From Halosimplex salinum (GTDB taxonomy: Archaea > Halobacteriota > Halobacteria > Halobacteriales > Haloarculaceae): 64,000 nucleotides of DNA. Both the position numbers and the translations under genes were made by a program. The DNA lies in contig NZ_QWGG01000006.1 of the NCBI RefSeq assembly GCF_003730195.1, positions 124,001 through 188,000 of the forward strand, given 5' to 3'. A model generated the notes under the pieces. The model made no database searches and was not told the origin of the DNA. It was given only the letters and a program-made list of their open reading frames with translations. Positions 1 through 64,000 of the stretch are shown here, piece by piece (within the stretch, counting starts at the first letter, position 1; every line of letters begins with the position of its first letter).

Positions 1-1545
1 GCCGAGCGACCGCCACGCCCCCAGCCCGAGGGCCGCCAGCGCCGCCACCGGGCCGAAGCCGGGACCGTCGCCGCTCGTCGTGCCCCCCGTTTCGTCTCCG
101 CCGGCGCCCGTCGGTGTTCCGTCGCTCGTTCCCGTCGGCGTCGGCGCGTTCGACGACCCGTCCGTCGGAGATTCCGTCGCCGTCGGCGTCGCTCTCGGCA
201 CGTCCGGGAAGGTGTAGAGTCGCCCCGGCGCGTCCGGATCCGAGGGGTCCTCGTAGCTGCTGGCGACGACCGCCTCGCCCGGCGCCGCGAGCTGGGCCGT
301 CCAGAAGCTCGTGTCTAAGGAGCGTCGGAAGTAGCGCACCCGCTCGGGATTCGCGGGGTCCGAGAGGTCGTGGACCATCACGCCGCCGCGGTACCACGAG
401 GAGTAGAGGTGGTCGGCGGCGATCTCGAAGTTGTGCGCGGTCGTCCACACGCCGTTGACGTTGGTGTCGGCCGTCGGTGGCGGGTCGATGGTCGCCAGGT
501 GCGCGGGCGCGCTCGGGTCCGACAGGTCGTACAGGTCGATCCCGCTCGGGCCGCCGGGGTCGTCCGGCCCCGGTGTCGTCCCGTCCTTCCCGAAGTTGGA
601 GTTCCAGGTCTCCTTCCCGACGGCCAGGAGCGACCCGTCCGGGTCGGTCGCGGCGTAGTGGTCGTTCCCCGGCGGTTCCAGGCGCTCTCGCGAGACCGCG
701 AGCCCGCTCAGGTCGGCGAGTTCCTCCGGTGACCGGCCGCGGACGTCCGCGACGTACTGCGGATCTGCGGGCTCGGACACGTCAAGGATCCACGTCCCGG
801 CGTCCCAGTGGGCGAGGTAGGCCCGCTCGTTCTGGACGAACACGTCGTGGAGGCTTCTGAGGCCTACCGGGACCGACTCCCACACGCCATCGTGGTCGAA
901 CAGCGACCAGCGAGCGACTTCCTCGGGGTTCTCGCCGCCGACGTCGACGACCACCAGCGGGTTGTCGTCGCGATTGTTCCCGGTGAGATAGGCGTAGCCG
1001 CCCGACAGGTCGCAGTTGTGGATCGGGTAGGCGGTCGCGTGGGCGCGCAGGAGCTCGGGCTCGGCGGGGTCGGACACGTCGTAGAGCAGAATCCCGTGGA
1101 ACCCGTCGGAGCCGCGGTTGGCAGGCCCTGCGACGAGGAGGCGTCCGTCGTCGTGCTTCACGTCCTGCACACCCTCCACGACTTCGCTGGTCCCGGGCGG
1201 CGAGATGTCGCGCTCCTCCGCGAGGACCGCGGGGTCCGCGGGGTCGGTGATATCGACCGTCGCGAACCCGTCGACCGTCGCGACGAAAGCCGTCTCCCCG
1301 TCGGGCGTCACGACCGCTTCTCGCACGCCGTCGATGGCGACGCTCCCGAGCGGTTCGTACTCCGAGGTCGGCGTCGCGACGGCCTCGGTCGGGGTGGGCG
1401 TGGGGGTCCCGGAGGAGGTGGCGGTCGAGGTGTTCGTCCCGCCGGACGCTGTCGAGTGGCCCCCGGCGTCGCGGGCGGAGTGGGCGGCGACGGCCGCCAG
1501 CCCGCTCGACCCGGCGACCGCCCGGAGGAACTGTCGTCTGTGCAC
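1..1545 (-). CDS. Secreted LVIVD-repeat protein, 3' end cut by window
   Basis: This is a surface or secreted beta-propeller-like protein of the LVIVD-repeat family; no enzymatic role is known. It starts with GTG; an in-frame stop lies 9 bases upstream, so no other start is possible. The N-terminus carries a twin-arginine signal (RRQFLR then a hydrophobic stretch). The body repeats blocks such as LYDVSDPAEP, WILDVSEPADP and HDLSDPANP. A Thr/Ser/Pro-rich linker near the C-terminus leads into PGF plus a hydrophobic helix and Arg, a PGF-CTERM sorting signal (archaeosortase target). No stop is reached at base 1, so only the last few residues are missing. It is a tandem paralogue of the next gene, with 44 bases between them. 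The family call is firm; the ligand or partner is unknown. Confidence 0.88.
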   Translation of the reverse strand, partial: MHRRQFLRAVAGSSGLAAVAAHSARDAGGHSTASGGTNTSTATSSGTPTPTPTEAVATPTSEYEPLGSVAIDGVREAVVTPDGETAFVATVDGFATVDITDPADPAVLAEERDISPPGTSEVVEGVQDVKHDDGRLLVAGPANRGSDGFHGILLYDVSDPAEPELLRAHATAYPIHNCDLSGGYAYLTGNNRDDNPLVVVDVGGENPEEVARWSLFDHDGVWESVPVGLRSLHDVFVQNERAYLAHWDAGTWILDVSEPADPQYVADVRGRSPEELADLSGLAVSRERLEPPGNDHYAATDPDGSLLAVGKETWNSNFGKDGTTPGPDDPGGPSGIDLYDLSDPSAPAHLATIDPPPTADTNVNGVWTTAHNFEIAADHLYSSWYRGGVMVHDLSDPANPERVRYFRRSLDTSFWTAQLAAPGEAVVASSYEDPSDPDAPGRLYTFPDVPRATPTATESPTDGSSNAPTPTGTSDGTPTGAGGDETGGTTSGDGPGFGPVAALAALGLGAWRSLG

Positions 1546-1589
1546 GTCCCCCGTCTAGCGGTCGTCGGGTATCAGTTTCCCGGTGGGAA

Positions 1590-3326
1590 CTACTCCTCGT
1601 TCTCGTCCGCGGATCCGGTCAGGCGCCAGGCGCCGAGCCCGAGGCCGGCGAGGCCGGAGAGGACGCCCAGGCCGGGACCGCTCCCGCCGCTGGCGTCGGT
1701 GTCGGTCCCGCTGTCTGTCTCGGCCCCGCTGCCGGTGTCGGCCCCGCTGCTGGTCGCAGTGTCCGTCGCCATCTCTGTCGACTCCGGGGTGGCCGTCGCA
1801 GTCTGCGTGGCCTCGGTCGTCGCCGTCGGCGACTCGGTGGCGCTCGGTGTTGGCGTCTCCGTCGCGGTCTCGGTCGGTGTCGCGGTCGACTCCGGCGTCG
1901 AGAGGTCGACCGGTTCGCCGGACGGCGTCACCGTCGCGTCGCTGTCGCTCGGGTCCGGGAAGGTGTAGAACCCGCCCGGCCCGTCCTGTTCGGTCGGGTG
2001 GAGGTAGCTCGTCCCGACGAAGAACTCGCCGGGGACGCCCACCTGGGCGGTCCAGAAACTCGCCTGGTAGCCGTCCTCCCAGTGTGCGAGCTGTTCGGGG
2101 CTCTCCGGGTCGGAGATGTCGTGGACCTTCACCCCGCCGCGGTACCACGACGAGTAGAGGTAGTCGCCGGCGATCTCGAAGTTGTGCGAGGTGGTGTAGT
2201 AGCCGCCCTGGCGGCGGCTGGTCTCCCCCTCGGGCGGCTCCGGCGCTTCGATCTCCGACAGCTCCTCGGGGTTCGACGGGTCGGAGACGTCCCAGAGGAC
2301 GATCCCGCTCGGACCGCCCAGGTCCTCCTCCTCCGGCTCGTCGGTCTCGAGGCTGTCGACTTCGAGGTCCCAGCTCTCGCCGCCGACCGCCAGCAGGCTC
2401 CCGTCGTCGTTCGGCTGGACGTAGTGGTCGTTCCCCTCCGGTTCGAGGGCGTACTCGATGGCCTTTCGCTGGTCGAGATCCGCCAGCTCCTCGGCGGAGT
2501 AGTCCGCCACGTGACCGAGATACGAGGGGTTCGCGGGGTCCGATACGTCGAGGATCCACGAGCCCGAGTCCCAGTAGGCCAGGTACGCCCGACCGTCCTG
2601 GACGTACAGGTCGTGGAGGTTGCGGAGCTGCGAGGAGACGTCCTCGTAGGCGTCGTCGTAGTCGACCACGGACCAGGTCGCGACCGACTCCGGCTGGTCG
2701 GGCGCCACGTGGACGATCTCGACCTCCGTCCCCTCCGAGAGGTAGGCGTACTCTCCGTGGAGGTCGGCGTTGTGGATGCTGTACCCCGTCTGGTACGTCT
2801 TGAGTGCCTTCGGACTGAGCGGGTCCCGCACGTCGAAGAGGGCGATCCCGCTGAAGTCGCTTCCCCGATCGGTCGCGAGCATCAGGCGACCACGGTTGTA
2901 CTTCAGGTCGTTGAACGACTCCATCGTCCGACCGTCCGGGCTCTCGATCTCCGAGTAGCTCCCGACGACCTCGGGGTTCTCCGGGTCGTCGCAGTCGACG
3001 ACGTAGAAGCCGTCGAGCCGCGAGGCGAAGGCGTACCGGCCCGACGGCTCCATCACGGCTTCCGTCGTCTGGAACCCCGCCTGGTCGTTGGTCACGTCCA
3101 TCTGCGCGAGCGGGGCGAACCCGTCGTCGCCGTCGGTCTCGGCGCCGGCCGTCGTCCCGCTCGGCGCGGTGGTCGCGGGTTCGGCGGTCGGCGTCGGAGT
3201 GGTCGTCTCGGCGGAGGGCGATGCGTCGGTGTCGTCGTCGCTGCCGGCCGCTGTCAGGGCGCTTCCCGCGATCCCTGTCAGACCGGCAGCGCCGACTGCG
3301 GAACGGAGGTATTCACGGCGGCGCAT
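1590..3326 (-). CDS. Secreted LVIVD-repeat protein
   Basis: The 578-residue product has a Tat signal (RRREYLR, then a hydrophobic Ala/Gly segment) and an acidic, Thr-rich linker to about residue 65. LVIVD repeats follow, with motifs such as FYVVDCDDPENPEVVG, LFDVRDPLSP, ILDVSDPANP, LWDVSDPSNP and KVHDISDPESP. A second Thr/Glu-rich low-complexity linker (about 470-545) leads to GPGLG plus a hydrophobic helix, WR and an acidic tail, a variant of the PGF-CTERM anchor. It is probably exported folded and then lipid-anchored by an archaeosortase. It is clearly a duplicate of the gene downstream: the repeat order and phrases such as HNFEIAGDYLYSSWYRGG are shared. LVIVD proteins are common in haloarchaea without a proven function. 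Confidence 0.9.
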   Translation of the reverse strand: MRRREYLRSAVGAAGLTGIAGSALTAAGSDDDTDASPSAETTTPTPTAEPATTAPSGTTAGAETDGDDGFAPLAQMDVTNDQAGFQTTEAVMEPSGRYAFASRLDGFYVVDCDDPENPEVVGSYSEIESPDGRTMESFNDLKYNRGRLMLATDRGSDFSGIALFDVRDPLSPKALKTYQTGYSIHNADLHGEYAYLSEGTEVEIVHVAPDQPESVATWSVVDYDDAYEDVSSQLRNLHDLYVQDGRAYLAYWDSGSWILDVSDPANPSYLGHVADYSAEELADLDQRKAIEYALEPEGNDHYVQPNDDGSLLAVGGESWDLEVDSLETDEPEEEDLGGPSGIVLWDVSDPSNPEELSEIEAPEPPEGETSRRQGGYYTTSHNFEIAGDYLYSSWYRGGVKVHDISDPESPEQLAHWEDGYQASFWTAQVGVPGEFFVGTSYLHPTEQDGPGGFYTFPDPSDSDATVTPSGEPVDLSTPESTATPTETATETPTPSATESPTATTEATQTATATPESTEMATDTATSSGADTGSGAETDSGTDTDASGGSGPGLGVLSGLAGLGLGAWRLTGSADENEE

Positions 3327-3441
3327 GCGCCCGTATCTCCGGGCGGCCGTCGTTTAGTTTTGCTGATTAGTTCTGCACGGGCGCGTCGCGTGCACACCCG
3401 AGAACGCGTCCCTTTTCCACGCCCCCGCTGTAGACGCGCCC

Positions 3442-4059
3442 ATGTTCGAGTCACGCCCGAACCGGGACGCGGAGGTCGCGCTGGTCGGCCGGTCCAACGT
3501 CGGCAAGTCGACGCTGATGCGCGAGCTCACCGGCCACACGTTCGACACCGGCCAGCGACCGGGCGTCACACGCGACCCCAACCACTACGACTGGGCCAGC
3601 GAGGACTTCGTCATCACCGACCTCCCCGGCTTCGGCTACATGGAAGGCGTCCCCGAGGACGTTCTCGACCAGACCAAGACCGAGATCGTCCGCTATCTGG
3701 AGACCTACGCCGACAACATCCTCGTCGCCGTCCTCGTCCTCGACGGCAAGGCCGCCGTCGACATCATCGACCGCCACTCCGGCCCCGACGAGATCCCCTA
3801 CGACGTCGAGATGTTCCAGTTCCTCCGCGATCTGGACGTCCCCGTCGTCGTCGCCGTCAACAAGATGGACAAGGTCGACGACCGCGACCAGCGCCTCACC
3901 GAGATCTGCGACCGCCTCGGCCTCCCCGGCCCCTGGAAGCAGTGGCAGGACACCATCGCCCCCATCACCGCCAAACGCGGCTCCATCGAACCCATGAACG
4001 AAGCCGTCCGCCACCACCTCCACGAACAGGGCCGCGACGACCTGTTTCAGTTCTTCTAA
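3442..4059 (+). CDS. engB: GTP-binding protein EngB (YihA family)
   Basis: This 205-residue TRAFAC GTPase matches the usual length of EngB/YsxC, which acts in ribosome assembly in bacteria. Motifs are G1 GRSNVGKST at residues 16-24, G2 PGVTR, G3 DLPGFGY and G4 NKMD. The start ATG lies about 115 bases from the divergent LVIVD gene. The gene stands alone and ends directly at the palindrome that opens the composite intergenic repeat, which would terminate its transcript. The family assignment is firm. A ribosome-assembly role in archaea is inferred from bacterial homologues. Confidence 0.93.
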
Positions 4060-4545
4060 ACCACCTTTTTCGCGGAGGGGTGGGCAAACCGCGCCCACCC
4101 CTCCGCCAAAAACGTGGGCGAAAAAGGCCGCGAGCGCCTCCGGCGCTCGCGGAAGAACCGGCGCCTTCGGCGCCGGATGCTCAGTACAGCCCACAGAGTG
4201 AACAATTGCGATGGCGCGCGCTGTCGCGAGTTCTATCTCGCGACAGCACCGTGCGAGGGATGAGCAACGCAGCGAAGCGAGTAGCGCAATCGGCTGGGGA
4301 GGCGTGAGGCTGTTTTGCGGTGCTGTGTGTGGCGGAGCGGTCCTGGCGGACTGAAAGGGCGAGGCTCGGTCGCGGCGACCGGAGGGAGCGGAGTCGCTGA
4401 GCGGGCACTATCCGAGCGGAGCGAGGATATCCCGCTCAGCGACCGCGAGCGGGGCGAGGGCTTTCAACTCTCTTCGTCTTCCGCAGTCACTCCAATCCGA
4501 CTTCTATTCACGACTCACTACACAGAAACAACCACTCAACTCGCA
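4059..4545 (-). repeat. Composite intergenic element, copy 1 (candidate structured RNA)
   Basis: About 485 bp is shared with 57598-58080 in the same relative layout. Read on the minus strand it runs from TGCGAGTTGAGTGGT (4545) to the T-rich palindrome at 4061-4117. Paired segments are GCTGAGCGGG/CCCGCTCAGC (4396-4405 with 4431-4440), ATTGCG/CGCAAT (4205-4210 with 4285-4290) and, inside the latter, an 11-bp hairpin (4220-4230 with 4237-4247). The second copy keeps these pairings with altered bases. After the stems, minus-strand transcription meets GCCTTTTT and then GTTTTT, which look like a terminator. A minus-strand reading frame (4181-4408) ends in NCSLCGLY in both copies, so a small peptide is an alternative. 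No transposase is present. The rest of the gap, 4546-4821, shows only an AATATT box near 4577-4583 that could drive the element. Confidence 0.6.
4061..4117. terminator. T-armed palindrome, copy 1
   Basis: The arms CCAC-N-TTTTT-N-GCGGAGGGGTGGG and their complement surround a short loop, so either strand gives a GC-rich hairpin with a T-run. It begins right after the engB stop codon. The same design occurs at 40866, 46653 and 57600 with different but still complementary arm bases. Bidirectional termination is inferred. Confidence 0.55.
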
Positions 4546-4821
4546 CGCACACCGCGTAGCCAGAACAGTCGACGGACGGAATATTCGCTTCCTCGGTCAG
4601 AATGACGACGAGGACCTCGTACGGAGCGAACAGGACAGACTCCTCGACCACGCCGAAGCGGCCGACTCGCCCCGTCGACCCGTGTCCTCCTCGGGCCAGG
4701 TACCGTCGGCAAGCGCCCCTCTCGGCCCGTCCCCATTCGCCTCTCGTTCCGTCGGTTATCACGGCCGAAAACCGGGGGCGTAGGCTCAAGTCGCCTGCTC
4801 CGAACTACCGGACAGACACCG

Positions 4822-6468
4822 ATGTTCTCTCTCTCCTGGCCGTTCTTCGCCTACGCGCTCGCGTACGGGCTGGCGGTCGTCGGCTGCGGCGTCGCGCTCG
4901 TGCGTGCGACCAAAGTCGAAGACGCGGCTACCCGTCGAGGGCTGGTCGGACTCCTCGCCGGAAGCAGCGGCTGGGCGCTGTTCCAGCTCGGGTTCCTGGT
5001 CGCTCCGACCACTGGAATGGCCTACGCCGCGTATCTCGCCAGTCTCGTCGTCGGGCTGACCACCGTCGGCGCGTGGCTCTACTTCTGTTCGGCCTACACC
5101 GGCCGGACGTTCCACCTGAACTCGGCCTACCGCCGGGGCGCGGTCGCCGTCTACGCCGTCATCGTCGCCGTCAAACTCACCAACCCGATCCACGGGCTGT
5201 ACTTCACGACCGAACTCGTCGCGACGCCGTTCGTCCAGCTGACGATCCGGCACGGCGTCGTCCACTGGGTCGTCACGGGCCTCTCCTACGCGCTCGCGGC
5301 GGTCGGCTTCTTCATGCTCTACGAACTGTTCCTCGAGGCCGACTACGACACGCGCCCGCTCGCCGTCGTCGTCGCCGTCACGGGACTCCCGGTCGTCCTC
5401 GACATCGTCGGGTTCGCGACCCCCGGCCTGCTCGACATCAACTACGAGCCGCTGGGCGTCGCGGTGTTCGCGGTCGCCGTCCTCTACCTGTACGACGACC
5501 GGTTTCTCGCCGTCCAGCTCACCAGCGGCGTCGACGAGGCCGTCGTCTATCTGGACACCGACGGGCGGATCCGCGAGTTCAACGGGCGGGCCGGCGGGCT
5601 GTTCCCGTCGCTCGTCGGGTCAGTCGGCGACGCCTTCGACGCGGTGCTCCCCGAGGCCGCCGACCGACTCGACACCGAGCGGTCGATACTCGAACGAGTC
5701 GACGACGGAGAACGACGGTACTACCTCGTCAGCGACACCGCGTTCACGCTCGGCCAGACCGACATCGGACGGCTCGTGATGTTCACCGACGTGACCGAGA
5801 CGGAGCGCCAGCGGCGCGAACTCGAACGCCACAACGACCAGCTAGAGGGGTTCGCGGCGGCGATCCGGCACGAACTCCTCAACACGCTCCAGATCGTCGA
5901 CGGGCGCGTGACCATCGCCGGCGAGGCGCTCGACGACGGGAACGTGTCGGGCGCCCGCGACTCGCTGGGCACGGCCTCGCGTCACACCACGCAGATGGCG
6001 TCGGTCGTCGACGACCTGGCCGACCTCGCCCGCTACGGGCAGACGCACGAACAGACCCAGTCGGTCGACCTCACCGCGACCGCCCGGGAGGCCCTCGGCG
6101 CGGCCGGCGCGGACCACCTGTCGCTGTCGGTCGAACCGGCCACCGTCGACGGCAACGAGCCCCGTGTGCACGACCTGTTCAGGAACGCCTTCGAGTTCGC
6201 CGCGCACAACGACGCCTCGTCGGTGGCCGTGACGCTCCGCGAGGACGGCTTCGCGATCACCGACGACGGGGACGCGCCCGGCGACAGGCGGAGCGAGGCG
6301 TACTTCGATTACGGGGGCGCGGTCCCCGACTCGACGGCCGGGATGACGCTCCCGAACCTGCGGATGCTCGCCCGGACCCAGGGGTGGTCGGCGACCATCG
6401 ACACAGACTACGACGAGGGCGTCCGGATCGTCGTCTCCGGCGTCGGCATCGAGCGCGCCAGCGCCTAG
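4822..6468 (+). CDS. Membrane histidine kinase, 7TM-PAS-HisKA, atypical ATPase domain
   Basis: The 548-residue protein starts with about seven membrane segments (residues 1-230) of the histidine-kinase N-terminal 7TM type. A PAS-like sensor follows (about 235-335, from VVYLDTDGRIREFNGRA). The dimerisation/phosphoacceptor helix carries RHELLNTLQIV with His350. The C-terminal ATPase domain is short: the N-box is RNAFEFAAHND, the G1 region reads DDGDAPGD instead of the usual DDGPGIP, and the G2 region is GMTLPNLRMLA. It should sense a membrane or cytosolic cue and phosphorylate a response regulator, but none is encoded nearby. The changed G1 box raises doubt about ATP binding, although haloarchaeal kinases are often divergent here. 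The gene is monocistronic. Confidence 0.85.
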   Translation: MFSLSWPFFAYALAYGLAVVGCGVALVRATKVEDAATRRGLVGLLAGSSGWALFQLGFLVAPTTGMAYAAYLASLVVGLTTVGAWLYFCSAYTGRTFHLNSAYRRGAVAVYAVIVAVKLTNPIHGLYFTTELVATPFVQLTIRHGVVHWVVTGLSYALAAVGFFMLYELFLEADYDTRPLAVVVAVTGLPVVLDIVGFATPGLLDINYEPLGVAVFAVAVLYLYDDRFLAVQLTSGVDEAVVYLDTDGRIREFNGRAGGLFPSLVGSVGDAFDAVLPEAADRLDTERSILERVDDGERRYYLVSDTAFTLGQTDIGRLVMFTDVTETERQRRELERHNDQLEGFAAAIRHELLNTLQIVDGRVTIAGEALDDGNVSGARDSLGTASRHTTQMASVVDDLADLARYGQTHEQTQSVDLTATAREALGAAGADHLSLSVEPATVDGNEPRVHDLFRNAFEFAAHNDASSVAVTLREDGFAITDDGDAPGDRRSEAYFDYGGAVPDSTAGMTLPNLRMLARTQGWSATIDTDYDEGVRIVVSGVGIERASA

Positions 6469-6562
6469 CGGACGGCTAGCGCTGTCGACGGAAGACGCGT
6501 CGCCCGGCGGACCGGGCCAAAAGCGGCTCCTCGTGCGGGGTCACGAGGTCACGGCCGGGGAG

Positions 6563-6874
<312 letters not shown>

Positions 6875-7031
6875 TCACGGTGGTTGCTGGGCTATGACTG
6901 AGGTCTTGCGGCGTACTCGCCTTGGGCAGCGAGCAGACTTCCGACATTACGCCTCGCCATACGAAATCGACCTATTAAACACTGTCGGGACCTCCCACAG
7001 GCACCGTCACACCGGGAACCGAGAGCGCCGC

Positions 7032-9278
7032 TCAGGCGCCCCGCCAGCCGACGATCTCGTCGACCAGCGAGACCGCCTCGTCGGCCTCCTCGCGGGTGAC
7101 CTGTCCCGCGTAGCGGGCGCGTTCCCGGACGTACGCGACCTGCGTCGCGCGCTCGTCGGCGCCGATGGCCGCCAGGTACTGCCGCGGCGTCTCCTCCGGC
7201 CGCCGAGGTCGGTGGCGCTCGGCGAGGAGGTACTCCAGGCGCTCGAACGCCCGTTCGGCGTCGGTCTCCGGGTCCTTCCGCGGCTGGTACCGGAGCCACA
7301 CCGCGCGGTAGGCCCGGCCGGTGACGCCCGTCCGCCGGAGGCCGACGACCAGCCCGAGCAAGACGATGGCGCCGAGCGTCGTCTCCTCGCGCGTCGGCGG
7401 ACGGCCGCCGAACGGTCCCGACGCGTCGTCACCGCCGCCGCCCGATCCGTTCGTCGGCGCGGCCGTCACCGACGGACTCGAGATGGTCACGTTTTCCTCG
7501 GGCCCGGACCCGGGACGGGTGATCCGTTCGGGGACGGTGACCTGACCCGGGGCCTCCTGGGCGGGTTGCTCGGCGCGCGGCGTCAGCGGCGCCGGTGTCG
7601 CCGTCGGCGTGGGCGTCCACTCGCTGGTACCGGTGTCGTTCGTGTCCACGTCGGTGCGGTTGTTCTCCCGCGCGCTCGTGAGCTCCTGCTGTTCGGCGGC
7701 CTGACGGGGCCCGGCGGGCGTCGGGTCGAAGCGGACCCAGCCCACCTCGGGGAAGTACACCTCGACCCACGCGTGGGCGTCGTACCCGCGGACGACCCAC
7801 TCGTCCTCCCCGACGCGCTCGCCCGGCGTGTAGCCGACGGCCATCCGCGCCGGGATGTCCTGCGTGCGCAGCATGACGACCATCGTCGACGCGAAGTACG
7901 TGCAGTAGCCGGCGTCCATCTCGAAGAGGAACTCGTCGGCGACGTTCCCGCGCGGCCGCTGGACGTCCAGCGAGTACTCCTTGTTGTTCTCTAACCACCG
8001 TTCGACGACGCGCGCGGTGTCGTAGGGGGTGTCCGCCCGGGCGGTGATCCGTTCGGTCCGGTCGCCGACGCGGTCGGGCGTGCTCGACGGCAGCCGCGTG
8101 TAGCGCTCGGCGACCGACGAGGGGTAGTCGGTTCCCGCGGAACGCAACTGCTCGCCGCTCGCGACGGGGACGCGACTCGTCACGCTCGCGGTCTCGCCCG
8201 ACGACAGCGTCCCGTCGATGTCGAGGCCGTCGAGGTCGGTGACCAGCGCCCGGTCGGCGACGTCGTCACCGACCGAGACCGGCTTCCACGCCGCCGGCAG
8301 GACGCTCATGTCGTCGACCGCGGTGTAGGTCTGCTCGACGCTCCGGCTCTGACCGGGCGGCGCGTCGAGCCGTCCGTTGTAGGAGTGGTCGCTCCCGGTG
8401 CGGATCCAGCCGTCGCCGGTGTAGCGGTCGAACGTCCCGATCTGCCAGTAGGACTCGGCGTCGCTCTCGACCCGGAAGCGGACCTCGGGCGACAGCGAGA
8501 GGTTGCCCGCGATGCCGACCTGGTTGTCGGCCTCGACGAGATTCGCCTCGACGGTCCCGCCACCGACGCCCGGACCGCCGGTCTGGAAACTCGACCACGA
8601 GTCCGCCGTCCGCGAGGGCCCGCCCGGAACGACCGGCGCGACCGCCGAGAGGAGGATGAGCGCCGCGAGCAACACCGCGAGCGGCTCGGCGGCCTGCAGC
8701 GAGTCGCCGCGCCGGTCCATGTCGCCGACCGCGACGGCGACGATCCCGCCGACCACCCCCAGCAGCGTCGTGACGTTCGAGGCGTCGCCGGTCAACACGA
8801 GGAACCCGAGCGTCCCCCCGCCGGCCACCACGCCGGCGACGTACCGGCGACGCAACGCCAGATACCACGTCAGGAAGAGCGGTCCCGGCGCGACGCCGAG
8901 CACCCACAGGTCGACGTTCGTCACCTGCAGGAGCGACCGGCCGGTCATCAGCGCGATAGCGTCGGTCATCAGCGGGAGGATCGGCGGCTGGCGCGGCAGG
9001 CTGAAGACGTACAGCGTCAGCCCCGCGCCGAGCAGTCCGACCGCGACGACCGTCGCCCAGCGGAGGCGGAGGGAACTCGACAGCGACGTCGCCGCTCCCA
9101 GCGTGATGGCTCCGACGACGAGGAACGCCAGCGGCTGGCCCGTCACGTCGATGAAGTGGTAGAAGACGGAGCCGTACGCCGAGACGAGCAGCGCGATCCC
9201 GCCGAGTGCCACGGTCCTGACCGGGTCGAAGTCGGCGAGGTCGACGCCGAGGTCGCGCGAGCGCGTGCCGGTGCTCAC
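7032..9278 (-). CDS. TgpA-like membrane transglutaminase-domain protein
   Basis: The 748-residue protein has about six N-terminal membrane segments (DUF3488-like, to about residue 220). An extracytoplasmic region and a transglutaminase-like core follow, with the catalytic Cys in AGYCTYF (about residue 458), the His in YDAHAWVEVY and the Asp in WVRFDPTP. A Thr/Pro-rich linker, another membrane helix near 640 and a C-terminal cytoplasmic DUF4129-like domain complete it. The GTG start overlaps the DUF58 stop (GTGA), so the two are translationally coupled. The MoxR / DUF58 / TgpA set is widespread in bacteria and archaea and is thought to build or remodel the cell surface. The actual substrate is unknown. 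Confidence 0.9.
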   Translation of the reverse strand: MSTGTRSRDLGVDLADFDPVRTVALGGIALLVSAYGSVFYHFIDVTGQPLAFLVVGAITLGAATSLSSSLRLRWATVVAVGLLGAGLTLYVFSLPRQPPILPLMTDAIALMTGRSLLQVTNVDLWVLGVAPGPLFLTWYLALRRRYVAGVVAGGGTLGFLVLTGDASNVTTLLGVVGGIVAVAVGDMDRRGDSLQAAEPLAVLLAALILLSAVAPVVPGGPSRTADSWSSFQTGGPGVGGGTVEANLVEADNQVGIAGNLSLSPEVRFRVESDAESYWQIGTFDRYTGDGWIRTGSDHSYNGRLDAPPGQSRSVEQTYTAVDDMSVLPAAWKPVSVGDDVADRALVTDLDGLDIDGTLSSGETASVTSRVPVASGEQLRSAGTDYPSSVAERYTRLPSSTPDRVGDRTERITARADTPYDTARVVERWLENNKEYSLDVQRPRGNVADEFLFEMDAGYCTYFASTMVVMLRTQDIPARMAVGYTPGERVGEDEWVVRGYDAHAWVEVYFPEVGWVRFDPTPAGPRQAAEQQELTSARENNRTDVDTNDTGTSEWTPTPTATPAPLTPRAEQPAQEAPGQVTVPERITRPGSGPEENVTISSPSVTAAPTNGSGGGGDDASGPFGGRPPTREETTLGAIVLLGLVVGLRRTGVTGRAYRAVWLRYQPRKDPETDAERAFERLEYLLAERHRPRRPEETPRQYLAAIGADERATQVAYVRERARYAGQVTREEADEAVSLVDEIVGWRGA

Positions 9279-10294
9279 GACTCCACCCCCCGGTTCGTGA
9301 GCGGGTTCTCGCGGCTCACCGTTATCTCCTCGAACGTGCGGTCGTCGGTGCCGAAGGTGACGGTGACGCCGTCCGAGCTCCCGCGGATCACCACGTCGGC
9401 GTCCTCGACTGCCCCGTCGGGGAGCGCGTACGATTTGAACGGTGACGTGAAGTCGGTGTTCGTCACGGCGAGCGCGCCGAGCAGTCGTCGGCGGTGTTCC
9501 TCGCCGCGTCCGAGCGGGACCGTCTGTTCCGGGATCCGCAGTTCGACCGAGAGGCCGGCGTCCAGCGCCATCACGACGACGCTGGCCGCGGCGGCGGCCA
9601 TCTCGTCGACGGCGCCCGCGTCGGCGGTCGCCGCGACGACGAGGTCGTCGTCCTCGACGCGGTTGTCGGCGAACTCGGTGACGAAGATCTCGTCCTGCGC
9701 CTTGGCGGTGGACTTCCAGTGGACGTCACGTAGCGGGTCGCCCGGCACGTACTCGCGCAGGGAGTCGAACTCCTGGCGCTCGACCTCGGAGCGGTCGAGC
9801 ACGTGCCGGACGATGACGTCCCGACCGGCGACCTGATACACCGGCGGATAGACGACGACGCGGGTGGTCGACCCCGCGCTGTAGGTCGTCTCGACCAGTC
9901 CGAGGATGTCGCGGACGCGCACGTCGAGCGGCCCGAGTTTGTGTCGCCCGCGCTCGACGCAGGTGAGCGAGTACGAGACGGTGGTCGGGAGCGTCGCCTC
10001 GACGGTCGCTCCCTCGGCGGCGAGGCCGTCGGGGACGGTCTCCTCGATCAGCGCGACGCCGCTCCCGCTGACCTCGACGGTCACCTCGCGGGTGTCGCCG
10101 GGGAACCCCGCGGGGACCGTGTCGCGTTCGGCGGCCGGCGGTTCGCTTCGCCACAGCTGGACGACCGAGGCGAGGAGGGCGACGAGGGCGGGCGCGGCGA
10201 CGGCGTTGAGCGCGCGAGCCCCGTAAGTGATCGCGAAGACCTCGGCGACGAGGACGATCCCGACGACGGCGTAGCCGCGGCGTGTCAGTTGCAT
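9275..10294 (-). CDS. DUF58 domain protein of the MoxR operon
   Basis: The 339-residue product has two N-terminal membrane segments (RRGYAVVGIVLVAEVFAI and the next hydrophobic run). An extracytoplasmic beta-rich stretch and the DUF58 core follow, with the signature YVPGDPLRDVHWKSTAK and a von Willebrand A-like C-terminal half. DUF58 proteins accompany MoxR ATPases and are likely their clients. The ATG start shares one base with the moxR stop (TGATG). A GTG one codon upstream is the alternative start. Confidence 0.9.
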   Translation of the reverse strand: MQLTRRGYAVVGIVLVAEVFAITYGARALNAVAAPALVALLASVVQLWRSEPPAAERDTVPAGFPGDTREVTVEVSGSGVALIEETVPDGLAAEGATVEATLPTTVSYSLTCVERGRHKLGPLDVRVRDILGLVETTYSAGSTTRVVVYPPVYQVAGRDVIVRHVLDRSEVERQEFDSLREYVPGDPLRDVHWKSTAKAQDEIFVTEFADNRVEDDDLVVAATADAGAVDEMAAAAASVVVMALDAGLSVELRIPEQTVPLGRGEEHRRRLLGALAVTNTDFTSPFKSYALPDGAVEDADVVIRGSSDGVTVTFGTDDRTFEEITVSRENPLTNRGVES

Positions 10295-11262
10295 CACTCG
10301 ACGCGGACGGATTCGAGCGCGTTCTCGACGACGGCCCGCGGCGTCGTCTCGTCGGTGCTCGTCCTGATGCGGTGCGGGAAGACGACCTCCGCCTCGGTCT
10401 GCACGTCGTCGGGGATGACGTACTCCCGCCCCTCGAGGACGGCACGACCCTGTGCGGCCTGTAACACCGCGAGCCCGCCCCGTGGGCTCACGCCGAGTTC
10501 GGCGTGTCGCCGGGTGAACTGCGAGAGCCGGGTGACGTACTCGCGGACGCTCCGCTCGACGGTGACGTTCGCGGTGGTCTCGCGGGCGCTCTGCAGGTCT
10601 TCGAGCGTCGCGACTGACTCGAGTTCCTCGATGGGATGCTCGCCGACGATCCGGTCCAGCATCTCCGTCTCCTCGTCGGTCTCCGGGTAGCCCAGGTGGA
10701 GCTTCTTCATGAATCGGTCGAGTTCGGCCATCGGGAGTTCGTACGTCCGGTCCCGCTCGACGGTGTTCTGCGTCGCTATCACGGTGAACGGCTGGGGGAG
10801 GGTGCGCGACTCGCCGTCGACGGTGACCTGCTGTTCCTCCATGGCTTCGAGGAGGGCGGACTGTGTCTTGGGCGGCGCGCGGTTGATCTCGTCGCCGAGG
10901 ACGACGTTGGCGAAGACGGGACCGGGGCGGAACTCGAACTCCTCGGTCTTCTGGTTGAAGATGTTGACGCCGGTCACGTCCGACGGGAGGAGGTCGGGCG
11001 TGAACTGGACGCGCTTGAACGACCCCTCGAACGACTGGGCGATGGCGCGGGCGAGCATCGTCTTCCCCACGCCGGGGACGTCCTCGAGCAGGATGTGCCC
11101 CTTCCCGAGCAGGGCCGTGAGGATGTGTTCGATCTCGTTGTGGTGGCCGACGATCACCTGTTCGACGTTGTCGACGACGCGCGTGACCACCGTCTGGGCG
11201 TCGTCTACGTCCTCGACCGTACTCTCCTGGCGACCGGAGACTGGGGTGTCTGTGTCTGTCAT
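10294..11262 (-). CDS. moxR: MoxR-family AAA+ ATPase
   Basis: This 322-residue AAA+ ATPase has Walker A DVPGVGKTML near residues 61-70 and Walker B VVLGDEINRAPPKTQSALLEAMEE. Sensor 1 is FTVIATQN, and the sensor 2 region is typical of MoxR (FMKKLHLGYPE). MoxR proteins act as chaperones that assemble or activate vWA/DUF58 partners. It is first in a three-gene overlapping operon with DUF58 and TgpA-like genes. I chose ATG at 11262; an in-frame GTG at 11271 is possible. Confidence 0.92.
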   Translation of the reverse strand: MTDTDTPVSGRQESTVEDVDDAQTVVTRVVDNVEQVIVGHHNEIEHILTALLGKGHILLEDVPGVGKTMLARAIAQSFEGSFKRVQFTPDLLPSDVTGVNIFNQKTEEFEFRPGPVFANVVLGDEINRAPPKTQSALLEAMEEQQVTVDGESRTLPQPFTVIATQNTVERDRTYELPMAELDRFMKKLHLGYPETDEETEMLDRIVGEHPIEELESVATLEDLQSARETTANVTVERSVREYVTRLSQFTRRHAELGVSPRGGLAVLQAAQGRAVLEGREYVIPDDVQTEAEVVFPHRIRTSTDETTPRAVVENALESVRVE

Positions 11263-11394
11263 GTATGGCACGGCTCCGACACGCCGCGTCAGGGACCCGC
11301 GACTGCCGCGGCGACTCGTGGATGCGTGGGGACGACTCCCACGTGGCGTTCGGTACCGTGGCTTATGGCCGAAGACAGGTAACGTTTGCTTCGC

Positions 11395-11480
11395 TCACGA
11401 GGGGGCCGAAGCCTCGCTTCGACCGGACTGGGTAGATCGCGCTCACTGCGTTCGCGCGAACGCTCGGTACAGCCGATAGA
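11395..11480. repeat. Fragment resembling the composite intergenic element
   Basis: CGCGCTCACTGCGTTCGCGCG followed by a GCTCGGTACAGCC-like stretch resembles the block just before GCTCAGTAGAG at 57713-57750. It lies in the 254-base gap between moxR and the lipoprotein gene. Only this short block matches, and the stems of the full element are absent, so it may be a decayed copy or chance similarity in palindromic GC-rich DNA. Confidence 0.3.
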
Positions 11481-11516
11481 TCGACCGGGCGACCCGGTCG
11501 GTATCGGGGTGAGCCG

Positions 11517-12332
11517 TTACGACCCCGCCGTCACGTTCGTCGCCCAGTCCGGTTTCTCGACGTCGGTGCTCCCCACGTCGGACAGGGTGTACGTCCGGGA
11601 GAACCGCACATGAGAAACGTGTTCTGGAGATCTCACGAACGTGTACCGGTAGTAGCGGATGACGCCGTCTTCGTCGAGCAGGAGCGTCGCGGAGAAGTTC
11701 TCGTAGGACCAACTCGCGTTCTCGCTCCCCGCCCACGGGCCGGACAGCGCGTCGGCGCCGGTGGCCTCGTACCGCATCACCGGAACGCCCTGGAACGTCT
11801 CGACGCCCTCGCGCTCGTAGGTGGCGTCGATCGCACCGTGGTCGTAGGAGGCTCCGCTGCCGTTGTCGAACCAGCCACGCCAGAGATAGTACTCGCTCGA
11901 CTCGTCGAAAATCAGATAGTGGGTGTCCGGCTTGACCGTCAGCTCGTCACCCTCCTGCCACATCCGGTACGTCGCGCTCCCGTTCGAATAGTGGGTCACG
12001 TTCCCCGAAAAGTACCCCTCGGAGTGTGAGAGGTACTGTGAGGCGCCCGGTTCGACGAGATACCGGGTCGTGTCGTTCATGTGTCTGAACTTCTCCTCCG
12101 ACGTCGGACTGCGGTCCGTCCGGTTTTTCTCGATCACGAGCGCGAAACTCGTGTCGGCCATCGCAGTCGCGTGGGTGTCGAACACCGACTGGTCGATGGC
12201 CGACGCGTTCGGGAAATCGGCGGGGGACGCGTCAGGTGTCGGTTCGTTCCCGTCCGTGCCTAGAGGTCCAGTACAGCCCGCGAGGACGAGGAGGGCGACG
12301 ACGGCGGTCGCTGAGAGGAGGGACGCACGCAT
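11517..12332 (-). CDS. Secreted lipoprotein, LppX/LolA-like fold suspected
   Basis: The 271-residue protein has a Sec signal ending in lipobox LAGC (Cys at about residue 19) and an acidic linker. The mature domain is rich in beta strands (repeats of the type YLVEPGASQYLS, TYRMWQEGDELTVK). Such haloarchaeal lipoproteins of about 250-280 residues form a large family of unknown function that I recall as DUF7537-like. The fold may resemble carriers such as LolA. It stands alone. No catalytic residues can be proposed. Confidence 0.72.
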   Translation of the reverse strand: MRASLLSATAVVALLVLAGCTGPLGTDGNEPTPDASPADFPNASAIDQSVFDTHATAMADTSFALVIEKNRTDRSPTSEEKFRHMNDTTRYLVEPGASQYLSHSEGYFSGNVTHYSNGSATYRMWQEGDELTVKPDTHYLIFDESSEYYLWRGWFDNGSGASYDHGAIDATYEREGVETFQGVPVMRYEATGADALSGPWAGSENASWSYENFSATLLLDEDGVIRYYRYTFVRSPEHVSHVRFSRTYTLSDVGSTDVEKPDWATNVTAGS

Positions 12333-12431
12333 GGGATACTGTTACTCACTGCACAATTAACGATTCCGTTACGGCGGTTCTCCCGCACAGTCGTTCCGGT
12401 CCGACAGACGGCCGTTCAGACGACCGGACGT

Positions 12432-12923
12432 CTACCACTCCTTGCAGTCCGTACAGACGAGGTCGCCGTCCTGTCGCCACCGCCGGTCGACCGTCTCCGC
12501 ACAGTCCGCGCAGAGGCCGCCGTCGCCGCTCCAGGCGTACGTCGAACTCGCCGGTTCGACCTCGCTGGGATCGACGCGGACGTCCTCACCGTCGGACTCC
12601 GCGGGCGTATCGCCGTTACCGGTAACATCGTCGTCGCCAGTCGCATCGTCGTCACCGGTCGCATCGTCGTCGCTCAGAGCGGTATCGTCACTCGGATCGG
12701 TTTCGCCACTCGACGCGGACTCGGCCGCCGCTTCCTCACTATTCTCGGTCGTCTCGGCGCCGTCGTCCGTCTCCTCGGCGCCGTCGTCTGTCTCCACGGC
12801 GCCGTCGTCTGTCTCCACGGCGCCGTCGTTCGTCCCCACGTCGTCGGAGTCGTCAGATTCGTCGGAGTCGTCAGGCTCGTCGTCGTCGTCCTCCAGAAAG
12901 TCGTCGAGCGACCGGTCTCCCAT
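12432..12923 (-). CDS. Acidic low-complexity protein with C-terminal zinc finger
   Basis: The 163-residue product starts MGDRSLDDFLEDDDDE. It continues with a highly acidic Asp/Glu/Ser/Thr stretch that includes 21-base tandem repeats (EETDDGA/VETDDGA), and ends in a compact zinc-ribbon-like motif with CADC and CTDC spaced about 17 residues apart. Haloarchaea carry such proteins (a family I recall as DUF7573); the function is unknown. The tract at about 12760-12840 is prone to slippage and probably varies between strains. The start is the first Met before the conserved SLDDFL motif. Confidence 0.75.
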   Translation of the reverse strand: MGDRSLDDFLEDDDDEPDDSDESDDSDDVGTNDGAVETDDGAVETDDGAEETDDGAETTENSEEAAAESASSGETDPSDDTALSDDDATGDDDATGDDDVTGNGDTPAESDGEDVRVDPSEVEPASSTYAWSGDGGLCADCAETVDRRWRQDGDLVCTDCKEW

Positions 12924-12997
12924 GCACTGGTCTGGTCGCGCGCTCCTCTTAGCGCTGACGGACCCGTCGACCGCGTAGCCGTATCGACCTCGCCGCC

Positions 12998-13648
12998 TTA
13001 CGACCGCGCGTTCTCGATGGCCTCGACGAACGCGGCGGCCGACTCGCGGACGCCGTCCCAGTCCTCGCGCTCGATGGCGTCGTAGTCCACGAGCGCCGAG
13101 CCGGCCCCGACTGCCACCGCTCCGGCGTCGAAGTACTCGGCGACGTTGTCCGCCGAGACGCCGCCGGTCGGCATGATCGGGATGTCGCCCAGCGGTCCCT
13201 GGAGCGCGCCGATGTGGCCCGGTCCGACCGTCGACGCGGGGAACATCTTCAGGATGTCCGCGCCCGCCTCCATCGCCTCGGCCGCCTCGGTCGGCGTCAT
13301 CACGCCGGGGATGCAGACGACGCCCTCGCGGTTGCACACGTCGATCACGTCCTCGTTCAGGTTCGGGGCGAGGACGAACTGCGCGCCGGCCTCGATGACG
13401 TTGCGCGCCGCGGCGGCGTCCATCACGGTGCCCGCGCCGACGACCGCGTCGGTGCCCTCCATCGCCCGGTCCACGTCGGCGATCATCTCGCTGCAACGCT
13501 TGGCGTCGGCCGTCACTTCCAGCGCCGTGACGCCGCCCTCGTGGATGGCCTCGGCCACCGGCACGATGTCGTCCTCGTCGATCCCTCGCAGGACCGCCGT
13601 CACGCCGCTGTCGACGATACGCTGCTGGATGTCGCCTTTCTTCGTCAT
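12998..13648 (-). CDS. eda: 2-dehydro-3-deoxy-phosphogluconate (KDPG) aldolase
   Basis: This 216-residue class I aldolase is of the bacterial Eda type. Signature residues are Glu in ALEVTADA, GAGTVMD, the Schiff-base lysine in DILKMFPAS, and the phosphate-binding MPTGGVSADN. It splits KDPG (or KDPGal) into pyruvate and glyceraldehyde-3-phosphate in the semi-phosphorylative Entner-Doudoroff route used by haloarchaea for sugars. The ATG at 13648 (MTKKGD) fits family length; longer frames upstream are not supported. Neighbours do not encode other pathway enzymes. Confidence 0.9.
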   Translation of the reverse strand: MTKKGDIQQRIVDSGVTAVLRGIDEDDIVPVAEAIHEGGVTALEVTADAKRCSEMIADVDRAMEGTDAVVGAGTVMDAAAARNVIEAGAQFVLAPNLNEDVIDVCNREGVVCIPGVMTPTEAAEAMEAGADILKMFPASTVGPGHIGALQGPLGDIPIMPTGGVSADNVAEYFDAGAVAVGAGSALVDYDAIEREDWDGVRESAAAFVEAIENARS

Positions 13649-13770
13649 GTCTCTCCATCCGACCGGCGGGGGCAAAAGGGTACTCGGTCTGGTCGGGCCG
13701 TCCGTGTGTCCCGTGATCACTCGCCACTCGATAGGCACGCTTTTGATTCGCTGGTGTCACCTCTCTGGCC

Positions 13771-15612
13771 ATGCCTTCCGAGATCCCCCTGGAGGAACTC
13801 GCCAGTCTCCCGAACGTCTACCATCCTCGACTCGACCCCGCGGGCGAGCGGATCGCCTGCTTCTACGACGGGAGCGGCCGCGTCGAACTCTGTCTGGTCG
13901 ACCCCGGGACGGGCGAGGTGACGCAGGTCAGCGACGGTGAGGTGCCCCGCGAGGCGCGCTACCCCATCGAGTGGGCGCCCGACGGCGAATCTGTGTACTT
14001 CCACCGCGACGAGGGCGGCGACGAGCAGAACGACATCTGCGCGTTCGACCTCGACGGTGGCGTCCGGGCGGTCGTCGAGAACGACAGCCAGTGCATCCTC
14101 TTCGACGTGGCCCCGGACGGTCGCCTCCTCTACGCCAGCGACGCCGGCGCGCAGATGAACCTCTACGAGCACGACCCCGCCGTCGGCGAGGACCGACAGT
14201 TGACCCGCTACGACCGCCCCGTCTTCGGCGGACAGTACGACCCCGCCGGCGAGCGGGTCGCCTACGTCACCAACGAGCGGGCCGACCTGGAGAACCGCGA
14301 CACCTACGTCGCGTCGGTCGCCGAGGCCGCCCCGGACCCGCCCACCAGCGAGGGCGGGGACGCCGCGGCCCGCCGCCTCGACGTCAGCCCCGAGGGCTAC
14401 GAGACGGGCGTCTCCGACTGGGCGCCCGCGGGCGACGCGCTCCTGCTCACGGACAACGAGACCGACCGCTCGCGGGTCGGACTTTACGACCTGGCGACCG
14501 ACGACCCGACGTGGCTGAGCGACGGCGAGTTCGAGGAGCACGGCCACTTCGTCCACCCCGACGGGCGCGTCTTCGCCGAGCGGGTGACCGAGGGGACTCA
14601 GCGACTCGTCGTCTACGACCGCGAGGGCTCGGAGGTCGCGACGCCGTTCACCGACGGAGTGGCCTGGCCCGTCGCCGGCCGCGACGCCGCGGTGTTCCCG
14701 GACGGGAGCGTCCTCGTCGGCCAGGCCACCGCGACGACCCGCACCACCTACTACCGGTACGACCCCGCCGCCGACGAGACGGCGGTCGTCCGCGAGGCAG
14801 AGTACGGCGACGTCGACCCCGACCGCTTCCGCGGCGCCGAGTACGTGACCTACGAGTCGACCGACGGGACCGATATCGGGGCCGTCCTCTACGACAGCGG
14901 CGAGCGCCCGTCGCCGGTGGTGGTCGCGGTCCACGGCGGGCCGCCCGCCGACGTGAAGCAGTCGTTCGACGCCCAGACCCAGTTCCTCCTCGACCGCGGG
15001 TACTCCGTGCTGTGGCCGAACTTCCGCGGGTCGACCGGTCGCGGCCGCGCGTTCAAGAACGCCATCCACGGCGACTGGGGCGGCCAGGAGCAGGAAGACG
15101 TCGCCGCGGGCGCCCGCTGGGTCGCCGACAAGGAGTGGGTCGACGAGGACGACCTGGCCGTCTTCGGCGGGTCGTTCGGCGGCTACTCCGCCTACTGGCA
15201 ACTCGTCCGGTACCCCGACCTGTGGGACGCCGGCATCGCCTGGGTCGGCATCACCGACCTCCCGGGCCTGTTCGAGGAGTCGATGGCCCACTTCAAGACC
15301 ATCCTGCGCGAGCAGATGGGCGACCCCGAGGACAACGCCGACCTGTGGCGCGAGCGGAGCCCGATCACCCACGTCGAGGACATCGAGGCGCCGCTGTTGA
15401 TGCTCCACGGCGTCAACGACCCGCGCTGTCCCGTCTCGCAGGCCCGCGACTTCCGGGACGCCCTGGAGGAGCGCCGCGGCTGGACCGAGGGCGAACAGTT
15501 CGAGTACGTCGAACTCGGCGCGGAGGGCCACGCCTCGACCGACATCGACCACAAGATCCGCGTCTACCGCGAACTCGCCGACTTCCTCGACGAGCGATTC
15601 CCCGCGGAGTGA
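13771..15612 (+). CDS. S9 family serine peptidase (prolyl oligopeptidase-like)
   Basis: The 613-residue protein pairs an N-terminal beta-propeller (WD40/TolB-like blades such as RVELCLVDPGTGEV, to about residue 350) with a C-terminal alpha/beta hydrolase. The nucleophile is Ser468 in GGSFGGYSAYW, the acid is in HGVNDPRCP and the His in EGHAS near the end. HGGPPAD marks the oxyanion region. No signal peptide is seen, so it is probably a cytosolic oligopeptidase or acylaminoacyl peptidase. Substrate specificity cannot be read from sequence. The gene is monocistronic. Confidence 0.93.
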   Translation: MPSEIPLEELASLPNVYHPRLDPAGERIACFYDGSGRVELCLVDPGTGEVTQVSDGEVPREARYPIEWAPDGESVYFHRDEGGDEQNDICAFDLDGGVRAVVENDSQCILFDVAPDGRLLYASDAGAQMNLYEHDPAVGEDRQLTRYDRPVFGGQYDPAGERVAYVTNERADLENRDTYVASVAEAAPDPPTSEGGDAAARRLDVSPEGYETGVSDWAPAGDALLLTDNETDRSRVGLYDLATDDPTWLSDGEFEEHGHFVHPDGRVFAERVTEGTQRLVVYDREGSEVATPFTDGVAWPVAGRDAAVFPDGSVLVGQATATTRTTYYRYDPAADETAVVREAEYGDVDPDRFRGAEYVTYESTDGTDIGAVLYDSGERPSPVVVAVHGGPPADVKQSFDAQTQFLLDRGYSVLWPNFRGSTGRGRAFKNAIHGDWGGQEQEDVAAGARWVADKEWVDEDDLAVFGGSFGGYSAYWQLVRYPDLWDAGIAWVGITDLPGLFEESMAHFKTILREQMGDPEDNADLWRERSPITHVEDIEAPLLMLHGVNDPRCPVSQARDFRDALEERRGWTEGEQFEYVELGAEGHASTDIDHKIRVYRELADFLDERFPAE

Positions 15613-15700
15613 GCGGTGCGAGGCGCGAGTGGAACGAGCGCCTCGGTAGCGAGCGGCGAAGCCGCGAGCAGCGGACGACGCCGCGGCCGACCGCCCGCGC

Positions 15701-16084
15701 TCACTCCGCTGCTTCTCCGGGCTCGTAGGGATGAGCGATGTCGGACTTCGGCGCGCCCGTCCCGAGGACGCGGACGTTCTCCTCGGCGCTCTCTGGGTTG
15801 TACGCCCGATGGGCGCTCTCCGGTTCGGCGACGAACACCTCGCCCGCCTCGACGACGTACTCCTCTTCAGGTGTCTCGACGTGCAGCGTTCCCTCGACCA
15901 CGTAGAAGGCCTCCTCGCGGCGGTCGTGGTAGTGGTATACTCGAGGGAGTTGCTCGCCGGGCGCCATCTCGTAGGTAGCGAGGTGGAGCGCGGCCAGTTC
16001 GGCGGCGTCGGAGATCCCTCTTCGATCGCAGGGGTAGTCCGGCGTCGCGTCCAACTCGTCGGGGTCGACGTGGTGGTAGCCCAT
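15701..16084 (-). CDS. Cupin domain protein
   Basis: The 127-residue single-domain cupin shows motif 1 as YHYHDRREEAFYVVEGTLHV (metal ligands His, His, Glu) and motif 2 as GEVFVAEPESAHRAYNP with the last His. It looks able to bind a metal ion; many such proteins act on small sugars or as sensors. The substrate is unknown. It converges with the S9 peptidase and lies next to the AEC transporter with no overlap. Confidence 0.86.
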   Translation of the reverse strand: MGYHHVDPDELDATPDYPCDRRGISDAAELAALHLATYEMAPGEQLPRVYHYHDRREEAFYVVEGTLHVETPEEEYVVEAGEVFVAEPESAHRAYNPESAEENVRVLGTGAPKSDIAHPYEPGEAAE

Positions 16085-16132
16085 GCCCGACCGTGGGTCG
16101 CGGTCGCTGATAAAGGCCGTCGGGAACGCACC

Positions 16133-17041
16133 TCAGCCCATCACGTGCAGGATCACGGCCACCGTCCCGAGCGAGGCCAGCGTGGTGGCGAAGACGTTGA
16201 GCGAGGCCAGCTGGGCGTCGCCGCCGAGTTCGGTCGCGTAGACGTACGTCGAGACGGCCGAGGGCATGCCGAGCATGACGACGACGGCGGCCGCGGCGGT
16301 CGCGTCGACGGCCAGCAGGGTGAACACGACCCACGCGACCGCGGGCATCAGCCCGATCTTCATCGCGACGACCGACCCGGTCAGCCCGTAGTCCAGGTCC
16401 GCGTCGACCACCTGCAGCGAGGCGCCGACACAGAGCAGTGCGACCGGGAGCGCGAGTTCGGAGACGCTGCCGAGTCCGGTCGCGACGGCGCCGGGCACGC
16501 CCAGTCCGAGCGTCGAGAAGCTCAGCCCGACGACGAGCGCGATCAGGACCGGGTTGGTGACGACGCCGCGCAACTCCTCGGCGGCGTCGGCGTCGGCGTC
16601 GTTGATGGCGATCAGCGAGAGCACCGTGAGCGGCGTCTGGACGAGCACGCCGATGCCGAGGACGACCGCGGCGGTCCCGCTGGCGGCCCCGCCCAGCGTC
16701 GCTTCGACGAGCGGTAGTCCGAGGAAGCCGAGGTTCGAGTGGTACGACTGGACGAGGGCGACGCTGCGGCGGCCGCGCGACGCGCGCCGGCGGTGGAGCA
16801 GCCACGCGAGTCCGACGACCGTCGCGAACACGAGGAGCACGCCACCGACCAGCGCCGGCGAGACCAGTTCACTCAGCGCACGGTCGTACGTCGAGGAGAA
16901 GACGAGCGCCGGGAGCGCGACGTAGAACGCCACGCCGTTCAGCCACTCCGTCCGCCGCTCGGTCAGGACGCCGACCTGCCGGGCGCCGACGCCGATACCG
17001 AGAATCGCGAGCAGATACCCCAGCCGGACGAACACCTCCAT
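16133..17041 (-). CDS. AEC family transporter
   Basis: The 302-residue protein has about ten hydrophobic segments, typical of the auxin efflux carrier family. It opens with LAILGIGVGARQVGVL, has NLGFLGLPL in the first half and TNPVLIALVVGLSFS before the second bundle, and MPSAVSTYVYA near the end. Members export organic anions such as malate. The substrate here is not predictable. It is transcribed toward the cupin gene, 48 bases apart, and might be cotranscribed with it. Confidence 0.88.
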   Translation of the reverse strand: MEVFVRLGYLLAILGIGVGARQVGVLTERRTEWLNGVAFYVALPALVFSSTYDRALSELVSPALVGGVLLVFATVVGLAWLLHRRRASRGRRSVALVQSYHSNLGFLGLPLVEATLGGAASGTAAVVLGIGVLVQTPLTVLSLIAINDADADAAEELRGVVTNPVLIALVVGLSFSTLGLGVPGAVATGLGSVSELALPVALLCVGASLQVVDADLDYGLTGSVVAMKIGLMPAVAWVVFTLLAVDATAAAAVVVMLGMPSAVSTYVYATELGGDAQLASLNVFATTLASLGTVAVILHVMG

Positions 17042-17150
17042 ACCCTGCCCGTACCGAGCGGTGCTCTTGTGCGTTCGGATCGGAGCGCGTCTCGCCGGTG
17101 GGGACGGGCGGGAGGGAGCGTCGGCGCTGACCGCCGACGCACGACGCCGC

Positions 17151-18167
17151 TCACCGCAGCGCTTCCTTGCGCTCCCGTTCGGAGAGTTCGACGCCGCCGG
17201 CGACGTTCCGGCTACACCGCTCGCACTCGTGGGAGACGCCGCCGTCGTCGTACGTTCGGACCGGCGTGCCCAGCAGGAAGAAGGCGTCTTTCTGCCGTCG
17301 AGCGATGACGGCGTCGGCGCTCTCGCCGCAGTTCGGGCACCACTCCTTGTCCGGTGCGGGTTCCTGCCAGGTGATCCGGTGGCGACCGAAGACGGTGCCG
17401 TCGTGGGCCTCCTCCTTCGTGGTCTCGATGACCGCCTCGGGCGGGAGCGGGTCGGACTCGACGGCGTTGTCGAACCCGCTCTCGGCGGCGGTCGTCACCG
17501 AGACGTACGGGCCGACGCTGACGCGGTTGTCCCGGCCGACGAAGAACACGGTCACGTCCATCCCGTGCCCCTCGATACGGATCTCGTTGTTCCAGCCCGT
17601 GACGTACACCGTCAGGTCGTGCTTGGCCTCCGTGACTGTGATCTCGTTTTTCGCACCGCGGACTGAGACGCCGTCGCGCGGGTCGCGCCCCTCTCGCGTG
17701 TGGTTCCAGCCCGTGACCGAGACGTCGTAGGACTCGGGCGACCCCGTCGGCGCGGCGGCGTCGTCGTGGAACACCTGCTCGGCGCCGGCGGCGTCGAGCG
17801 CGTCGGCGGCCCCGTGCGAGACGAACACGTCGCCCACCTCCGCGACCACCACGTCGCCGTCGACGGACTCGACGTAGCCGTCTTCGAGGTCGCCCGTCAC
17901 TTCGGTGGCGACGGCGGGGTGGTCCGCCGGTGCGTCCCGGGTTTCGTCCCCGTCGTTCTGCGTTTCGCCGCCGTTCGGTGTCTCGCCGTCGGCCGACACG
18001 TCGGTGAAGACGTACTCCGCGTCGGCGAGGCGGAGCGTGCCGGCGACGCTCTCCGATCCGACGAAGACGTCTTCGGCCCCCCGGAGGCCGACCGGTGGTC
18101 GATGTGACCCGGCGAGGCGCACGTCGCCGGACAGTTCCTCGGTCGTCGCGTCCCAGCTATCGGTCAT
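17151..18167 (-). CDS. Beta-rich repeat protein with C-terminal zinc ribbon
   Basis: The 338-residue protein has no signal peptide. Residues 1-250 consist of short alternating hydrophobic strands repeated every 18-22 residues (VSVRGAKNEITVTEAKHDL, VYVTGWNNEIRIEGHG, VFFVGRDNRVSVG), suggesting a beta-solenoid like DUF3060 or bactofilin-type scaffolds. The C-terminus has CPNC and CERC, about 45 residues apart, a likely zinc ribbon. The promoter region is shared with the divergent lipoprotein gene. I do not recognise the family with certainty, and no function is proposed beyond a possible scaffold. Confidence 0.65.
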   Translation of the reverse strand: MTDSWDATTEELSGDVRLAGSHRPPVGLRGAEDVFVGSESVAGTLRLADAEYVFTDVSADGETPNGGETQNDGDETRDAPADHPAVATEVTGDLEDGYVESVDGDVVVAEVGDVFVSHGAADALDAAGAEQVFHDDAAAPTGSPESYDVSVTGWNHTREGRDPRDGVSVRGAKNEITVTEAKHDLTVYVTGWNNEIRIEGHGMDVTVFFVGRDNRVSVGPYVSVTTAAESGFDNAVESDPLPPEAVIETTKEEAHDGTVFGRHRITWQEPAPDKEWCPNCGESADAVIARRQKDAFFLLGTPVRTYDDGGVSHECERCSRNVAGGVELSERERKEALR

Positions 18168-18314
18168 TCTCTGCGTTCGAACCCCGTTACGACGCCCCTA
18201 CCACCTGTCGGTACTTCAATGATTTCAACGAGATACGGTAAGCGGGCCGAACCAGTCACTTCGGTGAAACGGTAATATAAAGTTACTTTACGGCCCCGCT
18301 ATCGGGTAGTGGAT

Positions 18315-19016
18315 ATGAAGCGTCGCAGTTTCGTACGGGGGAGTGCAGGAATGGTAGCTGGTCTCGGATTGGCGGGGTGTCTCGGTGGAAACAACTCGCC
18401 GCCCCCGCGGAAGGCGAAAGTGTTCGACGACGTGTCGCTCGACGGAACGCAGATGCAGATCCAGCTGGAGTCGGACGTCGAGGTGGAGTCGCGCCTCGAA
18501 GCACAGGACGACCTCGACGCGGGCGGAGCGGTCGGCGCCCTCCTGCCCGTCGGGAGGGCCCGCGCCGCGAAGGGCGCCGGCGCTCGCGGGGCCGGCGGGT
18601 ACTCCTCGGCGCCGAAGGGCCGCCACGGCTGGGCCGTCTGGCACGGTGGGAGCTACGGAGACGACTGGCGCGACGACCACGACGACGATATCAAGATGTA
18701 CGACGCGACCGTCGCGACGCTCGGCGTCGCCTACCTCGGGAGCGACGACAGCTACCAGAACGACCCGCCGGGCCCCGGTCCGGTCTCGTGGGACGAGAAG
18801 TGGGACGACCCGTCGGAGGGCGACGCGAAGAGCGTCGACCTCGCCGCCATCTCGCCGGGGTCGGACACCAGGGAGGGGTGGTACCGCGTCGGGACGGAGC
18901 TGGTCGCCGACGACGGGAGCAGGAACTTCGACTGGCAGGCCGCCGACTTCGAGGTCGACAACGACGTCGGGCGCTGGAACCTCGACAAAGAGTGGCACGT
19001 CAAACCCCGAGTGTGA
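18315..19016 (+). CDS. Tat-exported lipoprotein, unknown function
   Basis: The 233-residue product begins MKRRSFVRGSAG, a twin-arginine signal, followed by lipobox LAGC. It is therefore likely exported folded and lipid-anchored. The mature part is hydrophilic with a Gly/Arg/Ala-rich loop, several Trp residues (WAVWHGGSYGDDW) and no cysteine motif. A TATA box (TAATATAAAG, 18273-18282) sits at the right distance; a GTG two codons upstream could also start it. It lies 14 bases before the membrane spermidine-synthase-like gene, so the three genes to 21465 probably form one operon. Confidence 0.75.
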   Translation: MKRRSFVRGSAGMVAGLGLAGCLGGNNSPPPRKAKVFDDVSLDGTQMQIQLESDVEVESRLEAQDDLDAGGAVGALLPVGRARAAKGAGARGAGGYSSAPKGRHGWAVWHGGSYGDDWRDDHDDDIKMYDATVATLGVAYLGSDDSYQNDPPGPGPVSWDEKWDDPSEGDAKSVDLAAISPGSDTREGWYRVGTELVADDGSRNFDWQAADFEVDNDVGRWNLDKEWHVKPRV

Positions 19017-19030
19017 CCCCGTAAGCGCCG

Positions 19031-20890
19031 ATGGACCGCGACAGCGACGACGCCGCCGGGGGCGACGGCGACTCGCCCGGACGCCCGGACGGGCCGTCCC
19101 GCCCGTCGACCAGCCCCTCCGGCGAGCAGACGCTGTCGCCGTCGCGAGCGGTCGTCACCGACCGCCGCGTGATGCTCGGCCTCACCTTCGTCGTCGCCTT
19201 CTGCTCGATCGCGTACGAACTCGTCTACTCGGAGCTACTGACGGTGTTCTACGGCGGCACCGTCCTCCGCTACTCGATCACCATCGGTCTGTACCTCTTC
19301 TCGATGGGGATCGGCGCCTTCCTCTCGGCGCACCTGGCCGACCCGGAGTCGAACTTCCTGCGGACCGAGGTGTACCTCGCGTTCGTCGGCCCGGCCGGCG
19401 CCGCCTTCGTCGTCGCGCTGAACTCCTTCCCGGACGTGGTCTTCCCGCTGAAAGGGCCGGTGACGCTCGCGCTCGCCCACGGGCCGATCCTGCTGGTCGG
19501 CCTCCTCTCCGGGTTCGAGATCCCGCTGCTCAACGACCTCGTCGACCACCGCGAGGAGACGCTGTTCGCCGCGCTCGGTCGCGCCTACCCCCGGGCAGTC
19601 CTCCGGCGCGTCCTCGGCGTCTTCTTCAGCACGTCCGAGGCGGAGGGGCGCTCGTTCTCGGAGGTGCTCGGCGTCGACTACCTCGGAAGCCTCGCCGGGA
19701 CGGTCGTGTACGCGCTGGTGCTGTACCCGACCTACGGGCTGGTCGTCACCGTCCTCGTGCTCGGACTGCTGAACGCGGTCGCGGCGCTCGTGTTCGCCGG
19801 CTGGTCCGCCCGGGCGCCGGCACGCCTCGGCGCCGGCCGGTCGCTCTCGCTCGCGCGCTGGCGCGGCGTCGTCCTCGCCGGTTTGCTGCTGACGGGCACG
19901 TACGGCGGACTGGTCGCCAACGCCGGCGCGGTCGACCGCGCGGTCACCGGCGCCTACATGGGCGACCAGATCGAGAGCGAGTTCGAAGGCGTCTCGCAGC
20001 CGGACCGCGCGGAGATCGCGGTCGAGTCGTTCGAGCGGACGGCCTACCAGCGGATCACGACCTACGAGCGAAACGTCACGGGGCACGCGGGGACCGAGAC
20101 GTGTCTCCGGCTGGACCGGGCGGTCCAGCTGTGCGACAGCTGGGTCGACTCCTATCACAGCGGGCTCGTCGACGTGCCGGTCTCGGCGTACCTGAACGAG
20201 TCGGGCGCCGTCCACGGCAACGCGTCCTCGTTCGACGTGTTGCTCGTCGGTGGCGGCGACTACGTCGCCGTCGACCGGTTGCGAGACTACGGCGTCAGCG
20301 TCGACCAGGTCGACATCGACGGGGAGTTCCTCGAGTACTCGAAGGCGGAGTCGCGGTTCTCGCGGTACCACGACGACGCCTACGAGTACGACCGCCTGAA
20401 CACGACCGTCGGCGACGCCTACGCAGTCCTGCGGGGCTCCGAGAAGCGCTACGACCTGATCCTGCTCGACGTGCCGGGCGCGCGCAGCGACGACTCGCTG
20501 GCGCTGTACTCGACGGAGTTCTACACCCTCCTGCGCGAGCACCTCACCGACCGCGGCGTCGTCGCCACGTGGGCGTACTCGAAGTACCTGTTCGCCGAGC
20601 ACCACAAGGCGTACGTCAACACGCTGCGCGAGGCCGGCTTCGACCGCTACCTCTCCTACTCGGTGTACGACGACCTCGACGGGAACGGGGAGTACGAGCG
20701 TGGCGAGCGCTTCTACGTCCTCTCGGACGGCCCCCAGCCCACCCCGAACGTCTCCCGCGCCGACAGCGAATACCTCGACGGCGTCGCGGACCGCTACGGC
20801 GAGTGGGAGTGGCGCGCCGTCCCCTCCTATCGCGGCGTCGAACCGAACAGCGTCTTCGACCCCAACTACGACATCGTCGTCGACCCATGA
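19031..20890 (+). CDS. Membrane-embedded spermidine synthase-like protein
   Basis: The 619-residue protein has an acidic N-terminus and seven or more membrane segments (about 50-310), the first reading FVVAFCSIAYELVYSELL as in membrane polyamine synthases. A cytosolic Rossmann methyltransferase/aminopropyltransferase domain follows, with VLLVGGGDYVAVDRL, QVDIDGEFLEYS and YDLILLDVPGA. The aminopropyl-donor site is only partly canonical: the usual GGGDG reads GGGDY. It may use decarboxylated SAM or a related donor on a membrane-near amine. The DUF2617-like gene overlaps its stop codon, a pairing also known beside such synthases in bacteria. Confidence 0.82.
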   Translation: MDRDSDDAAGGDGDSPGRPDGPSRPSTSPSGEQTLSPSRAVVTDRRVMLGLTFVVAFCSIAYELVYSELLTVFYGGTVLRYSITIGLYLFSMGIGAFLSAHLADPESNFLRTEVYLAFVGPAGAAFVVALNSFPDVVFPLKGPVTLALAHGPILLVGLLSGFEIPLLNDLVDHREETLFAALGRAYPRAVLRRVLGVFFSTSEAEGRSFSEVLGVDYLGSLAGTVVYALVLYPTYGLVVTVLVLGLLNAVAALVFAGWSARAPARLGAGRSLSLARWRGVVLAGLLLTGTYGGLVANAGAVDRAVTGAYMGDQIESEFEGVSQPDRAEIAVESFERTAYQRITTYERNVTGHAGTETCLRLDRAVQLCDSWVDSYHSGLVDVPVSAYLNESGAVHGNASSFDVLLVGGGDYVAVDRLRDYGVSVDQVDIDGEFLEYSKAESRFSRYHDDAYEYDRLNTTVGDAYAVLRGSEKRYDLILLDVPGARSDDSLALYSTEFYTLLREHLTDRGVVATWAYSKYLFAEHHKAYVNTLREAGFDRYLSYSVYDDLDGNGEYERGERFYVLSDGPQPTPNVSRADSEYLDGVADRYGEWEWRAVPSYRGVEPNSVFDPNYDIVVDP

Positions 20891-21465
20891 CCGACAAACA
20901 CACCCTCCACTTCGTCCACAGCACCGGCCCGCCGACCAGCGACGTGCGCGTCTTCGACTCGCTCACCCGCGACTTCCTCGGCGCCGAGTTCACCTTCCGG
21001 GTGATCGGGAGCTCGCACTACGTCAGCGCGCCGGCGTACGGCTTCCACGAACTCTCCTCGTGCGAACCGGTCGCCGGCGACGACGTGACGGCCGTCGCGC
21101 TGGACGCCGGCCCGACTCCCTCGCCCGCCGCGAACGGCGACGCTCCGCTCCGCATCGACTACGAGACCGAGCGCCTGCGCTGTGCGACGATCGTCGACCG
21201 GCGACCGCTGTCGGCGTTCCCCGACGAGGAGCCGTTCGACCTGTGCTACCGGTTCGACGAGGACGCCGTCACCACGGTCGACGTCGGCGCCCGCGGCTAC
21301 GAGACGTACCACACCTACCCCGAGTTCGACCTCGCGCTGTACACGCGGACGACGTTCGAACGCGTCCCCGCGGCGACGGCCGAGGACGACGCCTCCGCGA
21401 AGCGTCGTGGCGTCGCGGGCGGCGTCCGGCCGCCCGACAAGTCGGCGCCCTCGTCGACGGACTGA
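20887..21465 (+). CDS. DUF2617-like protein paired with the synthase
   Basis: The 192-residue soluble protein has no signal or membrane segment. Its ATG overlaps the preceding stop (ATGA), so translation is coupled. It has regular hydrophobic strands (HTLHFVHST, FTFRVIGSSHYV, RYETYHTYPEFDLALYTRT-like) and a disordered tail. Size and context next to a membrane spermidine synthase agree with DUF2617, a family I recall from the same neighbourhood in actinobacteria. The biochemical role is unknown. Confidence 0.62.
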   Translation: MTDKHTLHFVHSTGPPTSDVRVFDSLTRDFLGAEFTFRVIGSSHYVSAPAYGFHELSSCEPVAGDDVTAVALDAGPTPSPAANGDAPLRIDYETERLRCATIVDRRPLSAFPDEEPFDLCYRFDEDAVTTVDVGARGYETYHTYPEFDLALYTRTTFERVPAATAEDDASAKRRGVAGGVRPPDKSAPSSTD

Positions 21466-21536
21466 GCGCCCGGACCGCCTCTCTGTGACGACGCTCGGCC
21501 CGTACTGCCGCGTTCTGGCGTCGGGATTCAGCAGTA

Positions 21537-21544
21537 CTTTTATA
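21537..21544 (+). promoter_or_regulatory. TATA box of the pentapeptide/K+ channel gene
   Basis: TTTTATAT is centred about 29 bases before the ATG at 21570, the spacing expected when transcription starts at or next to the initiation codon (leaderless mRNA), which is common in haloarchaea. Confidence 0.6.
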
Positions 21545-21569
21545 TCGAGCGGTTGCCCTTGGAGACGAT

Positions 21570-23738
21570 ATGACAGATGGGATGCATGGGGGTGCGGGCG
21601 GTGCGGAGGTCGAGCCGTTCGACGCGGCGGGGCCGCTCGCGGACGTCGACGTGTCCGTGTTGCACCTGTCGCCGGCGGAACGCGAGGAGCGGGGGGTCGA
21701 CGACGACGAGGTCCGCGAGGCGTTCCTCGCGGTCGCGCGCCACGGCGACGCCGACCAGAAGGACCTGCGCGGGGTGACGCTTCCCGCGATCGAACTCGAC
21801 CGGCGGACGCTCGAAGGGGTCGACAGACACCCGATCGACCTGCGGAACGCGACGGTACAGTCGCTCTCGGCGACGTTCGCGACGATTCGCCTGCCGATCC
21901 GACTCGACGGTGCGACGCTGGGCGACGTGACCTTCGAGGAGGCGCAGGTGGAGGAAGCGCTGCTCGCCGACGGGGCGACTGTCACGGGCGAGTTCGACGC
22001 CTTCGAGGCCCACTTCGCGGGCGACGTGGAGTTCGAGGGCGCGACCTTCGAGGGGCGCTTCGACGTCGACGAGGCGGTGTTCGACAACGACGTGAGCTTC
22101 GACGGCGCGACATTCCGCGGGGTCGTCGAGGCCCGCGCGGCCGAGTTCTACGGCGACTCGAACCTCCTCGACGACAACACGAGTTTCACGGGCGCGGCCT
22201 TCGAGGCGGGGGCGGACTTCCGGCAGGCCGAGTTCGGCTTCACTCACTTCGAGCGGGCGACCTTCGCGGACGAGGCGACGTTCCGGGAGGCCGTCTTCGA
22301 CGGGGACGCCGAGTTCGACGAGGCGCGCTTCGAGGCGCTCGCCGACTTCGACGAGGCGCGCTTCGACGGCGACACCGGGTTCGCAGACGTGGCGTTCCGC
22401 GGCGACGCGGACTTCCGCGGGGCGACCTTCTCCGGGCGCGAGCGCGCGCTCGACGACGACGTGACGTTCGCCCGGTCGACGTTCGCCGGCGAGGCGGCGT
22501 TCCAGCACGCCCAGTTCCGGTACGTCTCCTTCGAGGCGGTCCGGTTCGCGAGTCGGGCCCACTTCGAGAACGCGAGGTTCACGGCCGACGCGGACTTCCC
22601 GGACGCTCGCTTCGAGGGCGAGGCCGACTTCGACGAGGCGCGCTTCCACGAGGACGCGGACTTCTCGGCGACGGAGTTCGCCGAGCGGTGCGTGTTCCGC
22701 GGCGCGGAGTTCACCGGTGGCGCCAACTTCCTCGAGGACGACCTGACGTTCGCGGGCGCGCACTTCGGCGCCGACGCGGACTTCCACAACGTCGAGATCA
22801 CGTCGGCGAACTTCGAGGACACCTCCTTCGGCGGGCAGATCGACTTCAGCGGCGCGGTGTTCACCGACCGCATCGACTTCGAGGCGACGCAGGTCGCCGA
22901 GGACGCCTTCGTCGACTTCACCCGCGCGAAGATCCGGAGCGGTCGCATCTCACAGCCCGCCGAACGGTGGGTGCGCTACGACCTCACCCTCGCTAGCCTC
23001 GGCGACGTGGAACTCGCAGCGCGGACCGACGAGGACTACCGCCGACTGCTCGATTTCTTCCGCTTCTGCCGGACGGAGTTCACCGAGTTCGACGGCCACG
23101 AATTCGACTTCAGCGCCCACCGCCAGTACCTCGACCGCAACGCCTGGGCCATCCACGAGTTCCACGAACCGCCCGGCGCCGACCCGGACTACGCCCTGGA
23201 GATGACCCCCGAGGTGATCGAGACGACGTACCTGAAGGCCAAGCAGAGCGCCGCGGCGGTCGGCGACATGAAGGTCGCCGGCGAGTTCCGCGTCAAGCGC
23301 CAGCAGTACAGCCGCAAGGAGAACCTCTCTGTCGTCCGCGACTCCACGGCGCCGCTGTGGACCCGCGTGAAGAACCTCGGCCGCGCCACCGAGAACTACT
23401 TCCTCGGCATCACCTGCGGGCACGGGATGCGCCCCATCCGGATCGGCTTCTCCTTCCTCCTCGCGCCGCTCCTGTACGTGCCCCTGTACGCCTTCGGCGG
23501 GTCGCTGTTCGAGACGCAGGCCGGCCAGATCCCGGTGGGTGAGGCGCTCACGAGCGGCGGACTGGAGACGCTGTTCGAGGTCGCCCGCTTCAGCTACATC
23601 TCCTACACGACTATCGGGTACGGGTTCATCGGGCCGGTCGGCCCGGCCGCCGAGGTCGCGGCCGCAAGCGAGGCGTATCTCGGCGTCGTCCTCTCGGCGC
23701 TGCTCGTCTACGCGCTCGTCAAGCGCTCGGAGATGTAG
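21570..23738 (+). CDS. Pentapeptide-repeat protein fused to a two-helix K+ channel
   Basis: The 722-residue fusion has two clear parts. Residues of about 120-460 hold more than 30 pentapeptide-type repeats (ADFxxAxF, FxGATF, AxFDEARF), which should form a right-handed quadrilateral beta helix. After an alpha-helical linker come two membrane segments flanking a pore loop, with selectivity filter TIGYG at 681-685, as in KcsA-type channels. The start of the membrane part is RIGFSFLLAPLLYVPLYAFGG. The protein should be a tetrameric potassium channel with large cytosolic beta-helix domains that may gate or cluster it. No RCK domain is present. It is monocistronic with its own leaderless promoter. 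Confidence 0.88.
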   Translation: MTDGMHGGAGGAEVEPFDAAGPLADVDVSVLHLSPAEREERGVDDDEVREAFLAVARHGDADQKDLRGVTLPAIELDRRTLEGVDRHPIDLRNATVQSLSATFATIRLPIRLDGATLGDVTFEEAQVEEALLADGATVTGEFDAFEAHFAGDVEFEGATFEGRFDVDEAVFDNDVSFDGATFRGVVEARAAEFYGDSNLLDDNTSFTGAAFEAGADFRQAEFGFTHFERATFADEATFREAVFDGDAEFDEARFEALADFDEARFDGDTGFADVAFRGDADFRGATFSGRERALDDDVTFARSTFAGEAAFQHAQFRYVSFEAVRFASRAHFENARFTADADFPDARFEGEADFDEARFHEDADFSATEFAERCVFRGAEFTGGANFLEDDLTFAGAHFGADADFHNVEITSANFEDTSFGGQIDFSGAVFTDRIDFEATQVAEDAFVDFTRAKIRSGRISQPAERWVRYDLTLASLGDVELAARTDEDYRRLLDFFRFCRTEFTEFDGHEFDFSAHRQYLDRNAWAIHEFHEPPGADPDYALEMTPEVIETTYLKAKQSAAAVGDMKVAGEFRVKRQQYSRKENLSVVRDSTAPLWTRVKNLGRATENYFLGITCGHGMRPIRIGFSFLLAPLLYVPLYAFGGSLFETQAGQIPVGEALTSGGLETLFEVARFSYISYTTIGYGFIGPVGPAAEVAAASEAYLGVVLSALLVYALVKRSEM

Positions 23739-23783
23739 GCGCGGCGAGTGCGGACGGTCGGTCGCCGGATCGGACTCCCGTTC

Positions 23784-23990
23784 TCACAGCAGTTCCGCGA
23801 ACAGCTCGCGGTAGTCCCGTTCGACCTCGTCGGCGGTCTCGGGCGTGATCCAGTCGGAAGCCCAGTTCATGTTCGCCGTGACGAACAGTAGCAGGTGGAG
23901 CCGGCGCCGTTCCTCGAACCCTTCGTCGCGAACGAACCTCTGATTCTCCTCGTAGCCGTCGTACAGCGCGTCACGGACTCGCTCGTGCAA
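23784..23990 (-). CDS. Possible small protein divergent from arsR
   Basis: A 68-codon frame starts at TTG and reads RDALYDGYEENQRFVRDEGF, with a second half containing NMNWASDWITPETADEVER. Composition is haloarchaeal and amphipathic, with no recognised domain. No ATG or GTG is available upstream before an in-frame stop at 24018. The intervening region contains the arsR operator and an AATATAAG box on this strand, which could serve it. It is supported only by codon composition and placement. Confidence 0.4.
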   Translation of the reverse strand: MHERVRDALYDGYEENQRFVRDEGFEERRRLHLLLFVTANMNWASDWITPETADEVERDYRELFAELL

Positions 23991-24021
23991 CCGGTCGTAC
24001 GACTGGGGCCCGAACGCTTAT

Positions 24022-24043
24022 ATTAGCTGAGGCTAATATTAGC
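24022..24043. promoter_or_regulatory. Double dyad operator upstream of arsR
   Basis: ATTAGC-TGAG-GCTAAT (24022-24037) is a perfect inverted repeat, and GCTAATATTAGC (24032-24043) is a second perfect palindrome sharing its right arm. Both overlap AT-rich TATA-like sequence 11-32 bases before the arsR ATG, so bound ArsR would block the promoter on either strand. ArsR binding is inferred from position and symmetry. Confidence 0.65.
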
Positions 24044-24053
24044 ATACACTAAA

Positions 24054-24428
24054 ATGAGTCAGCACGACGAGAACCCACCGCCGGGCGAACCGGGGGACGA
24101 CGCCGTGACGTGTTGTTCGCCCGTCGACCGCAGTCTGACCGAAGCGGACGTCGCGGCGGACGTGCAGACGCTCGCGACGCTCGGGAACGACACGCGGTAC
24201 GAGGCGCTCCGACTGATCGCCGACGCCGAGGACGGCGTCTGCGTCTGCGAACTCGAACCGGTTCTCGGCGTGAGTCAGGGGGCCGTCAGCCAGGCGCTCT
24301 CGCGGTTGTTCAGCGCCGGACTGGTCGACAGGCGGAAAGAGGGGCGATGGCGATACTACTCGGCGACCGCCCGGGCGCGCCGACTGCTGGCGGTCCTCGA
24401 CGAGACCAGGGAGGAGCGCGATGACTGA
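24054..24428 (+). CDS. arsR: ArsR-family metalloregulator
   Basis: The 124-residue winged-helix repressor carries the metal-sensing motif GVCVCELEPVLGVSQGAVSQ, with paired Cys at the start of the recognition-helix region as in arsenic/antimony sensors (ELCVCDL box). An extra CC pair lies at residues 20-21. It should repress at the dyads just upstream and release DNA when As(III) binds. It overlaps the methyltransferase gene by 8 bases, making an autoregulated arsenic operon. Confidence 0.9.
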   Translation: MSQHDENPPPGEPGDDAVTCCSPVDRSLTEADVAADVQTLATLGNDTRYEALRLIADAEDGVCVCELEPVLGVSQGAVSQALSRLFSAGLVDRRKEGRWRYYSATARARRLLAVLDETREERDD

Positions 24429-25245
24429 CGACGCCACCACCGACGGGGAGGCGGACGGGCTCGACCCGAGCGACCAGCGCGCCGCCGTCCGCGACCGGTA
24501 CGGGTCCATCACCACCGAGTCGCCGTCGGACTCGTGCTGTGACACCTCCTGTAGCGACGAAACCACGGCGGAGGCCGACAGGCTCGGCTACTCGGACGAG
24601 GACGTGGCGACCGTCGATCCGGACGCGTACTTGGGGCTCGGCTGCGGCAACCCGACCGCTATCGCCGAGCTGAACCGGGGCGAGGACGTCCTCGACCTGG
24701 GCTCCGGCGGCGGGTTCGACTGCTTCCTCGCCGCGCAGGCGGTCGGCGACGACGGCCGGGTCGTCGGCGTCGACATGACGCCCGAGATGGTCGAACGGGC
24801 CCGGGAGACCGCCGAGACGACCGACGCCTCGAACGTCGAGTTCCGACTCGGGGAGATCGAACACCTGCCGGTGCCCGACGAGTCGGTCGACGTGATCCTC
24901 TCGAACTGCGTCGTCAACCTCTCGCCGGACAAGCCACAGGTGTTCCGCGAGGCCTACCGCGTCCTCCGTCCGGGCGGTCGGCTCGCGGTCTCCGACGTCG
25001 TGCTGACGGCCGACCTCCCGGTCGATCTGGCGGCCGATCCCGACTCCGTCGCGGCCTGCGTCGGCGGCGCATCGACCGTCGAAGAGATCGAGGCGATGGC
25101 GACCGACGCCGGGTTCGTCGACGTCGCGATCGAACCGGACGACGACAGCGAGGCGTTCATCCGCGAGTGGGACGACGAGCGCGACCTGAGCGACTACGTC
25201 GTCGCAGCGACGATCGAAGGGACCAGACCGGACGCCGCGCACTGA
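24421..25245 (+). CDS. arsM: Arsenite S-adenosylmethionine methyltransferase
   Basis: The 274-residue protein shows SAM-binding motif I VLDLGSGGGFDCFLA, motif II VVGVDMTPEM and the ArsM hallmark ILSNCVVNLSPDK. The arsenic-binding cysteines appear as the CC and TSC pairs near residues 39-44, the Cys in SNCVVNL and the Cys in AACVGGA. It methylates As(III) stepwise to volatile or less retained methylarsines. Overlap with arsR and a shared promoter support the assignment. Confidence 0.93.
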   Translation: MTDDATTDGEADGLDPSDQRAAVRDRYGSITTESPSDSCCDTSCSDETTAEADRLGYSDEDVATVDPDAYLGLGCGNPTAIAELNRGEDVLDLGSGGGFDCFLAAQAVGDDGRVVGVDMTPEMVERARETAETTDASNVEFRLGEIEHLPVPDESVDVILSNCVVNLSPDKPQVFREAYRVLRPGGRLAVSDVVLTADLPVDLAADPDSVAACVGGASTVEEIEAMATDAGFVDVAIEPDDDSEAFIREWDDERDLSDYVVAATIEGTRPDAAH

Positions 25246-25395
25246 CTCCCGCGACCGTTCTCGTGACGACCGCGGCGGCCGAGTCGGGGCGCGGCGTTCG
25301 CCGCCGACGCCCACCCCACGTCGTGTCCGTCAGTAGTTACGTGCGGTCCGACTCCCCCTCGCGAGAGCGGATTCGGTCTCCGGACCGACCCAGTG

Positions 25396-25424
25396 TTTAT
25401 ATAGATACACACACGACTGTGTAT
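25396..25424 (+). promoter_or_regulatory. Promoter and dyad of vapBC
   Basis: TTTATATAG (about 25396-25404) is a TATA box followed directly by the perfect inverted repeat ATACACA-N6-TGTGTAT (25405-25411 and 25418-25424), which ends 2 bases before the VapB ATG. A VapB or VapBC operator is expected at this place. Confidence 0.6.
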
Positions 25425-25426
25425 TG

Positions 25427-25660
25427 ATGGCGACCAAGACGATCTCGCTCGACGAGGAGGCCTACGAGCGCCTCGCTGCCGAGAAGCGCGATGGAGAGAG
25501 CTTTAGCGACGTGGTCAAGCGCCTGGCAGGCGAACGTTCGTGGAGCGAAGTCGCGGGTATCTGGGCAGACGAGACCGCCGACATCGAGGCAGCTATCGAG
25601 GAGGGTCGGGACCGGTCGCGCGACCGTCGCGCTCGACTTCGAGACGACCTCGACGGATGA
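25427..25660 (+). CDS. vapB: VapB-family antitoxin
   Basis: The 77-residue protein starts with a ribbon-helix-helix-like segment (KTISLDEEAYERLAAEKRDG, with ESFSDVVKRLA after it) and ends in a charged tail that would wrap the toxin. The ATG at 25427 is preferred to TTG one codon earlier. Its stop overlaps the toxin ATG (ATGA). It neutralises VapC and should repress its own promoter through the dyad. Confidence 0.85.
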   Translation: MATKTISLDEEAYERLAAEKRDGESFSDVVKRLAGERSWSEVAGIWADETADIEAAIEEGRDRSRDRRARLRDDLDG

Positions 25661-26049
25661 TTCAGGATACCTCGTTCGTTCTCGACGTTCTCGACGGTGA
25701 AGACGGCGCGCTCACCGTCTTAGACGGTATCGAGACCGACCGAAAGCCCGAGAAAGTCTCGTCGGTCACCGTCCTCGAACTTTACGAGGGCGTCGAACGC
25801 GCCGACCGTCCGGACGACGAGAAACGAGCGGTCCTCGACGTACTCGACTCGAAGACGGTCGTTTCGGCGGACCACGACGTGATGCGCCGCGCCGGCCGTC
25901 TCTCGGGCGAACTGTACGCCGCTGGACAGCCCATCGACAGAGAGGACTGCGTTATCGCTGCGACCGCGCTCCGCGAGGAAGAACCAGTCCTCACGCGCAA
26001 CGCCGCCCACTTCGAACGAGTCCCCGGACTCGACGTGCGGACGTACTGA
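25657..26049 (+). CDS. vapC: VapC-family PIN-domain toxin
   Basis: The 130-residue PIN-domain ribonuclease retains the acidic metal-binding residues Asp4 (IQDTSFVLD), Glu41 (VLELYEG), Asp94 and Asp97 (PIDREDCVIAATA), and the late Asn in LTRNAAHF. VapC toxins usually cut tRNA or rRNA. It overlaps its antitoxin gene, the standard module order. It has a complete active site, so the module is probably functional. Confidence 0.9.
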   Translation: MIQDTSFVLDVLDGEDGALTVLDGIETDRKPEKVSSVTVLELYEGVERADRPDDEKRAVLDVLDSKTVVSADHDVMRRAGRLSGELYAAGQPIDREDCVIAATALREEEPVLTRNAAHFERVPGLDVRTY

Positions 26050-26088
26050 TCGGCGGTCAGAACTGGAGTCAGAAGGGGGAGTGCGCTC

Positions 26089-27741
26089 TCAGTGCCCGCG
26101 GTCGTGGGGGTTCAGCTCGGTCCCGTAGTGCTCGGCGTGGTCGGTGTAGTCGATGAACCGGGGCGCGTCGGGGTCGAACGGGCGCTTTAGCGAGTCAAAC
26201 GCCTTCTGCTTGTCCCAGGACTGTAGGCCGCCGACGGCCGAGCGGTCCTCGAGGTCGTGGTAGTCGAGGTCGTCTTTCGTCTGCTCCCACGCGTCGAGTC
26301 CCTGCTCGGTCCGGACGATCACCGAGGAGTACTCGTCGCTCGACCCGACCGACCCGACGGTGAGGTCGGCGCAGTAGCCGGTGAAGTCGGCGCACTCGTC
26401 ACAGCCCTTGAGCGCGGCGTCGTGGAAGTTCTCGACGTCTTCGTCGACCAGCAACTCGCCGTCGTGGTCGTAGGCCATCATCCGGCCGTCGAGCACGTCC
26501 ATCTTGCCCACGGTATCGAGGTCGATCCCCCGCTGTTCGACCAGCTGCTCGCCCATGAGCTTCTGATAGTTGAAGTTCTTCGTGCACATCAGGGCCATGG
26601 TGTACTCGATGGACCGGACGCCCTCCTCGTGGGAGCCGTACTCCCACTCGAAGTCCTGCAGGGCGCGGATCCCCTCGATCTCGCAGGGCGTGCCGACGAG
26701 GGCGAGCGACGCGTCCTCGATGGGGCCATCGATCTTGTGCGCCCACTGCTCGAGGTCGAGGTTGCCGAGCGCCATCGTCTGGTTGTAGACGCTGCCGGCG
26801 TTCTCGATGCACTCTTCGGGGGTGGTCGCGAGGAAGGACTCGGCCTTCCACGGTTCGTCGTCGCTCTCGGTGGCGATGAGCGCACCGTCGATCTCGCCCG
26901 CTTCCAGCAGGTGGACCAGGACGGAGGTGACGAGGCCGCCGTCCTGTGCGTTCTCGCGCCAGTCGTCCTCGACCTTCGCGGAGAACTCGGTGATCGGATC
27001 GCCCGCACCCTTGACGTTGTCGTCGCCGCCGGTGATCTTCCACTGGCGCTCGTAGCGAAGGCCGCCGCGCGGACAGAAGTCCCAGCACAGCGAACAGCCC
27101 GTGCACATCTTCACGAGTTCGGGCAGGCCGTCGTCGCCGATGCCGATGGAGTCCGACGGACAGGACGCGACACAGGTGCCACACTGGATACACCGGTCGT
27201 CGTCGATGACCGCCTCGTCGAGTTCCATGAACCACGTCTTGTCGTCCGGCGTCTCGATGTCGTTCATCTGCGACCGGATCTCGTAGGACGGCGTGTCGAG
27301 CGACAGGTCCTCCTCGCCGGGGCGCTGGACGCGGTGGTCGGCTCGCGTCTCGTACACGTCCTGGCTCCGGCCCTCCGCGGGCGCTCTGAACTCGATCCCT
27401 CGGAGTTGGCCGTTCTCGTCGACGTTGGCTGGGGTCGATCCTCCGTCGGGCACTGCACCCGTCGGACCGCTGGCGTTCCCGTCGGAGTGACCGCCGCAGC
27501 CACAGGAACTCCCGCAGCCACAGTCGCCTTCGTCGGCACTCCGTCCGGTGTCAGGCACGCCGGGCATGGGTCCGTCGCGCCCGCCGTCCGTCAGCAACCG
27601 CGACTCGTCCAGTTCGAGGTCGTCGGCGTCACGGCCGTCGCGGCAGGCCCCGTCCTCGGCGAGTTCCGGCGCCACGTCGGCGGGCGCGACCTGTTCGCAC
27701 TCGGCGCCGCGTCGCTGCTCGCGCTCCCCCTCAGTCCCCAT
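26089..27741 (-). CDS. FrhB/FpoF-like F420-binding iron-sulfur protein
   Basis: The 550-residue protein has a disordered N-terminus with a Cys-rich cluster (CGCGSSCGCGG). A ferredoxin-type module with two [4Fe-4S] motifs (CIQCGTCVASCP and CTGCSLCWDFCP, around 190-240) follows, then the FrhB N- and C-terminal domains (EDDWRENAQDGGLVTSVLVH, LVGTPCEIEGIRAL, GCDECADFTGYCADL). This architecture oxidises reduced coenzyme F420 with FAD and passes electrons through iron-sulfur centres. It overlaps the siroheme reductase gene by 11 bases (ATG) or 20 bases (GTG at 27750). It is most likely the electron input subunit for that reductase. Confidence 0.88.
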   Translation of the reverse strand: MGTEGEREQRRGAECEQVAPADVAPELAEDGACRDGRDADDLELDESRLLTDGGRDGPMPGVPDTGRSADEGDCGCGSSCGCGGHSDGNASGPTGAVPDGGSTPANVDENGQLRGIEFRAPAEGRSQDVYETRADHRVQRPGEEDLSLDTPSYEIRSQMNDIETPDDKTWFMELDEAVIDDDRCIQCGTCVASCPSDSIGIGDDGLPELVKMCTGCSLCWDFCPRGGLRYERQWKITGGDDNVKGAGDPITEFSAKVEDDWRENAQDGGLVTSVLVHLLEAGEIDGALIATESDDEPWKAESFLATTPEECIENAGSVYNQTMALGNLDLEQWAHKIDGPIEDASLALVGTPCEIEGIRALQDFEWEYGSHEEGVRSIEYTMALMCTKNFNYQKLMGEQLVEQRGIDLDTVGKMDVLDGRMMAYDHDGELLVDEDVENFHDAALKGCDECADFTGYCADLTVGSVGSSDEYSSVIVRTEQGLDAWEQTKDDLDYHDLEDRSAVGGLQSWDKQKAFDSLKRPFDPDAPRFIDYTDHAEHYGTELNPHDRGH

Positions 27742-29437
27742 GGGCGACACCTCCCGAGACGTTGGCGTCGGCGCGTTGCATGACCTTTCTGAGGCGCTTG
27801 GTCCCGACGCGGCGGGTCCACTCGTAGAACCGCTCGCCCTCGTCGCGCTCGTCGACGTAGGCCGCGAACAGCTCCTCGATGGCCGGAATGACCGCGCTGG
27901 CGGGGACGGCGTTCTCGACCCAGTCGAGGAACTCGTTGTCGGACCCGAGCGACCCGCCGAGGCCGAAGTCCATCCCCTCGACGATGTTGTCCCCTTCTTC
28001 GTTGGTCGTGCCCTCGGGGTCGTCGAGGTTCACCGTCTCGCCGCGGAAGCCGATGTCGGCGATCTGTGGCTGAGCACACGAGGCCGAACAGCCCGACATG
28101 TGCATCCGCACCACGTCGAGGTCGTTGGGCGTGTCGATCCGGCGGTCGAGCGCCTTCGCCCACCGGTACACTCGGTTCTTGGTCTCGATGATGCCGTAGT
28201 TGCAGAACTCCGACCCCGTGCAGCCGACCGCGCCCCGGGAGAACGGCCCCGGGTCGTGCTCGTACTTGCGGGCGAACGGCTCGTTCAGCAGGTCGCCGAC
28301 GTTCTCCCGCGGGACGTGGGTGATCAGGAAGTTCTGGTCCGTCGCGAGCCGGATCGAGGCGTCCTCGGTGCCGTATTCGCGCGCCGCGCGGGCCGCTTCG
28401 GCGAACTCGTCGCCGCCCATCCGACCGGCGACGACGTTGAACCCGACGTACTTCAGCCCCTCGGCCTTCTGGTCGTGGACGCCGACGTGGTCACCGGTGT
28501 ACCCGACCGTGAGGTCGGTCCCGCCGGTCGGCAGGTCGACCTCGCAGCGCCGTCGGACGGCCCGCTCGAACTCCTCGGTCCCGAGTTGCTGGACGAGATA
28601 CCGCATCCGGCAGACGCCGCGGTTGTTGCGGTCGCCGAGTTCCTTGAACGTCTGGGCGATGGCGCGGCAGAACTCCACCGCGTCGCCCGGCGGGACGAAC
28701 ACGTCCATCTGCGTGGCCATCCGCGGCCCGTCGGAGAGGCCGCCGCCGACCTTGCAGTGGAAGCCGTAGATCTCCTCTCCGCCGACTTCCTTCCGCGCGG
28801 GCGTCAGCCCGACGTCGTTGATCTGGGACTGTCCGCAGTCGTGCGCACAGCCGGTGATAGTCATCTTGAACTTCCGGGGCAGGTTGGCGTACTCGCGGTT
28901 GCCCGTGAAGTACTCGGAGACGGCGTCGATCACCGGTTGCGCGTCGAAGCACTCGTGGTCGTCGAGGCCGGCCGCGGGACAGCCGAGGACGTTCCGGGCG
29001 CCGTCGCCACAGCCCTGGATCGTCGTCAGCCCGACCTCGTCGTACTTCGCCCAGATCTCCGGGACGTCCTCGACCTCGATCCAGTGTTTCTGGATGTCTT
29101 GCCGGGTCGTGATGTCGAGGAAGGCGTCGCCCCAGATCGAGTTCTGCTCCTCGCCGCCGTGTTCCTCGGGCGCGGTGGCGTACTCCTCGGCGACCTCGCC
29201 GATCACCTCGGCCTGGTCGGGCGTGAGATGGCCCCCCGGGACCTTGGTGCGCATCATGAAGTAGCCGTCCTGCCGCCCGTGAGAGTACATGCCGGCCCAC
29301 TTGAGTCGCTCCCACTCGCCGTCGCCCGCTCGCTCCTCTATCTCCTCGAACGTGAGCCCCTCTTCGGCGTACTCCTTCACGTCCTCGACCACGTCGAGCG
29401 GGTGTTTCTCCTGTTTCCACTCCTCGACGGTGTTCAT
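27731..29437 (-). CDS. Siroheme [4Fe-4S] nitrite/sulfite reductase
   Basis: The 568-residue protein contains both ferredoxin-like and siroheme/4Fe-4S half-repeats of the NirA/CysI family. The cluster and siroheme ligands appear as GCTGSEFC and GCSASC (C-x5-C and C-x3-C). The first half has KFKMTITGCAHDCGQSQ and substrate-site arginines such as CRMRYLV. It performs six-electron reduction of nitrite to ammonia or sulfite to sulfide; sequence alone does not decide which. Overlap with an F420-oxidising FrhB-like gene suggests F420H2 or ferredoxin as donor. The ATG overlaps the stop of a tiny upstream frame (ATGA). Confidence 0.9.
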   Translation of the reverse strand: MNTVEEWKQEKHPLDVVEDVKEYAEEGLTFEEIEERAGDGEWERLKWAGMYSHGRQDGYFMMRTKVPGGHLTPDQAEVIGEVAEEYATAPEEHGGEEQNSIWGDAFLDITTRQDIQKHWIEVEDVPEIWAKYDEVGLTTIQGCGDGARNVLGCPAAGLDDHECFDAQPVIDAVSEYFTGNREYANLPRKFKMTITGCAHDCGQSQINDVGLTPARKEVGGEEIYGFHCKVGGGLSDGPRMATQMDVFVPPGDAVEFCRAIAQTFKELGDRNNRGVCRMRYLVQQLGTEEFERAVRRRCEVDLPTGGTDLTVGYTGDHVGVHDQKAEGLKYVGFNVVAGRMGGDEFAEAARAAREYGTEDASIRLATDQNFLITHVPRENVGDLLNEPFARKYEHDPGPFSRGAVGCTGSEFCNYGIIETKNRVYRWAKALDRRIDTPNDLDVVRMHMSGCSASCAQPQIADIGFRGETVNLDDPEGTTNEEGDNIVEGMDFGLGGSLGSDNEFLDWVENAVPASAVIPAIEELFAAYVDERDEGERFYEWTRRVGTKRLRKVMQRADANVSGGVAHGD

Positions 29438-29547
29438 GCGAGCCACCCCTGGGTGGTGAGCCGAGCCACGCGAGGCGAACCTCGTCGGACTCGTCCGACG
29501 GTGGCGAGCATGTGCTCGTCGCGCGCGAAGCGTGCGACGGTGTTCAC
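29434..29547 (-). CDS. Tiny ORF coupled to the siroheme reductase
   Basis: A 37-codon frame starts at GTG, overlapping the stop of the upstream tiny frame (GTGA), and ends at a TGA that overlaps the reductase ATG (ATGA). The peptide is basic (HMLATVGRVRRGSPRVARL). The chain of overlaps suggests translational coupling or a leader peptide, but composition is not convincing and no homologue is known to me. Confidence 0.28.
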   Translation of the reverse strand: MNTVARFARDEHMLATVGRVRRGSPRVARLTTQGWLA

Positions 29548-29699
29548 GGCGACCACCTCCCGCTGTCGCGTCTGGCACCGCGGGCTGGCCGTCTCCGCGC
29601 TCGCTCGACCGCTTCGAGCGAGCGCCCGTCGGCCTCCGTTCCGTCGGCGTTCGTGGCGCGTTCCCCCGCGATCTGTTCGGATGAACCTGTTGTGAGCAT
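29544..29699 (-). CDS. Tiny leader ORF of the reductase operon
   Basis: The 51-codon frame begins at ATG 8 bases after GGAGGAG, one of the few good Shine-Dalgarno sequences in the window. The first 30 residues (TGSSEQIAGERATNADGTE) have haloarchaeal codon use; the last 15 are Arg-rich. Its stop overlaps the next tiny frame. It may be a real small protein or a leader whose translation controls the reductase genes. Confidence 0.35.
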   Translation of the reverse strand: MLTTGSSEQIAGERATNADGTEADGRSLEAVERARRRPARGARRDSGRWSP

Positions 29700-30092
29700 C
29701 GTCTCCTCCTGAGAGTGCCACGCGACGATCGCGTGCGTGCTATTATCACACAGTTCGCTCCTACCTGTATCCCTCCGTCACGGACAGGCCTGCCACGACT
29801 GCGTGAAACCCCCCTTCGATTGCCGCTATACGGTACGGGCGCCGGTGGTCGACACACCCCGGTTTCACCTCCAGTGACGCACGCGGACACGTCTCTGAGC
29901 ACGCGAGTTCATCGGATCGGTGTCATTTCACACCGATCGAACGCATCACCGACGAACCGCTCCTGTACGGCGATTACGGGGATATCGGGTGTGCGACGAA
30001 CCGGATCATGTTGCCCGTTCCGCAAAGTGACGGCGAGGGGTGCGGGGAAGGGGGTATTTATAGGGTGCGGGGCCCTGGAATTGGACAACCGA
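29700..30092. other. Divergent intergenic region
   Basis: This 393-base gap separates the reductase operon from a small acidic gene. It contains a run of AT-rich spots (TTATCACACAG at 29752-29762) on the reductase side and TATTTATAG at 30055-30063 facing the small gene. No stable frame, tRNA or repeat was seen. Confidence 0.5.
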
Positions 30093-30251
30093 ATGAGCGA
30101 CACGACAAAGATGCAGGCGGCCGAGGAAGAAGCGCAGGTCGAATCAGACGACGAACGGGAGGAGGTCGACACCTCGCACCTCGACGGTGTCGAGGACGGC
30201 TGTGGCTGTGCCGAGGTGTGGGAACACCTCTCGGACGAGCGCGACGAGTAA
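30093..30251 (+). CDS. Small acidic protein with CGC motif
   Basis: The 52-residue protein is strongly acidic (AEEEAQVESDDEREEVDTSH) and ends with a short conserved-looking segment DGCGCAEVWEHLSDERDE. A TATA box TATTTATAG lies 30-38 bases upstream, giving a very short leader. The three-residue CGC could hold metal or thiols. Many haloarchaea encode such small acidic proteins. No function is known. Confidence 0.7.
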   Translation: MSDTTKMQAAEEEAQVESDDEREEVDTSHLDGVEDGCGCAEVWEHLSDERDE

Positions 30252-30396
30252 CTGTCTCGCTCACTTTACGTTTCTCACGACGGCGAGCGGCCGCTGTCGG
30301 GGGAGTCGCGTTCGAGTTACTGCTTCTCGGAGAAGCGTCCAGACTGCGAGGCTGTCCAGTCTCGGGTAGCTGTGCGGTCGAATCCCGGGGGCCGAC

Positions 30397-31608
30397 TCAG
30401 TCGTCGCCGATGAGTCGGTCGACGATCTCCTCGGGGTCGAACCGCTCGATGTCGTCGTAGTCCTGTCCGGTGCCGAGAAAGAGGATCGGCTTCCCGGTGA
30501 CGTGTGCGATGGAGATGGCCGCGCCGCCCTGCGGGTCGGCGTCGGCCTTCGTGAGGACCGCCCCGTCGATGGCGGCCGCGTCGTCGAACTCGCGGGCGCG
30601 GTTGACCGCGTCCTGCCCGGCGACCGCCTCGTCGACGAACAGCGTCATGTCCGGTTCGATCACGCGGTCGATCTTCGAGAGCTGGTCCATCAGGCCGTCG
30701 GAGGTGTGGAGCCGGCCGGCCGTGTCGCCCAGCACCACGTCCACGTCGTTGGCCTTCGCGTACTCGACGGCGTCGTAGATGACGGCCGCCGGGTCCGACC
30801 CCTGCTCGTGGGAGATGACCCGCTTGTCGAGGTTCTCGGCGTGCTCCTGGAGCTGCTCGTTGGCGCCCGCGCGGTAGGTGTCGCCGTTCGCGAGCACCGC
30901 CGAGAGGCCGCGATCCTCGAAGTACTGTGAGAGCTTCGCGATGGTCGTCGTCTTCCCGACGCCGTTGACGCCGGTGAAGACGATCACGACCGGCTTGTCG
31001 GCCTCGGCGACCCGCTCGTCGAAGTCGAACTGGCCGACGCTGATCACGTCGTACAGCGCCTCGCGGAGCGCGTCGCGCACGAGGCTCCCCGTCGAGGAGA
31101 GCCGCCGGCGCGTCTCGCCGACGAGGTTCTCCTCGACACCCTCCAGAATCTCCTGGGCGACGCCCATCTCCACGTCGCTCTGGAGGAGCGCCAGTTCCAG
31201 GTCGTCGAGGTGGTTCTGGAGGTCGTCCTCGTCGATGACGGTCTTCCCGGTCGCGAACAGTTTCGCTCGCTCGCCGAGGCCTCGGCCCGAGTCGTCGTCC
31301 GCGTCCGCTTCGGCGTCGTCCTCGGCTTCGCCGTCCGCCTCGTCCGCCTCGTCTGCCTCGCCTTCGGGCGCGCTGTCGTCCGCCTCAGTATCGACCGCCG
31401 CGTCGGCCTCCGTCGCCTCGGCCGCCGCGTCGTCCGCTTCGGGGACGTCCGCGTCGTCGGCGTCGACGGGCTCGGACTCGGCGTCGGCCGCGTTCGCGTC
31501 GCTCGCGGTCTCGGCGTCCTCCGCTTCGTCGTCGACCGCTTCGTCGTCGACGTCTTCCTCGACTTCGTCACTGAAGCGGCCGAGCTTGTCTTTCAGTCCG
31601 TCGAACAT
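30397..31608 (-). CDS. ftsY: Signal recognition particle receptor FtsY
   Basis: The 403-residue protein has an acidic N-terminal A region (about 10-105, Asp/Glu/Ala-rich) that in haloarchaea takes the place of a basic membrane-contact tail. The four-helix N domain and the GTPase G domain follow, with GVNGVGKTTTIAKL, DTAGRLH, TKADADPQGGA and the C-terminal FLGTGQDYDDIERFDPE. FtsY binds SRP54 at the membrane and drives cotranslational targeting. It lies 6 bases after pfdA in the conserved rpl18a-pfdA-ftsY operon. Confidence 0.96.
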   Translation of the reverse strand: MFDGLKDKLGRFSDEVEEDVDDEAVDDEAEDAETASDANAADAESEPVDADDADVPEADDAAAEATEADAAVDTEADDSAPEGEADEADEADGEAEDDAEADADDDSGRGLGERAKLFATGKTVIDEDDLQNHLDDLELALLQSDVEMGVAQEILEGVEENLVGETRRRLSSTGSLVRDALREALYDVISVGQFDFDERVAEADKPVVIVFTGVNGVGKTTTIAKLSQYFEDRGLSAVLANGDTYRAGANEQLQEHAENLDKRVISHEQGSDPAAVIYDAVEYAKANDVDVVLGDTAGRLHTSDGLMDQLSKIDRVIEPDMTLFVDEAVAGQDAVNRAREFDDAAAIDGAVLTKADADPQGGAAISIAHVTGKPILFLGTGQDYDDIERFDPEEIVDRLIGDD

Positions 31609-31614
31609 CGCGCC

Positions 31615-32082
31615 TTACTCGTCGTCCTGCTGCTGCTGCATCTGCTGCATCTGCTGCATCTGCTGCTGTTGCATCTGCTGGGCCTGCTGTTCGAGCTCCT
31701 CGCTCTCGGTCTCCAGCTCCGCGATGTCCGAGCGGACGTCGTCGATGCGGTCGTCGAGAGTGTCCTGCTTGGACTCGAGGATGTCGATAGCGTCGTCCTG
31801 CTCCTGCTCGGCGGCGTAGCCGGCACCGAACTCGACGATGACCTCGTCGATGTCCTGGATCTCCGCGCGGAGGAACGCGTCGCCGCCCAGCGGGACCTGC
31901 ACCGTGTCGCCGGACTCGACGGCCTCGATGGCCTCGATGGCCTCGTTCATCTCCTGCTTCTCGTTCTGGAGCGAGGTGATCTCGCCCTCGAGCCCCTCGA
32001 TCTGCTCTTCGATCTGTTCGATCTCCTGTGCGATCTGCTGGAGCTGCTGTTGCGCGCCGCCGCCGCCACCACCGAGGCTCAT
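31615..32082 (-). CDS. pfdA: Prefoldin alpha subunit
   Basis: The 155-residue protein has two long coiled-coil helices (about 10-50 and 95-140) around the beta-hairpin core (DTVQVPLGGDAFLRAEI), as in prefoldin alpha. It forms the alpha2-beta4 chaperone that hands unfolded proteins to the thermosome. The C-terminus is a Gln/Met repeat tail encoded by CTG/CAT triplet repeats at about 31630-31690. Its ATG overlaps the rpl18a stop (ATGA). Confidence 0.94.
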   Translation of the reverse strand: MSLGGGGGGAQQQLQQIAQEIEQIEEQIEGLEGEITSLQNEKQEMNEAIEAIEAVESGDTVQVPLGGDAFLRAEIQDIDEVIVEFGAGYAAEQEQDDAIDILESKQDTLDDRIDDVRSDIAELETESEELEQQAQQMQQQQMQQMQQMQQQQDDE

Positions 32083-32252
32083 GCGCCGACCTCCTCGATC
32101 TCGACCTGCGTGCGCTTGAGTCCGTGCTTCGAGCCGAACTCGGCGAGCACGTGCTCGCGCGCGACGTCCTCGTTCTCCGCTTCGATCTCTTTCTCGAACG
32201 ACTGCCAGCCGTCTCGGGCGTTCCACTGCCCGGTGACTGTGAACTCACTCAT
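32079..32252 (-). CDS. rpl18a: 50S ribosomal protein L18Ae (LX)
   Basis: The 57-residue protein matches archaeal LX/L18Ae in length and sequence (SEFTVTGQWNARDGWQSFEK at the start, SKHGLKRTQVEIEEV at the end). It binds 23S rRNA on the large subunit. It is the first gene of the rpl18a-pfdA-ftsY unit and overlaps pfdA by 4 bases. In most archaea it directly follows tif6; here a plus-strand gene intervenes. Confidence 0.94.
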   Translation of the reverse strand: MSEFTVTGQWNARDGWQSFEKEIEAENEDVAREHVLAEFGSKHGLKRTQVEIEEVGA

Positions 32253-32419
32253 GTGTCCCGCTGGGAGAGCGAGCGGGAAGTACCTTCCGCAACGGAGTTT
32301 TTCCACCGCGCGGCCCCCGCGTGGACGGGTCGCCGCCGGGCGTCCCGACCGCTCCGACGGATGCGTGCATATCTGATAGCGAGAAAACAGTTATGTATGG
32401 TGCATGCAAACGTGTGCCT

Positions 32420-32767
32420 ATGATCGGGGCGTCGGAACTGTTCGGGATACTCGCGGACGACATGCGCCGGCGACTGCTCCTGCTCCTGTTCGAAACGGAG
32501 CCAGTGACGGTTCCTGACGGGGTGTTGACGCGGAGCGCGGCGGCGTCGCCGACTGCCCGTGCCGACGGGCGCGGGTCACACCAGTCGCGGCGAACGGTGG
32601 AGGTGCGCCTGTATCACGTGCACCTCCCGAAACTGGTCGCCGCCGGGGTCGTCGAGTGGGAGCGCGAGGCGAACCTCGTCAGGCGGGGACCGGAGTTCGA
32701 GGCCGTCGAACCGCTCCTGGAACTCCTCTCCGAGAACGCGGCGAAACTCCCGCAGGAAGTGTACTGA
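32420..32767 (+). CDS. Winged-helix DNA-binding protein (DUF7344-like)
   Basis: The 115-residue protein has a helix-turn-helix layout: ELFGILADDMRRRLLLLLFE at the start, a variable loop rich in Ala/Ser/Arg and the recognition segment RRTVEVRLYHVHLPKLVAAG. A strand pair (VVEWEREANLVRRGPEF) and a final helix follow. This is the pattern of the haloarchaeal family I recall as DUF7344, probable transcription regulators. A TTATGTAT box about 26 bases upstream supports the ATG at 32420 as leaderless. It sits on the opposite strand inside the otherwise conserved tif6/rpl18a cluster. Confidence 0.72.
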   Translation: MIGASELFGILADDMRRRLLLLLFETEPVTVPDGVLTRSAAASPTARADGRGSHQSRRTVEVRLYHVHLPKLVAAGVVEWEREANLVRRGPEFEAVEPLLELLSENAAKLPQEVY

Positions 32768-32786
32768 CGGCCGGACGCCCGGTCTG

Positions 32787-33452
32787 TCAGTCGATGTAGT
32801 CGAGGGCGGACTCGATGCGGCCCAGTTCCGGGCCGGTGGTGTCCTGGCCGACGACGTAGCCCGCGCCGTTGGCGACGAGCCCGGACCCGACGAGCGGCGC
32901 GCCGTAGTTGACGGTGCCGATGTCGGCGGGGACGCCCAGCAGCTCCTCCAGGAAGTCCAGTTCCGCGTCGGTGGCGTCGGGGTGACAGAGGACGCCGCGG
33001 TTGGTCGCGACGGCGGCCGTTCCGACTGTTCGCGAGCCCGCGAGCACGCCCTGCTCGACGGGGACGTCGAGGGCGTCCTCGACGGCGCGGACGGCGGTCT
33101 CGGTGAGATCGGGGTGGACGTACGCGCCGGTGTCGTTCGCGAGCACGACGTTGCCGGCTGCGTTGATCCGGCCGGGCAGTTCACCGACCGGGAGGTCGGT
33201 CGCCTCGCCGATGGCGTCGCGTTCGCGCTCGCGGACGCGACTGCTGACGAGCAGCCCGTTTCCGTTGCCCGTCGCGAGAGACCCGACGGTGCCCGACCCG
33301 CCGACGGTCGTCGGGACGACGGGGGCGTCGAGCTCCTCGCCGAGGTCCTCGCGCAGGTCGGCCTCGACGTCGGGTCGCACGAGGACGCAGTCGTCGGTGG
33401 CTCGTGCGAAGACACCGACGTACGCCGAACCGGAGAAAGCCGCGCGGAGCAA
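32787..33452 (-). CDS. tif6: Translation initiation factor aIF6
   Basis: The 221-residue protein has the aIF6 fivefold repeat. It opens [18 protein letters not shown] and shows [34 protein letters not shown] and [15 protein letters not shown]. It binds the 50S subunit and prevents premature subunit joining. The only start giving family length is TTG, 2 bases after the rpl31e stop; no in-frame ATG or GTG lies between. The non-ATG start may lower its level relative to the ribosomal proteins. Confidence 0.93.
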
Positions 33453-33454
33453 GT

Positions 33455-33733
33455 CTACGCTGCCGTCTCGGCTTCCACGACGCTCTCGCCCTCCTCCTCG
33501 AAGCGCGCGGCGCGGACCCGGAGCTTTCGCGGCGGGTTCTGCCGACCGTTGGCCCACACCGCCTCGTTGATCGAGGGGTCGAGCCTGATGGCGTCTTCGT
33601 CGACGGAGAAGTTCTTCGCGAGATGCTGGCGGACGATGGACATCGCCTTGTCGGCCTGCTTCTGCTCGGGCGCGGCCTTCACGTCGCGAAGCGGGACAGT
33701 GACGACCCGCTCCTCGAAGTCTCCGGCGCTCAT
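33455..33733 (-). CDS. rpl31e: 50S ribosomal protein L31e
   Basis: The 92-residue protein has the L31e core ([47 protein letters not shown]). It sits near the peptide exit tunnel in archaeal ribosomes. Its ATG overlaps the rpl39e stop, and tif6 follows 2 bases after its own stop: the classic rpl39e-rpl31e-tif6 order. Confidence 0.96.
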
Positions 33734-33882
33734 TCGTCCGTGTCGCTACGGCGCCAGTGGCGCCGTTTCGGGTTGCGGCTGACGTTGCGGTCCGTCTTGA
33801 GCATGACCCACGGCGGGACACGCGTGTTCTGGCGCTCCAGCTTCCCCAGGCGCTTCTTCTTGGCTTTCGACTTCTTACCCAT
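33730..33882 (-). CDS. rpl39e: 50S ribosomal protein L39e
   Basis: The 50-residue, very basic protein ([19 protein letters not shown]) matches L39e in full length, including [21 protein letters not shown]. It lines the exit tunnel of the large subunit. It is the first gene of the cluster; the upstream region to 34065 is short and shared with a divergent lipoprotein gene. Confidence 0.96.
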
Positions 33883-34065
33883 AGTGTCACCCTCTTCCCG
33901 GCCGGCGCTTAAATTCCTGTTCCTTTCACCCTCGACCGATCCGTGCCCCGGTTTCCGCCCCAAGCCCACCGCCGATCCGGCCGACGCTCCCGGCCGCCCC
34001 CTACCGGTATCAGGATTGATTTCTCGGCAGGTGCCTCTTTGTATCGGTATTCGAGCGTAGTACGT

Positions 34066-34572
34066 ATGAACCGTCGAGCCGTGCTGAGGACTGCTGTCGT
34101 GGGTCTCGCGGGCGGCGCCGGCTGTATCGGCGGCGGTGGCGAAGTCGTGACGACCGTCCAGCGGTCCGTCTCGGTCCAGCCCGGACAGGGCTGGATCAAG
34201 GAGATCCCGGACGTGTCCGACCCGGGCGGCGCGATCCAGTACCGTGCGAAAGCCGACCGACCGTTCGACGTGTACTTCTTCTCCGAGGAGGAGTCGTACA
34301 TGTTCTACGACACGTACACCGACGGCGGGGACCCGGCGCTGACACCCGCGGGCAATACGGACGTGAGTACGACCGCCGAGGAAGTCGCGGAGGACACCTA
34401 CGAGGCCGCGACGGACGACGGCGGCGCCCGGGAACCGATCGACGCCAGCGGACCGTACTTCTTCGTCGTCGACCACTCGGACTACCGCGACGACGCGGCG
34501 CCCGACGACGACGAACCCTCTCCCCTCGAAGTGTTCGTCGACCTGACCGTGACCGAGCGCAAGTTGCTCTGA
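34066..34572 (+). CDS. Tat lipoprotein, unknown function
   Basis: The 168-residue product starts [20 protein letters not shown], a twin-arginine signal with a lipobox Cys at position 20. The mature part begins with a Gly-rich linker and a beta-rich acidic domain ([32 protein letters not shown]). The pattern resembles small extracellular domains that interact with membranes or ligands, but I know no function. The adjacent ZIP transporter gene is convergent. Confidence 0.72.
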
Positions 34573-34600
34573 GCGGACGGGCCTGCCGACGCGACGCTTC

Positions 34601-35428
34601 TCAGGCGAACGCGAGCGGCACCATCACGAGCACGCCGGCGGCGACGCCGCCGACGAGTTCGCGTCGGCCGCCGCCGGGCAGGCTTTCGCCGTGGTCCAGG
34701 GCTTCCGGGAGGAACTCGGTGACGACGAGATACACCATCGCGCCGGCCGCGAACCCGAAGCCGAAGGGGAGGAACTGCTCCGCCAGCGTGACGAAGTAGT
34801 AGGCGATCACCGCTCCGATGGGCTGGGGCAGACTCGAGAAGACGGCCCACCACACCATCCGCCACTCGCTCACGCCCATCGCGCGCAACGGGATGGAGAT
34901 CGCGACCCCCTCCGGGACGTTGTGGATCGAGATGGCCACGGTCATGAACACCGCCAGCACGGGCAGGGACAGCCCCGCCAGCGAGACGGTCGCGAGACTC
35001 GGGTCGTCGATGCCCAGTTCCGCGAAGGAGACGCCGACCGCCACGCCCTCCGGGAAGCTGTGGACGGTCAGGATACCGAGGATGAGCACGAGTTTCCGGA
35101 AGTCGGCCTCCTCGTACTCCTTCGGGTCGAGCTCCGCGCCCTCCAGCACCTCGTGACCGACGACGACGAGGGCGACGCCCACGACGACCCCCGGCCCGAT
35201 CGCGACCGCGGCGTCGACGAGCCCCCCGTCGACGACGGCGAGCCCTTCGCGGACGAGTCCGAACAGCGACGCCGCTACCATGATCCCGGACGCGAGGCCC
35301 CACAGCACCACGTTCCACCGGTCGGAGATGTCGTCGACGAGGAAGAAGGGGATCGCGCCCAGCCCCGTCGCTAGCGCCGTCAACAACCCCGCGACGAACA
35401 CCAGCACCAGGTTCGCGATCGGGTCCAT
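34601..35428 (-). CDS. ZIP family metal transporter
   Basis: The 275-residue protein has eight membrane helices in the ZIP pattern. The metal-site motifs are [10 protein letters not shown] in helix 4 and [10 protein letters not shown] in helix 5. A cytosolic loop between helices 3 and 4 contains acidic residues but no His-rich cluster. It should import zinc or another divalent metal. It is monocistronic. Confidence 0.92.
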
Positions 35429-35591
35429 ACGCCACTCGGTTGCACCTCGGCGGGCGTAAATGTTATCACGAATCTGATTGTTTTCGGGAGACCTAAAGCC
35501 GATGCCCCTCGTCGGGCTCGGAAAACCGAGGCCGCGGACTGCGCCGTGACAACGTGTGGTTAATGGTCCTTATATGCACTATGAATATTCG

Positions 35592-35617
35592 ACCACCTAT
35601 GTGGTGAGATATAAATA
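35592..35617 (+). promoter_or_regulatory. Promoter with dyad upstream of small gene
   Basis: ATATAAATAC (about 35608-35617) is a TATA box centred 27 bases before the ATG at 35640, so the mRNA is probably leaderless. Just upstream, ACCAC-CTAT-GTGGT (35592-35605) is a perfect dyad at the position of a transcription factor site. Confidence 0.5.
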
Positions 35618-35639
35618 CTGGTTCGCTGAATAATACAGT

Positions 35640-35915
35640 ATGTCAACTACCCAGGCACGCACGACTGACGCGGACGCGGCGGAGACGGGCGCGCGGCCCC
35701 ACCGGGTCGTCGACCCGCTGGACGCGACGGGGCGGATGACCGTTCGGACGCCGGACGGCGAGGAACGGACGGTCGTCGACTGTCTCGACGGCCTCGTCGC
35801 GGAGCGACTCGCCGACCGCGCGCCCGGTTCGACCGTCCGTCTGGAGCTCTCACCGGCCGACGGCGAGGGGTACGTCGCGGCGCGCGTCCTGCCCGGCGGG
35901 CTCCCCGCGCTGTAA
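35640..35915 (+). CDS. Small haloarchaeal protein, unknown function
   Basis: The 91-residue protein has a disordered acidic start (to about residue 25) and a beta-rich core (RMTVRTPDGEERTVVDCLDG, GSTVRLELSPADGEGYVAAR). It contains one Cys and no signal. A strong TATA box and leaderless start suggest substantial expression. It looks like the small single-domain proteins numerous in haloarchaea; I do not recognise a named function. Confidence 0.7.
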   Translation: MSTTQARTTDADAAETGARPHRVVDPLDATGRMTVRTPDGEERTVVDCLDGLVAERLADRAPGSTVRLELSPADGEGYVAARVLPGGLPAL

Positions 35916-35943
35916 GCCGCCCTCCGATATCGACTCCCACTCC

Positions 35944-36501
35944 CTACAATGGGAACCGCTCGACGGTGTCGTAGGTCGGCCCGTCGGGGCCGAGCACGCT
36001 CTCTTTCACTCTCATCTCTTCGACTTCCAGTCGGCCCACGTCCGGGTCGTCCTCGCGAACCACGTCCTGAACCCGCTCCTTGCCGCCGGCGTGTTCCATC
36101 CGCGCGATCGTCGCGTGCGGCGTGAACTCGTGGTCTTCCTCGTCGAATCCCATCGCCGTCGTCCGCTCCTCGACGGCCTCGTGGAGGCGCGTCAGTTCCT
36201 CGCCGCCCGAACGCGTTCCGACCCAGACGACGCTGATGTAGTCGAGACTCGGGAAGACGCCGAGGCCGCCGAACTCGGCCTCGAACGGGCCGACACCCGC
36301 GTCGGCGACCGCCGCGTCGAGTTCGTCGACGAGGTCGTCCAGCCGATCGGGGTCGGTGTCGCCGAGGAACTTCAGCGTGACGTGGGCCTGTTCGGGGTCG
36401 GTGACGTTGAGCCCCGACGCCCCCTCGAAGCGCTCCTGGACGGCCGCTATCTCGTCGGCGAGGCCGTCGAGGTCGACGCTGACGAACAGTCGCTTGCCCA
36501 T
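35944..36501 (-). CDS. thpR: RNA 2',3'-cyclic phosphodiesterase
   Basis: The 185-residue 2H phosphoesterase has the two catalytic tetrads HVTLKF and HATIAR, about 85 residues apart. MGKRLFVSVDL at the N-terminus matches ThpR/LigT proteins. It opens 2',3'-cyclic phosphates or reverses 2'-5' RNA links, probably in tRNA handling. It lies alone between two short plus-strand genes. Confidence 0.92.
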   Translation of the reverse strand: MGKRLFVSVDLDGLADEIAAVQERFEGASGLNVTDPEQAHVTLKFLGDTDPDRLDDLVDELDAAVADAGVGPFEAEFGGLGVFPSLDYISVVWVGTRSGGEELTRLHEAVEERTTAMGFDEEDHEFTPHATIARMEHAGGKERVQDVVREDDPDVGRLEVEEMRVKESVLGPDGPTYDTVERFPL

Positions 36502-36579
36502 ACCAACCGCTCGGACCGCTCGCGTCTTAGTTGTGGTTCCACCGCCAGACTGATGCCGGAGTGAGTCGTCGTCGACCAC

Positions 36580-36876
36580 GTGTCGACGGACGCCCTCCAG
36601 CGGACTATCAGGCGGTGTACGGCCGTGATCGTGCTGGCGATCGGGATCCACCTCACGACCGTCACTCGCTCGGGGAACGACTGGGGCTTCCTGATGACAG
36701 TCGTAGCGGGAATCTATCTCTTCACGAGCGTAGTCGACCCGGGCGAGGACACGTCAGCAGCCGACAGCGACGACGGGGCCGGCAGTGACCACGGTGCCGA
36801 CAGCGACGACGGGGCCGGCAGTGACGAACGCGGGGACGGCGCGGAGTCCGGCGGTCGGTCGGACGCGGGCGGCTGA
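36580..36876 (+). CDS. Small membrane protein with acidic tail
   Basis: A 98-residue frame starts at GTG with STDALQRTIRRCTAVIVLAI, followed by a second hydrophobic helix (GFLMTVVAGIYLFTSVVD). The C-terminal 45 residues are an Asp/Gly/Ser repeat (DSDDGAGS). Two membrane spans are likely. The upstream neighbour is divergent, so the start cannot be fixed by overlap. Function unknown. Confidence 0.55.
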   Translation: MSTDALQRTIRRCTAVIVLAIGIHLTTVTRSGNDWGFLMTVVAGIYLFTSVVDPGEDTSAADSDDGAGSDHGADSDDGAGSDERGDGAESGGRSDAGG

Positions 36877-36924
36877 CGTACCGGTGACGTAGCCCTTAAC
36901 CGGTCGGCTCGCGTATCGGGGGGT

Positions 36925-37653
36925 ATGACTGACGACCGGGACGACCACGAGTTCTCGTCGGGCCAGGGGTTCGACGACCCCTACGAGGGGTTCGACATCG
37001 ATCCGCCGGAGTTCGAGGTCGACCCCGACATGGTAGACCCCGTCGACTCGCGCGTCCTCGCGGACGAACTCGACGAGCGGAACATCGCCGCCAACGAGGT
37101 CGACGCCGAGCAACTGCTCGACGTGGGCCTGAGCTACATCGCCATCAATCGCTACGAGCAGGCCACGGACGCACTCGAACGGGCCGGCCGCTACGCCGAC
37201 GACGAGTCCATCCGACAGGAGGCCTGGGCTAACAAGGGCACCGCGCACGCCGAACTCGAGGAGTGGGACGCCGCCATCGGCGCCTACCGCGAAGCGCTCG
37301 ACATCGACGACGACTCCGAGCACGCCGCCACCGCCGAGACCAACCTCGCCTACGCGCTCTGGGAGTCCGGCCGCACGGAGCAGGCGCTCGAACACGCCGA
37401 GCGGGCGGTCGAGATCGACCCCCGCTTCGCCGAGGCGTGGTACAACCGCGGATTCTTCCTGCTCGAACGCGGCCTCGCGGAGGACGCCCGCAACGCCTTC
37501 GACAACGCCATCCGCCTCGGGTTCCGCAACGCCGAGATCATCGAGGAGAAGGCCCGAGCGCTGGAGGAGCTCGGCGAGGACGAACGCGCCGAGGAACTGG
37601 CCGAGGAGGCCGACGAACTCCGCCAGGAGGCCGAGGCGGAGCTGGTGGAGTAG
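36925..37653 (+). CDS. TPR-repeat protein
   Basis: The 242-residue protein has an acidic N-terminus to about residue 60. About four tetratricopeptide repeats follow (WANKGTAHAELEEWDAAIGA, TNLAYALWESGRTEQALE, WYNRGFFLLERGLAEDARN), then a long acidic helix. It should act as a protein-interaction scaffold in the cytosol. It is 3 bases before the DUF424 gene, so the two are likely cotranscribed. Confidence 0.88.
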   Translation: MTDDRDDHEFSSGQGFDDPYEGFDIDPPEFEVDPDMVDPVDSRVLADELDERNIAANEVDAEQLLDVGLSYIAINRYEQATDALERAGRYADDESIRQEAWANKGTAHAELEEWDAAIGAYREALDIDDDSEHAATAETNLAYALWESGRTEQALEHAERAVEIDPRFAEAWYNRGFFLLERGLAEDARNAFDNAIRLGFRNAEIIEEKARALEELGEDERAEELAEEADELRQEAEAELVE

Positions 37654-37656
37654 GCG

Positions 37657-37947
37657 ATGCTTCTCAACGAACGAGACACGGACGAAGGACTTCTCGTCTC
37701 CGTCTGCGACCCGGAGGACCTTGGCGAGACCTACGAGGCCGACGAGGTGTCGCTCACCGTCGAGCCCGAGTTCTACGACGGCGAGGAGGCCACCGAAGGG
37801 GAGGTCGTCGACAGCCTCTCGCGCTGCACGACCGCCAACATCGTCGGCACCGAGGCCGTCGGCCTCGCCGTCGAACACGGTTTCGTCGACGAGGAGAACG
37901 TCCTCGAACTCGGCGGCACGCGTCACGCGCAGTTGCTCTGGCTGTAG
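37657..37947 (+). CDS. DUF424 family protein
   Basis: The 96-residue protein shows the DUF424 pattern: LLVSVCDPEDLG near the start, FYDGEEA in the middle and TANIVGTEAVGLAVEHGFVD near the end. DUF424 is widespread in archaea and of unsettled function, possibly linked to translation. It follows the TPR gene by 3 bases. Confidence 0.85.
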   Translation: MLLNERDTDEGLLVSVCDPEDLGETYEADEVSLTVEPEFYDGEEATEGEVVDSLSRCTTANIVGTEAVGLAVEHGFVDEENVLELGGTRHAQLLWL

Positions 37948-38018
37948 CTTTCGGAAGCGCCAAACAGAGTTCGCGCGAACCGAAGGAAAGTTGCCCGTCG
38001 AGTACGTCGTAGCGAGTA

Positions 38019-39260
38019 ATGGGACTGTCAGAATCGGAACCGCTGGACACGTCGGCGATACGCGACGACTTCCCCATCCTCGAACGGGAGTTCCGCGGGG
38101 AACAGCTCGTCTACCTCGACAACGCGGCGACGAGTCAGACGCCCGACCAGGTCGTCGACAACATCGCACACTACTACCGCAACACCAACGCCAACGTCCA
38201 CCGCGGGCTCCACCACCTCAGTCAGGAGGCCTCCATCGCCTACGAGGAGGCCCACGACCGCGTCGCCGAGTTCATCGGCGCCGAGGGGCGCGAGGAGGTC
38301 GTCTTCACCAAGAACACGACGGAGTCGATGAACACCGTCGCGTACGCGTGGGGACTGGCCGAACTCGGTCCCGGCGACGAGATCGTCCTCACGGAGATGG
38401 AACACCACGCCGCGCTCGTCACCTGGCAGCAGATCGCCAAGAAGACGGGCGCCGAGGTGAAGTACATCCGCGTCGACGACGAGGGCTACCTCGACATGGA
38501 CCACGCCCGTGAGCTAATCACGGACGATACCGAGATGGTGAGCGTGGTCCACGTCTCGAACACGCTCGGCACGATCAACCCGGTCACCGAGATCGGCGAG
38601 ATCGCCCACGACAACGACGCGCTCTACTTCGTCGACGGCGCGCAGTCGGTGCCCCACATGCCCGTCGACGTGCAGGACATCGACGCGGACTTCTTCGCCT
38701 TCTCGGGCCACAAGATGTGCGGTCCGACCGGTATCGGCGTCCTCTACGGGAAAGAGCATCTCCTCGAGGAGATGCAGCCGTACCTCTACGGCGGGATGAT
38801 GATCGAGAAGGTGACCTACGAGGAGTCGACGTGGCACGAGCTCCCGTGGAAGTTCGAGGCCGGGACGCCCCCTATCTCCGAGGGCATCGCGCTCGCCGAG
38901 GCGTGTGACTACCTCGACGACATCGGGATGGAGCGCGTCCGGCGCCACGGCGAGGAACTCGCCGAGTACGCCTACGACCGCCTCTCGGAGTTCGAGGACA
39001 TCAACATCCTCGGGCCGGGGGGCGACGACCGCTCAGCCCTCGTCTCGTTCAACCTCGACGGCGTCCACGCCCACGACGCCTCGGAGATCCTCAACGAGTA
39101 CGCCGTGGCGGTCCGGGCCGGCGACCACTGCACCCAGCCGCTCCACGACAAGCTCGGCGTCTCCTCGTCGACTCGCGCGAGCTTCTACATCTACAACACG
39201 AAGGCGGAAGTCGACAAGCTGATCGACGCGCTGGACGAAGCTCGCCAGCTGTTCGCGTAG
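38019..39260 (+). CDS. sufS: Cysteine desulfurase SufS
   Basis: The 413-residue PLP enzyme shows EMEHHAALVTWQ, the PLP lysine in FSGHKMCGPTG and the persulfide-forming Cys in RAGDHCTQPLH near residue 370. The length and the ATSQTPDQVVDNIA start match group II (SufS) desulfurases. It mobilises sulfur from cysteine for Fe-S cluster assembly, with SufU as acceptor; a sufU-like gene lies about 10.5 kb downstream. sufBCD are not in the window. Confidence 0.94.
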   Translation: MGLSESEPLDTSAIRDDFPILEREFRGEQLVYLDNAATSQTPDQVVDNIAHYYRNTNANVHRGLHHLSQEASIAYEEAHDRVAEFIGAEGREEVVFTKNTTESMNTVAYAWGLAELGPGDEIVLTEMEHHAALVTWQQIAKKTGAEVKYIRVDDEGYLDMDHARELITDDTEMVSVVHVSNTLGTINPVTEIGEIAHDNDALYFVDGAQSVPHMPVDVQDIDADFFAFSGHKMCGPTGIGVLYGKEHLLEEMQPYLYGGMMIEKVTYEESTWHELPWKFEAGTPPISEGIALAEACDYLDDIGMERVRRHGEELAEYAYDRLSEFEDINILGPGGDDRSALVSFNLDGVHAHDASEILNEYAVAVRAGDHCTQPLHDKLGVSSSTRASFYIYNTKAEVDKLIDALDEARQLFA

Positions 39261-39412
39261 GGCGGTCGCGGTGTGCGTCTGACCCGCCGTCCGCTGTTCG
39301 AACCGGGCCAGAGACCCGCAAGCAAGGTTTTGACACTGCAGGCCCTGATCCGTACCATGTGTGATCGAGTAGTCGTCGGTCCGTCCACAAGAGCCGTCGC
39401 GACTGCTGCGGA

Positions 39413-40420
39413 ATGAGTATCGCTCCCGAGGTCGGGCGGTGGCGCGACTGGTTCCCGGTTCCGTCAGAGAGCGGAGACATCGGTCTCCACCGGTGGGTGA
39501 TGCTGGAAGCCAACCGGATGGCCGTCACCGGAGCGCTGCTCACGGTGGTGTTCGGCTCGTTCATCCTCCTGGGGATGGTCTGGACCTTCGAGATGCAGAC
39601 CCTGCTGACCGAGACGTCGACGGTCGAGACGATCCTCAACACGTTTCTCGGTGGGATGATCCTGCTGGTCTCCATCGTCGTCTCGATCAACTCGATCGTC
39701 CTCTCGTACGACATGAGTTCCGTCACCATCCAGGAAGACCGGGTCGAGGGTGCGACGGAGTTCCGTCGGAACCTCGCCGAGCTGACCGAGGCCGGGGAGA
39801 ACCCGTCCGACCCGACCTCGTTTCTCACAGTCATGTCGCGGACGATCCACGACCGCGCAGACGGACTCGACGACGACGTCGACGGCGTCGAAGCGGAACT
39901 CGCCGACGAAATTCGAGACTACGCGTCCTCTATCGAAGACACCGCCAGCCAACTGGGGGCCGTCGATAACACCAACGGCGCGGAGTTCGCCGTCCTCTGG
40001 AAAGGGATGGAGTTCCAGTACGGCCCGCAGATGGAACGGTCGCGGGAGCTCAGGTCCACCCACGGGCTGACCGACACCGCCAAGGACCAGTTCGAGAGCC
40101 TCATCGAGGCCTTCGAGATGTTCGCCGTCGGGAAAGAGTACTTCAAGACGCTCTACTACACCCAGGAAGTGTCTCGGCTCTCGCAGACGCTCCTCATCAT
40201 CACGCTCCCGGCCATCCTGGTCAACGCGTCGACGATCCTCGCGATCAACGCCGGGATCCTCCCCAACTTCTGGATCCTCGGTCTCCCACCGTTGCAGACC
40301 CTCGTCGCGGCAGCCTTCACTATCTCGCTCGCCCCCTACCTCGTCTTGACCGCTTACATGCTCCGTATCTCGGCGGTCGCCCGTCTGACCTCGTCTGCCG
40401 GAATCTTCACGCTCAACTGA
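39413..40420 (+). CDS. Four-helix membrane protein, unknown function
   Basis: The 335-residue protein has two hydrophobic helices near residues 35-105, then a soluble domain of about 150 residues predicted mostly helical with an acidic segment (DDDVDGVEAELADEIRDYAS). Two more helices near the C-terminus follow (ILPNFWILGLPPLQTLVAAA). Both termini should be on the same side of the membrane. I find no enzyme motif. Downstream DNA holds the G-rich repeat and a T-armed palindrome that should end its transcript. Confidence 0.72.
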   Translation: MSIAPEVGRWRDWFPVPSESGDIGLHRWVMLEANRMAVTGALLTVVFGSFILLGMVWTFEMQTLLTETSTVETILNTFLGGMILLVSIVVSINSIVLSYDMSSVTIQEDRVEGATEFRRNLAELTEAGENPSDPTSFLTVMSRTIHDRADGLDDDVDGVEAELADEIRDYASSIEDTASQLGAVDNTNGAEFAVLWKGMEFQYGPQMERSRELRSTHGLTDTAKDQFESLIEAFEMFAVGKEYFKTLYYTQEVSRLSQTLLIITLPAILVNASTILAINAGILPNFWILGLPPLQTLVAAAFTISLAPYLVLTAYMLRISAVARLTSSAGIFTLN

Positions 40421-40615
40421 ACCGGGCCGTCGTCCCGGCCAGTGCCCCCGATATCTCGGACGGCCACACCGGAAGCCCGGACGAGGCGACCCCCTGTCGC
40501 AGGCACAGGCGGAACACGGATACTGGGACGTGTCACCGGCATGCCGTGAGAGACGGGCGTGGCGCCGCCGTGGGACGTTCTCTCGGTGAATCTCGACGCC
40601 GAAGAGATCGAGGAA

Positions 40616-40733
40616 GGCGGTGGCGGTAGCGGTCAGCGGTGGCGGCAGCGGTGGCGGTACGGTCAGCGGTGGCGGTAGCGGTCTGCGGTGGCGGTAGCGG
40701 TCTGCGGTGGCGGCACGGTCAGCGGTGGTGGCA
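40616..40733. repeat. G-rich 19-bp tandem repeat, locus 1
   Basis: The array contains units close to CTGCGGTGGCGGTAGCGGT; two perfect ones start at 40683 and 40702, with variants CAGCGGTGGCGGTAGCGGT around them. The same 19-mer, two bases different, forms a longer array at 46388. Almost all Gs are on the plus strand. It lies between a membrane protein gene and a shared CCGGCGCCGG/terminator block (from 40735). The 40421-40615 stretch holds no other feature. Confidence 0.8.
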
Positions 40734-40865
40734 GCATCCGGCGCCGGTTCTCCGCGGCGAGTGACCGAAGCGAACGAGCCGCGCCTTTTTGACCACCGGA
40801 AGACGATCCGCTCGCTTCGCTCGCGGCTGCGACTTCCGAGCCTCGTCTCGCTCCGCTCGACGAGA

Positions 40866-40935
40866 CCATGTTTTTGCCGGGAGGGTGCCCGCAGCGAACG
40901 GAGTGAGCGAGGACACCCGAGCGGGAAAAACATGG
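40866..40935. terminator. T-armed palindrome, copy 3
   Basis: CCATGTTTTTGCCGG and CGGGAAAAACATGG form the outer parts of a near-perfect palindrome with about 22-base arms and a 25-base loop. It lies 3 bases beyond the stop of the permease operon on the minus strand and downstream of the plus-strand gene at 39413, so it can terminate both. CCTTTTT at about 40784 is a second T-run, as in the other copies. Confidence 0.6.
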
Positions 40936-40937
40936 TT

Positions 40938-42041
40938 TTACTGAATCCCGGTCTGGACCGTCCGTTCGTCGGTCTCGTCGGCCTCGGAGACGGACTCGCC
41001 CTCGTGGCGGGTGCGGACGCGGGGGTTGAACAGGCGGTCGGTGCCCTGCGAGAGGAGGATGAGGCCGAGCGAGAGGAGGACAATGGGGATCATCGGGACG
41101 ACGATGACGTAGCGCGGGCCGGCGGGCGTGAGCGCGCCGAACTGCTGGTAGGCCCAGTTCATCATCACGCCCCAGTTGTTGGGCTGGTTCACGGGGAGGA
41201 AGCCGAGGAAGTACAGCGCGACGCTGTCGTAGATGACCCGGCGCGAGGCGTAGACGAAGTTGACCATCACGTACGGCATCAGGTTCGGGAGGATGTCCTT
41301 TCGGATGATCCGGGCGGTGCTGGTGCCCATCGTTCGGGAGGCCTCGACGTAGGACTGTTCGCGGAGCGAGAGCACCTGCGAGTGGACCGTTCGCGCGAGG
41401 CCGGCCCAGACGTTGATGGTGATGATGATGCCGACGAGGTACGGCGACTCGGGCCGGAGGATGGCGACGATCACGATGACCAGCGGGATCCCCGGGATCG
41501 CCATGGCGACGTCGGTGAGAGTCATCAGGACCGACTCGACGCGGCCTCGCTTGTAGCCGGCGACCGTCCCGACGACGGTTGCCATGACCGAGGAGAACAC
41601 GCCGCCGGCGGCGATCATCTGGAGCATCGACGGCGTCGACCAGAGGATCGCCGACAGGAGGTCGCGGCCGGTCGGGTCGGTCCCGAGGGGGTGTCGCCAG
41701 TCTTCGAAGGGGCGCAGTCCCTGGCGCCACGTCTCGTCGAGGCTCTGGATACTCGACGGCTGACTGAGCTCCCACGGTGAGCCGACCGCGCCGAGCGCGG
41801 CGTTGAGGACCTCGTAGCCGGCAACGTGCGCGCTGGTGAGCAGCGCCGCGGCGACGAACGACGCCATGACGAGGAGGCCGGTCTTCGTGCGCCAGTCCGA
41901 CCAGGCGACCCTGAACGGGACGACCACGCCCTTCGAGACGGACTCGGTCATCCGTTCGCGGCGGCTGATACTGGTGGCGTCCGACTCGTCGAACAGCCCC
42001 GGGCCGTCGGTCGCGGACTCAGTACGCTTCACCTTGCTCAC
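40938..42041 (-). CDS. ABC transporter permease (DppC/OppC type)
   Basis: The 367-residue permease has an acidic N-terminus, one membrane segment near residue 45, an extracytoplasmic loop typical of DppC/OppC proteins and five more segments. The EAA-like loop reads EASRTMGTSTARIIRKDILP. HPLGTDPTGRDLLS is characteristic of this subfamily. It begins at GTG, 23 bases inside the end of the upstream permease gene. No ATP-binding protein follows, and the operon ends at a palindrome. Confidence 0.92.
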   Translation of the reverse strand: MSKVKRTESATDGPGLFDESDATSISRRERMTESVSKGVVVPFRVAWSDWRTKTGLLVMASFVAAALLTSAHVAGYEVLNAALGAVGSPWELSQPSSIQSLDETWRQGLRPFEDWRHPLGTDPTGRDLLSAILWSTPSMLQMIAAGGVFSSVMATVVGTVAGYKRGRVESVLMTLTDVAMAIPGIPLVIVIVAILRPESPYLVGIIITINVWAGLARTVHSQVLSLREQSYVEASRTMGTSTARIIRKDILPNLMPYVMVNFVYASRRVIYDSVALYFLGFLPVNQPNNWGVMMNWAYQQFGALTPAGPRYVIVVPMIPIVLLSLGLILLSQGTDRLFNPRVRTRHEGESVSEADETDERTVQTGIQ

Positions 42042-43035
42042 CTGCCTTGATCCGGGGATCGAGCTTGCTGTAGGTGACGTCCGCGACGAACGTCGCGATC
42101 ACGACCGCGACCGTGATCACCAGGAACGTCCCCATCATGAGGACGACGTCGCGGTCCTGGATCCCCTGGTACATGTAGATCCCGACGCCGCGGTACTGGA
42201 AGATCTGTTCGAGGATGACCGACCCGCCGAGCATGAACCCGATCGCCAGCAGGAGGCTCGTGTACATGGGCAGGATGGCGTTGCGGCCCACGTATCGGAG
42301 CGCGATCCGACGTTCGGGGATGCCCCGTAGCTGGGCGACCTCCACGTAGTCCTCCCCGAGCGTCTGGATGCTGTTGCCCCGCATCGCCAGCGCAAGCAGG
42401 CCGTACTGCGTGAGGACGAACGACAGCGCGGGCAGGGTGGCGTGGCGGAGCGCCGCGGAGACGAACTCGAGGGACGGGCCCGGCGAGACGCCGCTGGCCA
42501 TCCGGTAGCGCGCCGGGAACAGGCCGGTGATGGGGCCGTCGCCGTAGCCGACCCAGAGGATGAGCAGGATGCCCGCGACGTAGTACGGGATGGACGTCGT
42601 GACGATCCCGATCGCCGTGTTCGCGAGGTCGAACCTCGACCCCTCGCGGTAGGCCATGACCGCTCCGAGGGTCAGCGAGAGGGCGAACAGGCCGGTCGTC
42701 GCCAGCGACATGACCAGCAACGTCCACGGGACGGTGTCGACGAGGAGCGCGTTGACCTCCGACTGGGCCGTCCAGGAGGTCCCCAGGTTCCCCTGCAGGA
42801 CGTTGGACATGTACGTGAGGTAGGCCTCGTAGACCGGCGCCTCGGGGTCGTACATCAGCTGGTTGGCGATGGTACGGCGGATCGCCTCCGGGTTCTGCCC
42901 CGTACTGGACGCGATCTGGGTGACGTATCGTTCGACCATCGAGCCCGGGATGGACCACGCCAGGACGAACGAGATGCTGACGACCGCCCAGAGGGTGAAC
43001 ACCGCCTGGCCCGCGCGTTTCAGGTACCAGTTCAT
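42019..43035 (-). CDS. ABC transporter permease (DppB/OppB type)
   Basis: The 338-residue permease has six membrane segments. The N-terminal helix with RAGQAVFTLWAVVSISFVL, a periplasm-side loop of about 70 residues and the EAA loop DYVEVAQLRGIPERRIALRY identify the DppB/OppB type. It pairs with the DppC-like protein as the translocation pore for oligopeptides or similar cargo. It lies 9 bases after the solute-binding protein gene and overlaps the second permease by 23 bases. Confidence 0.92.
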   Translation of the reverse strand: MNWYLKRAGQAVFTLWAVVSISFVLAWSIPGSMVERYVTQIASSTGQNPEAIRRTIANQLMYDPEAPVYEAYLTYMSNVLQGNLGTSWTAQSEVNALLVDTVPWTLLVMSLATTGLFALSLTLGAVMAYREGSRFDLANTAIGIVTTSIPYYVAGILLILWVGYGDGPITGLFPARYRMASGVSPGPSLEFVSAALRHATLPALSFVLTQYGLLALAMRGNSIQTLGEDYVEVAQLRGIPERRIALRYVGRNAILPMYTSLLLAIGFMLGGSVILEQIFQYRGVGIYMYQGIQDRDVVLMMGTFLVITVAVVIATFVADVTYSKLDPRIKAGEQGEAY

Positions 43036-43044
43036 GGCGAGTGG

Positions 43045-44817
43045 TCACTCGCCGGTGGCCTTCATGAGCCCCGGCGTGTCGTAGCCGTCCAGCGTCTCGT
43101 CGACCTTCGGGAGCCACCACATCGGCCAGAACGTCTGGAAGTGGTCCGACTCCTCGGGGATCTCGAAGCGGTCGGTGTTGACGAACGACTGCTCGTACTT
43201 CTCCATGATGACTCCGACCGGGACGTCCTCGTTGACGACCCGCGCGAGTCGGCGGACGATCTCGGCCTGCTGGTCGCTGTCGCCCGTGCGGACGAGTTCG
43301 TTCAGCGACGCCATGACGTCGACTTCCTCGCCGTCGACCTCGACGGTCGGATCCTCGCTCAGGTAGCCGGTGAAGTGCGACTCGGTGTCGCGGAACCGGT
43401 TCCGGAGGATGTAGTCCAGCGAGAAGTACGGGTGAGCCATCCGGGGGGCGCCGCCCAGGGTGTGCTGGTCGGCACAGACCACCCAGTCGTCGGAGTTGGC
43501 GTAGCCGCCGGGGCCGGACTCGCGGGAGTCGGCCTCGGCGTCCCAGCCGGCGTCGGTCAACTGGTCGACGATCGCCTGGCATGCCGTCGCCCAGTCCGAC
43601 CAGCCCGCCGGGAAGGTGATCGGGACGGTTCCGATCGAGTCCTTGCTCTCGCCGATCTGGGAGAGCAGTTCGTCGGCGCGGTCGTCGTCGCGGGTGTACG
43701 CCGTGAACGCGTCGGGGTTCATCGAGTCGAACCAGTTCTCGACGGAGCCGGCTGTCAGGCCGGTCTGTGCGGGGTGGTGGATCTTCGAGGAGTCGCTGAC
43801 GTTGGCGATCACGGCCTCGCGGTTGATCGACCACATGAGCGCCTGTCGGGCCGCGCGCTGGCCCCAGATATCGTGGTCCTGGTCGAACCACAGCCCCATC
43901 CCGAACCCGCCGGGGATCGAGAACTCGCGGACCGAGTCGGGGAACTGGTCGAGCACGTTCGGCGGGACGAACAGGCTGTGCTGGCCGTCGGCCTCGTTCT
44001 CGATGTAGGAGGTGTGGGCCGCCTGGTTGCCGTCGCGGTACTCGACGCGGTAGCCCGTCCAGTTGTACTGCTCGGCCAGCGCGTGGTCGGCGACGCCGTC
44101 CAGCCCGCTCCTGACCTCGGTCTGGGAGTACTGGTCGGTGTGGTCGGTCAGGTGGACCGGCCCGGAGGAGTCGGGTTCGGCGACCTCGACGCCCGCGGGG
44201 TCCTCCTCCCAGTTCGTCCCCTCCCAGTTGGCCGGCGGCCGGTCGGCGAGGTTGTTGTCGAACAGCGCGTAGTTGACGATGTCCTCGCTGGTCTCCGAGG
44301 GGTAGGAGATGGTCAGTTCGTAGTCGCCGGTCGCCTCGACGTCGTCGATGAACTCCCAGACGGCGACGTTGGCCGCCCGGTCGACCTCCAGCTGGAACAC
44401 CAGGTCCTCGGCGGTGACCGGGTCGCCGCTCTCCCCCCACGTGAACTCCTCCGAGAGCGTCAGCGTCACCTCGCCGTCTCCGTGTTCCCACTCCTGGACG
44501 AGGTGCGGGACGAACTCGTCGGCTCCGATCTGGTACTGGGTCCACGGCGCCCACATCCCGAACTGGTCGTGCGGGATGAACCAGCCCACCAGCGGGTTCC
44601 ACTGGTACTCCGAGGCCTGGAAGTCCGTCTGTGTCCCGCGGAACCAGACGTCCTGCTGACCGCCGCCACCGCCCCCGTCACCGTCTTCGTCGTCCGCTCC
44701 GCCGCCGCCCGAACACCCCGCGAGGGTGACCGCGCCTGTCGTTCCCGCGAGCGATACGAACTGCCGTCGGGAGACCACCGCACCGTAGCCCCCACTCTCC
44801 TTCTCTTCTGGAGACAT
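43045..44817 (-). CDS. Tat-exported peptide-type solute-binding lipoprotein
   Basis: The 590-residue family 5 binding protein has a Tat signal (SRRQFVSLAGTTGAV), lipobox LAGC and a Gly/Asp-rich linker. Two lobes follow with conserved phrases (TEDLVFQLE-like, WSINREAVIANV). It should capture oligopeptides or related compounds outside the cell and deliver them to the two permeases. I chose ATG 44817. An ATG 10 codons upstream (44847) is nearer the TTTTTAAAT promoter at about 44874-44882, so it is a real alternative. Confidence 0.9.
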   Translation of the reverse strand: MSPEEKESGGYGAVVSRRQFVSLAGTTGAVTLAGCSGGGGADDEDGDGGGGGGQQDVWFRGTQTDFQASEYQWNPLVGWFIPHDQFGMWAPWTQYQIGADEFVPHLVQEWEHGDGEVTLTLSEEFTWGESGDPVTAEDLVFQLEVDRAANVAVWEFIDDVEATGDYELTISYPSETSEDIVNYALFDNNLADRPPANWEGTNWEEDPAGVEVAEPDSSGPVHLTDHTDQYSQTEVRSGLDGVADHALAEQYNWTGYRVEYRDGNQAAHTSYIENEADGQHSLFVPPNVLDQFPDSVREFSIPGGFGMGLWFDQDHDIWGQRAARQALMWSINREAVIANVSDSSKIHHPAQTGLTAGSVENWFDSMNPDAFTAYTRDDDRADELLSQIGESKDSIGTVPITFPAGWSDWATACQAIVDQLTDAGWDAEADSRESGPGGYANSDDWVVCADQHTLGGAPRMAHPYFSLDYILRNRFRDTESHFTGYLSEDPTVEVDGEEVDVMASLNELVRTGDSDQQAEIVRRLARVVNEDVPVGVIMEKYEQSFVNTDRFEIPEESDHFQTFWPMWWLPKVDETLDGYDTPGLMKATGE

Positions 44818-44998
44818 GTGGATTGGTCCTTCATACCACTCTTTCATAAATGTTTCTTCGAAACTGAGTGTACTTTTTAAATGGAAGTGAGAATGACAGG
44901 CTCGCGTGGACGCGAGTTCGCCGACTCGAACTGACTGGCCCGTAGCGGCCGTGAAACACGCCAACAGATTCTTCTGTTCGTGGTCTGACGGGACACGC

Positions 44999-45928
44999 AT
45001 GACAGAGTTCGACGTGAACGCGCACCTCGAAGCCGCGCGAGCGGAACCCGAGTCGGTCGAGACTGCGAGGCTGGTGGACGCGCTCGACGCCGACGACGGG
45101 ACGAGTCGGGCGCTCGCCCTGCGCGCGCTCGCTCACGTGGCGCGGTCGAATCCAGACGAGGTAGCCGAGCACGCCGACGCGGTCCGTGCGGCGCTCGACG
45201 ACGGCTACCCCGTCGCCGAGGGGGACGCGGCGCTGGTCTGTGCGGAACTGGCGCGGGACCGGCCCGAGCTCGTCCGGCCCGTGGTTCCGCGACTCGTCGG
45301 GATGCTCACCGAGATTCCGCCGCGGAAGGGGTATCGGGCGGTCAGTGCGCTCGTTCCGGTGCTCGACAGTGACCCGCGGGCTTTCGTGCCCGAAGCGGAC
45401 GCGCTCGTCGACGCGCTGGCCGACCCGCCGTCGGTCGACGTGCCGACCGGCGACGAGCTGGCCGACCTGCCGGACGGGGAGCGACAGGAGCGAGTCGAGC
45501 GGCTGTCCGCCAGGCGCGATCAGATCCAGCAGGACCGCGTTCGGACGTTCGGCATCCGGGAGTTCGCGGCCCACGCGCTCGTCGAAGTGGCCGAGAGCGA
45601 CCCGACAACGCTGGCCGACCGCGTCGACGACCTCGCCGCGGGACTCGCGGCCGAACCGGCGGCGGCCCGTGTCGGCGCGGCCGACGCGCTCGCCACCGTC
45701 GCGAGCGCCGACTCCGCGGCCGTCGAGCCCGTCGTCGACGACCTGATCGACGCCCTCGATGCGGACGGGGACGGCGTGCAGGTCTACGCGGTGCGAGCGC
45801 TCGGTCACGCCGGCGCGAGTGAAGCAATCGACTCGCTCCGCCGGCTCGCGGCGGCCGACGTTGATCCACAGCTGGCGACGCTCGCCGCCGAAACTGCCGA
45901 TTTCCTGGCCGAAACGGAGCAGGACTGA
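44999..45928 (+). CDS. HEAT-repeat protein
   Basis: The 309-residue acidic protein is built of about six HEAT-like helical pairs (SRALALRALAHVARSNPDEV, AALVCAELARDRPELV, VRTFGIREFAAHALVEVAES, VQVYAVRALGHAGASEAIDS). It should be a cytosolic binding scaffold; haloarchaeal proteins of this sort often sit beside signal or phycocyanobilin-lyase-like genes, but none is present here. The start ATG is the first before the first repeat. It is divergent from the solute-binding protein gene. Confidence 0.78.
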   Translation: MTEFDVNAHLEAARAEPESVETARLVDALDADDGTSRALALRALAHVARSNPDEVAEHADAVRAALDDGYPVAEGDAALVCAELARDRPELVRPVVPRLVGMLTEIPPRKGYRAVSALVPVLDSDPRAFVPEADALVDALADPPSVDVPTGDELADLPDGERQERVERLSARRDQIQQDRVRTFGIREFAAHALVEVAESDPTTLADRVDDLAAGLAAEPAAARVGAADALATVASADSAAVEPVVDDLIDALDADGDGVQVYAVRALGHAGASEAIDSLRRLAAADVDPQLATLAAETADFLAETEQD

Positions 45929-45944
45929 ACCAGCGGTGGCCCGG

Positions 45945-46295
45945 TCAGTTGCTCGCCGAGAGCCGCTGACACCGCCAGAGGACGAAGCCGACGCCCAGGG
46001 CCGTCGGACCCAGCAGCGCGAAGTTGATCCCGACGACGACGAGCGATCCCTGCTGGGTCCCGGGAGACACAGACGCGCCCGGGACCAGTGCGAGGACGAG
46101 CACGTTCATGATCAGGAAGACCGTCACGACCAGCAGGAGGAGGTAGAAGAACGGTGCGAACCGACAGACGGTGTTCCAGAACCGCTCGCGTGTCGAGTCC
46201 GGCGGCGGGGCTTCGCCCAGTCGGTCCAGCAGCGACCGCCGGGTGGCGACTCCGGATTCGCCGCGGTCGCTTCCCGCCTCTGGGCCGTCGTCCAT
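45945..46295 (-). CDS. Two-helix membrane protein, unknown function
   Basis: The 116-residue protein has an acidic N-terminus and two long hydrophobic segments (FFYLLLLVVTVFLIMNVLVL and VVGINFALLGPTALGVGFVL), with a short linker. ATG 46295 is preferred over a GTG 7 codons upstream, because the TATA box (TTTTATA, minus strand, 46319-46325) is centred 27 bases before it. Function unknown. Confidence 0.68.
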   Translation of the reverse strand: MDDGPEAGSDRGESGVATRRSLLDRLGEAPPPDSTRERFWNTVCRFAPFFYLLLLVVTVFLIMNVLVLALVPGASVSPGTQQGSLVVVGINFALLGPTALGVGFVLWRCQRLSASN

Positions 46296-46318
46296 GAGAG
46301 AAGGTGTCAGCCCCACTG

Positions 46319-46325
46319 TATAAAA
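46319..46325 (-). promoter_or_regulatory. TATA box of the 45945-46295 gene
   Basis: TTTTATA on the minus strand is centred 27 bases before ATG 46295, giving a leaderless transcript and deciding the start codon. Confidence 0.6.
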
Positions 46326-46350
46326 CGGCGCCGGTCAGGTCGAGTGAGTC

Positions 46351-46580
46351 GGCGGTAGCGGTCTGCGGAAGCGGTGGCGGTAGCGGGCTGCGGAGGCGGT
46401 GGCGGTCTGCGGAGGCGGTGGCGGTCTGCGGAGGCGGTGGCGGTCTGCGGAGGCGGTGGCGGTCTGCGGAGGCGGTGGCGGTCTGCGGAGGCGGTGGCTG
46501 TTGCGATAGCGGTCCGCGTGGCGGTAGCAGTCTGCGGAGGCGGTGGCGGGCCGCGGAGGCGGACTGCGGTGGCAGGTGGA
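46351..46580. repeat. G-rich 19-bp tandem repeat, locus 2
   Basis: Six head-to-tail copies of CTGCGGAGGCGGTGGCGGT start at 46388, 46407, 46426, 46445, 46464 and 46483; degenerate units extend the array to both sides. The unit differs by two bases from that at 40683. It is followed, as at the other locus, by CCGGCGCCGG (about 46590), a hairpin, CCTTTTT and the T-armed palindrome. The open frames across it are low-complexity and not credible proteins. Confidence 0.85.
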
Positions 46581-46652
46581 GCTAACGTCCGGCGCCGGAG
46601 GCGCCGGTTCACCGACTGCGAGGCCGGAGGCCGAGCAGTCGGCCTTTTTCAC

Positions 46653-46703
46653 CCATGTTTTTGCCGGAGGGGTCGCTCCGCGACCCCTCCGGGAAAAAGA
46701 TGG
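46653..46703. terminator. T-armed palindrome, copy 4
   Basis: Arms CCATGTTTTTGCCGGAGG and their near-complement ending GGGAAAAAGATGG surround a 3-base loop (23-base arms). It lies immediately upstream of the ferredoxin promoter. It may insulate this gene from upstream transcription. The ATG inside the right arm (46700) is in frame with the ferredoxin but belongs to the repeat. Confidence 0.55.
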
Positions 46704-46738
46704 TGGGGTTTAAGCAAGTCATTCCGCTAGTGACGGGC

Positions 46739-47431
46739 GTGGAATCGCCGTTCGACGTTCTCTCGGTCGACCCCGACGCGGACGCCGAGGAGATACAGGA
46801 GGCCTACCGGGAGCGGATCAAGGACGCCCATCCCGACCACGGGGGATCGGCTCGCGAGTTCCAGCTCGTGAGGGCCGCCTACGAGGAGATCAAGGACGGG
46901 GGTGCCGAGGAGGCGGTCGACGGTGAGGGGGGCGAGGAGCGGTCACCGGGCGAGCGGGCCGCGGGCGCCGGGGCCGCCGGTGAGGAGGGCGAGCGGCCGG
47001 CTCGCGAGCGTCGCTGTCGGGTCGAGTACCTCAACTACGAGGTGCTGGACGACCACGGGTGGGACGTCGATGACGAGGAGCTCTTCGAGGTGGCCGCGGA
47101 CGGGGGACTCGACCGGGAGGACTACGGACAGTTCTGGGTTCGGCCGCGCGAGTCGCTGCTGGAAGCGGCCGAGCGCCACGGGTTCGCGTGGCCGTTCGCC
47201 TGCCGCGGCGGCGCGTGTGCGAACTGTGCGATCATCATCCTGGAGGGGGAGATGCGGACTCGCGTCGACCACGTGCTCCCGCCGGAGATGCTCGAGAAGG
47301 GGTTCCAGCTGTCCTGTAACGGGATGCCGGTCTCCGACGAGCTACAGGTCCTCTACAACGTCAAGGCGATGCCGGAACTCGAGGAACTACTCCTGCCGCC
47401 GCGGCCGTTCGAGCAGGCTCACGACGACTGA
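46739..47431 (+). CDS. J-domain [2Fe-2S] ferredoxin
   Basis: The 230-residue protein fuses an N-terminal J-domain (about 1-50, starting ESPFDVLSVDPDAD, with the HPD signature at 31-33 followed by HGG) to an acidic linker and a plant-type ferredoxin. The cluster ligands are Cys155, Cys160, Cys163 (CRGGACANC) and Cys193 (LSCNG). The J-domain should recruit DnaK to a client or to cluster assembly; the ferredoxin carries one electron. GTG 46739 is preferred because GGTTTAAG at about 46707-46714 sits about 28 bases upstream as a TATA box. ATG 46700 within the palindrome is the alternative. Confidence 0.85.
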   Translation: MESPFDVLSVDPDADAEEIQEAYRERIKDAHPDHGGSAREFQLVRAAYEEIKDGGAEEAVDGEGGEERSPGERAAGAGAAGEEGERPARERRCRVEYLNYEVLDDHGWDVDDEELFEVAADGGLDREDYGQFWVRPRESLLEAAERHGFAWPFACRGGACANCAIIILEGEMRTRVDHVLPPEMLEKGFQLSCNGMPVSDELQVLYNVKAMPELEELLLPPRPFEQAHDD

Positions 47432-47520
47432 CTCCGTCACTCGGCCGCACGCCGACTCCCCTCGTCACTCGGTCGCACGCCGGCCCCAGACTTTTTTGTG
47501 GGTGCATCGACGCGACGAAC

Positions 47521-48288
47521 GTGAGCCACTGGACCGAGCGGCTCTTCCGCGAGCAGGCGGATCTGTTCGCGGAGAGCTTCGAGGACGTGTTCGACGCGGC
47601 AGACGAGCAGGTGGCGGCGCTGCTCGACCTGCTGGCCGAGGAGTGCGACTGCGAGCCGGAGCGGTCGCTCGATATCGCCTGCGGGGTGGGCCGACACGCG
47701 CTGGCGCTCGCCGACCGGGGGGTCGAGGCGGAGGGGCTGGACTTCTCGGCGTCGTTCGTCGAGCGGGCGCGCGAGCGTGCGAGCGACCGCGGCGTGGCCG
47801 ACCGGACGGCGTTCCGCCACCACGACATGCGCGACCTCGACGAGTGGTCGGGGGAGTACGACCTGATCACGGTGTTCTGGAACTCGATCGGGTACTACGG
47901 TCGGGCGACCGACGAGCGAGTGCTCGCGGACGCCCGCGAGTTGCTCGCTGACGACGGCGTGCTGGTCGTCGAACTGTCGAATCGCGACTTCCTGCTCCGG
48001 AACTTCGACGCGGCGACGGTCAGCGAGAGCGACGACCGACTGTCCGTCTATCGGCAGGCGTACGACCCCGGGACGGGGCAGTTCGAGACAACTATCGACG
48101 TGTTCGACGCGACCGGGGCGGGCTACGACTACGTCGACACGATGGAGTGGGAGAATCGGCTGTACGCGCCGCCTGTGCTCCGGGATCTGTGTGAGTCTGC
48201 CGGATTCGAGACGGTTTCACTGTTCGGTGGATTCGACGGGAGCGACCTGACGCTGGAGTCCGAGCGGGTCGTGGCGCTTGCGCGGTGA
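47521..48288 (+). CDS. SAM-dependent methyltransferase
   Basis: The 255-residue class I methyltransferase has motif I LDIACGVGRHALALADRG, motif II EGLDFSASFV and YDLITVFWNSIGYYGR after the acidic loop. The start is GTG. The substrate cannot be inferred. It is 89 bases after the ferredoxin gene and may share its transcript. Confidence 0.86.
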   Translation: MSHWTERLFREQADLFAESFEDVFDAADEQVAALLDLLAEECDCEPERSLDIACGVGRHALALADRGVEAEGLDFSASFVERARERASDRGVADRTAFRHHDMRDLDEWSGEYDLITVFWNSIGYYGRATDERVLADARELLADDGVLVVELSNRDFLLRNFDAATVSESDDRLSVYRQAYDPGTGQFETTIDVFDATGAGYDYVDTMEWENRLYAPPVLRDLCESAGFETVSLFGGFDGSDLTLESERVVALAR

Positions 48289-48296
48289 GTTCGGGG

Positions 48297-49547
48297 TTAG
48301 CCGCCGAACTCCCAGCCGGCGCTCTCGAGGCGCTTCTCTTCGACGCGGTCGACGGCGTCCTCGTAGTCGTCGGGTGCGTGGTGCTCGTGGTCGGTCGCCA
48401 GTTCGCTGGCGCGCTCGAACCACTCCTCGGCGTCCTCGTAGTAGTCGCCGGCCTCGTCGTCGTCCTCGGCGTCGTCGCCGTCGCGTTCGAGCGACTCGGC
48501 GTGCGCGCTCATCGCGTCGAGCAGGCCGGCGGTCACCCAGGCGAGCTGGTACTCCAGCGCGCCCTCGGAGACGGGAGCGTGCCCGTTCCAGCCGGCGTCG
48601 GCGGCGGCGCTGTAGCGCTCGAAGGCGTCCTCCCAGGCGTCGACGGCGACGGTCGCGTCCTCGGCGGACAGCGCGGTCTCGCAGCGACCGGCCGCGTCGT
48701 CGAGGAACGCCTCGCCGGCAGTACGGAGGTCGTCGTCGAGCGAGTCGAGCCGTTTCTGGGCGCCCACCGGCACGCGGTCGACGTCGCCGATGGTGTCGCG
48801 CGCCTCCTCCAGCGCCTCGGCGGCGTCGACGTACTCGCCGCAGGCGTCGCCGTAGCGCTCCTCGTCGAGCGCCGTCTCGACCGTCTCGATGGCTGCCTCG
48901 GCGCGGTCGAGCCACGCGTTCACGCGGGCGTGGTCGAGTTCCTCGACGACCGTATCGATCTCGGCCCGGATCTTCTCTTCGGGCGCGCGGTCCTCGCGAG
49001 TGGCACACCGCCGGGCCTGCGAGAACTGCGACCGGGCCGACAGCGCGTGCTGGTCGGGGTTCTCCCCGCGTTCGCAGGCGTCCTCGAAGGCGGCGATGGC
49101 GTCGCGGGCCTGCGCGAGCGCGGCGGACATCTCGGACCACGACGACCCGACCTTGTCGATGTAGTCCTCGGCGGCCTCCACGTCCCCCTCGTCGGGGTCG
49201 AAGACGACGGTCTCGTCGTAGGTCTGGACCTCGATCTTGCTGTTGAGCAGCCCCTTCCGAACGTGACTGGTCTGCAGCGCAGTCATCTCGAAGGCGATCT
49301 CGGCCTCGTCGGGCTGGTCGCCGAGGACCCACAGCACCCGCTCGTCGGTGACCAGCATGAACGCGCCGTGGTCGCCCCCCGATTCGATCGTCGTCGTTCG
49401 ACCGTCCTTCGTGTGTTCGATCGTCCCGCCGTTCGCGAGCGCGTGCTTCAGCTCTTCGCCATCACGTAACAGATCGTCTAGATGTTCCGCGTCGGCGTCG
49501 GAAGATTCCGACCCACCGGATATCGCGTCGTTGACTCGGTCGAACAT
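48297..49547 (-). CDS. PH-like domain protein with helical repeats
   Basis: The 416-residue soluble protein has an N-terminal pleckstrin-homology-like domain (about 25-120; strands such as HGAFMLVTDERVLWVLGDQ and IEVQTYDETVVFDPDEG). A long alpha-helical region of paired acidic helices (ALEEARDTIGDV, AEAAIETVETALDEERYGDA) resembling TPR-type stacking follows. It may bind membranes or partner proteins. ATG 49547 is preferred over upstream frames because GATATACTC on the minus strand (about 49562-49570) can serve as its TATA box. No named family is recognised. Confidence 0.65.
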   Translation of the reverse strand: MFDRVNDAISGGSESSDADAEHLDDLLRDGEELKHALANGGTIEHTKDGRTTTIESGGDHGAFMLVTDERVLWVLGDQPDEAEIAFEMTALQTSHVRKGLLNSKIEVQTYDETVVFDPDEGDVEAAEDYIDKVGSSWSEMSAALAQARDAIAAFEDACERGENPDQHALSARSQFSQARRCATREDRAPEEKIRAEIDTVVEELDHARVNAWLDRAEAAIETVETALDEERYGDACGEYVDAAEALEEARDTIGDVDRVPVGAQKRLDSLDDDLRTAGEAFLDDAAGRCETALSAEDATVAVDAWEDAFERYSAAADAGWNGHAPVSEGALEYQLAWVTAGLLDAMSAHAESLERDGDDAEDDDEAGDYYEDAEEWFERASELATDHEHHAPDDYEDAVDRVEEKRLESAGWEFGG

Positions 49548-49723
49548 ACCCTGTGCTCTTTGAGTATATCCACGAGGGTCGGTAATAAACTTCGGTGTAG
49601 ATTCACGCCACGAAGACACCCGCCGATCCGATTTATGGACCGTTTACCCGCACGTTTGCCGGGCGCGTGCGAACGAGTCCCTCGGAATCCTTTTCCGCCG
49701 CTAGAGCGTATCGTCGCCCACCA

Positions 49724-50155
49724 ATGGGCATCGGCGGATCGGATATGTACCGACAGCAGATCCTCGACCACTACAAGAACCCGCGGAACTACGGTGAGAT
49801 CGAGGAGGCCACGTTCACCCACGTCGGCGAGAACCCGATGTGCGGCGACACTATCGAGATGGACGTCGTCCTCGACGACGACGAGGAGGCAATCGAGCGC
49901 GTCGCGTTCCGCGGCGACGGCTGTGCGATATCGCAGGCCTCCGCGTCGATGCTCTCCGAGCAACTCGCCGGGATGAGCGTCGCGGACCTCGAGGAGATGG
50001 ACAGGGACGACGTCGTCGACATGCTCGGCGTCGACATCTCGCCGATGCGTATCAAGTGCGCCGTGCTCGCCGAGAAGGTCGCACAGGACGGCGCGGAGAT
50101 CTACTTCGGCGAGAAGGACGTCGACCGGACGACGACCGAAGACGACGAGGAGTGA
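49724..50155 (+). CDS. sufU: Fe-S cluster scaffold SufU
   Basis: The 143-residue protein belongs to the IscU/SufU family: YRQQILDHYKNPRN near the start, Cys40 (NPMCGD), Cys67 (GDGCAISQAS) and the late Cys in RIKCAVLAEK. It accepts sulfur from SufS and helps build or deliver clusters. The loop pattern resembles SufU rather than IscU. Its desulfurase sufS lies about 10.5 kb upstream. It stands alone here. Confidence 0.92.
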   Translation: MGIGGSDMYRQQILDHYKNPRNYGEIEEATFTHVGENPMCGDTIEMDVVLDDDEEAIERVAFRGDGCAISQASASMLSEQLAGMSVADLEEMDRDDVVDMLGVDISPMRIKCAVLAEKVAQDGAEIYFGEKDVDRTTTEDDEE

Positions 50156-50228
50156 GCGGTCGCAGTCCGGGCTGCTGAGCGGGTATTTCGGCGGTGTTTC
50201 TTCGGCGCTACTCTCCGGAGAGCCGCGC

Positions 50229-50609
50229 TCACTCCGCGTCCTCGGGCTCGACGACGGTCGTCTCGTCGTCGATACCGTGTTCGATCTCGACCGAGTGGCG
50301 GGTGTGGCGGGCGTGGATGTTCGCCCATCGCTCGGCGGCGTGGCGGACGAGGTGTTCGGACCCTTCGGGACAGCGACGGCACTTCGCGAGCCAGGTCGTC
50401 ACGTCGTCCGGGAAGTGGCCGGTGTGGCGCTTGTGGTCGAGCGCGAACTGTTCGATGGCCTGGTTCCCGACGCCCAGGTCGTCGAGTTCGTAGGCGAGGT
50501 CCCACTCGCGGTCACAGCGCGAACAGCTGACGGTCGGTGTGTCGTCCAGGTCTGTCGGCGTCGTGCCGCCGGGGCCGGGGTCGTCCCCGTCGCGGCTATC
50601 GTCTGGCAT
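50229..50609 (-). CDS. Zinc-binding protein, unknown function
   Basis: The 126-residue protein has CSRC near residue 30 and CRRC near 78, about 45 residues apart, which could hold one zinc ion. His-rich helical segments lie between and after (FALDHKRHTGHFPDD, RHAAERWANIHARHTRHSVE). No signal or membrane helix is present. Such small zinc proteins are frequent in haloarchaea; the function is unknown. Confidence 0.66.
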   Translation of the reverse strand: MPDDSRDGDDPGPGGTTPTDLDDTPTVSCSRCDREWDLAYELDDLGVGNQAIEQFALDHKRHTGHFPDDVTTWLAKCRRCPEGSEHLVRHAAERWANIHARHTRHSVEIEHGIDDETTVVEPEDAE

Positions 50610-50802
50610 GCCAGTCCGTTCCGCCGCGACGGTCTTGGGTCTGTTGGGGTCGTGCTCTCCGAAACCGGGACGTATTTCCCCCCGAACGCGCCTTCACCGA
50701 CAACGTGAGACCGACGACGGTGACCGCCGGCCGCGGTCCGCGACCGGGCCGCTCCGACGGGGCTGAGTCGCCTCGGCTCTCCCGCCCGTCGGGAGGTGAC
50801 CG

Positions 50803-52038
50803 ATGGTAGCCCGCCGACTCGCGCGATTCGACGCGCTCGTAGCGACGGCGCTGGTGTGGTTCCTCGGGAAGTTCCTCCGCTACGCCTTCCCGCCCCTGTT
50901 CGAGACGATCGGGACGACCTACGGCGTCTCCCGGACCGTCCTCGGCACGGCGTTCACGGGACTGATGCTCGTCTACGCGGCGATGCAGTTCCCCTCCGGT
51001 CTGCTCGCCGACCGGCTGGGCGCGGTCCGGGTGATCACCGTCGGCGCGCTCGTCGCGGCGGGCGGCGCGCTCGCGCTGGCAGTCGACGCGCCCCTGTGGG
51101 TACTCGTCGGCGCGATGGCGCTCGTCGGCGCCGGCACGGGGACCTACAAGACGGTCGGGGTCAGCCTCCTCTCGCGGGCGTATCCTGCCCGGACGGGGCG
51201 CGCGCTGGGGGTGTTCGACACGTTCGGCACGTTCGGCGGCGTCGCCGCGCCCGCGGCGGTCGTCGTCGCAGCGGGTCTCCCGCCCGTCCTCGGCGCGCCG
51301 TGGCGGACGCTCTTCCTCTCCGCCGGCGTCGTCGGTATCGCGCTCGCCCTCCTGTTCGCCCGTCGCGTCCCGCGACGGCTCCCGGACGAGCCGGCGGGCG
51401 CGACCGAGGACGGCGCCGGGTCGGCCGACGCCGCGTCGGGAGACGGCGGTGTTCCGTTACGCACGTACGTCGCGCTGTTTCGCGACCGCCGGTTCGCGCT
51501 GTTCGTCGTCGTCACGCTGTGTTTCTCCTTCGCGTACAACGGCGCCGTCGCCTTCCTCCCGCTGTATCTGACCGAGGAGACGGCCGTCTCGGCGGCGACG
51601 GCGAACCTGCTGTTCAGCGCCCTGTTCGTCGTCAGCCTCGTCCAGCTCGTGACCGGCGAGGCGAGCGACCGGGTGGGCGTCGTCCCCATCCTCGCGCTGA
51701 CGCTCGGGACCGCGACGGCCGGGCTCGTCGCGGTGCTGGCGTTCTCGGCGACCGGCGGTCCCCTGCTGCTGGGCGGCGCGGTCGTCCTCCTCGGTCTGGG
51801 CGCTCACGGCTATCGCCCCGTCCGGGGCGCGTACATGATGGCCGTCGTCCCCGAGTCGGTCGCGGGCGGGAGCCTCGGCGTGGTTCGGACGCTCCTGATG
51901 GGCGCCGGCGCGGTCGCACCGGCTATCGTCGGCTACCTCTCCGAGACCGCCGGGTTCGGCGCGGCCTTCCGCCTGCTCGCCGCCGCGCTCGTCGCCGCGA
52001 CGCTCCTGACGCTCGTCCTCTGGGCGTTCGACAGGTGA
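50803..52038 (+). CDS. MFS transporter
   Basis: The 411-residue protein has twelve membrane helices. The MFS loop 2-3 signature reads GLLADRLGAVRVITVGALVA, and VGAGTGTYKTVG in helix 4-5 is typical of the NarK/nitrate-like or sugar-phosphate type, but the substrate cannot be settled. A 66-codon small membrane protein gene follows. A divergent zinc-protein gene lies upstream. Confidence 0.88.
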   Translation: MVARRLARFDALVATALVWFLGKFLRYAFPPLFETIGTTYGVSRTVLGTAFTGLMLVYAAMQFPSGLLADRLGAVRVITVGALVAAGGALALAVDAPLWVLVGAMALVGAGTGTYKTVGVSLLSRAYPARTGRALGVFDTFGTFGGVAAPAAVVVAAGLPPVLGAPWRTLFLSAGVVGIALALLFARRVPRRLPDEPAGATEDGAGSADAASGDGGVPLRTYVALFRDRRFALFVVVTLCFSFAYNGAVAFLPLYLTEETAVSAATANLLFSALFVVSLVQLVTGEASDRVGVVPILALTLGTATAGLVAVLAFSATGGPLLLGGAVVLLGLGAHGYRPVRGAYMMAVVPESVAGGSLGVVRTLLMGAGAVAPAIVGYLSETAGFGAAFRLLAAALVAATLLTLVLWAFDR

Positions 52039-52106
52039 CAGGGCCGTCCACGGAACGACGGGAAAGATACATCAACTGTCGAACACTCGTCGAGACCGTA
52101 CGAACC

Positions 52107-52307
52107 ATGGATGTGAGGAGATTGTCGGACTTCGTCCTGGTGTGGTTCGTCAGTCTCGTCGCGCTCAACTTTCTGGTCTTCCCGCTACTGTCGCTCCCGC
52201 TCGGCATCTCCGTACAGACCCTGCTGGCTACGGCTCTGGGGTTCCTCCTCGCGTTCGTCGCGATTTATCGACTGGACATTTCGTTCCCGTCCTCTGAAAC
52301 TGGGTGA
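52107..52307 (+). CDS. Small two-helix membrane protein
   Basis: The 66-residue protein (start MDVRRLSDFVLVWFVSLVAL) has two hydrophobic helices, the second reading LATALGFLLAFVAIYRLD. It lies 69 bases after the MFS gene and may be cotranscribed. It is too small for a profile-based call. Composition and the ATG context support a real gene. Confidence 0.55.
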   Translation: MDVRRLSDFVLVWFVSLVALNFLVFPLLSLPLGISVQTLLATALGFLLAFVAIYRLDISFPSSETG

Positions 52308-52330
52308 CGGCCCGCCGCGAGGCACACTCC

Positions 52331-53158
52331 TCACTCCGGGTCCCAGTCCAGCCCCGTCCCGACCGCCGAGACGCCGCCGTCGACCCGCATGTTCGTCCCA
52401 GTGACGAACGACGCTTCCGCCGAGGCGAGGAAGGCGACGGCGTCGGCTATCTCGCGCGGTTCGGCCGCACGCTTGAGGATCCCCGGGCCGTCGGCGCTGG
52501 GCGTCGTCTGCTCCTCGCGGTACTCGCGGGCCGTTTCCGGGTCGTCGGGGAGGTGGTACTCGGTGACGACGTAGCCCGGCGAGACGGCGTTGACGCGGAT
52601 CCCGTCGGGCGCGTGGTCGCAGGCCATGTCCTTCGTCATCGCGACGATCGCCCCCTTCGTCGAGTCGTACTGCGCCCAGTCCGGCCGGCCCACCTCGGCG
52701 CCCATCGACGCGACGTTGACGACCGACCCGTTCCGGTCCCCGTCGCCGGTCTCGCCGTCGACCATCAGCGGGATCAGGTGTTTCGCGCAGAACGCGACGC
52801 CCTTCTGGTTCACGTCGACGATCCGGTCCCAGCTATCCTCGTCGGCCTCGGTGACGGGCCGGGGGTCGACCCTGATCCCCGCGTTGTTGACGAGTACGTC
52901 TACCCCACCGAAGCGGCTTTCGACGCGCTCGGCCATCGCCTCGACGGCGGCCTCGTCGCCCACGTCGGTCTCGACGGCCAGTGTCTCGCTGTCTGTCTCG
53001 GTCGCGATGTCGCCGGCGACGCTCTCGGCTCGTTCGCCCAGTACGTCGACGACGACCACGTCGGCGCCGTCGTCTGCCAGTCGCCGGCAGGTCGCTTCGC
53101 CGATGCCGCGCGCGCCGCCGGTGACGACAGCGACGCTGTCGGCCAGTCGATCGGTCAT
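52331..53158 (-). CDS. SDR family oxidoreductase
   Basis: The 275-residue short-chain dehydrogenase has the cofactor motif TGGARGIGEA, NNAGI after strand 4, the active-site Tyr and Lys in YDSTKGAIVA and an Asp-rich position after strand 2 (VVDVLG) that favours NAD+ over NADP+. Its C-terminal VTGTNMRVDGGVSAVG is standard. The substrate is unknown. It is followed by a VOC gene on the same strand. Confidence 0.9.
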   Translation of the reverse strand: MTDRLADSVAVVTGGARGIGEATCRRLADDGADVVVVDVLGERAESVAGDIATETDSETLAVETDVGDEAAVEAMAERVESRFGGVDVLVNNAGIRVDPRPVTEADEDSWDRIVDVNQKGVAFCAKHLIPLMVDGETGDGDRNGSVVNVASMGAEVGRPDWAQYDSTKGAIVAMTKDMACDHAPDGIRVNAVSPGYVVTEYHLPDDPETAREYREEQTTPSADGPGILKRAAEPREIADAVAFLASAEASFVTGTNMRVDGGVSAVGTGLDWDPE

Positions 53159-53200
53159 GGGTCGCCGTTCGGCTATCCGCGGCTTGTAGCTGTCGGCGGC

Positions 53201-53557
53201 TCACTCGAACTCGGTTACACAGAACCCGTTGCCCTCCGGGTCCTCCAGCACGGTCCACGTCGCGGTGTAGCCCTCGCCGGATTCGGTCTTCGTCTCGCGG
53301 ACGGACGCCCCCAACTCGGTGAGGCGCTCGACGGCCGTCGCCCGGTCCGCGGCGGCGAAGTCGAGGTGGATCGGCAGGTTCCGTTCGGTCCCTTTTGGCA
53401 GCTCCTTGAACAGGAGCGCGGGACCGCGCTCTCGGTCGACGATCTCCGAGTCGAAGGCGGGGAGGTCGCGCCGCTCGCCTCCCAGTGCTCGCTCCCAGAA
53501 CGTCGCCTGTTCCTCGGGATCGTCACAAGCGAAGGTAATATGTTCTAGCTCGATCAT
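53201..53557 (-). CDS. VOC family protein (glyoxalase/dioxygenase fold)
   Basis: The 118-residue protein has the vicinal-oxygen-chelate fold: MIELEHITFACDDPEEQATF at the start, HLDFAA and GYTATWTVLEDPEGNGFCV near the end. The metal-binding His/Glu set (His6, His in PIHLDF, Glu at EDPEGN) is present. It may act on a small ketone, epoxide or antibiotic. It lies 42 bases upstream of the SDR gene, so they could form one operon. Confidence 0.84.
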   Translation of the reverse strand: MIELEHITFACDDPEEQATFWERALGGERRDLPAFDSEIVDRERGPALLFKELPKGTERNLPIHLDFAAADRATAVERLTELGASVRETKTESGEGYTATWTVLEDPEGNGFCVTEFE

Positions 53558-53661
53558 GCACTAGAATCATCTCGCCCCGCCGAAAAGCGCCTGTCGGTAG
53601 CGGCGAATGATGACAGTTCGGCGTCAGAACGAGGGTCGGTGACCGGACCGGACGCGCGTCG

Positions 53662-55695
53662 TTACGCCAGGAAGACGTGTCGCGGACGGTCGGCGAGGAC
53701 CTCGCGGCCCCAGGCGACGGTCTCGCGGAAGTCGTCGGAGCGGAAGAAGGCCATGGCGTCCTCCCTGGCGTCCCAGCGGCTGGCGATGAACATGTCGTTC
53801 TCGTCCTCGCGGTTGGCGAGCAGGGCCGTCTCGCGGTGGCCGTCCATCTCGGCGAGCGCCTCGCCGACGTCGGCGAAGGTGTCGACGAAGTCCTGCTGGT
53901 GTTCGGGCACGACGGTGTAGAACATCCCCATCGTCCCGAAGCCCTCGCGCTCCTGCGGGCGGCCGACGATATCGGGGAGGTCGGTGAGGAAGTCCGCGGC
54001 GGTGTCGGCGGCGCTCTGGGTCTCCCAGAGGCTGACGACGGCGACCGCCCCGTCCTCGTCGCTGTGGTCGCTGTACACCGCCGTCTTGACGTGCGTGTCG
54101 TAGCGGTCGAACCCGTCGCGCAGGTCCGACACCTCGTCGTCGAGGGTCTCGGGGTCGGCCTCGGAGTAGAGGACGAGCGCGTACACGTCCTCACCGTGGG
54201 GCTGCCCGGCGTAGACGCCCTCCGCCGCGAGTTCCTCGCGGATGTCGGCGGCGGTGGTGTCGTCGCTCGCCTGCGTCTCCGCCGCGTCGCGTTCGTCGGT
54301 CTCGTCCGAGACTGCGTCGGCGTCGCCGAGCGGGCCGCGGGCGCTGTGTCTGACGGCGTCGATGTCGGTGAGGAACCCGAGCGCGGTGTCGGCGGCGCGC
54401 TCGTTGGCCCAGACGCTGACGATGGCCGTCTGACCCTGGTTCGCGCGGACGCTCGTCAGGACGTGCGTGTCGTAGTGCTCGAAGTTGCCGCGCAGGCCGT
54501 CGACCTCGTCGACCAGCGCCTCGGCGTCGGCGTCGGCGAAACAGACCAGTCCGTAGTCGCCGTCGTCGTAGTCCTCGGGGTAGACGCCGAAGTTCGCGAG
54601 CGTCCGGCCCATCTCCTCGGCCTCCTGCTCCTCGACGGCGTCGTCGTCGGTCCCCTCCTGCACCGCGGCCGGGGGACCGCCGCTCGCGCTCCCGTCGTTC
54701 GATTCGGCGGTCGCCTCGGCGGTCTCGGCCGCTCCGCCCTTCGTCGAGTCCGCGCTGCCGGTCGCGTTCCCGGCGTGGCTCTCCGCCGGCGGATCGGCCG
54801 AGCCGTCGCCGCGGCCGTGTGCGCCGCCGCCGTGGCCGTCGCGGCCGGCGTTCGACGCGCTGGCGTGGGCCGCCTGCTCGCCGTTCGTCTCCGCGGGGGC
54901 GTCGGCGGCCGGGACGTGCTCGCCGGCGAGGTAGGCGTCCAGGTCCGCCGGCGGGAACTTCCGGCCGACGTAGAAGGGGCCGAACTCGGCGAACTTCGAC
55001 GAGGAGGGGTCGAAGCGCATCTCGTAGAGGAGTTCCTTCACGTCGGTCAGGTCGTCGGCCCAGAGGGTGACGCCCCACTCCCAGTCGTCGATGCCGACGG
55101 AGCCCGTGATCATCTGTTCGACCTTGCCCGCGTAGCCGCGGCCGATGTCGCCGTGACTGTCCATGTGCTCGGCGCGCTCCTCGAAGGGCAGGTCGTACCA
55201 GTTCTGGTCGGGCGTCCGGCGCTTGGACATCGGATAGAAGGAGACGTGCTCGCTGTCGGGGATCTCCGGGTGGAGCCGCGACCGGATGTACTGGGCGAGG
55301 CCGGAGTCGTCGTCGACCTCGCCGTCGAAGTACTCCTTCGCGCGGTCGCTGTAGCCCGACGCCTCCGTGACGGAGACGTAGGAGTAGCTCTGTTCGGTGA
55401 ACTGTGCGAACTCGGTGCGCTCGAACTCGCGTTCGAGGCGTTCGGTGTCCGCGAGCGTCGGTCGGAGGTGGACGACCATGAGGTCGGCCTTGTGGCCGAC
55501 GATACCGTAGAGGGCGGAGTCGCCCTCGGCGGCGTCGGCGACGGCCTCGGCGGACCGGAGGAAGTCGACGGCCTCCTCCAGCGCCCGTTCGCGGACGCGC
55601 TCCGGGGCGTCCCGCCAGGCCTCCCAGTCGACCGTCCGGAGGTCGTGGAAGGCGTACCACCCCTCTTCCGTCTGCGGCGGCTCACGTCTGACCAT
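53662..55695 (-). CDS. HemQ-like heme protein fused to ferredoxin-like domains (PitA family)
   Basis: The 677-residue protein begins with a complete chlorite-dismutase/HemQ domain (1-250). It has Tyr154 and Lys158 in FYPMSKRR (HemQ catalytic residues), His181 in SHGDIGRGYAGK (heme-ligand region) and WEWGVTLWADD. A Gly/Ala-rich disordered linker (about 270-360) follows. Three ferredoxin-like domains come next: two similar ones (LANFGVYPEDYDD and LAAEGVYAGQPHGE starts) and a last antibiotic-monooxygenase-type domain (MGMFYTVVPEHQQDFVDTF). Haloarchaeal PitA (a Cld-ABM fusion) is the known relative; this one has an extra repeat. Coproheme decarboxylation is likely for the N-terminal part. Confidence 0.85.
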   Translation of the reverse strand: MVRREPPQTEEGWYAFHDLRTVDWEAWRDAPERVRERALEEAVDFLRSAEAVADAAEGDSALYGIVGHKADLMVVHLRPTLADTERLEREFERTEFAQFTEQSYSYVSVTEASGYSDRAKEYFDGEVDDDSGLAQYIRSRLHPEIPDSEHVSFYPMSKRRTPDQNWYDLPFEERAEHMDSHGDIGRGYAGKVEQMITGSVGIDDWEWGVTLWADDLTDVKELLYEMRFDPSSSKFAEFGPFYVGRKFPPADLDAYLAGEHVPAADAPAETNGEQAAHASASNAGRDGHGGGAHGRGDGSADPPAESHAGNATGSADSTKGGAAETAEATAESNDGSASGGPPAAVQEGTDDDAVEEQEAEEMGRTLANFGVYPEDYDDGDYGLVCFADADAEALVDEVDGLRGNFEHYDTHVLTSVRANQGQTAIVSVWANERAADTALGFLTDIDAVRHSARGPLGDADAVSDETDERDAAETQASDDTTAADIREELAAEGVYAGQPHGEDVYALVLYSEADPETLDDEVSDLRDGFDRYDTHVKTAVYSDHSDEDGAVAVVSLWETQSAADTAADFLTDLPDIVGRPQEREGFGTMGMFYTVVPEHQQDFVDTFADVGEALAEMDGHRETALLANREDENDMFIASRWDAREDAMAFFRSDDFRETVAWGREVLADRPRHVFLA

Positions 55696-55776
55696 ACCGG
55701 CAAGTAGCGAGTCGCCGTTTAGGAAACTTGTCTTTCCGGACGCCCGCGGCCGCCGAACGGCGGGCCCGCGAGCCCG

Positions 55777-57558
55777 TCAGCCGAACAGTTGCGGGCCGAA
55801 CAGCATGAGGAACAGGCCGGCGAGCATCAGGAGGCTGATCGAGGCGGTGACCGCGGTGGTGGCCCGGCGGCCGTCTTCGATGGGGAGCCGGGCGACGACG
55901 GACTCGGCCGACGAGCGGAGGATGTGCCCGCCGTCGAGCGGGAAGGTGGGCACGCAGTTGAACACCCCGAGGTTCAGGTTGACCCACGCGGTCCAGAAGA
56001 GGACGTTCGCGATCATGAACACGCCGCCGCCGAGCGCCGAGAGGGGGCCGGTGACGGTGTAGAAGTTCGCGACGTCCGGGACGAACCCGGCGAAGTTGTA
56101 GCCGATGCTCGGTGCGATCGTACTCAGGAACGGCACGAGGAGGACGACGAACATCTGCTGGAGGAACTGCCCGCTGAACAGTCCGCCCCAGGGCCCGCTG
56201 AACCCGCCGAGGTAGGAGAGGAACTGCGCGGCCGGGTACACGTCGATCCCGGTGTCGACCACGCCGATCCCGCTGTACCCCTGCTGGGTGCGGAGCCCGA
56301 GCGCGTCGCCCCTGTCGGCCCCGGAGCCGACCGTGACGGAGTAGGTGTCGGGTTCGCCACCGACCGTCGCTCGCACGTCGACCGTCGAGCCGTCTTCGAG
56401 ACCCCGGACGACGCTGCTGTACGCGGACGCGTTGGGCGTGCGCTCGCCGTCGACGTGCGTGACGATCACGTCGGTCCCGTCGGTCGGGACGGAGGCGTTC
56501 GCGAGCGGGCCGTTCTCGACGGCGAGCCCGTAGGCACCGACGGGGAAGGTCGCGTTCCCGCGGTTCGTCCGTATCGTCGCCGTCTCGCGGTCGCTCATCG
56601 CGCGGGCGAACCCGCGCTCCGTGTAGACGTCGGTCCCGTTTATCGCCTCGACGAACGTCGGGTCGTCCGGGTTCGGCTCGATCCCGTCGATGACCGAGGG
56701 GACCGACCGCATCAGCATCAGTTTCCGTTCGAGCGTCGTCGTCTCGCCGCTCTTCAGCGTGAGTTCGACCTCGCGGTCCTCGATGTCGGCGAGCGCGGCC
56801 TCGAACTCGGTGACGTTCGCGATGGGCTGGCCCTCGACCTCGGTGACGAGGTCGCCGTAGCCCAGCCCGGCCTCCTGGGCGGCCGACTCCTCGGCGACGT
56901 TGCCGACCGGGACGCCGGCGGCCACGGCGATCGAGCCCGAGACCGGGCCGAACAGGATGAGGAAGCCAACGAACGCGACGAGGAAGTTGTTCGTCACGCC
57001 GGCGGCGAACATGCGCGTCTGACTGCCCCGAGAGGCTTTCAGCCGGCTCTCCTCGTCGGGTTCGACGAACGCGCCGACGGGGATGAACGCGAAGAAGGCC
57101 AGTCCCATCGAGTCGATGTCGATGTTCTCGACGCGACAGAGGAGGCCGTGGCCCCCTTCGTGGACGACGAGACCGATGAGGAGGCCGAGCACGATCTCGG
57201 GCGCGGCGGCGGGCGGGAGGAAGTCGTTGACGCCGGGGATGACCAGCACGTTCTGCGGGTTCTGGACGGGCTGGCGCTCGGGCTGTTGCATGGCCTGCAG
57301 GCCGGCGTTGAAGATCGCGGCGAACATGCCGACCATCGTGACTAGGGCCATCCCGACACCGAGGTTGCCCCAGGCGCGCCAGAAGCGCTTCGGAGCGGCG
57401 AGTCTCGTGAGGAACTCGCGACCGCGACCGGTGTGGAGGGTCGTGATGGGGCCGGAGACGCGGACGGACTCGGGGAGCTTCCCCCTGGCCTGCAATGCCA
57501 TCGCCCCCGCCGTGTAGACGGCGATACCGGCGAGTACCCAGTACAGCGGGCGTACCAT
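55777..57558 (-). CDS. Site-2 protease family M50 with PDZ domains
   Basis: The 593-residue membrane metalloprotease has the zinc motif HEGGH (about residue 132, in GLVVHEGGHGLLC) and the third ligand motif NCVPTFPLDGG near the C-terminus. Between them, regions with LGYGDLVTEVEGQPIANVTE and a second segment look like PDZ domains, giving a length well above the simplest S2P. It cleaves membrane-embedded substrates such as regulators; the targets are unknown. A 40-base gap follows to the composite repeat. Confidence 0.9.
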   Translation of the reverse strand: MVRPLYWVLAGIAVYTAGAMALQARGKLPESVRVSGPITTLHTGRGREFLTRLAAPKRFWRAWGNLGVGMALVTMVGMFAAIFNAGLQAMQQPERQPVQNPQNVLVIPGVNDFLPPAAAPEIVLGLLIGLVVHEGGHGLLCRVENIDIDSMGLAFFAFIPVGAFVEPDEESRLKASRGSQTRMFAAGVTNNFLVAFVGFLILFGPVSGSIAVAAGVPVGNVAEESAAQEAGLGYGDLVTEVEGQPIANVTEFEAALADIEDREVELTLKSGETTTLERKLMLMRSVPSVIDGIEPNPDDPTFVEAINGTDVYTERGFARAMSDRETATIRTNRGNATFPVGAYGLAVENGPLANASVPTDGTDVIVTHVDGERTPNASAYSSVVRGLEDGSTVDVRATVGGEPDTYSVTVGSGADRGDALGLRTQQGYSGIGVVDTGIDVYPAAQFLSYLGGFSGPWGGLFSGQFLQQMFVVLLVPFLSTIAPSIGYNFAGFVPDVANFYTVTGPLSALGGGVFMIANVLFWTAWVNLNLGVFNCVPTFPLDGGHILRSSAESVVARLPIEDGRRATTAVTASISLLMLAGLFLMLFGPQLFG

Positions 57559-57597
57559 TACCCGAAGTCATGGGCCTGCCCGTCAAGAGCGTTTGGT

Positions 57598-58080
57598 TAC
57601 CATCTTTTTCCCGGAGGGATTTCCTCGGTCGCTGCGCTCCCTGCGGGAACCCCTCCGGCAAAAACATGGGTGAAAAAGGCCGCATCTCGGCCTTCGGCCT
57701 CGATGCGGTGAACCGCGCTCACTGCGTTCGCGCGGATGCTCAGTAGAGTCCGCAGAGTGAACAATTGCGGTGGCGCGCGCCGTCGAGCGTCTCGTCGCGA
57801 GACGGCGTCGCGCGAGGGATGAGGAGCGCAGCGAAGCGAGCACCGCAATCGGTTGGGGAGGCGTGTGGCTGTTTGCAATGCTGTACTGGCGGATTGAAAG
57901 GGCGAGGCGCGCTCGCGTTCAGTACAGTCGTCTGAGCAGGCACTATCCGAGCGGAGCGAGGATATCCTGCTCAGCGACCGCGAGCGCGTCGAGGGCTTTC
58001 ATCGCTTGCTGTCGACTGTGGTTCCGTTCACTCGACTTCATTCCACACCAACCCTAACAGAACTAACCACTCAACTCGCA
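57598..58080 (-). repeat. Composite intergenic element, copy 2 (candidate structured RNA)
   Basis: This is the second copy of the 4059-4545 element, in the same orientation between M50 and lysS (both minus strand). It keeps ATTGCGGTG/CACCGCAAT (57764-57772 with 57841-57849; 9 bp here, 6 bp in copy 1), a re-sequenced inner hairpin (CGCCGTC/GACGGCG at 57778 and 57801) and CTGAGCAGG/CCTGCTCAG (57931-57939 with 57965-57973). In the last stem one G:C pair of copy 1 is A:T here. ACCACTCAACTCGCA at 58066-58080 matches 4531-4545. A minus-strand frame ending NCSLCGLY (57740-57943) is an alternative reading. Confidence 0.6.
57600..57669. terminator. T-armed palindrome, copy 2
   Basis: CCATCTTTTTCCCGGAGGG and CCCTCCGGCAAAAACATGG form a near-perfect palindrome with a 30-base loop that itself can fold (CGGTCGCTGCGCTCC). 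It lies 39 bases upstream of the M50 start on the minus strand, so an incoming lysS or element transcript could stop here. Confidence 0.55.
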
Positions 58081-58123
58081 TACCCACTGAACACCGCCGG
58101 CCCTCGGAAAACTGACGACCGGG

Positions 58124-59989
58124 CTACCGCTCGCGGCCCAACCGCTCGACGACGAACTCGCGGTCGAGGTCGGCGAGGAAGTAGCCCAGCTGGGGCCCCT
58201 CCTGCTCGTCGAAGAACAGCCGGTAGCCCACCGAGAAGAAGTCGCCAACCTCGAGGTCGTGGCGCCGCGCGGCCTCGTAGATCTCGCCCTGGATGGCCTC
58301 GCCGTCGTGGCCCTCGGCGACGAAGTCCGCGAGGTCGGCGAGCGCGGCGGCGGTCGCCTCGTCGACGGAGACCTCGGGTCGATCCGAGCGGGCGACGGTG
58401 TAGTTGTACTCGTTGTCGGTGCGGTCGGCCCACTCGCTGGCGAGCGCGACGCGGCCGAAGGCGTCCTCGACGGCCCAGGCGGGGTCGTCGTCGGCGACGT
58501 GGCCCTCCTTGCGGGCCGTCTCCGCGCGCGCGTCCTCGTCGTCGAACATGCCGAGGACGGCGGCGAAGGTGTAGGGGAGGCGGACGCGCTTCGCGAACTC
58601 GCCGTTGAGGAACTCGCGGCGGCGCCGCCGGTCCTCGGAGTCGTTGTGGTCGAAGGTGACAGCGTGACCGTCGTCGCCCGCCTCGACGGCGTCGAACAGG
58701 TCGCTCGCGGCCAGCGCCTCGGGCGGCACGTCGTCCAGGGAGAGCAGGAACGGGTAGACGCGCTCGGCCCGGCGGGTCTCCTTCTCGGTGCCGGACTCCT
58801 CGCCGTAGTAGAGGCGCTCGACGCGGTCGAACTCGTCGACGAGCTGGTCCAGCCGCTGGACGCTGAAGTCGCGGGCCCTGTTGGGATCCTTGGCGAAGAA
58901 GAAGCGGACGACCTCGGGTTCGAGCATCTCCAGCACGTCGTGGGCCAGGACGATGTTGCCCTCCGAGGAGGAGAAGGGCTCGCCGTCGAGCGTGAACCAC
59001 TCGTACACCATCGGTTCCGGCGGTTCGATGTCGAGGACGTTCTCGGCGATGTCGACGCCGGAGGGCCACGACCCCTCGGCGTGGTCCTTCCCGAACGGCT
59101 CGAAGTCCACCCCGAGGACCTGCCACTGGGCGGGCCACTCGAAGCGCCAGGGGAGCTTCCCCTCGCGGAAGGTGGCGGTGCCCTCGTGGCCACAGCCCTC
59201 GATGGTCCGGTTTCCGGCCTCGATGTCGGTGCAGCGGTACTCGACTTCGCGGGCGTCGACGTCGACGTCGGTGACGGTCTCGGTCACCTTGCCGCACTCC
59301 GAACAGAACGGGTTGAACGGGACGTAGTCCTCGTCGACCTTGGCCTGGTACTCCGAGAGGACCTCGCGGGCCCGCTCGCGATTTCTGAGGACGTGTTCGA
59401 CGACGTCGTCCATGCGCCCGGACTCGTACAGTTCGGTGGTCGAGACGACGTCGATGGGGGCGTCCAGCAGTTCGGCGGACTCGGCGATGAGCGTCGAGAA
59501 GTGCGCGCCGTAGGAGTCACAGCAGCCGAAGGGGTCGGGGATGTCGGTGTAGGCGTGCCCGAGGTTCTTGCCGAGCGCGCCGGCGTTCACGTCGCCCAGA
59601 TCGACGATCTTGCCGTCCAGGTCGGCGAGCTTCCGGGGGAGCTTCCGCAGGGGGTCGCGGTCGTCGGTGGTGAACACCTGGCGGACCTCCCAGCCGCGCT
59701 CGCGGAGGACCTCGGCGACGAAGTAACCGCGCATGATCTCGTTGACGTTGCCCAGGTGGGGGACGCCGGAGGGCGAGATGCCGCCTTTGATCACGATCGG
59801 CTCTTCGGGGTCGCGCGCCTCGACGGCGTCGGCGACCTCGTCGGCCCAGAACGCGTAGTGGCTCTCGCCGTCGGTCTCGTCGCTTCGGGTGTCGTCGGTC
59901 GCTTCGGTGTCGCCCGGGGCGTCGGTCTCGTCCGCGTTCGCGGTGGCGCTCGGGCCGTCGACGCCGCTCTCGGGGTCGCTCTCGCTCAT
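58124..59989 (-). CDS. lysS: Lysyl-tRNA synthetase, class I
   Basis: The 621-residue class I LysRS has the HIGH-type motif SGVPHLGNVNEI near residue 75, a zinc-like CxxC (FCSECGK) and the KMSKS-type motif PFSSSEGNIV, with the anticodon-binding C-terminal helical domain after it. Class I LysRS is typical of archaea. The first 45 residues are an acidic haloarchaeal extension. ATG 59989 overlaps the pyrH stop (ATGA). Confidence 0.95.
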   Translation of the reverse strand: MSESDPESGVDGPSATANADETDAPGDTEATDDTRSDETDGESHYAFWADEVADAVEARDPEEPIVIKGGISPSGVPHLGNVNEIMRGYFVAEVLRERGWEVRQVFTTDDRDPLRKLPRKLADLDGKIVDLGDVNAGALGKNLGHAYTDIPDPFGCCDSYGAHFSTLIAESAELLDAPIDVVSTTELYESGRMDDVVEHVLRNRERAREVLSEYQAKVDEDYVPFNPFCSECGKVTETVTDVDVDAREVEYRCTDIEAGNRTIEGCGHEGTATFREGKLPWRFEWPAQWQVLGVDFEPFGKDHAEGSWPSGVDIAENVLDIEPPEPMVYEWFTLDGEPFSSSEGNIVLAHDVLEMLEPEVVRFFFAKDPNRARDFSVQRLDQLVDEFDRVERLYYGEESGTEKETRRAERVYPFLLSLDDVPPEALAASDLFDAVEAGDDGHAVTFDHNDSEDRRRRREFLNGEFAKRVRLPYTFAAVLGMFDDEDARAETARKEGHVADDDPAWAVEDAFGRVALASEWADRTDNEYNYTVARSDRPEVSVDEATAAALADLADFVAEGHDGEAIQGEIYEAARRHDLEVGDFFSVGYRLFFDEQEGPQLGYFLADLDREFVVERLGRER

Positions 59990-60705
59990 CGGTCGGTCCA
60001 CTCCGCGGGCGGTTCGCTCACGCCCTCGGGGACCACGTCGGTGCCGTCGTGGTCGCCGGTGCGGATCGCGTGCTCGACGCGTTCCGGGTCGTCACCGTCG
60101 AGCACGATCGTTCGGATACCCGAGCGCTGGACGATCTTCGCGGCCAGCAGGTCGACCGGGGCGTTGCTCCCGGCGTCCATCTCCAGGTCCGCGATCAGGT
60201 CGACGAGGTCGGCGGCGGTGATCTCCGCGAACTTCGTCGCGTCGCCGTTCTCGCTCGGGTCGTCGTCGTAGACGCCGTCGACGCTCGTCGCGTACACGAG
60301 GAGGTCGGCGTTGACGAACTCGGCGAAGGCGGCGCTGACGGCGTCCGTGGTCTGGCCCGCGACGGTGCCGCCCAGCACCGGGATGTCGCCTCGCCGGATC
60401 GCCTCGCGGCCGGTCTCGTAGTCCTCGGGCGGCGTCGGCGCGGCGCGTTCGTCGAGCGCGGCGATGAGCAGTCGCGCGTTCAGTCGGGTGACCTCGATCC
60501 CGAGCTGGTCGAGCTCTATCTCGTTGGCGCCCAGTTCCCGCGCAGCGCCGATGTACTCGCGCGCCGTCGGCCCGCCGCCGACGACTGTCCCGAGCGTGTA
60601 TCCGTCGGCGTCGAGCGATTCGATCGCGTCGGCGTAGGCCCGGACCCGTTCGGGACCGACTGACGGAACGAGGACGCTCCCGCCGATAGAAACGACTGCT
60701 TTCAT
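59986..60705 (-). CDS. pyrH: UMP kinase (archaeal PyrH)
   Basis: The 239-residue amino-acid kinase has KAVVSIGGSVL at the start, GTVVGGGPTAREYIGAAR and DLLVYATSVDGVYDDDP for the phosphate and nucleotide sites. Archaeal UMP kinases differ from bacterial PyrH in lacking the allosteric GTP pocket but share these motifs. It phosphorylates UMP to UDP. ATG 60705 follows a GTG two codons upstream. It is directly coupled to lysS. Confidence 0.93.
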   Translation of the reverse strand: MKAVVSIGGSVLVPSVGPERVRAYADAIESLDADGYTLGTVVGGGPTAREYIGAARELGANEIELDQLGIEVTRLNARLLIAALDERAAPTPPEDYETGREAIRRGDIPVLGGTVAGQTTDAVSAAFAEFVNADLLVYATSVDGVYDDDPSENGDATKFAEITAADLVDLIADLEMDAGSNAPVDLLAAKIVQRSGIRTIVLDGDDPERVEHAIRTGDHDGTDVVPEGVSEPPAEWTDR

Positions 60706-61100
60706 TGGCACGGCGTAGCCGCGAGCCCGTCTTAAGGGTTGTCAAGCCGCGACGCCGCCCTGTGGCGCCGACCGCCGCACGTCACCGCTCCACGCCGCTC
60801 GCTGGACCCGCGTTCGCGACGCGTCGCACCGGCCGCCCGACGGGGATGCGGAAAATGTTACCTCAACCTTGAACTGAACGGGGCCAGAAAACCGCGCAAA
60901 TCGGCGGCCGTGCGAGCGAGGCGCAAAACCAAACGAGGGGTTTAGAACCAGTTATAAAACGTCTAACTATCTCAGAAAACGTTCTAAAAGACCGATTTCA
61001 CCCCGTTTTTGCCGGGTGGTTTGTGAAACGACACGAAGCGATGCGAAGCTTCCTCCCTTTATATGGGATTACGGGTGTCAGGGTGAAGCGAGGCGACAAC
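60706..61100. other. Intergenic region with AT-rich promoter zone
   Basis: The first 150 bases are GC-rich and show no frame of interest. 60890-61090 is unusually A/T-rich for this genome, with two imperfect copies of AAAACGT-CTAA (about 60956 and 60977), CAGTTATAAAACG at about 60949-60961 and TTTATAT at 61058-61064. These probably hold the promoters or regulator sites of the small gene at 61101. No RNA gene was recognised. Confidence 0.5.
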
Positions 61101-61349
61101 ATGAGCTCGATACTCCAGCCCTCCAACGAAGACGAGCCGTCGAAAGAAGAGCGACTGAAGGCCTATCTCACCCAGAAGGCCGAAGACGGTGAGATGTACT
61201 TCAAGAGCAAGTTCATCGCAGACGAAGTCGGCCTGTCGCCGAAAGAGATCGGCGCGCTCATGGTGAAGATCAGCGACACGGCCACCGACCTCGAGGTCGA
61301 GAAGTGGTCCTACACGAGCGCGACCACGTGGCGCGTCGAAACGGCGTGA
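61101..61349 (+). CDS. Small winged-helix protein (DUF7123-like)
   Basis: The 82-residue protein is a compact helix-turn-helix: RLKAYLTQKAEDGEMYFKSK, FIADEVGLSPKEIGALMVKI and a final strand pair ending WSYTSATTWRVETA. It lacks a metal site. Small proteins of this type are conserved in haloarchaea (I recall DUF7123) and may regulate transcription. TTTATAT at 61058-61064 gives a 5' leader of about 13 bases. The AT-rich upstream zone suggests regulated expression. Confidence 0.75.
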   Translation: MSSILQPSNEDEPSKEERLKAYLTQKAEDGEMYFKSKFIADEVGLSPKEIGALMVKISDTATDLEVEKWSYTSATTWRVETA

Positions 61350-61387
61350 TACCGGACCGGTAACCGCCGATTACGTCGACGACACCC

Positions 61388-61605
61388 CCACCACAGACCC
61401 CACACGACTCCACCACAGACCCCACACGACTCCACCACAGACCCCACCACGAACTCCACCACAGACCCCACCACGAACTCCACCACAGACCCCACACGAC
61501 TCCACCACAGACCCCACCACGAACTCCACCACAGACCCCACCACGAACTCCACCACAGACCCCACCACGAACTCCACCACAGACCCCACACGACTCCACC
61601 ACAGA
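61388..61605. repeat. 22/24-bp tandem satellite
   Basis: Ten head-to-tail units share the core CCACCACAGACCCCA followed by CACGACT (22 bp, type A) or CCACGAACT (24 bp, type B), in the order A A B B A B B B A, plus a truncated tenth. The plus strand is C-rich with almost no T outside ACT. The reverse reading frames are Trp/Gly/Val repeats, not proteins. It begins 39 bases after the small HTH gene. The flanks 61350-61387 and 61606-61808 contain no gene. Confidence 0.85.
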
Positions 61606-61808
61606 TCACCACACCCTGCAGACAACTGACACACCCCGCACTCCACGGCCGCACGCGCGGCCGCCGTCTCCCCTGATACGCGGGACCCGTATCGAACGGC
61701 GTCCCGGTCCCGTTTTCACCACTCCTCGTCCGGTCGAGCGGCCGCGCCGGGCGGCGGACGTCGGCCACTTCCCGGGATTTATACCGGGGTGAACCCAACC
61801 GGAAACCG

Positions 61809-62984
61809 ATGGACGAGCGTCGCACGCCGGCGGACGGGCCGTCGGTCGAAGCCGTACAGTCGGTCTTCCAGGTGACCGACGTCCGGGTCGCCGACGACAC
61901 GATATACTATCTGGGGACGCCGCTCGCGTCCGCGAAGGAGTTGGAACGGGAGCTCTGGGGGCTCTTTCGCGACGCCGGCTACGACGTGTCGCTGACGACC
62001 CGCGCCCAGTCGGCGGCCTCGTTCGACGAGACGGGAGTCGTCGAGGACCGCTTCGGGCCCACGCGGCCACAGTACGTCCTCGTCGCCGAACCCCGCTCGC
62101 CACACATCGACGGGGTCCCGTGGACCAACCTCGTCTTCTTCGTCCTGACGGTGCTGTCGACGCTCCTCGTGGGCACGCAGTGGTACTACGTCGAGATCGA
62201 GGGGCCGCTCTCCCTGCTGGAGGCGTGGCCGTTCACCGCGGCCATCCTCGGGGTGCTCGCCGTCCACGAGTTCGGCCACTACGTCATGATCCGCTACCAC
62301 GACGTGGACGCGAGCCTCCCCTACTTCATCCCGTTCCCCTCGCTCATCGGGACGATGGGCGCGGTGATCCGGATGCGCGGCCGCATCCCCGACCGGAAGG
62401 CGCTGTTCGACATCGGCGTCTCCGGCCCGCTGGCGGGACTCGGGGCCACAGTCGTCGTCACGGTGATCGGCCTCCACCTCGATCCGATCACCGTCCCCGA
62501 GCGCGTGCTACAGGGGTCGTCAACGTCGCTCCGGTTCAACGACCCCCTCCTGCTGGTCGCGCTCGCGGAGCTGACCGGACAGCCCCTCTCGTATTCGGAC
62601 CCGACGCTGGCCGCCAATCCCGTCATCTTCGGCGGCTGGGTCGGCATGTTCGTCACCTTCCTCAATTTGCTTCCCGTCGGGCAGTTCGACGGCGGGCACA
62701 TCGTCCGGGCCATCCTCGGTCCGCGTCAGGAGACCGTCGCCGCGGCCGTCCCGGCGGTGCTGTTCGGCCTCGCCGGCTACCTCTACGTCGCACAGGAGGC
62801 GACGAACGCGGTCGTCCTCTGGGCGTTCTGGGGGCTGATCGCCGTCGGCCTGGCCTACGCCGGCCCCGCGACGCCGATCCGCGACGAACCCATCGACCGC
62901 CGTCGCAAGGCGGTCGGCGCGCTGACGCTCGTGCTCGGGCTCCTCTGTTTCACGCCGGTGCCCTTCGAGATTCTGGCCGCGTGA
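61809..62984 (+). CDS. Site-2 protease family M50
   Basis: The 391-residue membrane metalloprotease has HEFGH with the first His at residue 153 (GVLAVHEFGHYVMIRYHDV) and the second site NLLPVGQFDGGH near residue 285. The N-terminal 85 residues are a soluble domain with no signal. At least six membrane helices are present. It lacks the PDZ of the paralogue at 55.8 kb. The substrate is unknown. Confidence 0.9.
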   Translation: MDERRTPADGPSVEAVQSVFQVTDVRVADDTIYYLGTPLASAKELERELWGLFRDAGYDVSLTTRAQSAASFDETGVVEDRFGPTRPQYVLVAEPRSPHIDGVPWTNLVFFVLTVLSTLLVGTQWYYVEIEGPLSLLEAWPFTAAILGVLAVHEFGHYVMIRYHDVDASLPYFIPFPSLIGTMGAVIRMRGRIPDRKALFDIGVSGPLAGLGATVVVTVIGLHLDPITVPERVLQGSSTSLRFNDPLLLVALAELTGQPLSYSDPTLAANPVIFGGWVGMFVTFLNLLPVGQFDGGHIVRAILGPRQETVAAAVPAVLFGLAGYLYVAQEATNAVVLWAFWGLIAVGLAYAGPATPIRDEPIDRRRKAVGALTLVLGLLCFTPVPFEILAA

Positions 62985-63009
62985 GCGAGTAATCTGCGAC
63001 CAGCACCGC

Positions 63010-63876
63010 TCAGTGCGTGTACCCACGGTCCGGGAGCGCGTCGCCGTCCAGCGTGACGCCGGAGTCCACGACGGTCCCGATCCGGGTCAGGGCGACCGGC
63101 ATCTCCGCGCGAACCGCGTCGAGGTCCGATTCGGGGAGGGTACAGACGAGTTCGAAGTCCTCACCGAAGAACGCGCCCAGTTCGAGCCGTTCGTCGGTGC
63201 CGTCCGCTACTTCCTCGACTACGTCGTCGATGGGGAGCGGCGACTCGACGGCCATCCCGCAGTCGCTGGCCTCGGCGAGCTGGTGGAGCGACCGCGCCAG
63301 CCCGTCGCTGGAGTCCATCATCGCCGTCGCGCTGCCGGCGAGCGCTCGGCCCGCCGCGATCCGGGGATCGAACCGGAAGAAGTCGTTCGCGCGCTCGGTC
63401 TCACCGCGCTCGAACAGCCGGAGGGCGGCCGCGCTTCGACCGAGCGTTCCGGTCACGCAGACCGCGTCGCCGGGCCGGGCGCCCGACCGCAGAACGGGGT
63501 CGTCGGTCCGGCCCAGGGCGGTGGTGGCGACCGTGAACTCGACGTGGTCGTCGAGGTCGCCGCCGACGTACTCGGCGTCGACGGACTCGCAGGCGTCGGC
63601 CGCGCCGTCGACGAAGTCGACGAGTTCGCGTTCGTCGAAGGCGGGGGCGGCGTAGACGGCGACTGCCGCCGTGGCCGCGGCGCCCATCGCGGCCACGTCG
63701 GACAGGGAGGCGCCGACTGCCCGCCAGCCGGCGGTGTAGCGGGTCGTCCCGTCGGGGAAGTCCGTCCGGTCGTGGAGCATGTCGGTGGTGACGACCTGCC
63801 CGTCGACGACGGCGGCGTCGTCGCCCGCCGCCGGAAGCCGGTCGGCGAGCAGTCCCAGCGCGGTCCGTTCGTCCAT
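63010..63876 (-). CDS. thiL: Thiamine-monophosphate kinase
   Basis: The 288-residue kinase has AGDDAAVVD and TTDMLHDRTDFP at the nucleotide/substrate site, VGASLSDVAAMGA, YVGGDLDDH and MMDSSDGLARSL, all ThiL signatures. It makes thiamine diphosphate from the monophosphate. Its start is ATG after a short GC-rich spacer. The 124 bases to the window end contain no confident gene. Confidence 0.93.
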   Translation of the reverse strand: MDERTALGLLADRLPAAGDDAAVVDGQVVTTDMLHDRTDFPDGTTRYTAGWRAVGASLSDVAAMGAAATAAVAVYAAPAFDERELVDFVDGAADACESVDAEYVGGDLDDHVEFTVATTALGRTDDPVLRSGARPGDAVCVTGTLGRSAAALRLFERGETERANDFFRFDPRIAAGRALAGSATAMMDSSDGLARSLHQLAEASDCGMAVESPLPIDDVVEEVADGTDERLELGAFFGEDFELVCTLPESDLDAVRAEMPVALTRIGTVVDSGVTLDGDALPDRGYTH

Positions 63877-64000
63877 AGCCCGCTTTCGCCCGCCGGGTCA
63901 AAACCCTCTGTGATCCGCTCGTCGGGGCGAGACACCGGCCGGCCGTCCGCCCGCGGTGGCGCCACTCCGGTGGGTTCAAGCCCGGGACGCCCTTCGTCGC

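Follow-up and report, generated by a model that had tools for sequence, protein, structure and literature searches.

Within the window (the whole 64,000-nucleotide stretch of Halosimplex salinum DNA that was analysed), a 722-residue protein joins a long pentapeptide beta-helix to a two-helix potassium-channel pore, and its gene is accompanied by four others, encoding a membrane spermidine-synthase-like (SpeE) protein, a DUF2617 protein, a TAT-type lipoprotein and a DUF3060/zinc-ribbon protein. All five lie at 17151-23738 of the window (Table 1). We give an even chance to the reading that the protein forms a tetrameric K+ channel and that a product or a partner from this five-gene module gates it through the cytosolic beta-helix. 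The preliminary description of this DNA was right about the architecture and the filter and missed the tight partnership of the five genes.

Table 1. The channel gene, its parts and its module partners, in positions of the window
Feature	Position	Strand	Basis
DUF3060 beta-rich protein, C-terminal CxxC pairs (zinc-ribbon-like), module partner	17151..18167	-	
TAT-type lipoprotein (RRSF..., GCLGG), module partner	18309..19016	+	weak TAT_signal match
Membrane spermidine-synthase-like (SpeE) protein, GGGDY and DVPG, module partner	19031..20890	+	
DUF2617 protein, 4-base overlap with SpeE stop codon	20887..21465	+	Pfam 23.4 bits, cut-off 22.3
TATA-like box TTTATAT, 25-31 nt 5' of channel ATG	21539..21545	+	sequence
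Pentapeptide beta-helix/K+-channel fusion, 722 aa	21570..23738	+	ORF, Pfam, AlphaFold2
N-terminal helical cap, residues 23-60	21636..21749	+	AlphaFold2
Beta-helix, residues 62-484, built of 11-residue (5+6) repeats; net charge -57	21753..23021	+	Pfam, AlphaFold2, repeat analysis
Super-repeat loop 1, FYGDSNLLDDNTSF, residues 193-206; D202, F206 invariant in 31	22146..22187	+	
Super-repeat loop 2, residues 287-300; G289, D297 invariant in 31	22428..22469	+	
Super-repeat loop 3, residues 381-394; F381, G383, F394 invariant in 31	22710..22751	+	
Conserved helical linker, about residues 488-619	23031..23426	+	alignment, AlphaFold2
TM1, residues 621-642	23430..23495	+	AlphaFold2, hydropathy
Pore helix (residues 662-680) and selectivity filter	23553..23624	+	sequence, AlphaFold2, alignment
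Filter TIGYG, residues 681-685	23610-23624	+	sequence
TM2, residues 692-721, reaching C-terminus	23643..23732	+	AlphaFold2, hydropathy

Pfam matches Pentapeptide_3 (PF13576) to the channel ORF in eight stretches (E 5.6e-48) and Ion_trans_2 (PF07885) to residues 667-718 (E 1.3e-4). The latter match, at 22.2 bits, is slightly below the curated cut-off of 22.5, which a Haloferax-type homologue (L033) clearly exceeds with 37.9 bits, and the short relatives in the host genome score 45-47 bits. By hydropathy only two segments are hydrophobic, at about 621-644 and 692-721, around the sequence SYISYTTIGYG. An AlphaFold2 model built from 31 sequences (mean pLDDT 88, pTM 0.76) places a helical cap at residues 28-58, then the long beta-helix, linker helices at 488-616 and the 2TM pore. 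The fusion of a beta-helix to a two-helix pore with TIGYG, as first described, is borne out by the ORF, Pfam, hydropathy and AlphaFold2 alike, and the C-terminal segment, on whose membrane insertion that description turned, does look membrane-inserted. It had also held that RCK domains and voltage sensors are absent, and no such family matches the channel ORF in Pfam up to E 1. The TATA-like box in front of the channel gene suggests a promoter of its own and a leaderless transcript. Directly downstream, at 24054-25245 of the window, are an ArsR-type regulator and then a methyltransferase-like ORF, which we take to resemble arsenite methyltransferases.

The 423 residues of the beta-helix amount to well over 30 five-residue steps, in agreement with the more than 30 pentapeptide repeats counted earlier, and a unit of 11 residues, with F spaced by 5 and then 6, describes the repeat better than plain pentapeptides do. 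These units are organized in a super-repeat of 94 residues, with a value of 0.85 at lag 94 versus a maximum of 0.13 among 500 shuffles of the units; in the family mean the value at lag 94 is 0.70, the next best being 0.26 at lag 188. The three loops that mark the super-repeat share the pattern G..L.DD. If a coil takes about 22 residues, 94 residues would make about four coils and one loop, which would place the three loops on one face of the helix, four coils apart. The loops are candidate sites for a ligand or a partner.

Among the 31 aligned sequences (the window protein included, identity at least 38%), the filter reads TIGYG in 27, TVGYG in three and TIAYG in one; the preliminary description's intact filter, as T[IV]GYG, is thus kept in 30 of 31. 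S675, Y676, T681, Y684 and G685 are invariant in this set, as are C500, C616 and several linker residues. The TIAYG sequence (L022) comes from G191, also one of the three genomes in which a close channel occurs and the module does not. Homologues with a lost filter, which had been named as a point against a channel, are this one sequence and three distant tandem paralogues; the close family keeps the filter. The distant relatives are giants (up to 1135-1344 residues), paired in three other haloarchaeal genomes (L116:399-3803 and L116:4574-8605; L117:3862-6069 and L117:7346-8437; L115:7617-9566 and L115:2750-3208), with a UPF0114 gene between the two in L116. One member keeps TLGYG and in its partner TLEYV replaces the filter, an arrangement suggestive of a heteromeric channel in which one subunit has a silent filter. 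Some long channels (L025, L026, L027, L028, L030, L031, L002 and L032) have an N-terminal CPH...C.FH motif, apparently a metal site, which is absent from the window protein.

The fusion is not unique. The host genome holds four beta-helix/channel fusions, namely the window protein, a paralogue of 725 residues at 41% identity and two short proteins (354 and 350 residues), and public records contain many proteins of the same make, named 'pentapeptide repeat-containing' or 'potassium channel family'. The C-terminal 262 residues are matched at E <= 1e-3 in 150 of 292 halobacterial genomes, and the nearest named relatives, from Halosimplex species, are 92%, 86% and 80% identical over the C-terminal part. 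A pattern scan of the genome contigs returned 55 loci in haloarchaea and, in alphaproteobacteria, 15 that encode a channel only; these 15 (L090-L104, from Ruegeria and one alphaproteobacterial MAG) have short channels lacking repeats and were set aside. At each of three loci checked (L121:5897-6958, L122:5449-6498 and L120:3283-4425, the last with the filter TLGLG), the short relative, of 350-381 residues, has a Na+/H+ exchanger gene (PF00999) beside it. In Haladaptatus halobius the channel (L067:4295-5477) is split into two broken frames with no module nearby, and may be a pseudogene.

The five genes almost always occur together. Across the 292 genomes, which are related and not independent, the SpeE-like gene occurs in 43 and DUF2617 in the identical 43. 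A DUF3060-like gene is present in all 43 (five of these matches are weak: G041, G059, G114, G168 and G282, E 9e-19 to 6e-14) and in ten more, one strong (G259, 2e-70) and nine at E 8.7e-12 to 8.7e-6. The lipoprotein is likewise found in 43 of 43 and in three more (G230 strong, 5.6e-41; G220 and G274 weak). The channel, counted by its C-terminal part at E <= 1.5e-49, a cut-off placed post hoc where the E values jump from 1.5e-49 to 1.5e-41, is present in all 43 SpeE genomes and in 3 of the 249 others (G050, G053 and G191, or 3 of 46 genomes with a close channel). Relaxing the cut-off to E <= 1e-20 admits further paralogues and raises the count to about 66 genomes. Fisher's test of SpeE versus channel gives 2e-48 with genomes treated without kinship correction, and the within-genus chance product over the 11 genera holding both kinds of genome, which covers only genomes with a stated genus, is 5e-11. 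The module is seen in 20 of 77 genera and is sometimes plasmid-borne. Lone genes that may be remnants also occur, a DUF3060-like gene at G259:C9:262099-263034 and a lipoprotein gene at G230:C19:78300-78938.

Clustering accompanies this co-occurrence. Channel and SpeE are less than 10 kb apart in 40 of the 43 genomes, sharing a strand in 35 and lying on opposite strands in five, which implies that the link survives rearrangement. In the remaining three, one pair lies at opposite ends of one contig and two pairs are on separate contigs. Haloferax larsenii carries both genes on plasmid pHl5678-1, about 162 kb apart, and plasmid pHH126 of Haloarcula hispanica has, in a row, a hypothetical gene in the lipoprotein's place, spermidine synthase, DUF2617, a second hypothetical gene where the DUF3060 one would stand, and the pentapeptide channel. 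In a table of neighbours for the 55 loci, made with 5 kb flanks and an ORF picker that misses genes, SpeE is near 41, DUF2617 near 34, DUF3060 near 34 and the lipoprotein near 18.

The SpeE-like partner has a membrane N-terminus. Of its 42 sequences (41 loci plus the window), 41 show GGGD[WY], the exception being L036, where the search caught an earlier, unrelated GGAD, and all 42 show D[VIL]PG. Classical spermidine synthases have DxxD in the place of D[VIL]PG. Pfam AdoMet_dc has one match in the window's genome, which may be archaeal arginine decarboxylase, a member of the same superfamily. According to the accessible text of PMC5178350, Haloferax volcanii has two SpeE homologues with seven TM segments and no putrescine-binding residues, and makes agmatine and cadaverine; its authors report spermidine and AdoMet decarboxylase to be absent, found no phenotype on deletion of HVO_B0357 under the conditions tested, and pose the role of these homologues as a question. 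A transposon in the other homologue, HVO_0255, accompanied hypochlorite tolerance, as stated in the portion available of PMC6267482. From its motif we infer that HVO_B0357 is the module-type SpeE: the GGGD(W/Y) given in the same portion of PMC6267482 is shared by the Haloferax loci here, and H. volcanii has a DUF2617 match.

DUF2617 itself is predicted, in the accessible part of PMC11237479, to be a beta-sandwich enzyme that conserves two histidines; the DUF2617 family of the window keeps H43 and H141. The same part reports bacterial operons of the polyamine/phage-shock kind, in which PspA or DUF4247-DUF2617 is combined with polyamine genes, DUF350 and a K+ channel that senses ligands inside the cell, and on that account the haloarchaeal module looks like their archaeal counterpart. 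DUF350 is absent from the window's genome, PspA is absent from the cluster with two copies elsewhere in that genome, and a profile search gave no match of DUF4247 to the module lipoprotein. A Novosphingobium plasmid (L112:2583-9432) carries, in a row, SPFH, two DUF4178, DUF350, aminopropyltransferase, FAD oxidoreductase and speD genes, and is a bacterial cousin of the module without the channel. A literature search by title and start of abstract, with most subscription papers outside its coverage, found nothing that links a haloarchaeal pentapeptide channel with SpeE or DUF2617. A known plan, the HalA-like pentapeptide channel, meets a known kind of operon, that of polyamine-linked envelope stress, in a combination that we did not find described.

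Tan et al. 2025 reportedly describe HalA as the ion-channel effector of Hailong anti-phage defence. In our comparisons it is the closest solved structure to the modelled linker plus pore. The HalA chain 9nyi_A, in complex with oligodeoxyadenylate, aligns with 196 of the 237 residues of this model (rmsd 5.1) at Z 8.8, a range in which helical matches (under about 13) can reflect mere common arrangement; among the matches listed, the others align over 77-101 residues. Foldseek gives HalA a probability of 0.93 and a TMq of 0.43, with the rest of the best 50 at 0.20-0.30; at E <= 0.001 it returned no match for the whole model or the C-terminal model. The VIA values were computed on Foldseek's own candidates. 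Many K+ channels match the linker-plus-pore model over about 90 residues at Z about 9, and a profile search, too, matches the pore to KirBac and other K+ channels. Membership in the HalA family (NCBIfam NF051894) and in Hailong was rejected on two grounds: the window protein scores 8.7 bits (E 0.89) versus a cut-off of 250, and no HalB nucleotidyltransferase is among the window neighbours (lipoprotein, SpeE-like, DUF2617, DUF3060, ArsR and methyltransferase-like ORFs). On the short relative L003 the HalA profile scores 18.2 bits over the pentapeptide part, which agrees with the pentapeptide domain of HalA. The available portion of PMC13275509 presents HalA as a channel blocked by the poly-dA adducts of HalB.

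Starting from what is observed, namely the architecture, the conserved filter, the super-repeat, a linker and pore that resemble those of HalA in fold, and genes that co-occur and cluster, we infer conductance, ligand and physiology as follows. Four 2TM pores would form a K+-selective homotetramer, from which four rod-like beta-helices would hang into the cytosol via the helical linker, and the channel would serve as the ion-conducting arm of the module. At rest, by analogy with HalA, beta-helix and linker would keep the pore shut. A product of the SpeE-like and DUF2617 proteins, or a module protein, may then bind the beta-helix, perhaps at the three equally spaced G..L.DD loops, and set the open probability. 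Flow of K+ through TIGYG would alter membrane potential or K+ content during envelope or osmotic stress, as the bacterial operons suggest. The preliminary description had the beta-helix as a gating or tethering element; this is plausible, HalA offering a precedent by analogy. Counting against the module-gated reading are the three close channels without the module, the post hoc channel cut-off, the relatedness of the genomes and the silent deletion of HVO_B0357 under the conditions tested (in the accessible text of PMC5178350). More specifically, SpeE and DUF2617 could make a small signal, other than a nucleic acid, that gates the HalA-like channel as an envelope-stress or immunity valve, and the Hailong principle would then have a second, independent instance; this we consider rather unlikely.

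Also rather unlikely is a plain K+ or osmotic channel, in which the beta-helix would be an assembly or anchoring rod, gating would respond to ionic strength, pH or membrane tension, and the four partner genes would serve the same stress response with no contact to the channel. The two short relatives in the host genome (350 and 354 residues) and one elsewhere adjoin Na+/H+ antiporters (PF00999), which points to ion balance, and close channels do occur without the module in G050, G053 and G191. However, the subfamily shows strict five-gene co-occurrence and clustering, the former kept even where the genes are unlinked.

A guard of the HalA kind is unlikely. Here a small signal from the enzyme pair would block the channel, and a virus that removes the signal would cause K+ loss and cell death. 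Linker plus pore match HalA best, and HalA is itself blocked by HalB poly-dA adducts in the accessible text of PMC13275509; the module, moreover, has a scattered distribution, in 43 of 292 genomes and 20 of 77 genera, occurs all-or-none and is in some cases plasmid-borne (pHH126 and several others). Yet no PADLOC family matches up to E 1, the HalA profile reaches 8.7 bits versus 250, the nucleotidyltransferase is absent from the module, and known defence genes were not seen adjoining it among the neighbourhoods read, which were not a systematic set.

A polyamine made by the SpeE-like protein might instead plug the pore from inside, as in Kir channels, which seems improbable. Position 709, presumably the TM2 site four after the hinge (Kir/KcsA numbering), is A, S, G or F in 31 of 31 sequences, and E701, the only TM2-internal acid kept in most sequences, is present in 23 of 31; such a block is less likely for lack of a conserved pore acid. 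The module SpeE, for its part, has DxPG in place of the classical DxxD. Polyamine block of Kir pores is established (accessible text of PMC4145359), the partner is a SpeE and KirBac is among the best pore matches, but H. volcanii is without spermidine and AdoMet decarboxylase according to the authors of PMC5178350, in the part available. That the pore is a mere membrane anchor, with the beta-helix acting on DNA or proteins like Qnr/MfpA, is very improbable: fold matches to HetL and Qnr/MfpA, TIAYG in one family member and TLEYV in three distant tandem paralogues would fit it, but the five pore residues from S675 to G685 named above stay invariant down to 38% identity.

The module-gated reading joins the question of the orphan H. 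volcanii SpeE, posed in the accessible text of PMC5178350, to a K+ channel inherited with the GGGD[WY]-type SpeE. If the two cooperate, K+ current and membrane potential would be a concrete readout for the orphan enzyme, and cells living on molar KCl would have a new way to gate K+ flow. If true, the HalA plan would be wider than anti-phage defence.

Compared with known systems, the window protein appears to share with HalA the plan of beta-helix, linker and 2TM pore, and differs in its length (722 residues versus the 338 positions of the HalA profile), its gene neighbourhood and its very acidic beta-helix (net -57). With KirBac3.1 and KcsA it shares the 2TM pore and the TxGYG filter, whereas its cytosolic domain is an N-terminal beta-helix and a C-terminal domain is absent. 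The beta-helix itself is right-handed, like those of the soluble pentapeptide proteins HetL and Qnr/MfpA, and its fold matches are HetL (3du1, Z 20.3), designed pentapeptide solenoids and Qnr/MfpA proteins; unlike HetL and Qnr/MfpA, it is built of 11-residue units with a 94-residue super-repeat and is joined to a membrane pore. At the level of gene content, the module resembles the polyamine/phage-shock operons described in the accessible part of PMC11237479 (with either CesT/Tir-PspA or DUF2617-DUF4247), among whose variants DUF2617, a spermidine-synthase-like membrane fusion, a lipoprotein, a beta-rich intracellular protein and a K+ channel are found; those operons have DUF4178, whereas the haloarchaeal module has a pentapeptide channel and a DUF3060/zinc-ribbon protein in a strict set of five genes.

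Follow-up and report, generated by a model that had tools for sequence, protein, structure and literature searches.

A haloarchaeal gene pair for a probable two-subunit F420H2-dependent assimilatory sulfite reductase

Siroheme reductases and F420 modules described so far

The Fsr enzymes of methanogens and ANME (groups I and II) couple an FrhB-type F420H2 oxidase and a dicluster ferredoxin domain to a siroheme reductase. They are single polypeptides, and their siroheme half is Dsr-like, comprises a single repeat and carries an inserted ferredoxin domain. A two-gene enzyme was proposed by Susanti & Mukhopadhyay in 2012 (PMC3448663) under the name aFsr, a putative F420H2-dependent assimilatory-type sulfite reductase of haloarchaea composed of an aSir-type α subunit and an Fsr-N-like β subunit. 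Homologues were named in Halorhabdus utahensis, Halogeometricum borinquense and Haloterrigena turkmenica, together with Rubrobacter and Thermobaculum proteins (PMC3448663). A literature search for aFsr biochemistry or for an F420H2:sulfite oxidoreductase assay returned none. A module with a two-cluster ferredoxin domain and an FrhB domain (FAD and one [4Fe-4S]) is present in CODH ζ and FwdI of Candidatus Ethanoperedens (8riu, 8rja; PMC11493965), where it is plugged onto enzymes that are ferredoxin-linked in their relatives and passes electrons from CO or formylmethanofuran to F420. Lastly, a rhodanese-fused NirA of Halobacteria has been assigned to cluster 195.2 (PMC11237513); the passages of that study consulted here make no mention of an FrhB partner.

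The window analysed here, a stretch of 64,000 nucleotides from Halosimplex salinum, contains an aSir-type siroheme gene adjoining an FrhB gene with two N-terminal ferredoxin-type [4Fe-4S] centres. The pair shares the two-gene design of aFsr with no essential difference; it is a further aFsr member, and the enzyme idea itself is prior art. New with respect to the 2012 proposal are the linkage to F420-synthesis (cof) genes, the sulfite-type pocket as compared with NasA-linked NirA, the congruent trees and the F420 partners of the rhodanese branch.

The two subunits and their cofactor sites

As originally predicted, the siroheme reductase and FrhB-like genes overlap; both lie at the places first assigned to them, and Pfam confirms their domains. 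In the window sequence, the α gene starts with ATG at 29437 and stops at 27731. The β gene follows downstream, stops at 26089 and encodes 550 residues if it starts with ATG at 27741, or 553 if it starts with GTG at 27750. The ATG is the more likely start; the Haloferax mediterranei orthologue is annotated with a start matching the 11-nt overlap.

27731-29437, minus strand: aFsr-α, NirA/SirA-type siroheme reductase of 568 residues with two A-B repeats; start kept among relatives
28859-28876, minus strand: RKFKMT, containing the two lysines (Lys189, Lys191) of the sulfite-type K-x-K in the substrate pocket
28202-28222, minus strand: CTGSEFC, the C-x5-C half that opens the siroheme-coupled [4Fe-4S] motif; Cys406 and Cys412 invariant
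28076-28090, minus strand: CSASC, second half (C-x3-C) of the same motif; Cys450 and Cys454 invariant
27731-27750, minus strand: α/β gene overlap in the sequence, spanning 20 nt with the GTG start and 11 nt with the ATG start

Pfam analysis of α reports NIR_SIR (E 9e-55) and NIR_SIR_ferr, each with more than one match, and no Fer4 domain. Its best solved relatives are the plant nitrite reductase 3b0l (E 3e-84) and M. tuberculosis NirA 1zj8 (E 2e-68). With these ferredoxin-dependent enzymes α shares the fold, the two repeats and both cysteine motifs over nearly the full length; it differs from them by its obligate-looking FrhB partner and by a lysine where plant NiR has an asparagine. The match to Fsr is remote (E 1e-8) and covers part of the chain only. 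The residues of the sulfite reductase (SiR/SirA) signature are all present in α (R63, R148, K189, K191, C406, C412, C450 and C454), and the Arg/Arg/Lys/Lys pocket is kept across sulfite reductases (PMC10229431).

26089-27741, minus strand: aFsr-β, an N-terminal extension, a dicluster ferredoxin domain and an FrhB-type FAD/[4Fe-4S] domain, assigned from Pfam and solved relatives
27490-27522, minus strand: CGCGSSCGCGG in the N-terminal extension (residues 77-87 of the GTG-start protein)
27157-27192, minus strand: CIQCGTCVASCP, ferredoxin-domain [4Fe-4S] motif 1, its four cysteines kept in at least 97% of relatives
27070-27105, minus strand: CTGCSLCWDFCP, ferredoxin-domain [4Fe-4S] motif 2, its four cysteines likewise kept in at least 97% of relatives
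26935-26946, minus strand: QDGG, the FAD pyrophosphate loop of FrhB, present in all sampled aFsr and bacterial members
26671-26688, minus strand: PCEIEG, with Cys356, first ligand of cluster 1 (the FrhB-domain [4Fe-4S])
26383-26403, minus strand: CDECADF, with the invariant Cys450 and Cys453 of cluster 1

Pfam assigns to β a dicluster Fer4 domain (Fer4_21) followed by FrhB_FdhB_N and FrhB_FdhB_C, and its best solved relatives are the F420-reductase subunit of CODH (8riu_B, E 6e-40) and Fsr (7np8, E 2e-38), with a further F420-enzyme match to 6qgr (E 1e-27). The features of the FrhB family of F420-dependent reductase components are found in β: both FrhB_FdhB domains, the QDGG loop, which is the one described for FrhB, and the four cluster-1 cysteines (Cys356, Cys389, Cys450 and Cys453), which form the non-canonical P-C...C...C-x2-C motif of Fsr. 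Of the family-conserved columns, 40/65 are retained. AF2 models of β have low confidence, with a mean pLDDT of 57 for the full-length protein and 64 for the core, and a fold search with these weak models ranks F420 subunits first.

The cysteine-rich cluster ahead of these domains, noted early on as an extra feature, is present, and proves to be a degenerate motif of 3-5 cysteines in most relatives that is missing in at least seven. It sits in a variable, disordered-looking extension without counterpart in the bacterial and rhodanese-type partners. A catalytic role was rejected, given this variability and the lack of the motif from several haloarchaeal members as well as from the bacterial partner; the cysteine-rich N-terminus is an accessory that varies among haloarchaea and has been lost by some of them.

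Co-inheritance, trees and neighbouring genes

The two genes adjoin in the same order, nearly always overlapping, in 79 of the 80 loci from other genomes, a pairing far beyond chance. The pair also occurs in two Chloroflexota genomes, the protein being found in only 2/301 genomes of that phylum. In Haloferax volcanii, used as a control, no FrhB-family gene was found. The α and β trees have the same topology. In the α tree, the siroheme reductases with an FrhB partner group together with full support, separate from FrhB-less paralogues. In the β tree, a single clade (100/100) unites the aFsr partners with the bacterial and rhodanese-type ones and excludes the four fused Fsr sampled, none of them from group I.

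The original prediction saw in the pair a split version of methanogen Fsr. This origin is rejected on the domain content, on the match of E 1e-8 between the siroheme half and Fsr, and on the trees, in which the FrhB halves are a clade of their own, apart from the Fsr sampled. The window pair consists of two polypeptides, has a two-repeat siroheme subunit and is devoid of the inserted ferredoxin domain. As α is of the NirA/SirA type and far from methanogen Fsr, the pair therefore represents an independent assembly.

Rhodanese-fused NirA is the sister clade of aFsr in both trees, and its gene is likewise followed immediately downstream by one for an FrhB partner. It differs from α by a tandem rhodanese at the N-terminus, with the catalytic cysteine conserved. 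One rhodanese-type copy (L097) adjoins a gene with a PAPS-reductase domain and the siroheme-synthesis genes for a CysG-N-like protein and a tetrapyrrole methylase; no PAPS-reductase linkage was seen beside pairs of the window type.

Genes of F420 synthesis neighbour the pair in several genomes. In seven loci, which are related and not independent (L033, L053, L063, L068, L077, L078 and L079), cofG lies directly upstream and cofH downstream, while L037 has cofH only. In the two loci checked for it, L053 and L079, cofC is located farther upstream, and NCBIfam confirms the cof names in both. The genome of the window also has cofG.

Electron donor, substrate and biological meaning

The pair is probably a two-subunit F420H2-dependent assimilatory sulfite reductase, as judged from sequence comparisons. 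The F420H2-dependent, two-subunit part of the original prediction stands as the best reading, on the grounds of the FrhB-family fold, the cofactor residues, the co-inheritance and the cof linkage. If we assume that α and β form a complex, the FAD of β would oxidize F420H2 and split the hydride into single electrons. These would travel first to the FrhB-domain cluster, then over both [4Fe-4S] clusters of the N-terminal ferredoxin domain and on to the siroheme of α, the ferredoxin domain docking at the site that free ferredoxin would occupy on a NirA/SirA-type enzyme. By analogy, β would be plugged onto its enzyme like the CODH ζ and FwdI modules, but should run the opposite way, oxidizing F420H2. 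The siroheme-[4Fe-4S] centre of α would then take six electrons to reduce sulfite to sulfide, feeding cysteine synthesis, with nitrite as a probable side substrate.

Sulfite and nitrite were at first put forward on an equal footing; sulfite is now the more likely substrate, and nitrite no longer ranks as an equal alternative. Position 191 is a lysine in 79/79 aFsr relatives and an asparagine in 30/30 NasA-linked NirA. Tobacco NiR also has an asparagine there in PDB alignments. In plant NiR, Asn226/Lys is a discriminator; a literature search returned no paper stating it. With a lysine for the asparagine, and with no nitrate gene recognised among its conserved neighbours, α falls outside the NasA-linked NirA class. 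Across genomes, aFsr and the other K-x-K siroheme reductase behave as if they replace each other (14 genomes with both, 25 with aFsr only, 81 with the other only and 25 with neither; Fisher p 1e-5), an anti-correlation that is weaker at the genus level (p 0.05). A link to ATP sulfurylase is uninformative because PF01747 occurs in only 3/145 haloarchaeal genomes; PAPS_reduct gives matches at three loci in the window's own genome, too weak to decide the matter.

That the pair is instead an F420H2-dependent nitrite reductase, serving nitrite assimilation or detoxification, appears unlikely. Among family models, the top score for α goes to "ferredoxin--nitrite reductase", and the ANME Fsr homologue FsrII reduces nitrite, not sulfite, with F420H2 (PMC9295563); the NirA name is however not decisive, M. 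tuberculosis NirA being a sulfite reductase (reference 94, as cited in PMC11237513). NasA is found in 29/39 aFsr genomes versus 35/106 others, above expectation overall (p 1e-5) and within one family (p 2e-4), both counts being confounded by clade; this co-occurrence could point to nitrite, as could one genome (G107) in which NasA is present and aFsr is apparently the sole siroheme reductase. Against this, 60/64 NasA-bearing genomes have a dedicated NirA of their own, 10/39 aFsr genomes are devoid of NasA, the α pocket is K-x-K and not the K-x-N of NasA-linked NirA, and relatives are linked to rhodanese, PAPS-reductase-domain and siroheme-synthesis genes.

The donor raises a separate alternative, in which β would work without F420 and take electrons from ferredoxin or another carrier, as in the ferredoxin-linked 7-hydroxymethyl chlorophyll a reductase (HCAR). 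We consider it quite improbable. HCAR demonstrates that an FrhB fold can operate without F420 and is matched in the fold search (E 1e-14), β has Lys391 where methanogen F420 enzymes conserve a glutamate (GLFC-x-E), and the roles of F420 in haloarchaea are given as unknown (PMC8305020). Yet by sequence β matches HCAR no better than noise (E 0.02) as compared with 1e-27 to 1e-40 for F420 enzymes, cofG and cofH flank the pair in the seven loci, and the dicluster plus FrhB layout is that of the proven F420 modules of CODH and Fwd (PMC11493965); use of F420H2 by β is predicted. The chances are very slight that α is an ordinary ferredoxin-dependent reductase and that β operates in a different direction or serves some other purpose. 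Ferredoxin does serve NirA/SirA-type enzymes elsewhere, but the gene overlap is conserved, the trees match and an FrhB partner accompanies an entire clade of siroheme reductases, with a single exception among the loci examined.

Haloarchaea make F420, yet its role has been called enigmatic, with only one F420-dependent reaction reported in halophiles (PMC8305020), and sulfide formation in these organisms is described as little known (PMC3402447). More tentatively, and on balance doubtfully, F420H2-driven sulfite reduction may be a main physiological role that F420 plays in many aerobic haloarchaea. On this view an F420 module was plugged onto a reductase of the NirA/SirA type, in an event separate from the origin of methanogen Fsr, and in the sister branch one complex would both cleave thiosulfate, by its tandem rhodanese, and use F420H2 to reduce the sulfite set free. 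Haloferax mediterranei, an established model, offers a way to test the aFsr reading: strain ATCC 33500 carries the pair (E6P09_RS15580/RS15575) on pHME505, where the α copy is labelled "ferredoxin--nitrite reductase"; if the reading is true, this label on aFsr α genes needs correcting. F420-dependent sulfite reduction would then have been invented a second time, independently, and one conserved enzyme would answer both for a role of F420 in haloarchaea and for their source of sulfide.

Gene pair and nearest relatives of its subunits

Both overlapping genes are present as originally predicted, with matching Pfam domains:

29437-27731, minus strand: P0002 (aFsr-alpha), siroheme reductase, 568 aa; Pfam NIR_SIR and NIR_SIR_ferr, each with more than one stretch
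27741/27750-26089, minus strand: P0001 (aFsr-beta), iron-sulfur flavoprotein, 550/553 aa; Pfam Fer4 dicluster, then FrhB_FdhB_N and FrhB_FdhB_C

With a GTG start the overlap amounts to 20 nt, with an ATG start to 11 nt, and the latter value is also that of the annotated Haloferax mediterranei orthologues. Given a VapB/VapC-like pair downstream and an opposite-strand gene starting upstream, the two genes appear to form a two-gene unit. Upstream of the siroheme gene lie two small ORFs of 51 and 37 aa (29438-29690, minus strand), each sharing four bases with the start that follows. An ORF of 20-30 aa with the same end point occurs in many relatives, which may, however, be due to the start context (ATGAAC) and a GGTGG motif. 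At 24054-25245 (plus strand), an ArsR-type regulator overlaps a methyltransferase that has a Cys-rich stretch at its N-terminus and resembles the ArsM arsenite methyltransferase.

The nearest relatives of P0002 are full-length NirA/SirA enzymes (E 3e-84 for plant NiR, 2e-68 for M. tuberculosis NirA). Those of P0001 are F420 subunits (6e-40 for CODH zeta, 2e-38 for Fsr, 1e-27 for FrhB), the ferredoxin-linked HCAR scoring 0.02. Foldseek searches with two weak AF2 models of P0001 also put these F420 proteins at the top, ahead of HCAR. All P0001-type proteins share the eight ferredoxin-type cysteines, the QDGG loop and the four FrhB-domain cluster cysteines. Of the 65 positions conserved among methanogen FrhB-family proteins, 40 are kept. 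Lys391 of P0001 (26572-26586, minus strand) replaces the Glu following the cluster-1 Cys of methanogen F420 enzymes (GLFC-x-E); this position is Lys in the P0001 family and Arg or Gln in the rhodanese branch, and the substitution may point to an alteration close to the F420 channel. Haloarchaeal siroheme reductases keep Cys153, Cys197 and Cys201 in their first repeat, some types also Cys143, and tobacco NiR is devoid of cysteines at positions 197/201; these residues possibly form a second [4Fe-4S] site.

The Cys-rich segment of P0001 varies among relatives (CGCGSSCGCG, CSPxTCTCGEK, CCxDGxCTC and others) and lies within an extension of about 95-270 residues. Most relatives have 3-5 cysteines in it and at least seven have none; the Chloroflexota partner is devoid of the extension. 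The appendage is most likely dispensable, and perhaps metal-binding or regulatory. Four FrhB-family proteins of non-haloarchaeal Halobacteriota (L173, L174, L178, L179) exhibit a short Cys-containing N-terminal domain followed by two Fer4 motifs.

Conservation of the pair and its rhodanese-fused sister branch

Among 80 loci fetched from other genomes by P0001, a P0002 orthologue sits immediately upstream in 79, with an overlap in nearly every case; the one locus without it (L067) is an additional copy, and its genome encodes an intact pair as well. The 79 include a Chloroflexi contig (54-55% identity), and a second Chloroflexota genome harbours both genes too, lacking the N-terminal extension of the haloarchaeal proteins. 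Window-type proteins occur in 39 of 145 haloarchaeal genomes (E below 1e-150). In loci L018, L021 and L073, a siroheme-synthesis-like gene resembling uroporphyrinogen-III methyltransferase lies within a few kb of the pair, on its upstream side.

Another FrhB-like family, with 41-49% identity, is found in 18 of the 145 genomes. The gene immediately upstream encodes a siroheme reductase in each of the 14 loci read and on two plasmids, from Natronococcus occultus and Halomontanus rarus:

L090-L103, L182, L183 (e.g. L094:8269-11891, minus strand): rhodanese-siroheme reductase, then FrhB-like F420 subunit

Those reductases tested with Pfam possess an N-terminal tandem rhodanese, and all 16 have the catalytic-site Cys (LYCNTARR). 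Among the neighbours of the pair in L097 are genes for a PAPS-reductase-domain protein, a CysG-N-like protein and a tetrapyrrole methylase; on the Natronococcus plasmid (L182), the pair adjoins nosZ. A 2024 paper described the rhodanese fusion, the parts consulted making no mention of an F420-type partner (PMC11237513). For Natronomonas pharaonis, a route from thiosulfate via sulfite to sulfide through NP4004A has been proposed (PMC3402447), and Pfeiffer et al. report the FrhB-like NP_4006A as 27% identical to Fsr (PMC8305020); its locus number suggests that it probably neighbours NP4004A.

The FrhB-partnered enzymes (window type, Chloroflexota and rhodanese type) group together in the siroheme tree as a single clade with full support, and the stand-alone and NasA-linked types fall outside it. 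The FrhB-partner tree branches likewise, (rhodanese type, (Chloroflexota, window type)), and this agreement indicates that both subunits stayed together. The pair had been proposed to be a split form of the fused methanogen Fsr. However, the FrhB partners separate from sampled methanogen FrhB, FpoF-like and fused Fsr proteins, in trees that are unrooted and whose Fsr come from Halobacteriota, so that Fsr group I is probably absent; and Fsr matches P0002 at just 1e-8, over part of the chain. Trees and domain content led us to dismiss a split Fsr.

Substrate and electron donor

The substrate had been left as nitrite or sulfite. Siroheme reductases are encoded three times in the window genome: by P0002, by L089 near NasA and a MobA-like gene, and by L088, which stands alone. 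The pocket position, Lys191 in P0002, is Asn in tobacco NiR and Lys in sulfite reductases. It is Lys in the P0002 type (79/79), stand-alone type (30/30), rhodanese type (16/16) and Chloroflexota (2/2), and Asn in NasA-linked NirA (30/30); an Arg/Arg/Lys/Lys set has been described as conserved across sulfite reductases (PMC10229431). Co-occurrence counts, all confounded by clade, report that a dedicated NirA accompanies NasA in 60/64 genomes, that NasA is missing from 10 of the 39 aFsr genomes, that aFsr and NasA nevertheless occur together more than expected (p 1e-5), and that genomes with aFsr tend not to have the stand-alone reductase and vice versa (both in 14 genomes, aFsr alone in 25, the other alone in 81, neither in 25; p 1e-5, or 0.05 at genus level). 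Genome G107 has NasA and apparently aFsr as its sole siroheme reductase, a natural test case for aFsr serving nitrite. Sulfite is the more probable substrate, and nitrite considerably less likely.

In seven loci, the pair has cofG as a close upstream neighbour, with cofH downstream on the opposite strand:

L033 (QS_4_69_34)
L053 (Halogranum)
L063 (Salinigranum)
L068 and L079 (Halegenticoccus)
L077 and L078 (Halarchaeum)

Since these loci are related, no p value is given. L037 (Halospeciosus) has cofH alone beside the pair, and cofG of the window genome is away from it. NCBIfam confirmed CofC, CofG and CofH in L053 and L079, the two loci where cofC was checked.

Electrons would pass from F420H2 to FAD, cluster 1, the two clusters of the beta ferredoxin domain, the alpha siroheme-[4Fe-4S] and sulfite. 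F420H2 is a competent donor, its potential being -360 mV against -116 mV for sulfite (PMC9295563). The CODH zeta subunit and FwdI, in which a ferredoxin and FrhB module is plugged onto an enzyme that is ferredoxin-linked in relatives (PMC11493965), provide a precedent for the aFsr-beta architecture. Our literature search found no report of aFsr activity. Exactly this enzyme was proposed and named aFsr in 2012 by Susanti and Mukhopadhyay (PMC3448663); the window pair is therefore not a first proposal, but a real, well-supported further instance of the enzyme they predicted.
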